DNA of 36,913 nucleotides, from positions 1 through 36,913 of the forward strand of contig JAAUUE010000004.1 of the NCBI GenBank assembly GCA_012031635.1. Direction: 5' to 3'. A program made the position numbers and the translations under genes. Positions 1 through 36,913 of the stretch are shown piece by piece (position 1 is the stretch's first letter; each line of letters starts with the position of its first letter). The notes beneath the pieces were generated by a model that saw only the letters and a program-made list of their open reading frames with translations, was not told where the DNA came from and did not search any database. The DNA is from Coleofasciculaceae cyanobacterium SM2_1_6. Its GTDB lineage: Bacteria; Cyanobacteriota; Cyanobacteriia; Cyanobacteriales; JAAUUE01.

Positions 1-1
1 G

Positions 2-592
2 GTGGTGGCGAGTACAATTCCCCACGCGATCGGGGCGGCGCTGGCGGCAAAAAAACTAGGCAAAGATCAAGTAATTGTGGCGGTGTTTGGGGATGGAGCC
101 ACCGAGGAGGGAGTTTATCATGAAAGTCTGAACTTTGCCCAGCTACACCAACTCCCCGTGATTTTTATCTGTGAAAATAACGGCTTTGCTGTCCACTCTC
201 GCCTCCACGCCCGCCAGTCTTACCAAATTATTGAGCAAGCCAAACTCTACGGTCTGCCTGTAACCGAGTGTCAAGAAGGCTACGATCTGCTGAAAGTTTA
301 TCAAACCTTTGCCGATGTTTTAGGGAAATTCCAAGCCCAACGCACACCTCAATTCCTAGAAATTCAAACCTACCGCTACCATGAGCATGTGGGACCTGGG
401 GAAGATTTTGAGGCGGGGTATCGCTCTCGTGCAGAGTTGGAGGAGTGGCGATCGCAAGACCCTCTGATCCTCAACACGGAACTGGTAGAAAAATTCCAAC
501 CCCAAATTACCGCAGAGATTGCCGCCGCCGTAGACTTTGCAGAAAACAGCCCCAATCCCGGTGTAGAAGAGCTACTGGCACATGTGATTTAG
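2..592 (+). CDS. Thiamine-diphosphate-dependent dehydrogenase E1 component, alpha subunit-like (5' truncated by window edge)
   Basis: TPP-binding region GDGATEEGVYHESLNFAQLHQLPVIFICENNGFAVHS; open at the 5' end; followed by an E1 beta ORF. Confidence 0.85.
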   Translation: MVASTIPHAIGAALAAKKLGKDQVIVAVFGDGATEEGVYHESLNFAQLHQLPVIFICENNGFAVHSRLHARQSYQIIEQAKLYGLPVTECQEGYDLLKVYQTFADVLGKFQAQRTPQFLEIQTYRYHEHVGPGEDFEAGYRSRAELEEWRSQDPLILNTELVEKFQPQITAEIAAAVDFAENSPNPGVEELLAHVI

Positions 593-593
593 A

Positions 594-735
594 CAGTAAA
601 CAGTGAACAGTGAACAGTAAACAGTGAACAGTGAACAGTGAACAGAAAGATTTGATAACTGATAACTGATAACTGGTAACTGATAACTGGTAACTGATAA
701 CTGATAACTGATAACTGATAACTGGTAACTGAATT
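594..735. repeat. Heptanucleotide tandem repeats (AGTGAAC/AGTAAAC then TGATAAC/TGGTAAC variants)
   Basis: Direct reading: cagtgaacagtgaacag... then gataactgataactggtaactgataac...; period 7. Confidence 0.95.
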
Positions 736-1827
736 ATGATTGCTGCGATCGAACCCAAAATAGGCAACGAAATTATTTCCTACCGGGAAGCTCTCTACCG
801 GACTATGCACAATGCCCTAGCGGAGCATCCCCACACGATGATTTTTGGGCAGGGAGTAGATGACCACAAGGGAACCTTTGGCACGACTTTAGGCTTGGCG
901 GAGAAATTTGGAGCCGATCGAGTCTTTGATACTCCCTTGGCCGAAGAAGCGATAACCGGGATTGCCCTGGGGGCGGCTTTGAATGGCATTTATCCAATTA
1001 ATACCCACATTCGATCGGACTTTGCCCTGCTAGCCATGAACCAGATTATTAACCTTGCGGCTAAATATAAATACATGTTTGGGGGTAGGTTTGAGGTTCC
1101 CCTGTTGATTCGGATGGTGGTGGGGCGGAGTTGGGGGCAGGGGGCGCAACATTCCCAGAGTCTGCAATCGTTGTTTGCCCACATTCCCGGTTTAACGGTG
1201 ATCATGCCCGCCAGTTCCCAATCAATCATGGAAACCTATCCCTACGTAATTGGGAAATATAACGCTCCGGTTTTGTCTTTGGAACACCGCTTAATGTACG
1301 ATCTACAATTCAAAGTCACCCCGATCGCTGCCACAGAACAATCACCTTTGACGGCAAAGTTACTCAGAACCGGGAAAGACGTGACGATCGTAGCAACTTC
1401 AATTATGGTATTAGAAGCACTGCGGGCAGCAGAACATTTAGCACGGGTGAGCCATATTCACTGCGAGGTGATTGACCTCAACTGCGTCTCCCACATTGAC
1501 ACCACCATGATTATTAGTAGTGTCAAAAAAACTGGCAAACTCCTAGTGGCAGATACCAGTTGGCAAGCCTACGGCGTGTGTGCAGAAATTTGTCGGATTA
1601 TCTGTGAACAAGCTCCTGCTGCCCTGAAAGCCCCAGTAGTAACCATGGGAATGCAACCCGCCCCCTGCCCCACAGCCAAAGCTCTAGAGGATTTGTACTA
1701 CCCCAATCTACAGACTCTGAGTGATGCGATCGCCAAACTCGCCACCGGCAAACCAGAACACGGCATCCCCCTCCCCGATGAACAATCCATGGCGGATGTT
1801 TATAAGAAATTTAAGGGACCGTTTTAA
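736..1827 (+). CDS. Thiamine-diphosphate-dependent dehydrogenase E1 component, beta subunit-like (transketolase-type)
   Basis: Full-length 363 aa; DTPLAEEAITGIALGAALNGIYPI and transketolase C-terminal domain pattern; pairs with the upstream alpha subunit. Confidence 0.85.
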   Translation: MIAAIEPKIGNEIISYREALYRTMHNALAEHPHTMIFGQGVDDHKGTFGTTLGLAEKFGADRVFDTPLAEEAITGIALGAALNGIYPINTHIRSDFALLAMNQIINLAAKYKYMFGGRFEVPLLIRMVVGRSWGQGAQHSQSLQSLFAHIPGLTVIMPASSQSIMETYPYVIGKYNAPVLSLEHRLMYDLQFKVTPIAATEQSPLTAKLLRTGKDVTIVATSIMVLEALRAAEHLARVSHIHCEVIDLNCVSHIDTTMIISSVKKTGKLLVADTSWQAYGVCAEICRIICEQAPAALKAPVVTMGMQPAPCPTAKALEDLYYPNLQTLSDAIAKLATGKPEHGIPLPDEQSMADVYKKFKGPF

Positions 1828-1828
1828 T

Positions 1829-1862
1829 CAGTGAACAGTAAACAGTAAACAGTAAACAGTAA
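1829..1862. repeat. Heptanucleotide repeats (AGTGAAC/AGTAAAC)
   Basis: cagtgaacagtaaacagtaaacagtaaacagtaaa directly after the E1 beta stop. Confidence 0.85.
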
Positions 1863-1907
1863 AATCTGATAATTGGTAATTTGATAAATCCTACAGCAAG
1901 CCTGCCT

Positions 1908-2005
1908 AACTGATAACTGATAACTGATAACTGATAACTGATAACTGATAACTGATAACTGATAACTGATAACTGATAACTGATAACTGATAACTGATAA
2001 CTGAT
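1908..2005. repeat. Perfect heptanucleotide array, 14 copies of AACTGAT
   Basis: 98 bp of uninterrupted (AACTGAT)n ending immediately before the ATG at 2006. Confidence 0.97.
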
Positions 2006-2968
2006 ATGAAAATTCTAATTACTGGCCTTACAGGCATGGTGGGCAGCCACTTGGCAGAATATATTTTAGCTAGCCATCCGGGAGTAGAAGTGCATGGCTT
2101 GGTGCGGTGGCGGAGTCCCCTTGATAATATTCGGCAAATTCTGCCCCAAATTCATCTCCATTATGCAGAATTACGTGATTTAAATTCCTTAATTGTTTTA
2201 CTAAATAAAGTTAAGCCAGAGAAGATTTTTCACCTTGCGGCTCAATCTTTTGTCACCACCAGTTTTGATGCTCCGGCGGATACTTTGCACACCAATGTAA
2301 TTGGCACAACGAATTTATTAGATGCGGTGAGAATTACAGGAATTGACCCCATGATTCACATCTGTAGTTCTTCAGAAGTTTATGGACAAGTGACGGCTGA
2401 AGAGTTGCCAATTAAGGAAAATAATCCCTTCCGTCCTGCTAGTCCCTACGCTGTTTCTAAGACCGGGGAAGATATGATTTCTCTGCAATATTTTCTTTCC
2501 TATGGGATTAAAACTATTCGGACTAGAATGTTTACCCACACTGGATCTCGGCGAGGAGATGGCTTTGCGGAAAGCGCTTTTGCTAAACAAATTGCAGAAA
2601 TTGAAGCCGGGATTAGAAATAATCCTGTTAAGGTAGGAAATCTGGATAGTGTGCGGACTTTTGCTGATGTGCGAGATGCGGTAAAAGCCTACTGGTTACT
2701 GTTAGAAAAGTGTACTCCCGGTGAAGTTTATAATATTGGGGGAAATCGCACGATGACGATCGGCGATATGTTGGAAATGATGAAAGGGATGGCAAGCTGT
2801 AAAATCGAGCATGAAGTTGATCCATCTCTGCTCAGACCTTCCGATGTCACCCTGCAAATTCCTGATATTTCCAAGTTCCAAAATGCTACAGGTTGGCAAC
2901 CAGAAATTCCTGTAGAACAAACTTTTCAAGACTTATTAGATTATCAGCGCAACAGAATTAAAAAATAG
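2006..2968 (+). CDS. NAD-dependent epimerase/dehydratase, GDP-mannose 4,6-dehydratase-like SDR
   Basis: MKILITGLTGMVGSHLAEYIL Rossmann motif, YAVSK catalytic YxxxK, SSSEVYG. Confidence 0.85.
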   Translation: MKILITGLTGMVGSHLAEYILASHPGVEVHGLVRWRSPLDNIRQILPQIHLHYAELRDLNSLIVLLNKVKPEKIFHLAAQSFVTTSFDAPADTLHTNVIGTTNLLDAVRITGIDPMIHICSSSEVYGQVTAEELPIKENNPFRPASPYAVSKTGEDMISLQYFLSYGIKTIRTRMFTHTGSRRGDGFAESAFAKQIAEIEAGIRNNPVKVGNLDSVRTFADVRDAVKAYWLLLEKCTPGEVYNIGGNRTMTIGDMLEMMKGMASCKIEHEVDPSLLRPSDVTLQIPDISKFQNATGWQPEIPVEQTFQDLLDYQRNRIKK

Positions 2969-2990
2969 AATTAATAAAGAGAGGTAGGAA

Positions 2991-3980
2991 GTGATTATTT
3001 CTCGGACTCCATTTCGGATTTCCTTCTTTGGTGGCGGGACTGATTATCCTGATTGGTATCTTAAGGAAGGGGGAGCAGTACTATCAACTACGATCGACAA
3101 ATATTGCTATTTAACTTGTCGGCATTTACCACCTTTTTTTGCCGATAAACATCGAATTGTCTGGTCTCATATTGAAACGGTTTCTAGTATTTCAGCGATT
3201 CTCCATCCAGCAGCGCGGGAAGGTTTGAAATTTCTGGGTTTTGATGACAGTATGGGCTTAGAAATTCATCATCAGGGAGATTTACCCGCCCGGACGGGGA
3301 TGGGTTCGAGTTCGGCTTTTGCCGTGGGGCTGATTAAGGCGATGACGGCTCTGCGGGGACGGATGATTGGTAAGCATGAGTTGGCGTTGTTAGCGATCGA
3401 GCTAGAGCAGCAGGTGCTAAAGGAATGTGTTGGTTCCCAAGATCAAGTAGCTGCCGCCTACGGAGGACTGAACCTGATCTATTTTCTGCCCAGTGGAGAT
3501 ATTCGGGTAGAGCCAGTGACGATTCCTAAAGCCAGAATTGAGGAATTAGATAAATCTTTGATGATGTTTTATACCGGAACTACTCGGTTTGCCTCAGAAA
3601 TTGCGGCTAAAGTTGTGGCAAATATGGGTTCAAAACAACAACAGTTACGCCAGATGCGGAGTATGGTCGATCGAGCCGTAGAAATTCTCAATAGTGATAC
3701 TGATCTAAATGCTTTTGGAGAATTATTACACCAATCTTGGCTCCTGAAGCGGGAATTAAGCTCGGCAATCAGCAATTCTGTAGTAGATGGGATTTATCGT
3801 ACAGCTATGGAGAGTGGGGCGATCGGCGGTAAGCTCCTCGGCGCTGGAGATGCCGGATTTATGATCTTTTTCGTGCCTCCAGAAAAACAAGCAGGGGTAA
3901 AGCAAGCGCTCGCTCAATACCTAAGAGTTCCCTTTAGTTTTGAAACCGAAGGCAGCACCATCATCCACTACGATGAATAA
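2991..3980 (+). CDS. GHMP-family sugar kinase, HddA-like (D-glycero-D-manno-heptose 7-phosphate kinase-like)
   Basis: GTG start; MIISRTPFRISFFGGGTDYPDWY, GMGSSSAFAVGLIKA, GGKLLGAGDAGFMIFF GHMP motifs. Confidence 0.85.
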   Translation: MIISRTPFRISFFGGGTDYPDWYLKEGGAVLSTTIDKYCYLTCRHLPPFFADKHRIVWSHIETVSSISAILHPAAREGLKFLGFDDSMGLEIHHQGDLPARTGMGSSSAFAVGLIKAMTALRGRMIGKHELALLAIELEQQVLKECVGSQDQVAAAYGGLNLIYFLPSGDIRVEPVTIPKARIEELDKSLMMFYTGTTRFASEIAAKVVANMGSKQQQLRQMRSMVDRAVEILNSDTDLNAFGELLHQSWLLKRELSSAISNSVVDGIYRTAMESGAIGGKLLGAGDAGFMIFFVPPEKQAGVKQALAQYLRVPFSFETEGSTIIHYDE

Positions 3981-4059
3981 TTAATCCCAGATAAATTACT
4001 CTAGATAAACTGTCTTATCTCAGCATGGGACTTGGAAAGCGATCGCTCACAACTCGCAT

Positions 4060-4317
4060 TTATAGAATTTCCTCTGATAAAAATTGACCCTTGACCCGCT
4101 CGTATTCATCTTCTAGAAGCCATTCTTGTGCTGCCTGATAATTGGCATGAGAGACTACGAGTTTATAATCAGAGGCGGGGTTAAAAATACTGCAAGTTCC
4201 ATCTCGATCGCCAACTAGCATCAGAATTTTGGGTGGAAAAAGAATTGGATCAACCCATATTTCTAAAAATTTCCATGTTTTAGCTTGTTCTGCGAGGGCT
4301 GGTGCGGGGGATAACAT
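4060..4317 (-). CDS. Small hypothetical protein (DUF6883-like); ATG at 4317 used rather than the longer ORF
   Basis: MLSPAPALAEQAKTWKFLEIWVDPILFPPKILMLVG...; start overlaps the 3' end of the upstream minus-strand ORF. Confidence 0.5.
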   Translation of the reverse strand: MLSPAPALAEQAKTWKFLEIWVDPILFPPKILMLVGDRDGTCSIFNPASDYKLVVSHANYQAAQEWLLEDEYERVKGQFLSEEIL

Positions 4318-4636
4318 GATACTCACCTGTAGTTTTGACAATTTTGATCTCACCGTAATAAAGTGGAGTTTGGCTCCCATCTATTCTAATGATGTAACCG
4401 ATCGCTTCTGGAAAGTAGAGTCCGTATCGTTCGTAATGATCATTTTCATCATCTACACCAGTTCTTTCTCCACCTGCAATTATAGCCTGTGTGACTTGTT
4501 CTAAGGTTTCACGATCGTTAAAGACATGCGCTCTACCTTCTCTCCGTAGTAATTTTTGAACTTGTGCTGTATTGGGCAAATGGCGATCAATAAGACTTGG
4601 ACGAGGATCGGGGATAATATATCGGTCTATGCTCAA
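4280..4636 (-). CDS. Small hypothetical protein, coupled to the downstream 4060..4317 gene
   Basis: 118 aa ORF; C-terminus YYGEIKIVKTTGEYHVIPRTSP; overlapping gene pair. Confidence 0.5.
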   Translation of the reverse strand: MSIDRYIIPDPRPSLIDRHLPNTAQVQKLLRREGRAHVFNDRETLEQVTQAIIAGGERTGVDDENDHYERYGLYFPEAIGYIIRIDGSQTPLYYGEIKIVKTTGEYHVIPRTSPRRTS

Positions 4637-4734
4637 TTAGCTGATTCCTTTTTCCTTGAAGGTCTACTAGGAATTGTACTTTTTAAGATGTTGAATTTTG
4701 CAACCACTGGAGAATCGTTACCACCAAATCGGTT

Positions 4735-4848
4735 TCAATAGCTAGGAATTGGAGCGATCGCCTCATCAAGAATTAACCAGAGTTGATGTTTTTCCCCTAG
4801 GTTGAGCGCGTTAACCGACTCAATAGCAGTATCTAGTGCTTGGGTCAT
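4735..4848 (-). CDS. Short antitoxin-like ORF (37 aa), possible remnant
   Basis: MTQALDTAIESVNALNLGEKHQLWLILDEAIAPIPSY; resembles N-termini of small cyanobacterial addiction-module antitoxins. Confidence 0.3.
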   Translation of the reverse strand: MTQALDTAIESVNALNLGEKHQLWLILDEAIAPIPSY

Positions 4849-4883
4849 AATTCCCACCTCTAAATTTTTAACTTGTTACCATT

Positions 4884-5453
4884 TTACTCAGATATTAACT
4901 GTTTAACGTCATCCAAAGAAAGACCTAAAGATTGTGCTATCTACTCGGCAGTGAGTCCCAATTGCGCTAGGTTGGCAACTACTTCTAGTTTTGCTTTTTT
5001 CCGTACATTTTCTAAAGCATTAAGACTTTCTTCTCCAACTCGATCGGGTTCTGTTTGAACATTATCTAAATCCATTGGTTGAGGACTATTAGGGCAAAGA
5101 TTGATGCTTTCTACTCGATTATCATGAACTAGAAATGCAGAGTTGGTTATAATATTTCGCTCTATTGTTGCCCGGAAGTTTGATTTATTAAGAGTTTCCT
5201 GCAACACTTCTGAAAGCCTCTGCCATAGAGCATAAGCCTCATCCTTCACATGACCTTCAGTACAGTTATATTCCTTAGCAATCTGTGCATATTTCTGATT
5301 CTCAAAAACTCCCCGAAGAATTGACATTTGCAAGCTATCGAGATGCTGTCCTGTCTGACTAAATAAGAGATCATCCACGTATTTCAGCACTTCTTGCCAA
5401 CTCATAACTAAATTTGCATGATTTTCCGTCATCTTCCCACACTTTCCGCCCAA
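4884..5453 (-). pseudogene. N-terminal vMAP (vWA-MoxR associated protein)-type HTH domain joined to a short C-terminal tail; in-frame TAG at 4941-4943
   Basis: MSWQEVLKYVDDLLFSQTGQHLDSLQMSILRGVFENQKYAQIAKEYNCTEGHVKDEAYALWQRLSEVLQETLNKSNFRATIER is typical of the vMAP N-terminal HTH; reading continues after the stop as IAQSLGLSLDDVKQLISE*. Confidence 0.65.
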
Positions 5454-5585
5454 CGTAAATACTCTTTACAAAACTACCGACCACATCCGCCTTATCCCGA
5501 CTTTTAATTTTTAGATTTTACTGAGAAGCTAAAAATAATTCAACCCAAAAGTTCGTTATCTTAGACTATCTTAGGAGAGATATAT

Positions 5586-6581
5586 ATGAATTTGACTGGA
5601 CAGGTAAGCCTTAATTCCGAGCAGGAAAGGGAGATCAAGAGACGAGTTGAGGCTGAACGTAATAAACCTTTGATAGTTATTGTAATGGGGCAAACTGGAG
5701 TTGGTAAATCATCTCTTATCAACGCACTTTTTGGCACAAAGCTAAAAACTAATGACGTTCAGCCTGAAACTAAATTCCCTGAAAAGCACATTGAAAGAGA
5801 ATCTGATGGTTATGAATTATGGTTCTGGGATATGCCCGGTATCGGTGAATCATCTTCGGCTGACGCAGGTTACTTGCATGATTATCGCCAAAAAATTTTA
5901 GAAGCAGATGTGGCACTCTGGTTATGCCATGCAGACAGTCGCTCAGTAACATTTGATGTTGAGGCAATCCAAAAAAATCTTGCCGACTTAACAGATGGTG
6001 AACAATCAATTATTTTGAGCAAGCTCACGTTTGTACTCAGTAAGTCTGATTTGATTACTCCTGAACCTTGGATTCTTTATAAAACAAAAAATGAGGTGAT
6101 ATTTGAAACTGCGGAAGTAACAGAAAAGCTGCTTGATGCAAAAGCTACTTACTTTCGAGAAGCTCTCATTGCACCACATGGCAACAAGTTTGTATCAAGA
6201 ACATTTCATGATGGAACATTCCAAATTCGTTCAGGCAATTTGACTTTTGACAAAAATTTTGCTTACTATTCTGGCGCTATGTCTCTTCCTACACTTCGTC
6301 AACTCAAGCAAGATTACCCAAATCAATCTAGCGTGTTTACTCGTTTGTACCAAAACTCTGAAGTTGTTTACTGCTCTTCACGTTTTAGATACAACTTGTC
6401 GAAACTGATGCAGATCATTGTAGATAAAATTGGTGGTGGAGTTAGTGTAAGGTTTAGAAATTTTGTATCGAAAAGTGCTATGAACCGAGTCTTATGGAGT
6501 AAAGCACAGACATTCTCAAATTTGGTAGTATTTGATTCGGTGAAAAATGAGATTGTTTTTGATCTCTCTAATGTTAAGTAG
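5586..6581 (+). CDS. Era-like / 50S-binding-type small GTPase (stand-alone, about 331 aa)
   Basis: G1 GQTGVGKSSL, G3 DMPG, G4 LSKSDL, G5-like YCSSRFRYNLSKLMQIIVDKI. Confidence 0.85.
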   Translation: MNLTGQVSLNSEQEREIKRRVEAERNKPLIVIVMGQTGVGKSSLINALFGTKLKTNDVQPETKFPEKHIERESDGYELWFWDMPGIGESSSADAGYLHDYRQKILEADVALWLCHADSRSVTFDVEAIQKNLADLTDGEQSIILSKLTFVLSKSDLITPEPWILYKTKNEVIFETAEVTEKLLDAKATYFREALIAPHGNKFVSRTFHDGTFQIRSGNLTFDKNFAYYSGAMSLPTLRQLKQDYPNQSSVFTRLYQNSEVVYCSSRFRYNLSKLMQIIVDKIGGGVSVRFRNFVSKSAMNRVLWSKAQTFSNLVVFDSVKNEIVFDLSNVK

Positions 6582-6623
6582 ATTAAATATTGCTGGCACG
6601 ATAAAAACTTTGGAGGAAATTCA

Positions 6624-6818
6624 ATGGCAGACAAAGAAGAAATTCTACGCCGCGTGACACGAAGAATAGAGCAAGATGATGAGTTTGCTGCCAATGTAGG
6701 GGCGGCTTTGGATGCTGAAGATGATGCTTGGCTTTTTTCACTTATTCTAGATGTGATTGGGGTAATTATTGAAATTGGCTCAAGTATTTGGGATTGGGTT
6801 AAACGTCAATTTAGCTGA
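6624..6818 (+). CDS. Small protein (64 aa) with acidic N-half and hydrophobic/amphipathic C-terminal helix
   Basis: Strong Shine-Dalgarno (tttggaggaaattcaATG); WLFSLILDVIGVIIEIGSSIWDWVKRQFS; 42 bp downstream of the GTPase. Confidence 0.65.
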   Translation: MADKEEILRRVTRRIEQDDEFAANVGAALDAEDDAWLFSLILDVIGVIIEIGSSIWDWVKRQFS

Positions 6819-6863
6819 TGACTTTTGATATTCATTTCTAGAACAATTTAGGCAATAAAACCT

Positions 6864-7082
6864 ATGGCAAGAAAAGCGTTTAGTGTTACAAATACTTGGA
6901 GTAGCTACATTACCATTAAAAGCGTTGCAACAGGAAAGACATATGATGTTTCTTATGATAGCAAAATTGGTGCTCAATCTGGTGATACAGTGACAATTAT
7001 AATCGATGATAGTAGTGACAAATGGAAGACTATTATCAATGAGCGTACAGGCGATGCGGCAACCATAAATAGAGTTTCGTAA
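6864..7082 (+). CDS. Small predicted beta-rich hypothetical protein (72 aa)
   Basis: MARKAFSVTNTWSSYITIKSVATGKTYDVSYDSKIG...; same strand, 45 bp after the previous ORF. Confidence 0.55.
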   Translation: MARKAFSVTNTWSSYITIKSVATGKTYDVSYDSKIGAQSGDTVTIIIDDSSDKWKTIINERTGDAATINRVS

Positions 7083-7127
7083 AAGATAGTTCTATTCTAG
7101 ATTATTCCAGTTTCATATTCCGCCAAG

Positions 7128-7165
7128 ATCACTGTGATACCTCATTGCAGTGATGTTTTTGTTTT
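7128..7165 (+). terminator. Candidate intrinsic terminator after the GTPase/small-ORF operon
   Basis: ATCACTG...CAGTGAT stem followed by gtttttgtttt. Confidence 0.5.
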
Positions 7166-7272
7166 AAGAATAGTTGGTTTTAATAAGGCGATCGCTCTTT
7201 GATTTATTCTTTGAAAGGCGATCGCTGTTTGTAGGGATTATGAGTTTAGTGCGGGGATGGAGCGATTGTTAT

Positions 7273-7503
7273 TTAATAAACCTCATCATAACTTCCAATA
7301 TCAATTAACAAATCAGCAATCAAATCATCAACACTTCCCCTTTTTGCAGTCCCGTCTTTAAATGACTGCATCACTTCCTCAGCATTAGCCAAAATTTCAG
7401 AACGCCTACTCTCAATGCGCCGCTTACGGATTAACTCAAATAAATAATCCTGATCTTCTATAGACAAACTTTCAATAGAATCAATAATCTCTTGAAAAAT
7501 CAT
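7273..7503 (-). CDS. Antitoxin-like small protein (no recognisable adjacent toxin)
   Basis: MIFQEIIDSIESLSIEDQDYLFELIRKRRIESRRSEILANAEEVMQSFKDGTAKRGSVDDLIADL: common cyanobacterial addiction-module antitoxin pattern. Confidence 0.6.
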   Translation of the reverse strand: MIFQEIIDSIESLSIEDQDYLFELIRKRRIESRRSEILANAEEVMQSFKDGTAKRGSVDDLIADLLIDIGSYDEVY

Positions 7504-7672
7504 CTTATAACCTCTCTGGTCTTAATCAAATCAATTAATATTTCAATAAGCATTCCTCTGGTCTCCTCCTCGTCAAGGAATACTTGCATATTCAACTTCT
7601 CAAGTATAATTACATTCTGATTCAATAGCATCAAATAACTCTAGGCGATCGCTGTTTGTGGGGATTGGATAG

Positions 7673-7717
7673 GCGATCGAGGGTAATCTCCTCGGAGTAG
7701 GGGATGCTGGATTCACG
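7673..7717 (+). pseudogene. Short fragment resembling GHMP kinase motif 3
   Basis: Frame from 7673 reads AIEGNLLGVGDAGFT; the intact kinase at about 3820 reads AIGGKLLGAGDAGFM. Confidence 0.55.
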
Positions 7718-7851
7718 GGAGCGAGTTCAAAGATTCTACTTAGATGAGCTAGAGTCAAAGACTGTGGTGCAAAAGGTGATTGAATGGGAAAATAACTCTT
7801 CTGGAGAGGATTGACCTTAAACCTAATTAAATTATTAGATAGCTATTTAAT

Positions 7852-8444
7852 ATGACCCACTCTACTGATATTAAAACCCTTGCCCAATGGATGGCAGCAG
7901 ACTTTAGCAACCAAGCCCAAGCCTTTGAGAACCCTCCCCTTTATGCCCATATCCGGGTGTGTATGCGTCCCCTGCCCAAGACTTTTTTAGGTGGTTACAG
8001 CTTTTTGGTGGAGCAAGCCTACGATTACAATCTTCATCAGCCATACCGAATTCGAGTTTTGCATCTTGTTTTAAATGCTGGAAATATTGAAATTGAAAAT
8101 TACGTAATTAGAGAAGAAAAAGAATTTTATGGGGCATCCCGCAATCTCCAAAAGCTCCAAACCCTGCGACCAGAGCAATTAGAAAAACTTCCCGGTTGCA
8201 ATATGATCGTGGAGTGGACAGGGCATAGTTTTCGGGGGAATGTGGAGCCGGGGAAGGCGTGTAAAGTATTCCGCAAGGGACAAGATACCTACCTAGATAG
8301 CAGTTTTGAGATTGATCAATATCATTTACGAGTATCGATCGAGGACGTAATCCAGAAACCGATGAAATGGTGTGGGGGTCGATCGCCGGAGCCTTTGAAT
8401 TTGTGCGTTGGGCTAGCTTTGCTGAAGAAATTATTGATGATTAG
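7852..8444 (+). pseudogene. CpcT/CpeT-family chromophore lyase, frameshifted near 8335-8342
   Basis: Family pattern through YHLRVS; shifted frame gives DRGRNPETDEMVWGSIAGAFEFVRWASFAEEIIDD* ending at 8444. Confidence 0.8.
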
Positions 8445-8516
8445 TAGCAGAATATCTGGCTAACTACATTTCGCAATCAACAAAGCTCAATACTTGAATT
8501 ATTAATATTTGGGAGA

Positions 8517-8888
8517 ATGACTGTCACCTTAACCGTCAAAGATTTTTATGATCGATATCTCCATACTAATCAACCTTGGTCGGGAGTGTTTTTTGTTTCG
8601 GGAATCCTCTGGTTAGATGCAGTAGAAGCACGACTTTATAGCTGGCAGGATGATCGGTCTATTCCTTTCTCTGACCCGGAAGCCTGCGCCATATTACGAT
8701 CGCATTTCCCCACAGACTATCTAGGAGGTGTATTATTGCAAACTAGGGTACAGCAAGATATTAAAGGTCTAGAGTTCGATCGAGTCTATTGGGTAATTTG
8801 TGGCGAGATTGACCATGACCCGCCATCAAAATGGGGAGAGAAAATCACGATTCGTCCCGTCCCAGAGGAGTACGATGATGCAAGGTAA
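8517..8888 (+). CDS. Hypothetical protein (123 aa)
   Basis: ORF with cyanobacterial-looking composition; no recognised domain. Confidence 0.55.
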   Translation: MTVTLTVKDFYDRYLHTNQPWSGVFFVSGILWLDAVEARLYSWQDDRSIPFSDPEACAILRSHFPTDYLGGVLLQTRVQQDIKGLEFDRVYWVICGEIDHDPPSKWGEKITIRPVPEEYDDAR

Positions 8889-8960
8889 ATCAGAACTAAT
8901 TTGTGATAGGATGCAAACAACTTTTTTCATATTCTTCACCCTAGATTTTCCCCTATTCCT

Positions 8961-9482
8961 ATGGACTTAAAGCCCCTCATTCGTGAAATTGATGATTTTC
9001 CCATTCCCGGTATTAGCTTCAAAGATATTACTACCCTCCTCAAAGATCCTCAAGGGATGACTGCGGCGATCGACCAACTAGCCGAAAAGCTCAGTGAAGC
9101 TCAGGTAAATCCTGATTATATTGTGGGGGTAGAATCTAGGGGTTTTATTTTTGGGGCAACCTTGGCTTATAAGCTGGGATTGGGGTTTGTGCTGGTCAGG
9201 AAACCGAAGAAACTCCCGGCGGCAGTCTATGCAGTGGATTATGCGCTGGAGTACGGGAGCGATCGTCTAGAGATTCACCAAGATGCCCTCCCTCCCGGTA
9301 GCCGAGCCGTAATTATTGACGACCTCTTAGCCACAGGCGGTACTGCTGCTGCCACAGGGGAGCTAATCCAAAAAACTGGGGCGGTGTTAGCTGGTTTTGG
9401 CTTTATTATCGAGCTATTAGATTTACCCGGCAGGAAGCGCTTACCAGAGGTTCCCATAATTAGCTTAGTTCAATACAGTTAG
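8961..9482 (+). CDS. apt: Adenine phosphoribosyltransferase
   Basis: [31 protein letters not shown] loop [21 protein letters not shown]. Confidence 0.95.
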
Positions 9483-9500
9483 CCGTGAACAGTGAACAGT

Positions 9501-9595
9501 TATAGCAGTTCTCAATCTAATAAGATACCGTCAATGGTAGGGGCGCAAGGCTTTGCGTCCTCAAAGAGTACCGCAGTAAAATGAGAGTTGCTATA
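9501..9595. repeat. MITE-like element, about 95 bp, terminal inverted repeat TATAGCAGTTCTCA / TGAGAGTTGCTATA
   Basis: Imperfect ~14-bp TIRs; internal hairpin gggcgcaaggctttgcgtcc. Confidence 0.75.
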
Positions 9596-9646
9596 GTTAG
9601 GAGATAAGACTATGTAACTATTTTTTTTCTTAGCCGCCACAACTAG

Positions 9647-11254
9647 ATGCTCGAAACAGCCCGCCAATTTCTCCAACAGATTGATAATTTCCCTATTTCT
9701 CCCCAGCTAGAAGAGATTATCAACAATAGCACTCATGCTCTGTTTATCCTTCATGATCAACTGAATTTAGCAGTTTTTCCCCCAGAGGTGCTGGCGCAAA
9801 AGCCGTTACTCATTTTTGTGGAATCTCAACACTATGCGATCGCCCTTCCCCATCACAAACAAAAACTGGTCTATATCCTCAGCGCCCAACGCCACTTTGC
9901 GATCGCCTGTCATCAGCAAGGATTCCCTGTTCTCAATCTCTTTACCACAGGTTCCCATGCTACAGGCTTGGCTGACTTTTTACAGCAACATCCCCACATT
10001 CAGCTTAGCTATATGCAACCATCGGAATGGGACACCCGATCGCAGATGGCAGACTTAGCCGATCGTTATCTGGGGAGAGTTACAGCGATCGCTAATCAAT
10101 TTTTTGTTGCTGATGTTGCTCAGTTCAAATCCAAAATCAAAAAAGGCTACCGTCTAGAAACTTTTTATCGAGAACTTCGCAAGCAGACTGGCTATCTGAT
10201 GGAGGGCAAGCAACCCCTTGGTGGGAAATGGAACTATGACAAAGAAAACCGGAAATCTTTACCAAAGAATGTCAGTATTCCTCCCATTCCTGCCATTGCC
10301 CCCGATGCAATTACCCAAGAAGTAATCGATCTAGTAAATACTTACTTACCCCAAAATTTTGGCTCCCTAGAACAATTTAATTATGCTGTCACCCGCGATC
10401 GATCCTTAGAACTAGCTGAAGATTTCATCACCAACCGTCTAGGCAATTTTGGAGCCTACGAGGATGCGATTAAAACTGGAGAACCTTTTCTATTCCATTC
10501 TGTGCTGTCAATTTATCTCAACAATGGCTTACTCTTGCCCCAAGAACTCTGTGAAATGGCGATCGCAGCCTATCAACAAAATCTTGTCCCCTTAAACTCC
10601 GTCGAAGGTTTTGTGAGGCAGATTTTAGGGTGGCGGGAATATATTCGGGTTTATTATGAAGCGCAAATGCCCACCGTTCGTCATGCCAATTACTTTCAAT
10701 TCCATCTAGATTTACCCCAATTATATTGGAATGCCCAAACAGACTTGTATTGTCTCCATGATGCCGTTAATAATGTAATTAAATACGGTTATTCCCATCA
10801 TATTCAGCGCTTAATGGTATTGAGCAATTTTAGCAATTTAACTAATACCAACCCCTTGCAACTTAATCACTGGTTTTATTTAGCCTACGTCGATGCCTAC
10901 GAATGGGTGGAATTGCCGAATGTATTGGGAATGGCGACCTTTGCCGATGGGGGGATTCTCGCTTCTAAGCCCTACGTATCGGGGGGAAACTACATCAATA
11001 AAATGAGTAACTGCTGCGCTCAATGCCGCTATGATGTCAAAGCTAAAATTGGTGAAGAGGCTTGTCCTTTTAATTATTTATACTGGCATTTTGTCGATCG
11101 CCACCGGGATAGCTTTACCGAAAATGGTCGAGTATCATTAATGGTAAATGTCTATGATCAAAAATCAGTCGCAGAACAACAGGCAATTCGAGATACTGCC
11201 GATCGTTTTATTAATGCCTTACCAAGGCAGGCTGACAAGCAGTTAAATAACTAA
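9647..11254 (+). CDS. Iron-sulfur bacterial cryptochrome/photolyase (FeS-BCP / PhrB-like)
   Basis: ILHDQLN N-terminus, EGFVRQILGWREYIR, C-terminal Cys motif MSNCCAQCRYDVKAKIGEEACPFNYLYW. Confidence 0.85.
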   Translation: MLETARQFLQQIDNFPISPQLEEIINNSTHALFILHDQLNLAVFPPEVLAQKPLLIFVESQHYAIALPHHKQKLVYILSAQRHFAIACHQQGFPVLNLFTTGSHATGLADFLQQHPHIQLSYMQPSEWDTRSQMADLADRYLGRVTAIANQFFVADVAQFKSKIKKGYRLETFYRELRKQTGYLMEGKQPLGGKWNYDKENRKSLPKNVSIPPIPAIAPDAITQEVIDLVNTYLPQNFGSLEQFNYAVTRDRSLELAEDFITNRLGNFGAYEDAIKTGEPFLFHSVLSIYLNNGLLLPQELCEMAIAAYQQNLVPLNSVEGFVRQILGWREYIRVYYEAQMPTVRHANYFQFHLDLPQLYWNAQTDLYCLHDAVNNVIKYGYSHHIQRLMVLSNFSNLTNTNPLQLNHWFYLAYVDAYEWVELPNVLGMATFADGGILASKPYVSGGNYINKMSNCCAQCRYDVKAKIGEEACPFNYLYWHFVDRHRDSFTENGRVSLMVNVYDQKSVAEQQAIRDTADRFINALPRQADKQLNN

Positions 11255-11297
11255 CTATCGACTGATAAATTTTCATTGATTTCCCCAAGTAACTAAT

Positions 11298-11374
11298 ATA
11301 CTGATAACTGTTTACTGATAACTGATAACTGTTTACTGATAACTGTTCACTGTTTACTGATAACTGCTCACTGA
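11298..11374. repeat. Heptanucleotide repeats, mixed ACTGATA / ACTGTTT / ACTGTTC units
   Basis: ctgataactgtttactgataactgataactgtttactgataactgttcactg..., ending a few bp before the ATG at 11380. Confidence 0.9.
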
Positions 11375-11379
11375 ATATC

Positions 11380-12440
11380 ATGATAGAAAGCTCCTCAGAT
11401 CAACGTAAATTTAGTTTTGAGGCTCTGGTTGCTAAGGCTAGGGCGATCGTCACTAGTGAGACTTTTCTTTATATTGTCAAGCGGACTCTCCAAGCTTTGC
11501 TAACGTTGCTGTTGGCTTCGGCGTTGAGTTTTACCATCATGCAGCTATCGCCGGGCAACTATCTGGATAACCTGCGTCAAGACCCGAAGATTTCTCCAGA
11601 GCGTATTGATGAACTAAGTAAACAGTTTGGCTTAGACCAGCCCACCTATGTCCAATATTTTTTCTGGTTGGGAGGGATTATTACAAGGGGAGATTTTGGG
11701 ACGAGTTTTGTGTATTTTCGTCCCGTGGCTTCTCTGCTGTGGGAGCGGGTTCCCGCTACTTTGTTGTTAGCGATCGCTCCATCCTCATCACTTGGGCGGT
11801 GGCGCTTCCCTTGGGAGTTATTGCCGCAGTAAATCAAAATAAATGGGGCGATCGCCTCCTGCAAATTTTCAGCTACACCGGACAGGGATTCCCTAGTCTA
11901 ATTACAGCCCTCGCCCTCCTGATTTTTGCCCAAAATACCTCGCCCCTGTTTCCCGTCGGCGGCATGACCAGTATTAATCATCAAGATATGACTTGGTTAG
12001 GGAAAATCCTCGATATTGGCTGGCATATGATCTTGCCCACGATCGCCCTGAGTATTACTAGTTTTGCCGGGTTGCAGCGTCTGACTAGGGGCAGTTTATT
12101 AGATGTCTTGCGCCAAGATTATATTCAAACTGCCAGAGCCAAGGGATTATCAGAAAATAAGGTAATTTATGTCCATGCATTGCGAAATGCCATTAACCCG
12201 TTGGTGACTCTATTGGGTTTTGAATTTGCTAGTCTATTAGGAGGAGCCTTTATTACCGAGACTTTTTTCAACTGGCCGGGTTTAGGGAGGTTGATTTTCC
12301 AAGCGGTGACTGCCAAGGATATTTATTTAGTGATGGCAAGTTTAATTATGGGGGCAGTGATGTTAATTGTCGGTAATCTCATTTCAGACTTACTATTAAA
12401 ATTTATCGATCCAAGAATCAAACTTGAAAACCTCCAATAA
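11380..12440 (+). pseudogene. ABC transporter permease (DppB/OppB-like), frameshifted at about 11770-11782
   Basis: ORF 11380..11832 joins frame of 11739..12440 after ATLLLAIA: SILITWAVALPLGVIAAVNQNKWGDR...; EAA-type loop LRQDYIQTARAKGLSENKVIYVHALRNAINPLV. Confidence 0.85.
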
Positions 12441-12502
12441 CCCCAAAAATAGCCCTTGAACATCTGCCTAAATTCTCCTTTTCCGTAATACATAATAAAC
12501 CC

Positions 12503-12883
12503 ATGACCCGACATCAAACCCCAGAACCTTGGGAAACTTCTGAAAAGCAACTCCAGCTATTTATCCATCTCGTGCCGATTATTGGCTTTTTTCCTTCCCT
12601 GTGGACTTTGTACCGTCGTCAGGGCAGCCGGGAACAACAGGAAGTTAGTCGGCAGTCTGTCACCCTAGCTTTGCTATGGGTAATCGCCTATAGTTTGTTA
12701 TCTTCGTCTTGGGATACACCGCAATTGTGGACTTTGCGTTTATTATTGATCAATGGTCTGCTGACCTCTGGCTATTTTGGGGTAAGTATTTGGATGATGT
12801 TTCGAGTTCGTCAGGGTAAGTCCCCACGGCTGCCGGGAATTCGATCGATCTCTGAAGGCATAGTTAGAAAGCATCTTTTCTGA
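12503..12883 (+). CDS. Membrane protein, DUF4870-like
   Basis: FIHLVPIIGFFPSLWTLYRRQGSREQQEVSRQSVTLALLWVIAYSLL. Confidence 0.6.
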   Translation: MTRHQTPEPWETSEKQLQLFIHLVPIIGFFPSLWTLYRRQGSREQQEVSRQSVTLALLWVIAYSLLSSSWDTPQLWTLRLLLINGLLTSGYFGVSIWMMFRVRQGKSPRLPGIRSISEGIVRKHLF

Positions 12884-12885
12884 GC

Positions 12886-14359
12886 TTGACCAAAAAAATA
12901 TGTTTCAAGATTTCTACCAGAGATTATTCCCAGAAACTATTCCCCCAAAATATTCAACACAAAAATATTCAACAACTGTGGTGTGAGAGTGAGCCTGTGC
13001 CTACAAAAAAAGTCCGGGGTAACAAGACCCAACCCCCTCTAAAGAAAAAAGTTAAGAAACGTAAAGGTAACTGGATTTGGCTCTGGCTGCTGTTTATTGG
13101 CGTGTCTCTGCTTTCGGCGGCGGCGGGGGGACTATTAGCAGTGTCTTTGTCTACTACTCCGCTGCAACAGGTACAACTCACCCCAGAGGAACAGGCAGCT
13201 TTTGGGGGGGATAGCATCACCCGCAGTACATTTAACTTGCCAGAACTAACCCGTCCTGTGAATATTTTGGTGCTGGGAGCCAAGGTGACAGATGTAGATT
13301 TGGGACAGCCAAACGAATTTGGGAGAGCGCACCAGTTGGTTAATTCCTTTAGGGGACTGACAGACACAATGATGTTGATGCGGTTTGATCCCCAGACAAA
13401 ACGAGTGGCAGTGTTATCCATTCCCAGAGATACACGGGTTTATCTTGGTGCTAGGGGGGAGTCTAAGATTAATGAAGCAAATGATTTGGGGGGGAGCCGC
13501 CGGGGCTGCTAGGGCAACGAGTAATCTTTTGGGGGGGAGTTGCGATCGATCGCTACGTCCGGGTGAATGTCCAAGGAGTAGAAAAACTCCTAGATGCCTT
13601 GGGGGGAGTGACTATCTTTGTGCCGAAAGATATGCAGTACCAAGATGATACCCAAGGTTTGTATATTAGTCTTAAGCAGGGGAAACAACATCTGAACGGC
13701 AAACAGGCTCTAGGATTCCTCCGGTTCCGCTACGATGAAAATGGGGATATCGGCAGGGTGCAACGCCAACAATGATGCTCCGAGCGTTGATCGAACAAGC
13801 TCTCAATCCTGTGACTTTGGCAAAGATTCCCCAGATTGTCTCCGTGGTGCAAGAAAATATTGATACCAACTTGAGTGTCGAAGAATTTGTGGCTCTGGGG
13901 GGATTTGGGGTGCAGGTCGATCGCTCCAAGGTGGAGATGTTGATGGTTCCGGGAGAATTTAATGGCGATGGGCGCAGTGGGATTAGCTATTGGCTCCCCA
14001 ACGAGGTGCAGATTCAGAACCTGATGGCAAGGCATTTTGGGATTGGTGTGACGAGAGGACCGATCGTCAACCCCGGTGATATTAATATTGCCATCCGGGA
14101 TAGTACCAAAAATCCCCGGGCGGTGAATGCCTTGGTGCGGAGATTACAGGCGATCGGCTACCCCGTCACCGTTGATGAACCCTGGACAGAACCCCTAGCA
14201 ACAACTAGAATCTTGGCTCAGGGAGGCTACGAAGAAAGCGCCCAAATCGTCCAAACTAATCTAGGGTTAGGAGAAGTTTTGGTAGATAGCACTGGCAGTT
14301 TCCGCTACGATGTCACCATTCAACTCGGTCGAGATTGGCAGCCCCCCAGAACCCCTTAA
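12886..14359 (+). pseudogene. LCP family (LytR-CpsA-Psr) protein interrupted by three frameshifts
   Basis: NILVLGAKVTDVDL...TDTMMLMRFDPQTKRVAVLSIPRDTRVYL; then DRYVRVNVQGVEKLLDALGGVTIFVPKDMQY; LNGKQALGFLRFRYDENGDIGRVQRQQ; then MLRALIEQALNP. Frame changes at the G7 runs 13488-13494 and 13531-13537 and at about 13770. Confidence 0.85.
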
Positions 14360-14366
14360 ATTAAGA

Positions 14367-14480
14367 TGAGTCCGGGATGCAAAAATGTTACCTTCGACTC
14401 CGCTCAGGGAACTTCTCTAAGTTTTTGCTCAGGGAACGCCTCTAGGCTTAGGTTTAGAGCTTTGGCTTAAACCGGACTCA
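14367..14480. repeat. MITE-like element with 9-bp TIR TGAGTCCGG / CCGGACTCA
   Basis: Perfect inverted ends; internal near-direct repeat gctcagggaac(tt/gc)ctcta. Confidence 0.5.
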
Positions 14481-14516
14481 CTCCCATTAGATTAACCCCT
14501 AGATTAACCCCTAGAT

Positions 14517-14661
14517 TAACGTGAGTTCGATGCTCAGAAATACCCCTCATCCCCCAACCCCTTCTCCCCTTGAGGGAGAAGGGGAGTAAGACCAATTTTT
14601 CTTGTTCCCTCCCCCGTTCTGGGAGAGGGTGAGGGCTTCAGATTTTGTCGAACTCACGTTA
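14517..14661. repeat. MITE-like element, about 145 bp, 14-bp perfect TIR TAACGTGAGTTCGA / TCGAACTCACGTTA
   Basis: Perfect terminal inversion enclosing ccccaaccccttctcccc...gggagaaggggag. Confidence 0.8.
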
Positions 14662-14716
14662 GATTAACATTAGTAGGGCTTTAGCCCCATTAAGTTGCCT
14701 TAACTCTGTGAGCATA

Positions 14717-17101
14717 TCAATTCCTTGGACATTTCCCTAGGACAGTAGTAGCAGTGCGGGGATAGTTGGGGTCGGTGACGATCGCCAAGGATTGTTCAGC
14801 AACGGTGACATTGCCAATTTGGTTGGCGGGATTATTAGCCGGATTTGGGCTATTAGTAAGGCTAACTGGGGGAGTGACGGGGGAACTGGAATTAGCTAAG
14901 GGACTTTGGGTAGTAGGGCTAGGTCTAGGAGGATTGGGACTACTGGAACTTAGGGGGACGATCGGCATCAGACAGACCGCTAGCTCCACTAGTTTTCCCT
15001 GATTAGGAGAGGTAGTTTGCTTAACTACTTGCAAAACCGTGTTGGGGGGCAAATCTACACGCTGGGTAGGGTTTCCGGTCAGGGGTAACAACAGGGGACT
15101 ACTCAGACGGAGGCGATCGCCCAGATTCAGGGTAAGCACTAGGGAAGGGCTTCTGGGGGTAGGCGTTGCCGTGGTGTTGGGAGATGAATTGCTCAGGATT
15201 GAGGGCTTCGGGATGGGACTAGAGACTACTTCTGAAGATTGGGCAAAGGGTAATACTGCCCAGATACTACCTAGATCAATTAATTCCAGGCGATCGACAA
15301 TCCATAGACCCACACCTCCTAACACGGCCACTAAAAGTAATCCCGGCCAAATAGACTGCTTTTTTTTGGGGAGAGGGACAGTTTTTTGATTACTCAGGAC
15401 TGGTTCTTCACTACTTCCGGGGGCAGGGGCAGATACAGAGTTTAGGGACGGGGCTGAAGATAATGCTGATAGAGAACTTGGGGATGCTGGAGTAGCGGCA
15501 GGTAAGCTATCTGGGGCTTGAGGGGTGACAACTGGGGGCAGCACCTTGGGAAACGACAGGGGTGAGATCGGTTTTTTATGAGGAATAACTTGACAGTGAA
15601 TCAGGGCAACGGTGACATTATCGTGACCATTTTGGGTATTGGCAAGCTCGATGAGTTGGGGGACTACGGTTTCGAGATTGGTTTCGCCCCGGAGAATGGG
15701 GGCGATTAATTTTTCCCAGTACTGCTCCACTCGATCGTAGTCACTCAAGCCATCAGAACAAAGGAGAATAATTCCCGACTCATCGAGGAGCAAGCGCTGG
15801 ACGGCGGGGTGGAGATTCACCGCAGAAGTCATGCCCAAGGCTTGGACAAGGGAACCAGAGGAGGGATACTTGAGGGCTTCCCGGTAAAGCGCATAGCCCA
15901 GACCAACCTCCCGGGAGGCAATATCATCATCTAGGGTAATTTGCTCGCAGGAAGTAGGGGTGATCCAGTAGGCTCGGCTATCTCCCACATTACTGAAGTA
16001 AAGTTCATGGGCATAGCTCCAAGCCATCACGAGGGTTGTCCCCATGCGTTGGCGGCTCTGGCGTTGTTCTCGATCGTTGCGATCGCTGATCACATCATTG
16101 GCAACCCTTACTGCCTTGATGAGTTTCTGCTCGATCACCGCCGATGGATATTTAATTTGTAGATCAAACTGCTCTACCTGCCTTTGAATGGTACTGATCG
16201 CCAAATGAGAAGCCACTTCCCCGCCTTCATGCCCGCCAATTCCATCACAGACAATAGTTAATAGATTCTTCCCTAGGGTTGTGATTTGCCCCGCCGCCGG
16301 GTAACAATCATCTTCATTGCCGCCCCTGGTTGGTCCTTTGTCGGTGCTGGTTAAAACTTGGTATTGGTGACTAACTTGCTGGCTACATTCCTCGATCGCC
16401 CAATCCAGCACTGCCAAAAGCTGAGAAGTATTACTGATAGCTCCCGTGATCATTCTCACTCCCAACTCTTCCAGAAAACCAGCGATCGAGCTTTGGGGTT
16501 GCACAAGAGTTAACCAGTGTTGTCCCAAATCTGCCAAACTTAGGGGGTGGCGATTACTTTGCAGTTGGAGCAGTTTCACCAAAGAGCCGTGGACTCGCAA
16601 CAGTTCAGGACTAACCAGTGTTGCACTCAGGCTCCGACTTTGAAGCGGTTCCCAGAGATGGGCAATCTGTCTCAGCCAAGATAGCTGCCGCAGAGGACTT
16701 GTCCCTGACCAGACGGTGCTGAGTTCTGGGGCGAGGCGATCGCCAATCATCGGCACACCCTCCAACAACCAAATTGGCACAGCATTTAACCCAGTATCCC
16801 GGACTAGGCCGTAAACTTGAGGGATATGTAAGCGCTGGGAAAATAACTGGAGGTAGTTGCCAATTTCTGGGGGGAAATCTTCAGGAGTCTCTGGAGTAGT
16901 CGCTGGCTTGGTGTCTAGGAGCAGTCGGGGTTGCACTACTAAATAACGAGAGTCGATCGTCTCACCAATCCGTTGAGGTGTCATCGTTACCCCCAACATC
17001 CACAGATAGCGCCTCAGCAAAGGCGTACCACAAACCTGACAAAAGTTGCCATCCAATTTATTGACAGCTTGACAACGAACATTAGGACAATTCAGCATCA
17101 A
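14717..17101 (-). CDS. PP2C-family serine/threonine protein phosphatase with N-terminal zinc ribbon and C-terminal Pro/Ser-rich and TM region
   Basis: CPNVRCQAVN...FCQVCGTPL ribbon; DGIGGHEGGEVAS, GTTLVMAW, FSNVGDSRAYWI, LLCSDGLSDYDRVE; WPGLLLVAVLGGVGLWIV TM. Confidence 0.9.
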   Translation of the reverse strand: MMLNCPNVRCQAVNKLDGNFCQVCGTPLLRRYLWMLGVTMTPQRIGETIDSRYLVVQPRLLLDTKPATTPETPEDFPPEIGNYLQLFSQRLHIPQVYGLVRDTGLNAVPIWLLEGVPMIGDRLAPELSTVWSGTSPLRQLSWLRQIAHLWEPLQSRSLSATLVSPELLRVHGSLVKLLQLQSNRHPLSLADLGQHWLTLVQPQSSIAGFLEELGVRMITGAISNTSQLLAVLDWAIEECSQQVSHQYQVLTSTDKGPTRGGNEDDCYPAAGQITTLGKNLLTIVCDGIGGHEGGEVASHLAISTIQRQVEQFDLQIKYPSAVIEQKLIKAVRVANDVISDRNDREQRQSRQRMGTTLVMAWSYAHELYFSNVGDSRAYWITPTSCEQITLDDDIASREVGLGYALYREALKYPSSGSLVQALGMTSAVNLHPAVQRLLLDESGIILLCSDGLSDYDRVEQYWEKLIAPILRGETNLETVVPQLIELANTQNGHDNVTVALIHCQVIPHKKPISPLSFPKVLPPVVTPQAPDSLPAATPASPSSLSALSSAPSLNSVSAPAPGSSEEPVLSNQKTVPLPKKKQSIWPGLLLVAVLGGVGLWIVDRLELIDLGSIWAVLPFAQSSEVVSSPIPKPSILSNSSPNTTATPTPRSPSLVLTLNLGDRLRLSSPLLLPLTGNPTQRVDLPPNTVLQVVKQTTSPNQGKLVELAVCLMPIVPLSSSSPNPPRPSPTTQSPLANSSSPVTPPVSLTNSPNPANNPANQIGNVTVAEQSLAIVTDPNYPRTATTVLGKCPRN

Positions 17102-17600
17102 TCCCGACTATAGTATTACTTTCTAATCAATTCATCTACTAGTCTATCTGGTTAACTTATTTATCGTCTATTTCAAGGGAAGTTTGCCTCCGTAGACGTT
17201 TCCAAGGTTCATGCCCAGCCAAGGGGGATATCTCCGCCCCAGAATCATGATCTTTTAGGGAATATTTACTCCAGAGTAACTATGCCAATGCAAATATGAA
17301 GATTAAGTATATCTGGTGTAAAGACATAATTTTTGCCAGTATAGTCTCATCAGGGGAATTACAGTAGTAGCAGGAAGACCATTAACTAGTTAAGGAATTA
17401 GTTACAGCAGTTGACATTCAGATAAGTGGTGATGCGATCCCCCTAGATCCCCCTCTGTCCTCTGGACAGGCTATGCCAATAAAAAGGGGACTTGAAGATC
17501 AATAACTTGACTTACCAGAATTAAATTTGCTTTGAGTAGTTATTCAGGGATTAGCTAGGAACTGTTGATATAAATTTCTTGAAAAATTTAAAATTCTCTC

Positions 17601-17987
17601 ATGGCTGAGAAAGAAATTCCCCCTTCCGATAATCACAATTTTGATGAGTTCAACACCCCCATTAGTGCTGAAGCGAGAGAACTGTTAGAAAAAATTGAGC
17701 AATCCCACGAGATGCGTTACAAGATGATGAATCTGGAAACATGGTCTCTTGCCAAGACAATGGATGCTTTCTTGCCCGGATTCTGGAATCGGTTCCTCGA
17801 AAATCGGCGCACTGCCATGCAACAGTTTATTGCCCAGCGTCGCAAAGCCAAACCCGAAGCTGGAGAATTTCTCGATGATCTCGCCCCCGGTTCTGATGAT
17901 GCTCCCCAAGAAATGATGGCGGATCAACTAGCCAATGATTTCTCCAATGATTTCCCCAATGATTTGAAGGAGGAACTTAAAGATTAG
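17601..17987 (+). CDS. Hypothetical cyanobacterial protein (128 aa)
   Basis: ORF MAEKEIPPSDNHNFDEFNTPISAEARELLEKIEQ...FWNRFLENRRTAMQQFI. Confidence 0.6.
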   Translation: MAEKEIPPSDNHNFDEFNTPISAEARELLEKIEQSHEMRYKMMNLETWSLAKTMDAFLPGFWNRFLENRRTAMQQFIAQRRKAKPEAGEFLDDLAPGSDDAPQEMMADQLANDFSNDFPNDLKEELKD

Positions 17988-18381
17988 TGGAAATTGCTTG
18001 GACTGGGCAGGTGGGAATACATTGCTCGCAGACGATGCAGCGCGATCGAGTGAAGGTTAGCTGAAAACTTTGGGGGTTGAGGGTCAGGGCTTGGGTAGGG
18101 CAGACCCCAGTGCATAAGCCACAATCCACACAGCTATTTTCATCAATGAGGATTTCTCGACTCTGGAGGGAAACTTGGATTTCCTGCGATCGCATCCACT
18201 CGATCGCCGCCTCTAGCTGGTCAATATCTCCTGCCAACTCCACCACTACTTTCCCAATCTGGTTGGGAGCCACCTGCGCCCGGATAATATTGGCGGCGAC
18301 GTTAAAATCCCGTGCCAATCGATAGGTGACAGGCATTTGGATCGCTCGCTTCGGGAAGGTCAGGGTTACACGTTTTTTCAT
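17977..18381 (-). CDS. NIL domain-containing 4Fe-4S ferredoxin-like protein
   Basis: N-terminal NIL-like region; CVDCGLCTGVCPTQAL and CIVCEQCIPTCPVQAI clusters. Confidence 0.9.
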   Translation of the reverse strand: MKKRVTLTFPKRAIQMPVTYRLARDFNVAANIIRAQVAPNQIGKVVVELAGDIDQLEAAIEWMRSQEIQVSLQSREILIDENSCVDCGLCTGVCPTQALTLNPQSFQLTFTRSRCIVCEQCIPTCPVQAISTNL

Positions 18382-18458
18382 GGGTCTTTGCTATGATCCT
18401 TACAGTTTGCATTCCATTTATAAACTTCATCTATAAATTTCTTGAATTAAATTTCCCC

Positions 18459-19097
18459 ATGACTAACGATACTCCTAACCCTACCACCCCGACCCCAGTT
18501 CCTAACACGAATCTTGCTCCCAAGCTGGGGACTAATTTTAATCCCCAAAAAATAACTAATATCCTCATTGCGCTGGCAGCGATCGTCCTCACGGTTAGTC
18601 TATTTTTCGCCCTGCGGACTCCTAACAATACCTCTAGCCTTGCAGCTCAAGCTGAAGCTGCCACGCCTCTAGAAGTCGCTCTTACCAATGGCAAACCAAC
18701 CCTCATGGAATTTTATGCAGACTGGTGTACTTCCTGTCAGGCGATGGCGGGGGATTTGGCGGAGCTAAAAGAAGAGTATCAGGAGCAGATGAATTTTGTC
18801 ATGCTCAATGTCGATAACGGGAAATGGCTGCCGGAGATGGTGACTTATAAAGTGGATGGGATTCCCTTGTTTGTGTTCTTAGATCAGGCGGGACAAGCGA
18901 TCGCCCAGAGTTTAGGAGAACAACCTCGATCGATCCTCACGGCTCAGCTAGAAGCCCTCATTGCTGCCCAGCCCCTGCCGGAGAGTCAACCTGTAGGCAA
19001 AGTTTCAGAACTGGAAACTGCCCTAGAAACCACTCCAGTGGCTCAACCCCAAGCTAAACCTCAAAAAGTCATAGATCCCCGCACCCACGGTAGTTAG
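18459..19097 (+). CDS. Membrane-anchored thioredoxin-like protein (TxlA/HCF164-like)
   Basis: TM ILIALAAIVLTVSLFFAL; LMEFYADWCTSCQAMAGDL; IPLFVFLDQAGQ. ATG at 18459 preferred over the longer ORF. Confidence 0.85.
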   Translation: MTNDTPNPTTPTPVPNTNLAPKLGTNFNPQKITNILIALAAIVLTVSLFFALRTPNNTSSLAAQAEAATPLEVALTNGKPTLMEFYADWCTSCQAMAGDLAELKEEYQEQMNFVMLNVDNGKWLPEMVTYKVDGIPLFVFLDQAGQAIAQSLGEQPRSILTAQLEALIAAQPLPESQPVGKVSELETALETTPVAQPQAKPQKVIDPRTHGS

Positions 19098-19155
19098 TTT
19101 AGATTCTCTAAAGTTTGGATATGAGAGATTTCTGCCAGATTTCTGCCAGTAAAGA

Positions 19156-19824
19156 CTAGCTGGTAAATCCCGGAAAAGACTGGACTACTCGCCCAAATCC
19201 CCGGAGACGCTGATAGATCGATCGACCAATATTGTCTCCCGTATCTTGGAGGAGATCTACGGCAATCCCATTCCGCCCCTTACTCTTCCCCGAACTGTGA
19301 ATATATTGATCCTGTCCTAAATACAAACCTACATGGTCAATTTTGCTTTCTGTACCAAAAAATACGAGATCACCGGGTTTAATTTCTTCTGGGGCAACCT
19401 GCTGGGTAAAATCATGCTGCTGGTAAGCATCCCGCGGCAGCCAAATCCCCTCCTCGGCAAAAGCTGCCTGCATCAATCCCGAACAGTCGTAGTTAGGAGC
19501 CACAGTGCCGCCCCAAAGATAGGAATTGGGATGAGATTTGGCTCGATGGGTGAATTCAATTATTTGAGGCAGGCGGGCTTGGATTTCTGAGAAGTCTGGA
19601 TCAGGAGCTTGATAGGGTTCTGTGGCTGGCTCTAGGTGTAGGTCATCCGATCGCAACCACCCAGAATAACCATCCTCACAGCATCGCACTTCCAGTGCAA
19701 TATCATCTTGTTGCTGGGAAATAATTTGCAGATAGCGTCCTGCGGCTGCTTGGGTTGCTAGATTTTTACAGGCTGGGGAGTCATAGATGTTGAGATTAAT
19801 CCTTGCCCGGTACTGAGATTGCAT
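19156..19824 (-). CDS. SH3b plus NlpC/P60 (C40) peptidase
   Basis: YLWGGTVAPNYDCSGLMQAAF catalytic Cys, KIDHVGLYLGQDQYIHSSG catalytic His. Confidence 0.9.
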   Translation of the reverse strand: MQSQYRARINLNIYDSPACKNLATQAAAGRYLQIISQQQDDIALEVRCCEDGYSGWLRSDDLHLEPATEPYQAPDPDFSEIQARLPQIIEFTHRAKSHPNSYLWGGTVAPNYDCSGLMQAAFAEEGIWLPRDAYQQHDFTQQVAPEEIKPGDLVFFGTESKIDHVGLYLGQDQYIHSSGKSKGRNGIAVDLLQDTGDNIGRSIYQRLRGFGRVVQSFPGFTS

Positions 19825-20152
19825 AAATTAGGTTTTAATTAGGTTCTAAAAATAAGCTATAAAAATTCCCTGAAGCCCAAGGAAAGCTCTGATGAAGCTA
19901 ACCCAGTTTAGCCAGTATTGGCAGATTCCGCCAATTTTCGTGATTTTGTTGTAGTCATAGAGATTTCATTTTTTCCGGAGATTCACAGAAATTTAATAAT
20001 TCCTGAGAGCATAAATAGTGGCACAAATTTCCAATTTCCCCTATGATGGTTGCATAATGTAAAGAAAGGTAAATTTTGTTCATAATTTGCCCAGCTAAGA
20101 CTTAGCCCTCATATCCAAACATTTTTTATTCACCTATTGGAGAATCTTCACC

Positions 20153-21208
20153 ATGACTATCGCAGTCGGACGCGCCTCAGAAAGAGGCTGGTTTGATATC
20201 CTCGATGACTGGCTGAAACGCGATCGCTTCGTGTTCGTCGGTTGGAGCGGTATCCTCCTATTTCCCTGTGCCTACCTAGCCCTCGGCGGCTGGCTCACCG
20301 GCACCACCTTTGCCACTAGCTGGTACACCCACGGTTTAGCCTCTAGCTACCTCGAAGGCTGTAACTTCCTCACCGTCGCCGTCAGCACCCCCGCCAACAG
20401 CATGGGACACTCCCTGTTGTTCCTCTGGGGTCCCGAAGCTAACTGGGACTTTGCTCGCTGGATTCAACTCGGTGGACTCTGGGCTTTTGTAGCTCTCCAC
20501 GGAGCCTTTGGCTTGATTGGCTTCATGCTCCGTCAGTTTGAGATCGCCAGACTAATCAGCATCCGTCCCTACAACGCTCTTGCCTTCAGTGGCCCGATCG
20601 CTGTATTTGTCAGCGTCTTTCTCATGTACCCCCTCGGACAATCTAGCTGGTTCTTTGCGCCTAGCTTTGGAGTCGCAGCTATCTTTAGATTCTTACTCTT
20701 CTTCCAAGGATTCCACAACTGGACTCTCAACCCCTTCCACATGATGGGCGTAGCCGGAATTCTGGGCGGAGCGTTACTCTGCGCTATCCACGGAGCCACC
20801 GTAGAAAATACCCTATTCCAAGATGGAGACAAGGCAAACACCTTTGGTGCGTTCAACCCCACCCAAGCAGAAGAAACCTACTCCATGGTGACAGCCAACC
20901 GTTACTGGTCACAAATCTTTGGGATTGCCTTCTCCAACAAGCGTTGGTTGCACTTCTTCATGTTGTTTGTGCCTGTAACTGGGCTATGGATGAGCAGTGT
21001 CGGAATCGTTGGTTTAGCCCTAAACCTGAGAGCTTATGACTTTGTTTCTCAGGAAATCCGGGCGGCGGAAGACCCAGAGTTTGAGACTTTCTACACCAAG
21101 AATATTCTGTTGAATGAAGGGATTCGGGCGTGGATGGCTCCCCAGGATCAACCCCACGAAAACTTTGAGTTTCCTGAAGAAGTTCTACCCCGTGGTAATG
21201 CTCTCTAA
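20153..21208 (+). CDS. psbD: Photosystem II D2 protein, stand-alone copy
   Basis: [47 protein letters not shown]...; full length; no psbC overlapping or following. Confidence 0.98.
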
Positions 21209-21421
21209 GTTTATTAGCTTCAATTCTAGACTTCTCATAAATTTAGAAAACTTGGAATTGAATTAATATTTTTAATTAGGCTCTAGCTCTGCTGGGGTCT
21301 TTTTTTTGTAAATGTTACAAATGATGCCAATATGCTTGTTATTAGGTAAGCTACCTTCTATGATTAAGTTATTGAGATTTTATTTCAATAAGAGCTTAAT
21401 TGATCAAATGGAGTAAAAACC

Positions 21422-22210
21422 ATGATTCAAACTCAAACTCAACTGAATTTCAAAACCGCTCCGGGTCATCAGGTGTTGGCAGCAGCAGGGAAAAAAGCTC
21501 TACGTCCGGGTGGCTATAGGGCTACAGAGCAGATCTTTGAATGGGCAAATTTTCAACCCGGTGAAACGGTACTAGAGCTTGCAGCTAGCTTTGGTTATAG
21601 TGCGATCGCCCTAGCTCAGCGTTATCAGGTACGAGTTGTTGGGGTAGAGAAAAATCCCGATAGTGTTGCGCGTGCTCAAGCTAATGTGGCGGCGGCTGGA
21701 CTAACCCAACAGGTACAAATCATCCAAGGTGACATTTTTCACCTAGAAAAGATATCAGAAAAATTTGATTATGTTTTGGCTGAAGCTATTTTGACTATGC
21801 AGTCTGATGTGGGCAAAACTAAGATTTTGGCAGGAATTTATGATCGCCTTAGATCAGGTGGTCAATTCCTCAGCCACGAACTACGAGTTGAAAACCCCAA
21901 AGCAGAAATCATTTGCCGAGAGTTATCTACAACAATTCGTGTCAATGCAGTCCCCTTGTCTAAAGATGGCTGGGTATCTCTTGTTGAAAAAGCAAGACTT
22001 AAGGTCGAAAATTATCAAGTTGGCTCTATGGCTCTACTTAATCCTAGTCGCATTGCCCAAGAAGAAGGTTTGCCAACCCTAATAACTATCGGTTGGAATA
22101 TGCTTACTCAGCCAGAATTACGGCGGCGTATCCTTGCTATGCGAGAAACTTTTGTCCGCTACAGTAGTGATCTTGGCTATGTTGTGTTGACTGCTAGAAA
22201 AGAAACATAA
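21422..22210 (+). CDS. SAM-dependent methyltransferase
   Basis: VLELAASFGYSAIALAQRYQVRVVGVEKNPDSVARAQANV. Confidence 0.85.
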   Translation: MIQTQTQLNFKTAPGHQVLAAAGKKALRPGGYRATEQIFEWANFQPGETVLELAASFGYSAIALAQRYQVRVVGVEKNPDSVARAQANVAAAGLTQQVQIIQGDIFHLEKISEKFDYVLAEAILTMQSDVGKTKILAGIYDRLRSGGQFLSHELRVENPKAEIICRELSTTIRVNAVPLSKDGWVSLVEKARLKVENYQVGSMALLNPSRIAQEEGLPTLITIGWNMLTQPELRRRILAMRETFVRYSSDLGYVVLTARKET

Positions 22211-22214
22211 AACC

Positions 22215-22550
22215 ATGACTACCTCTCTTATTTCCACAAAAGAACCGTTTTTACAACTAAAAGATCATCTTACTTACCCAGAATCCGGGGTGCTGAGTAA
22301 AGTGATTTGGAAAAGTGAATTTTGCCAGTATAGTCTATTTTGTCTTGCTGCAAATACCGAGATTTCAGAACATACCTCAACTCGCCATGCTACGGTACAG
22401 GTGTTGGAAGGCATTGGTTTGCTCACCCTTAACGGTGAGGAGATTGCGCTGAAGCCCGGCGTATTAATTTTTATGGAAGCTAATGCTCCCCATGCTCTAG
22501 CAGCAACTTCTAATTTGGCTTTTGTCCTGACATTATCAAGTGCGAGTTAA
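22215..22550 (+). CDS. Cupin-domain protein, likely co-transcribed with the methyltransferase
   Basis: ISEHTSTRHATVQVLEGIGLLTLNGEEIALKPGVLIFMEANAPHAL. Confidence 0.8.
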   Translation: MTTSLISTKEPFLQLKDHLTYPESGVLSKVIWKSEFCQYSLFCLAANTEISEHTSTRHATVQVLEGIGLLTLNGEEIALKPGVLIFMEANAPHALAATSNLAFVLTLSSAS

Positions 22551-22660
22551 TTACTCTATGGCTGTCTTCACAAATTAGAGACCTAGTAATCCTATTAGAG
22601 TGACGAGAAAAATTCTTGCACTTCATTGTGGTCTACTCATCACCCTTTAAAGGAACCGTT

Positions 22661-22842
22661 GGGCGATCGTGCGTTTGCGGTTTGGGGTATATTTGGGATT
22701 GGTGGATAGGACAGATTCACTATAGATTAAAAATTGGTTACGTCCGTTATTTTTGGCGAGGTAGAGGACTTGATCGGCTTGGGAGAGAAGATGATCGGGA
22801 GAGGTGTCGATCGATGGCACAAGGCTAGTAATCCCGGAACTC
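22661..22842 (-). pseudogene. Truncated 3' fragment of a GGDEF diguanylate-cyclase gene, paralogous to 24110..26866
   Basis: Minus strand reads GITSLVPSIDTSPDHLLSQADQVLYLAKNNGRNQFLIYSESVLSTNPKYTPNRKRTIAQRFL* against GITSLVPSIDTTPEQLLSQADQALYFAKNNGRNQFLIYSESVLPTNPKYAQNRKRTIA* in the intact gene. Confidence 0.9.
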
Positions 22843-22896
22843 CAGTAATTTTTTCCCCTCCAAATCCAGTAATTTCTCCATAAAGCGAGGATACAA

Positions 22897-23595
22897 ATGT
22901 CACTTTTTATGCAAAGACCGGAAGAGACTTCACTGCCAGAAGTTAGAGGAGTTGACAGTTATGACACTAATCTGAGAATCATCCTTGTTAAATCCTCAGT
23001 TGAGTCAGTCGCTCAAGCTTTTGTCTCGGTGAAAGGTATGAATGTTTGGGAAAGCAATGTACATGAACGTGAAATTGAGATTAGAAGAAACAGTACCTTT
23101 GTTCTTCAATTAAAAGGACACGCTTGGAGCTTAATATATTTACCTTACTCCTCGGCAGAGGCGATTGATCCCACTAGAATTAGCACCGAAGAAATAGAGA
23201 AAATAATGTATGCTCCCTTAGAACCACAGTTTGATTTATTAGAAGCAGATGCTCTAAGGATTTCAGCACTATTACACACTTTTGTTATCTTCTATTCAGC
23301 AAGCGATACGTTGGGACTCACTGAATATCAAATTTACAAGGATGGTGAATTAGAAGAAAAATTCTACTTTCAAGCAGGATCATCAGTTGAATTTCAGTCT
23401 AGGTCCAGGCAAATTGAAACTAGAAGCATAAGGAGTGTATTCAGGTTTGTTGATGAAACTATCCGTGAGCAAGATGCTTTTATTCCCTCCCTTGACACTA
23501 GGGGAAATTTCAATGTTGGGACAAGGCTCTTCTTACAAGTAGGTGGATTAGCATCTGATGAAATTGAGCAAGTAGATTACATAGCACGACAATAA
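22897..23595 (+). CDS. Hypothetical protein (232 aa)
   Basis: Long ORF, 10 bp upstream of a TPR ORF; no recognised domain. Confidence 0.6.
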   Translation: MSLFMQRPEETSLPEVRGVDSYDTNLRIILVKSSVESVAQAFVSVKGMNVWESNVHEREIEIRRNSTFVLQLKGHAWSLIYLPYSSAEAIDPTRISTEEIEKIMYAPLEPQFDLLEADALRISALLHTFVIFYSASDTLGLTEYQIYKDGELEEKFYFQAGSSVEFQSRSRQIETRSIRSVFRFVDETIREQDAFIPSLDTRGNFNVGTRLFLQVGGLASDEIEQVDYIARQ

Positions 23596-23605
23596 AGGAG
23601 GCAAT

Positions 23606-24106
23606 ATGAAGTCAAGATTAGTATTTTTATCGTTAGTAATTACTCTAAGTTCCGCCTCTGCTATTTTCTATGCTGTGGCTAAAGCGCAAGAACGACCGGG
23701 TTGTTTTATGGTTAGTCCGTCTGGGCAGGTGAGTGATTTAGGAGAGTTATGTAATTCAACGACTAGAGAGCGTGAAGCTATGCAAAATAGAGATGAAGCC
23801 ATGCAAAATAGATATCAAGAAGTTTTTCAGAACGCCCGTAAGTTGGCTAAAGCGGGGCAGTATCAGGCAGCAATTAACGAGTATAGCCGAGCTATTGAAC
23901 TTAATCCGGAAATGGTAGAGGCTTACTCTTTTCGCAGTGCTGCATTTGCCATGATCCCCGGACAAGAGCAGAGAGGAATTGAGGATGCCCATAAAGCGGC
24001 AGAGATATTAAGAGCAAGAGGAGATGAGGAGAGAGCCACATGGATGGACAGACAGGCTGAATCTGTTCAAGGAGTGATTGAAGAGCGGAGGATGGGTCTT
24101 GAGTGA
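23606..24106 (+). CDS. TPR-repeat protein with N-terminal signal/TM segment
   Basis: RBS aaggaggcaatATG; LVFLSLVITLSSASAIFYAVA; ARKLAKAGQYQAAINEYSRAIELNPEMVEAYSFRSAAF. Confidence 0.75.
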   Translation: MKSRLVFLSLVITLSSASAIFYAVAKAQERPGCFMVSPSGQVSDLGELCNSTTREREAMQNRDEAMQNRYQEVFQNARKLAKAGQYQAAINEYSRAIELNPEMVEAYSFRSAAFAMIPGQEQRGIEDAHKAAEILRARGDEERATWMDRQAESVQGVIEERRMGLE

Positions 24107-24109
24107 ACG

Positions 24110-26866
24110 TTAGGCGATCGTGCGTTTGCGGTTTTGGGCATATTTGGGGTTGGTGGGGAGGACAGATTCACTGTAGATTAAAAATTGGTTACGTCCGTTA
24201 TTTTTGGCAAAGTAGAGGGCTTGGTCGGCTTGGGAGAGGAGTTGTTCGGGGGTGGTGTCGATCGAGGGGACGAGGCTCGTAATTCCGGCACTCACGGTGA
24301 GGTAGGGGCTGATACTAGATTTGGGATGGAGAATTTCTAAATCCGTCACATTTTGCGAAATTTGCTTAGCGATCTGAGTAGCCCCTGAGGTATCTGTATT
24401 TGGCAGCAAGATCACAAACTCTTCGCCCCCGTAACGGGCGAGGGTATCGGCGGGGCGTTTGGTAGCTTTGGCGATCGCCTGAGCCACCCGCCGCAAACAA
24501 TCATCCCCAGCTTGATGACCATAGTGGTCGTTATAGCCCTTGAACCAATCAATATCCACAATAATCAAGGATAGGGGCTGTTGCTCTCGCTTCATCCGTT
24601 GCCACTCTTGGTGGAGAATTTCATCAAAATACCGCCGATTGGCAATCTGGGTCAATCCGTCGGTGGCAGCAAGCTGTTGCAGTTTTTTGTTAGCATCCTG
24701 GAGTTGTAGGTAGAGTTCCGATTGTTGGATGGCGATCGCCAGCTGATCGGCAATTTGCAGCATGAAATCAATCTCTTCCTCCTGCCAATCGTAGACGTAG
24801 GCTCCCATAACTAGAGCCAAAGCACCCCAAACTTCATCACTAAAATGCAGGGGAACTAATAAACAGGCTTCATTGTCCATTAGGTCTCTTTGTTCGAGGG
24901 CGGGTACTAGATTACGATTTTTGACTATTTGCAATTCTTTGAGATGCGCAGTCACAGTATTGTCCCGATCGCTAATTTCGGTTCCTAAGCCCACGGGGGC
25001 ATCTAGATCGCTCCGGTATTCAGAAACATTGATCCAGACTTTTTGCGCCGGAAAATATTGCCAAATTTCTACCCGTTGGCTCTGGAGTTGGTTACCGATT
25101 TCCCACACGGCAGTAGAGAAGATCATTTTGAGGTCGAGAGTCCGCCGGATAGCCTTACTGACCCGGTTGAGAGTTCTTTCTCTGACGGTTTGGAGTTTTG
25201 CCTGTTGGTACAACTGTCCCTGCCAGAGGGCAATCCCGACTTGGGTGGCCAGTTGTTTGAGGAGATTGATCTCCGAGTTTTGCCACTGCCGGGTTGCTTG
25301 GCATTGATGCACAATCAGTAGCCCCCAAAGATTACTAAGATTAGATTTTAGGTTGGTTTGATGAGGGTCAGTAGAGGGCGGGGAATTGTGGTGAAAATTA
25401 GTCTCAGAATCTCCCTGGGCGGGTTGAGGATGATCTTCATGGAGATGGTCATGGTGATAATGCTCTTGGTGACAATTATCTCGATAGTTTAGGTAATCTG
25501 GGTGCTCTGGAGCCTGATCAGGGGGAAAGTCAAGGGAAATATAGTAGGGACTGCGGGACTGACGATCGGGATAGGGCTGGAGAATGGGGACTACCAACTT
25601 AGATTTAACTTGGAAAAACTCTAATAACTGCCTACTTTGATCAGAAATGTTGGCTCGATCGACATCATTGATCACTAGGACTTCCCCTTGGCGGTGTTTG
25701 TAAAGATAGTTTGCCACATTTAAGAGGGAATCCGTGACCATAAAGCCCTGCATGGACGGGATTTCCTCCCTTGCCAGAGCCTGCGCCACCACACTCCCCT
25801 GCCCCGGACTGAGACAGTGAATAATCAATACTCGATCGGATTCTAAAAGTTGCTGCACTTCCACCACCGTCGTCTCAATAATTTCCTGTACATCCAAGGA
25901 TTGACGAATGCGCTGGGCAATCATGGCAATCAGCCGCTCTCGTTGCGCTTGTTGTAACAAAGATTCCTGCATTTTCTTCACTAAAGTAATGTCTGCTGCC
26001 ACCCCCATATTCCCCACCACCCGACCTTCGGCATCATGGAGAGGAGCCGTAGATAGGCTAATGTCCACAACGGAGCCGTCTTGACGATAGTAACGAGTTT
26101 CTATATCTTCAAGGTAGCTTTCTTGGGGCATACCTCCTAAAAGTTGGAATAATTGTGAAAATTGATCTGGCTGATCGGGCGAATTGGGGGGAGAATTTCC
26201 CAAAACTTCGGCTTCTCCCCAGCCAAACATTTTTTCTGCCGATTGATTCCAGAGTTTAACTTTCCCTTGATGATCTAGGGCAATAATGGCAAGGGGTGAA
26301 GACTGGACGATCGCTTGGAGAGTATCTTTTAGCTCCCGGAGTCGTTCTTCGGAGTGTTTGCGATCATTAATATCCGTCACCATCCCCAAAGCGCCGATGT
26401 ATTCCCCAAAGCGATCGTACACCCCATGCCCAGAAATAGTCACCCAGATAGAGGATCCATTACGATGTTGGAGCTTAATTTCGTACTGCTCTGCCACGTC
26501 TTTTTGATGATTGCGGAGATGTTGAATAAAGTTCGCTCGATCTACTTTTTCCACAAAATACCAAGCTGGTTTCCCCTGCATTTCTTCCGCAGTATATCCC
26601 AACAAATCTGTCATTTGCTGGTTCACAAAAGCCGTTTCTCCCGATCGATTTAATACCCAAATTCCCTCTAAACTTGCCCGAATTAGAGAATTAAACCATT
26701 GATAAGATTCTTGGAGAGCTAGTTCTACTTGTTTGATTTCAGTGATTTCTGTTTCTACGGCGTAAACTACTTCCTGATGGCAATGGAGACAATACCAATA
26801 GGGGAGACTATGGCGGACGTGACAGAGGAGAGGATAGCCACAATTGGGACATATATGGGCGTTCAT
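24110..26866 (-). CDS. Multi-sensor diguanylate cyclase: N-terminal zinc ribbon, PAS-PAS, GAF-GAF, GGDEF
   Basis: CPNCGYPL...YCLHCHQ; SLEGIWVLNRSGETAFVN PAS; GAF regions; RYGGEEFVILLPNTDTSGA. Confidence 0.9.
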   Translation of the reverse strand: MNAHICPNCGYPLLCHVRHSLPYWYCLHCHQEVVYAVETEITEIKQVELALQESYQWFNSLIRASLEGIWVLNRSGETAFVNQQMTDLLGYTAEEMQGKPAWYFVEKVDRANFIQHLRNHQKDVAEQYEIKLQHRNGSSIWVTISGHGVYDRFGEYIGALGMVTDINDRKHSEERLRELKDTLQAIVQSSPLAIIALDHQGKVKLWNQSAEKMFGWGEAEVLGNSPPNSPDQPDQFSQLFQLLGGMPQESYLEDIETRYYRQDGSVVDISLSTAPLHDAEGRVVGNMGVAADITLVKKMQESLLQQAQRERLIAMIAQRIRQSLDVQEIIETTVVEVQQLLESDRVLIIHCLSPGQGSVVAQALAREEIPSMQGFMVTDSLLNVANYLYKHRQGEVLVINDVDRANISDQSRQLLEFFQVKSKLVVPILQPYPDRQSRSPYYISLDFPPDQAPEHPDYLNYRDNCHQEHYHHDHLHEDHPQPAQGDSETNFHHNSPPSTDPHQTNLKSNLSNLWGLLIVHQCQATRQWQNSEINLLKQLATQVGIALWQGQLYQQAKLQTVRERTLNRVSKAIRRTLDLKMIFSTAVWEIGNQLQSQRVEIWQYFPAQKVWINVSEYRSDLDAPVGLGTEISDRDNTVTAHLKELQIVKNRNLVPALEQRDLMDNEACLLVPLHFSDEVWGALALVMGAYVYDWQEEEIDFMLQIADQLAIAIQQSELYLQLQDANKKLQQLAATDGLTQIANRRYFDEILHQEWQRMKREQQPLSLIIVDIDWFKGYNDHYGHQAGDDCLRRVAQAIAKATKRPADTLARYGGEEFVILLPNTDTSGATQIAKQISQNVTDLEILHPKSSISPYLTVSAGITSLVPSIDTTPEQLLSQADQALYFAKNNGRNQFLIYSESVLPTNPKYAQNRKRTIA

Positions 26867-27009
26867 AATCTTGAAGGACTCCTATTTGGCAAAGGGATAA
26901 AAACCAAACTCTAGAGTAGGTGCAGGGCAGGAAAGCGATCGGGTAAGAAAATCAAAAAGAATAATGCAAGAAATTGCTAATTAGCTAACTACTCGGAGAA
27001 TTTAGTATC

Positions 27010-27110
27010 TAGTTATAGTTGTTGCCATAAAAGTTAGGACGAATTCGGCTGCGACTTCGCTCAGCCAATGTATCTGGTCTTGTCCTAATTAATCTGTCTA
27101 GCACTATAAT
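27010..27110 (-). repeat. MITE-like element copy 1 (about 95-100 bp), inverted relative to the copy at 32439
   Basis: agttgttgccataaaagttaggacgaattcggctgcgacttcgctcagcc...aattaatctgtctagcactata; near-identical to the reverse complement of 32440-32533. Confidence 0.85.
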
Positions 27111-27288
27111 AGCTAAGATCAGCCCTTAAACTTAATTCTGATGTTGGCTTGTCTAGTCAGCAAGATTTAATTTTTATTCAGGCAATTTTTTACCTAATAA
27201 TCTTTAGCCTATAGTTAATGATTTTTCTGGGATATTACGTAGCTAACTTGGAAAACAACTTGATTTGAGAAACTCAATTGAAATATTC

Positions 27289-27377
27289 ATCAAAATATTT
27301 ATCAAAATATTTATCAAAATATTTATCAAAATATTTATCAAAATATTTATCAAAATATTTATCAAAATATTTATCAA
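27289..27377. repeat. 12-bp tandem repeat ATCAAAATATTT, 7 perfect copies plus partial
   Basis: Direct reading; units at 27289, 27301, 27313, 27325, 27337, 27349, 27361. Confidence 0.97.
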
Positions 27378-27498
27378 GTCATTTTTGCCTAATTGTAAAG
27401 AGTCCGGTTATTTCTCTGACTACAAATTAACCCTGATTACATCTTAATTTAGTTAATCTTATCTCAAAGAACTTGCTCAATCTAAATTAACGTTTGCC

Positions 27499-28173
27499 TC
27501 AACGCTTGATCAAAATTCCCCGCATCCCAGCCTGAGTAGCCCCTTGATAGTCTTCCCGCAGGCTATCACCAATGTGCCATGCCCCAGTGGGAGGACAATT
27601 ATATTTACCGAGGGCCGTAGTAAATATTTGCGCATCTGGCTTAGCGGCTCCGGCTTCCGAAGAAATGGTAATGGAGCTAAAAAAATCCATTAATTCTAAA
27701 ACGTTGAGGACTTGGTAGATGCGACTGTCGAAGTTGGAGATGATCCCTAATTTAATATCTTGACTCCGCCAGTGAGTGAGGGCAGCAATTACTTCTGGAT
27801 AGACAACCCAAGGTTCAGCAGTGGCAAAATAATCATAAAGAGTGAGAAAGAACTTGTCAAAATCAGGAAACTGATCGATCGATCCAGCGAGGGTAAAAGT
27901 TTCCACCGCCAAATCTCGCCACCACTGAAACTCTAATTCCCGGATTTTTTCTGGTTCCTGTTCAGAAAATGCTAGGGGTGTAGCGGCGGCAAAGGCTTGA
28001 TAGAAAGCTCGATCGAGCGGCTCCGCTTCCAATTCCACCCCCTCCCCCTGAGCTACCTGAGCATAGATTGCCCCTACACTCGATCGCACCCCAAATAAAG
28101 TCCCCACAGCATCTAAAAAAATTACTTGAGGGTTTTTGTCTATCAGGGTTACGGGAAGTTCGGGAATGTTCAT
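27499..28173 (-). CDS. HAD-family hydrolase
   Basis: VIFLDAVGTLFGV, LGIISNFDSRIYQVL, GAAKPDAQIF, WHIGDSLREDYQGATQAGMRGILIKR. Confidence 0.85.
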   Translation of the reverse strand: MNIPELPVTLIDKNPQVIFLDAVGTLFGVRSSVGAIYAQVAQGEGVELEAEPLDRAFYQAFAAATPLAFSEQEPEKIRELEFQWWRDLAVETFTLAGSIDQFPDFDKFFLTLYDYFATAEPWVVYPEVIAALTHWRSQDIKLGIISNFDSRIYQVLNVLELMDFFSSITISSEAGAAKPDAQIFTTALGKYNCPPTGAWHIGDSLREDYQGATQAGMRGILIKR

Positions 28174-28232
28174 GGTCAGCTATTGATGATGGCTAGATTT
28201 AAGGGAATCCTAACATTTTTTGTCTAATCTCA

Positions 28233-28330
28233 TATATGGGGAGCCTAAATCACTTGCTAAATTAGATTGCTTCTGTTAGATTACCTTACCCAGCCTTCGG
28301 TGGGTGAAATTATTTAGGAATACTCTATAG
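28233..28330. repeat. Palindromic MITE/REP-like element, family A copy 1 (diverged)
   Basis: gagcctaaatcacttgctaaattagattgcttctg...cccagccttcggtgggtgaaattatttaggaatactctata. Confidence 0.7.
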
Positions 28331-28446
28331 CTTCCTCCCTAATCTAGGGGATGTCTGAAAAGTTAATCGCCGGATAGCCTTGCACCCTTACCCGAATTTT
28401 TTTCTAGAGCAAGCCCTACCAGCCCAGCTATTTTTCAGCAACTGTA

Positions 28447-28543
28447 ATATATAGCGATCCTAAATCATTTTCTAGATTAGATTGCTTCTGGTAGATGATT
28501 TCACCCGCCTTCGGCGGGTGAAATCATCTAGGACTGCTATATT
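28447..28543. repeat. Palindromic MITE/REP-like element, family A copy 2
   Basis: atatagcgatcctaaatcattttctagattagattgcttctggtagatGATTTCACCCGCCttcGGCGGGTGAAATCatctaggactgctatat. Confidence 0.9.
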
Positions 28544-28620
28544 GTTAAAAGGCTTAAAGATGTTTTAAGTTCTAGGTAATTATTTAGGTCGCCACTAGGG
28601 TAGAAATTAGGGTAAAGGTT

Positions 28621-29970
28621 ATGGCAAAGTATAGTCCCCATACAGAGTTGAATCGGCAGGAATTATTGGCAGAGATGGGGGTAGAGTCGATCGCTGACCT
28701 CCTCAAGGTGATCCCCCCAGAACTACAGGAAGTCAAGCTCAATATTCCCAACGGCAAGCCAGAATTAGAAGTCCGACAGCTTCTCCAAGGATTAGCGGCT
28801 CAAAATCAATCCCTAGACCAAGTAGCCGCCTTTTTGGGGGCGGGATGCTATCACCATTTTATTCCCTCGGCGGTGTGGGCGTTGGTGGGTCGGGGGGAAT
28901 TTCTCACCAGCTACACTCCCTACCAACCAGAAGCTGCCCAAGGTTCCCTCCAAGCCATCTTTGAATTTCAGACAGGCATTGCTCGCCTCACGGGAATGCC
29001 CGTGGCAAATGCGTCTCTCTACGATGGAGCCTCGGCCACGGCTGAAGCAGTCCTCATGGCTCTCCGGTTACAAAAGAAGCGATTGCACATCCTTGTGGCA
29101 GGCAGTCTCCATCCTGAATACCGGGAATTATTAACTACCTATCTAGCCGGACTAGAAGTGCAGGTGGCTTCCTTGGGGGTCAATGCGGCGGGAGCCGTGG
29201 ACGATCGCCACCTAGAATCGCAACTTAATGACCAGTGTGCGGCGGTGGTGATCCAGTATCCGAATTTCTACGGCACGGTGGAGGATCTTAAGGCGATCGG
29301 CGATCGAGTCCATGCCGCAGGGGCCCTGTTAATTGTGGTAGTCACCGACCCCACTACTTTAGCAGTGTTGAAAACTCCCGGAGAATTGGGAGCAGATATT
29401 GTTGCCGGAGAAGCCCACTGTCTCGGCACTCCTCCTAGTTTTGGCGGTCCCCATCTGGGAATTTTAGCCGCAAAGTCAGAATTTCTCCGGCAGATTCCCG
29501 GTCGGTTAGTCAGCCTCACAGAAGATTCTCGGGGACAATCCGTGTATACCCTGACCCTGCAAACCAGAGAACAGCACATCCGCCGAGAAAAAGCCACCAG
29601 CAATGTCTGTACCAACCAATCCCTGATGGCAACCGCCGCCGCCGTCTATATGGCTCTGTTGGGTCCCGATGGACTGAAACAAATTGCCACTAATAGTCTG
29701 CAACAAGCCCATGATTTAGCTGCTCAAATTCAAAAGTTACCGGGCTACAAATTAGCCTACCTTGGCACATTTTTCCATGAATTTGTCGTCACCTGTCCCC
29801 TGCCAGCCCTAGAGTTGATCGATCGAGCGATCGCCGCCCAAATTTATCCCGGTGTCGCCCTCTCTCACTGGGATTCTAGCCGCACCCACGACCTCTTAAT
29901 CTGTGTCACCGAAATGAACTCCCCCACAGATATCCAAAAGCTAGTCCAGTTTTTCGCCAGCCAAAGCTAA
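28621..29970 (+). CDS. gcvPA: Glycine dehydrogenase (aminomethyl-transferring) subunit 1, GcvPA-type
   Basis: FLGAGCYHHFIPSAVWALVGRGEFLTSYTPYQPEAAQGSLQAIFEFQTGIARLTGMPVANASLYDGASATAEAVLMA; 449 aa. Confidence 0.9.
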   Translation: MAKYSPHTELNRQELLAEMGVESIADLLKVIPPELQEVKLNIPNGKPELEVRQLLQGLAAQNQSLDQVAAFLGAGCYHHFIPSAVWALVGRGEFLTSYTPYQPEAAQGSLQAIFEFQTGIARLTGMPVANASLYDGASATAEAVLMALRLQKKRLHILVAGSLHPEYRELLTTYLAGLEVQVASLGVNAAGAVDDRHLESQLNDQCAAVVIQYPNFYGTVEDLKAIGDRVHAAGALLIVVVTDPTTLAVLKTPGELGADIVAGEAHCLGTPPSFGGPHLGILAAKSEFLRQIPGRLVSLTEDSRGQSVYTLTLQTREQHIRREKATSNVCTNQSLMATAAAVYMALLGPDGLKQIATNSLQQAHDLAAQIQKLPGYKLAYLGTFFHEFVVTCPLPALELIDRAIAAQIYPGVALSHWDSSRTHDLLICVTEMNSPTDIQKLVQFFASQS

Positions 29971-30062
29971 GTAAAACCCTCATGGCGCAAAGCCTTGCGC
30001 CTCTACAATTGCACCTTACCAGATTAAGAAGCAACATACATTATCATCTCCCACTAACGCCG

Positions 30063-30488
30063 ATGTCCGACCTCCCTGTACCTCCTCTACCTCCTCTACC
30101 TCCTCTACCTCCTCTACCTCCTTCAACACCCCTACCTCCTCTGTCTCCAGAAACCATCTGGGCAATTATCAAAGAAGAAATTGATGACCACACGGTGAAT
30201 GCGCTTTTGTGGGATTGCTTGGGCTATCGCTATGTGGATGGAGAGTGGAACACGAGCGCTGTGGCGGAAACTTGGCGAGATGAATATCCCCTGCCCCCAG
30301 ATTTTATTGAGCAGCGTCCACCTACGGTCAAATTAACTCGATCGATCCCCCCAGAATATAAACAACTCCTCAAGGAAGAATTGGGATTTACGGGTTATAA
30401 AATTGGAGAATTTGGTCCCCGCCAAACCCGCCGAGCCACTGCGGCGAACTGGTTACTGGGTTTTATGAAAACAGCGTCAACTAATTAG
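30063..30488 (+). CDS. DUF1823 family protein with N-terminal PLPPLPP repeat
   Basis: ETIWAIIKEEIDDHTVNALLWDCLGYRY...VKLTRSIPPEYKQLLKEELGFTGYKIGEFGPRQTRRATAANWLL; ATG at 30063 preferred. Confidence 0.85.
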   Translation: MSDLPVPPLPPLPPLPPLPPSTPLPPLSPETIWAIIKEEIDDHTVNALLWDCLGYRYVDGEWNTSAVAETWRDEYPLPPDFIEQRPPTVKLTRSIPPEYKQLLKEELGFTGYKIGEFGPRQTRRATAANWLLGFMKTASTN

Positions 30489-30640
30489 ATCACCGGGAGG
30501 TTCCACGTAGATCACAGGCAGATCACACCAAGGTAGGTACGGTTATGCGATCCCTGAAGGTAGTAGTAATCTCGTTAGGCTAGTGATTAGATAAAGAATT
30601 GCTTTCAGTCTTTTTATTATCTAGTAGTGCTTAAACAGGT

Positions 30641-32188
30641 ATGGATGTCCCCTGCGCTGTGGGGGAAAACCCATTACTTTTGGAGCTAGAGTTAGTTGAG
30701 GATCAGCCGATGCGGAGATGGTTACTGCCAACATTATGGGAAATACTCGCCAGTGAACAAACTGGAAAACTTTCTACAGGTAAAAAGCCTCTAGGCTCTG
30801 CCGATCAACAATGGCAAGTGGCGATCGCTGCTCTCCAACAACTCCTCCAGCAACTCCTGAAAAACCAAGATTCGGCAACTCAAGGATTGATCCTCACTGC
30901 CCCTGCGCCTATTTTTAATAACCCAGAACTCACTACTAGTTTCTCCACAGCTATTTTTAGTCAAGAAATTTTTAATCCCTTTGCTTGGATGCCCCTCCAA
31001 CTGCCCGGACAGCTAGATACAACCCTGACCCCCGATCGACAATACAATCTATCTTTTCTCCCCGGAGATCCCCTGACCAAAGAACAATTTTGTTTAGTTT
31101 TTACCCCAAATTTTAGCCTTGCCATTGTCTTAGGAATTGATGAAGCAGGAGAGAAAAATCTCTTGTTTTCCTTTGCCCCAGAAGATACCTATAGCTGCTG
31201 GTCTGTCCTCAAACCGAGAATTTTATTAGCCAATCCCCAACACTTCAAAGTATTAGAAAATCTACTCCAACAGTATCCCTTAGTTAATCCAGACTATCGG
31301 CTAGTAATGGCATTTAGCCAACAATTAGTTAGCCTCATTCCGCCCCCTAGCAAAGAACCAATTCCCTCCAAGATCGAATCCAAAATTCCCCGCTCAGAGA
31401 CTCCATCTCCTGTACAAGTTCCTGATAATTATCCGGCGATCGATGTGGAGTTATTACAGGCTTTAACTCACGAGGTAAGAACTCCCTTAGCCACGATTAG
31501 AACCATGACTAAATTAATTCTTAAGCACCGAGATCTACCTCCAGAGGTGAGCCGTCGTTTAGAGATGATTGATGCTGAGTGTACGGAGCAAATTAACCGG
31601 ATGGAGTTAATTTTTAAGGCAACGGAACTGGAAACTCAAGTAGTTAAGGATCATGGGATGAATTTAACTGCTATGTCTCTATCTCAAGTGTTGCATCATA
31701 GTATTCCCCGGTGGCAAAAACAGGCAGAAAAATATAATATTAGCCTTGAGGTTTCTGTTCCCCAAAAACTACCGAATGTTGTTAGTAACCCAGCGATGTT
31801 AGACCAAGTTTTAAGTGGTTTAATTGAAAACTTTACTCGGACTTTAAATGCGGGGAGTTTAATTCAGATCGAGGTGAATCTGGCGGGCGATCGCCTGAAA
31901 ATGCAAGTTCAATATCAAAATGGTCAGAACAATCATCAAGCTAATCAAGGTGACACTAACCACAAACCAAATCTCAACTATATGAGTTTTGCTCCCAATT
32001 TTAAATCCTTGGGGCAGCTATTAATGCTCCAACCAGAAACTGGTTCTTTGAGTTTAAATTTGAATGTCACTAAGAATTTATTTCAAGCTCTCGGTGGTAA
32101 GTTAATTGTACGGCAGCGCCCAGAGCAAGGGGAAGTTATGACGATTTACTTGCCGTTGTATTTTCAATGCGATCGATCTCCATCTTGA
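30641..32188 (+). CDS. Sensor histidine kinase-like protein with degenerate ATPase region
   Basis: HisKA ALTHEVRTPLATIRTMTKLILKHRDLPPEVSRRLEMIDAECTEQI; C-terminal FQALGGKLIVRQRPEQGEVMTIYLPL. Confidence 0.75.
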   Translation: MDVPCAVGENPLLLELELVEDQPMRRWLLPTLWEILASEQTGKLSTGKKPLGSADQQWQVAIAALQQLLQQLLKNQDSATQGLILTAPAPIFNNPELTTSFSTAIFSQEIFNPFAWMPLQLPGQLDTTLTPDRQYNLSFLPGDPLTKEQFCLVFTPNFSLAIVLGIDEAGEKNLLFSFAPEDTYSCWSVLKPRILLANPQHFKVLENLLQQYPLVNPDYRLVMAFSQQLVSLIPPPSKEPIPSKIESKIPRSETPSPVQVPDNYPAIDVELLQALTHEVRTPLATIRTMTKLILKHRDLPPEVSRRLEMIDAECTEQINRMELIFKATELETQVVKDHGMNLTAMSLSQVLHHSIPRWQKQAEKYNISLEVSVPQKLPNVVSNPAMLDQVLSGLIENFTRTLNAGSLIQIEVNLAGDRLKMQVQYQNGQNNHQANQGDTNHKPNLNYMSFAPNFKSLGQLLMLQPETGSLSLNLNVTKNLFQALGGKLIVRQRPEQGEVMTIYLPLYFQCDRSPS

Positions 32189-32294
32189 AGGGTTGAGCGA
32201 TCGAAGTTAGCTTATTTATATTTTATGAACTTTAATTTATCGAACTTTATAATAGAACTTTGATAATAGAACTTTGTGTAGAGCCTAAGTAACT

Positions 32295-32444
32295 ATGCCT
32301 CGTCAACGCCTAAAATCTGATTTTCCCAGCAAAATTTGTCCTGTGTGTGGTTTATCTTTCCAGTGGCGGAAGAAATGGGCAGATTGTTGGGATGAAGTTA
32401 AGTACTGCTCCGATCGCTGTCGCCGCCGCAAATCGCAGGTATAG
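32295..32444 (+). CDS. DUF2256-like small zinc-binding protein (49 aa), absent from the supplied ORF track
   Basis: MPRQRLKSDFPSKICPVCGLSFQWRKKWADCWDEVKYCSDRCRRRKSQV*. Confidence 0.8.
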   Translation: MPRQRLKSDFPSKICPVCGLSFQWRKKWADCWDEVKYCSDRCRRRKSQV

Positions 32445-32533
32445 TACTAGACAGATTAATTAGGACAAGACCAGATACGTTGGCTGAGCGAAGTCGCAGC
32501 CGAATTCGTCCTAACTTTTATGGCAACGACTAT
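32439..32533 (+). repeat. MITE-like element copy 2 (inverted partner of 27010..27110)
   Basis: tatagtactagacagattaattaggacaagaccagatacgttggctgagcgaagtcgcagccgaattcgtcctaacttttatggcaacgactata. Confidence 0.85.
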
Positions 32534-32644
32534 AAATTAACAGGTAGATTCCCATAAATCGATAAAAATAATCCAAAGGAACTTTTGGGTTAGTATAAGC
32601 TAGCTGAATTCTAGTGATTTTACCTAATCTTTTGGTGGTGGAGT

Positions 32645-33154
32645 ATGCGAATTTTTGGAAAGGTGGTTCGATCGAGTGCCTTGATCTTAGTCGGGCTGGC
32701 AGGAAGTTTGGGGATAGCTCAGCCGGGATTTGCCCAAGCTGCCTACGGGAGCTACGTGGGGATTGGGGGCGGTTTAGGCTTGTCGGGGCGGGGCGATCGT
32801 AGTGGAGGAGTGGTGATCACTGGGCGGTATCGCCTCCTCGAAGCTCCGGTATCCCTGCGGGCGCAAACCATTATCGGTAACGGCGGGGCAGCGATTATTC
32901 CTACGGTTTCCTACGATATTCCCCTCAACTGGCAGACTGAGGCCTATGTGGGTGCTGGAGTGAGCATTCCGACTGGGAATAACTCTCCCGTGGGCGATAA
33001 AGTTGGTTTGGCAATCCAACCCGGCGTAGACTACGCCATTCCCGGCAGTAATACAGTGATTTTTGGGAATGCAGTAATTGCCTTTGATGCCTATCGTAAC
33101 GGCGGCGGGACAGCAGTTTCTGTTCAAGGCGGCGTAGGTTTCCAGTTACGGTGA
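32645..33154 (+). CDS. Secreted/outer-membrane small beta-rich protein
   Basis: Signal peptide MRIFGKVVRSSALILVGLAGSLGIAQPGFAQA; Gly-rich alternating strands ending in VQGGVGFQLR. Confidence 0.6.
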   Translation: MRIFGKVVRSSALILVGLAGSLGIAQPGFAQAAYGSYVGIGGGLGLSGRGDRSGGVVITGRYRLLEAPVSLRAQTIIGNGGAAIIPTVSYDIPLNWQTEAYVGAGVSIPTGNNSPVGDKVGLAIQPGVDYAIPGSNTVIFGNAVIAFDAYRNGGGTAVSVQGGVGFQLR

Positions 33155-33295
33155 GGTCTAATCTCTGGAGTCACCCCAGCAGGGAGTTAATAGACAAAGC
33201 AAAACAAAGCAAAACTCAGTCTAACCTCTAATTTTGTGGGACTCCCTTAAATCAGCCTAATCTACAAACCTAGGGCAAAACTGGAGCGGGTTGAG

Positions 33296-33436
33296 ATGAA
33301 TCAATCAGTGGTTAAAGCCCACGCCACGCTGCTCAAGACAACTAAAGTCCTAACTCCAAGAACCAAGAAGAACAAAGTCTTTATGGTTTCCCGCAACTTG
33401 GGCGTAGCTCCAGAAATTAATCTGAGAAAAGATTAA
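33296..33436 (+). CDS. Small ORF of uncertain status (46 aa)
   Basis: MNQSVVKAHATLLKTTKVLTPRTKKNKVFMVSRNLGVAPEINLRKD*; no clear RBS. Confidence 0.2.
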   Translation: MNQSVVKAHATLLKTTKVLTPRTKKNKVFMVSRNLGVAPEINLRKD

Positions 33437-33537
33437 ACTAAAAATTAGGAATAAAACTAGCGATTTTTGTTAAGGTTAGTTTATGCAGCTTTGTTTTTTA
33501 ATTTACTAATTTACTAAATTTTCCAAAAATCAAGAAT

Positions 33538-33930
33538 TTGCCTATGCTAGCGCCAATGCGAGTTTATGTACTGTTGTTTAATCCGAGAACTGAAAATGAG
33601 GGAATTCACTCCGTCCGGGTGGGCGATCGAGACAAAATCTTCATGTTTAAGTCTGAGGATGATGCAACTCGTTATGCCTTGATGCTGGAAGCGCAGGATT
33701 TCCCTGTGCCAGTGGTGGAAGAAATGCCAGAGGATGAGGTGATTGAGTTTTGTAATAGCCAAGGCTTTGATTACGAAGTGCTGGAAGAGGGGATGCTAGT
33801 TTTACCTCCGGAAGGGAATTTAGAATCCACAGATTGGCAACCAGATGGAGCTAATTCCCGTGGTTCAAAATCTAGCCCAGAGGTCTCTGACCTCGATCGC
33901 ATTCGTCGCCAGCTAGAAGGATTATTGTGA
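33538..33930 (+). CDS. DUF3110 domain-containing protein
   Basis: MRVYVLLFNPRTENEGIHSVRVGDRDKIFMFKSEDDATRYALMLEAQDFPVPVVEE. Confidence 0.85.
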   Translation: MPMLAPMRVYVLLFNPRTENEGIHSVRVGDRDKIFMFKSEDDATRYALMLEAQDFPVPVVEEMPEDEVIEFCNSQGFDYEVLEEGMLVLPPEGNLESTDWQPDGANSRGSKSSPEVSDLDRIRRQLEGLL

Positions 33931-34841
33931 GCAACACCGCATTCCGGGGACATTTACTCACCGAGCAGGCGAACCCCCAAAGCCAAAACCTCGACCAGCT
34001 TAGTTCCCTAGAATTAGTGGAGCTATTTAACCAAGAGGATGCCCAGACCCTTGCTGCCATTGCTGGGGCTAAATTAAAGTTGGCTGAGGTAATCGATCGA
34101 GCAGCCCAGTCCCTGAGCCGGGGCGGGAGATTATTTTATATTGGCGCCGGAACTAGTGGGCGCTTGGGGGTTTTGGATGCCGCCGAATGTCCCCCCACTT
34201 TCTGCACGCCGCCCGAATTAGTCCAGGGAATTATTGCCGGCGGAGCCGGGGCTTTGGTACGGAGTTCTGAAGATTTGGAAGATAAGCCAGAGGACGGGGC
34301 AGAGGCGATCGCCCATCGGCAGATTCATGAGTCAGACCTAGTAATTGGGATCACTGCCGGAGGCACAACTCCTTACGTCCACGGAGCTTTGAATGCAGCA
34401 AAACAAAGGGGCGCAACAACGGTGTTTATAGCCTGTGTCCCACCAGATCAAGTCCCAGTGGAAAAGGTTGATATTGATATCCGGCTCTTGGTAGGGGCAG
34501 AAATTTTAGCGGGTTCCACCAGATTGAAGGCAGGCACAGTGACAAAAATGGCGCTGAATATCATTTCCACCGGAGTCATGGTGCGCCTTGGCAAGGTCTA
34601 CGGTAATCGCATGGTAGACGTGGCTGTCACCAATAATAAGTTGCTCGATCGAGCCTTACGGATTCTCCAAGACTTGACTGACCTGAACCGAGAAGAGGCC
34701 CGGGAACTTCTAGAAAAGAGCGATCGCAAGGTTAAATTAGCTCTCCTGATGCACTGGGGTAAGGTAGACGCTGCCACTGGGTTAACGCTATTAGCAGAGC
34801 ATAATGGTAATCTAAGAAATACCCTAAATAGTCTTAAATAG
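33927..34841 (+). CDS. murQ: N-acetylmuramic acid 6-phosphate etherase
   Basis: GGRLFYIGAGTSGRLGVLDAAECPPTFCTPPELVQGIIAGG; GTG start overlapping the upstream stop. Confidence 0.95.
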   Translation: MSNTAFRGHLLTEQANPQSQNLDQLSSLELVELFNQEDAQTLAAIAGAKLKLAEVIDRAAQSLSRGGRLFYIGAGTSGRLGVLDAAECPPTFCTPPELVQGIIAGGAGALVRSSEDLEDKPEDGAEAIAHRQIHESDLVIGITAGGTTPYVHGALNAAKQRGATTVFIACVPPDQVPVEKVDIDIRLLVGAEILAGSTRLKAGTVTKMALNIISTGVMVRLGKVYGNRMVDVAVTNNKLLDRALRILQDLTDLNREEARELLEKSDRKVKLALLMHWGKVDAATGLTLLAEHNGNLRNTLNSLK

Positions 34842-34850
34842 TAATTTTTA

Positions 34851-34945
34851 ATATATGGCGATCCTAAATCATTTTCTAAATTAGATTGCTGCTGGTAGGT
34901 GATTTCACCCGCCGCCGGCGGGTGAAATCATTTAGGACTGCTATA
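34851..34945. repeat. Palindromic MITE/REP-like element, family A copy 3
   Basis: atatggcgatcctaaatcattttctaaattagattgctgctggtaggtGATTTCACCCGCCgccGGCGGGTGAAATCatttaggactgctata. Confidence 0.9.
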
Positions 34946-35080
34946 GTAGGGCGAGCATTGCCCACCTTACACCCCTAACTCACAACATCAATAGTAGATT
35001 AGTAGATAAAACCTTATTTTGCATAAGCCTTACTGAACTCTTAAAATCTAAAATCTTAAAATCTTAAAATATCAACTTTT

Positions 35081-36597
35081 ATGTTTACTACTTCAGAAAC
35101 AACTACGATCATTTTTATTGTGATCATTGCCCTCGGAGTCTTGGGCTGGGGCTTTAATCGAGCGAGAGCCTACGGCAAATTTGGAATACTTTCGTGGTTG
35201 CAGTCCGTAGCTTTGATTGTGCCTTGGTTAGTATTTTTTGGTTTAATTGGCTTTGGCATTTATCTTAACTTAGTCGGGATTTTGTTCCTATTAGTTGTCT
35301 CTACTGGTTTTTATATCTGGCTGGGGCGAGAGCTGCGGGCGGCGGGGCAGGATGCTTTGTTGCGGGAACGGGCAGCCCAGTTGTTACAAGCCAGAATGGC
35401 GGCGGAAAATCCTGAAAATCCTGCGAACCCCGAAAATGCAGATAATCCTTTAGCTGCGGTGCTTGAGGTGCAAGACTTAACAATTCCTGATGAGGATTTA
35501 AAGACCATACAGGGGATCTTTGGCATTGATACCTTTTTTGCCACCAAGACTATTCCCTACGAACAGGGGGTGATTTTTCAAGGCAATCTCCGGGGAGAAC
35601 CGAGCGCTGTCCACGAGAAATTGTCCGCAACCCTAAAGGAAAGATTAGCCGATCGATATCGGCTATTTCTCGTAGAAAATCCAGAGGGAAAACCTGTGGT
35701 GATTGTTTTACCCGCCAGTGCGGATCCCCAGCCTTTGACCACGGGGCAGAAAATTCTCGCCAGCGTCCTGTTTTTGGTGACTTTGGCAACTACCGGAGAA
35801 ACCGTGGGGCTATTCTTTGGGTTTGATTTATTCGCCGAGGTCGATCGATTCCGGGAGATTCTGCCCGTGAGTATCGGCATTTGGGTAATTTTGGCTGCCC
35901 ATGAAATTGCTCATCAGGTGATGGCAAAACAGCGAGGCGTGAAATTTAGTCTGCCGTTTTTTATTCCCAGTCTCCAGATTGCCACCTTTGGGGCGATTAA
36001 CCGTTTTCAGTCGTTGTTACCTAGTCGGAGTACCTTATTTGATGTGGCGATCGCTGGCCCCGCCGCCGGGGGATTACTTCAGTGATTTTGCTAGTTACGG
36101 GTTTACTCCTTTCCCATGCAGGCAGCACGTTCCAAATGCCCACAGAGTTTTTCCAAGGCTCAATCCTTGTGGGAACCCTCGCAAAAGTTGTCCTCGGCAG
36201 TGCTTTACAGGAAAAAATTGTGGATGTTCATCCCTTAGTCATTGTCGGTTGGTTGGGCTTGGTGTTGACGGCGTTAAACCTCATGCCTGCCGGACAGCTA
36301 GACGGGGGCAGAATTGTCCAAGCCATCTACGGCAGAAAAACCGCCCAAAGAACCACGATCGCCACCCTGATCCTGTTGGGAATTGTCTCTTTTATTAACC
36401 CTGCCAACCCGGTAATTCTCTACTGGTTGGTGATCATTGCTTTCCTGCAACGGGGACTAGAACGACCCACTCTCAACGAAATTAGCGAACCAGATGATGC
36501 CCGTGCTGCCTTGGGTTTGTTAGCCCTATTCCTGATGATTGCCACCATGATTCCCCTCACTCCGGGACTGGCTGGCAGACTAGGAATTGGAGGTTAA
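35081..36597 (+). pseudogene. Site-2 protease-type M50 metalloprotease (EGY-like), frameshifted at about 36075-36085
   Basis: GNLRGEPS motif, AAHEIAHQVMAKQRGV HExxH; frame changes after GPAAGGLL to VILLVTGLLLSHAG; LDGGRIVQAIYGRK in the second frame. Confidence 0.85.
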
Positions 36598-36702
36598 AGA
36601 GAATTAACTATAGCAGGATTTATATACTTGTATGTCTTTGAGGGCTGAGCGGAGTCGAAGCCCACCGATTATGAAATGTAGTAATTTTGGGGAGGTTAGA
36701 CG

Positions 36703-36912
36703 GTGGCAATTAGTTTGTTAGTGCGATCGGATACGGAGCAAGAGCAACGTTTAATTATGCCGGGAACCTATGACTGGCAGCAGTTTGAGGCTCTGGAGAT
36801 ACTGTTGGCAGAATCTGTAGGTGTGCGGATTACTTATCTAGATGGAGCGATCGAGCTAATGACTGTTGGTGAACCCCATGAATTGATCAAATCTTTGATA
36901 GGAATGTTTTAG
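36703..36912 (+). CDS. Uma2 family (PF05685, DUF820) nuclease-like protein, N-terminal part at window edge
   Basis: TYDWQQFEALEILLAESVGVRITYLDGAIELMTVGEPHELIKSLIGM. Confidence 0.7.
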   Translation: MAISLLVRSDTEQEQRLIMPGTYDWQQFEALEILLAESVGVRITYLDGAIELMTVGEPHELIKSLIGMF

Positions 36913-36913
36913 A

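Follow-up and report, generated by a model that had tools for sequence, protein, structure and literature searches.

An Era/IRG-type GTPase and a small helical protein encoded as a conserved two-gene unit in several bacterial phyla

In the window, a stretch of 36,913 nucleotides from a Coleofasciculaceae cyanobacterium, a gene for a GTPase is followed by a gene for a 64-aa helical protein, and the two form a real, conserved two-gene unit. At 12 loci, the window included, a GTPase gene of the same clade (clade A) is followed by a homologous gene of 64-75 aa, with a spacing of -4 to +65 bp; counted here is every clade-A locus whose downstream DNA could be used and whose partner can be recognised. 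The unit recurs in several bacterial phyla and is unnamed so far, and no description of the pair was found in the open-access literature searched. The small protein constitutes a family worth naming, tiny and likely missed by annotation pipelines. Most likely, the GTPase gates its small partner, which would act on membranes or anchor in them, probably during conflict with phages or mobile elements. Should membrane action by the small protein indeed be controlled by the GTPase, the unit would be a compact two-gene bacterial counterpart of IRG-type cell-autonomous defence, offering a ready test of bacterial roots for the immune role of IRG-like GTPases.

Table 1 Features of the two-gene unit and its surroundings, in window coordinates unless residues are given.
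Feature	Position	Strand	Basis
Segment absent from sister genome G390, holding the pair	5000..7691	.	blastn against G390 C56
Divergent HTH gene, vMAP/NB-ARC-type HTH, truncated chimera	4941..5453	-	stop at 4941; outside the unit
Shine-Dalgarno AGGAG of the GTPase gene	5573..5577	+	sequence
GTPase gene, 331 aa	5586..6581	+	ORF; Pfam MMR_HSR1 1.3e-14, IIGP 1.5e-7
GTPase, Era/IRG-type G domain	residues ~28-165		
GTPase, family-specific alpha/beta C-terminal region	residues ~166-331		
GTPase G1, GQTGVGKSS	5688-5714	+	
GTPase switch Thr62	5769-5771	+	
GTPase G3, DMPGIGES	5829-5849	+	
GTPase WxxHADSRS	5919-5945	+	
GTPase G4, SKSD	6039-6050	+	
GTPase G5, CSS	6372-6380	+	
Shine-Dalgarno GGAGG of the 64-aa gene	6612..6616	+	sequence
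64-aa partner protein	6624..6818	+	homologues in the same position at 11 other loci; AlphaFold2 pLDDT 88
72-aa SH3-like beta protein	6864..7082	+	homologues in G401, G374, G580
Terminator-like hairpin with T-rich tail	7128..7154	+	count not above shuffles

The GTPase is complete, as an earlier note on this DNA had claimed, with all of the G1-G5 motifs intact in the sequence (Table 1). In the family, G3 takes the form D-M/L-P-G-I-G-E, and the position of Ras Gln61, directly after DMPG, is occupied by a hydrophobic residue (I86 in the window; I, V or M elsewhere). A WxxHxDxR motif is present in 13 of the 14 clade-A GTPases. The Pfam IIGP model matches residues 16-100 with 31.3 bits (curated cut-off 24), and the nearest solved relatives by sequence profile are IRGs (best 4.7e-11) and Era. 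In the AlphaFold2 model (12 sequences, mean pLDDT 84), the G domain is joined to an alpha/beta C-terminal region whose elements follow an order different from that in Era. The Foldseek hits, which include Toc34, IRG, Era, septins, LeoA and GIMAP7, reach a TM-score of at most 0.42 over the query, so the C-terminal region has no clear solved relative; several of the fold neighbours (Toc34, IRG, Era, septin, LeoA) work at membranes or in immunity. The earlier label 'Era-like' fits the predicted fold, but membership in the Era family does not hold: the match to the NCBIfam Era model reaches 36.9 bits where 237 are required, and Pfam finds no KH or RNA-binding domain among the matches listed. Among the NCBIfam matches listed, no cut-off is reached.

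The 64-aa protein is predicted by AlphaFold2 to consist of a helical hairpin (residues 4-17 and 19-30) followed by a long helix (34-63). Its gene begins 42 bp after the GTPase gene behind a strong Shine-Dalgarno sequence, and the protein is charged in its first half and hydrophobic in its second, both as described before. Across the 12 loci, the homologues show the same charged start and hydrophobic or amphipathic end. By hydrophobicity, the C-terminal helix of the window protein (Kyte-Doolittle 2.07; octanol dG -2.2) is predicted to be marginally transmembrane, and it is hydrophobic enough to span a membrane in the Nostoc, Leptolyngbyaceae and Actinoplanes members as well. Of the 14 small proteins of clade-A loci, 9 have an amphipathic helix here with an octanol dG above 0, so that the common property is a long amphipathic helix, not a single transmembrane anchor. 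A stronger conservation of the N-terminal part than of the C-terminal helix is not borne out, the difference being slight (0.25 vs 0.21). Searches for a curated family or a solved structure of the small protein gave none, and a fold search with it returned no match below E 2.7.

Between the 64-aa gene and its Spirulina homologue (L020), dN is 0.39 and dS 1.2; between Sphaerisporangium species, the small gene shows a dN of 0.16-0.19 and a dS of 0.47-0.48. Together with the homologues in the same position, these values indicate that the 64-aa ORF is very probably translated and under selection. A leave-one-out HMM, with near relatives withheld too, recovers every small-protein member at E-values from 8e-4 (worst) to 1e-16; the window protein is recovered at 2e-7 and 29.4 bits, against 4.2 for the best of 200 shuffles. 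When 59 related genomes were searched with the profile of the small protein, only two had strong matches, and both carry a clade-A GTPase with this partner. A mirror-tree test of co-evolution gave no significant correlation between GTPase and small-protein distances (Mantel p 0.14).

The window's genome holds one copy of the GTPase. A genome scan with a single sequence as the query returned nothing, and a three-member alignment as the query, with one genome per species, recovered the family: Spirulina SIO3F2 (70%), Nostoc FACHB-152 and a Leptolyngbyaceae member in the cyanobacteria; acidobacterial, spartobacterial and Ktedonobacteraceae members in MAGs; three Sphaerisporangium and one Actinoplanes on the actinobacterial side; and a cut-off copy in Chlorobiota. 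A survey of close relatives added copies in G409 and G422 and a broken one in G407. A search of 390 cyanobacterial genomes yielded three further full-length relatives at 42-45% identity. A profile survey, with few candidates scored per genome, counted at least four such genomes, the window's included. In the G-domain tree, these GTPases form a single clade (support 97/98), apart from the YeeP-type, clade-B and other Era-type GTPases, which spans Cyanobacteria, Acidobacteria, Verrucomicrobia, Chloroflexota and Actinomycetota. The verrucomicrobial member is placed with the two cyanobacteria nearest to the window, weakly (84/81), and the chloroflexotal member joins a Spirulina (89/58). This mixing of phyla within the clade indicates that the GTPase has moved horizontally. 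Phage records and viral contigs gave no match.

In the sister genome G390, only about 11 bp separate the sequences that correspond to window positions 4999 and 7692 in the blastn comparison, and the 2.7 kb between them is therefore a presence/absence segment. The absence of this segment supports the earlier description of the locus as an island. The vMAP-HTH gene reported as divergent across the promoter region is present, but as a short, truncated and decayed chimera with a very common HTH: the HTH is joined to the apparent C-terminal end of an Rpn-type protein, and recognisable coding sequence continues past the stop. A single cyanobacterial genome can contain as many as 44 copies of this HTH, so the gene is weak evidence of function. 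A candidate terminator had been placed at 7128-7165; the hairpin itself exists, but its occurrence is not above chance, with one terminator-like site found and 1.7 expected from shuffles.

The genes around the relatives' pairs vary, and some, at individual loci, are of conflict type: McrBC beside the pair in L026; genes of the AbiEii-like and BnzA-like/TerB kinds and an integrase gene in the vicinity of L025; ATPases with AAA_35 and VWA close to L021; and a vWA gene downstream in L039 and L040. In L026 (7351-8881), the pair lies directly upstream of an McrC gene preceded by an apparent C-terminal fragment of McrB, which Pfam does not match; the arrangement looks as if the pair had taken the place of the first part of an mcrBC operon. 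In the Leptolyngbyaceae locus L023, a 118-aa glycine-rich protein (7485-7841) follows the pair and weakly matches DUF697 (0.013), a domain found together with other bacterial GTPases.

In two further clade-A loci, the branch formed by L039 and L040 (genomes G409 and G422), the GTPases are 78% identical and the downstream vWA genes 77%, while the small helical protein between them, 77-79 aa in length, is only 18% identical. The divergence of the DNA sets in close to where the GTPase gene ends and ceases at the start of the vWA gene. In this branch the small helical proteins in the partner slot seem to change fast or to be exchanged, a pattern that fits a fast-changing or swapped conflict component. 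By HMM, homology of the two proteins with the 64-aa family is not detectable.

Small proteins of the same plan also occur downstream of other cyanobacterial Era-type GTPases (L012, L014, L019, L042, L043), some of them fused to a Cys-rich zinc-ribbon-like or beta-rich part, and the related GTPase of L068 apparently carries an amphipathic tail of its own. These are parallels, not proven homologues. Those after the clade-B GTPases (L012, L014, L019) score about 0-6 bits with the HMM and are not claimed as homologues; those behind the tandem GTPases of L042 and L043 score 9-13 bits against the clade-A HMM, which is suggestive only of a relationship. In L043 (810-3072) and L042, two tandem Era-type GTPase genes precede one or two small helical proteins; the loci are 98% alike over the GTPases and differ downstream, and one small protein of L043, 194 aa long, has an extra beta-rich part. 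In L014 (2414-3143), two small proteins come after a clade-B GTPase, and in one of them the helical end is preceded by an N-terminal part that is Cys-rich and zinc-ribbon-like.

Several features together point to a GTPase-controlled small partner that acts on or anchors in membranes: the two genes keep the same order and lie close together, the small protein has a hairpin and a long amphipathic helix, the G domain has relatives of immune and membrane type, and the partner changes fast in L039/L040. The unit would be a horizontally moving pair of an Era/IRG-type GTPase switch and a three-helix protein of ~65 aa. We infer that the N-terminal hairpin of the small protein binds the GTPase. While in one nucleotide state, the GTPase would keep its partner from acting; a cue from a phage or mobile element would shift this state, and the small protein would be released or delivered. 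Its ~30-residue C-terminal helix would then insert into the membrane or coat it, and growth would stop. Gating of this kind, from cue to growth stop, is proposed tentatively, at somewhat less than an even chance. The pair may even be a so far undescribed bacterial system of immunity or conflict, with direct gating by an IRG-like GTPase of a membrane-active helical protein of ~65 aa that is exchanged or diversifies rapidly among relatives, although the balance is tilted against this. Counting against a gated effector are the C-terminal helix, which is not uniformly transmembrane, the varied neighbours, the Mantel result and the lack of a match in viral contigs. The 'GTPase switch controlling a small membrane effector' of the earlier note is accordingly a reasonable reading, unproven.

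Nearly as likely as a gated effector is a non-toxic small protein serving as a regulator or anchor, such as an activator or membrane tether, with the GTPase itself remodelling membranes or sequestering in an IRG- or dynamin-like manner; taken alone, this too is a doubtful possibility. The small protein is always encoded with the GTPase, very small and mostly amphipathic without being clearly transmembrane, and all GTPase family members match the G domains of LeoA and LeoBC (best 5e-11 and 2.7e-11) and the IRGs. However, the GTPase model contains neither a dynamin stalk nor an IRG helical domain, and an anchor would hardly be expected to reach 18% identity between flanks of 77-78%.

An addiction pair of the toxin-antitoxin kind, with a small helical membrane toxin and the GTPase as antitoxin, would serve element stability instead of phage defence. 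The two-gene make-up, the patchy occurrence across phyla and the absence from the sister genome would suit such a pair, as would the broken copy in G407 (L041, 1501-1860, minus strand), a clade-A GTPase interrupted by an in-frame TAG after ~119 residues. The conserved and, by sequence, apparently active nucleotide-binding site is nevertheless unusual for an antitoxin, which leaves this explanation improbable. Less probable still is an accessory housekeeping GTPase that has a small cofactor and serves in ribosome, stress or envelope assembly: the G domain is of the Era/MMR_HSR1 type, but the absence of a KH or RNA-binding match, the variable neighbours and the very patchy occurrence (at least 4 of 390 cyanobacterial genomes) speak against it.

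The 72-aa ORF, which lies on the same strand 45 bp downstream of the 64-aa gene, is real and under purifying selection, judging from dN 0.18 and dS 1.8 against its 73% homologue. The homologues are found in G401 (73%), G374 (65%, longer) and G580 (34%), and those in G374 and G580 have signal-peptide-like N termini. No GTPase is visible beside any of the three, the G401 copy lying 335 bp from a contig end with its upstream neighbour only partly visible, and no 72-aa homologue occurs near any other clade-A GTPase pair; the 72-aa protein is therefore probably a neighbour outside the GTPase/64-aa unit. A three-gene system including this protein, with the hairpin behind it, is largely refuted and very improbable, as no GTPase is visible next to these relatives and two of them carry signal-like N termini. 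In the triplet of the earlier note, the GTPase/64-aa pair stands, conserved at 12 loci; the predicted beta protein is under selection, but is not conserved with the GTPase as a third member. Its best matches among solved structures, weak ones, are SH3 domains. The relatives with signal-peptide-like N termini are encoded in L077 (1486-1905) and L078 (1480-1845), both on the minus strand, and together with the 72-aa protein they represent a small SH3-like, possibly exported cyanobacterial family. Assignments to the colicin-Z C-terminal or ricin-lectin families were dropped as single matches that are too weak, and the 114-aa protein upstream in L020 has no similarity to the 72-aa protein.

Among known systems, the IRG or p47 GTPases (Irga6, Irgb10, GM4951) share with the clade-A GTPases the IRG-type G domain and the hydrophobic residue at the Gln61 position. 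The helical C-terminal domain of the IRGs is missing from the window GTPase, where the IIGP match ends at residue 100 and an alpha/beta region stands instead, and, unlike the IRGs, the clade-A GTPase has a separate small helical partner. Bekpen et al. 2005 (PMC1297648) had already pointed out IRG-reminiscent GTPases of cyanobacteria in which this position is hydrophobic; a partner protein is not mentioned in those passages. Kaur et al. 2020 (PMC7159879) described conflict systems of DO-GTPases with GAP1, which are likewise centred on a GTPase with variable partners, mostly in filamentous or multicellular bacteria. In those systems GAP1 lies next to the GTPase, whereas in clade A the small helical protein takes this place in 12 of 12 loci; clade A also differs in having no tandem GTPase, and no GAP1-type Pfam match was found in the proteins scanned.

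LeoABC and other bacterial dynamin-like proteins resemble the window GTPase in the G domain only, where PADLOC reports matches to LeoA (1.1e-6) and LeoBC; they possess a stalk and occur as paired dynamins, while the window GTPase, at 331 aa, has neither stalk nor dynamin neighbour. The GTPases of L082 and L083, which, judging from their annotated neighbours, we take to be the YeeP/YfjP/YkfA type of enterobacterial islands, are also stand-alone Era-type proteins, 33-36% identical over the G domain and with a D-x-PGxGE motif. They occupy a separate branch of the tree (98/97), and the genes annotated next to them are of the DUF932, YkfF/DUF905, antirestriction and Ag43 kinds. In conclusion, the pair would belong with the GTPase-centred systems of conflict type, its conflict role being unproven, and the pairing of such a GTPase with this small protein appears to be new in itself.
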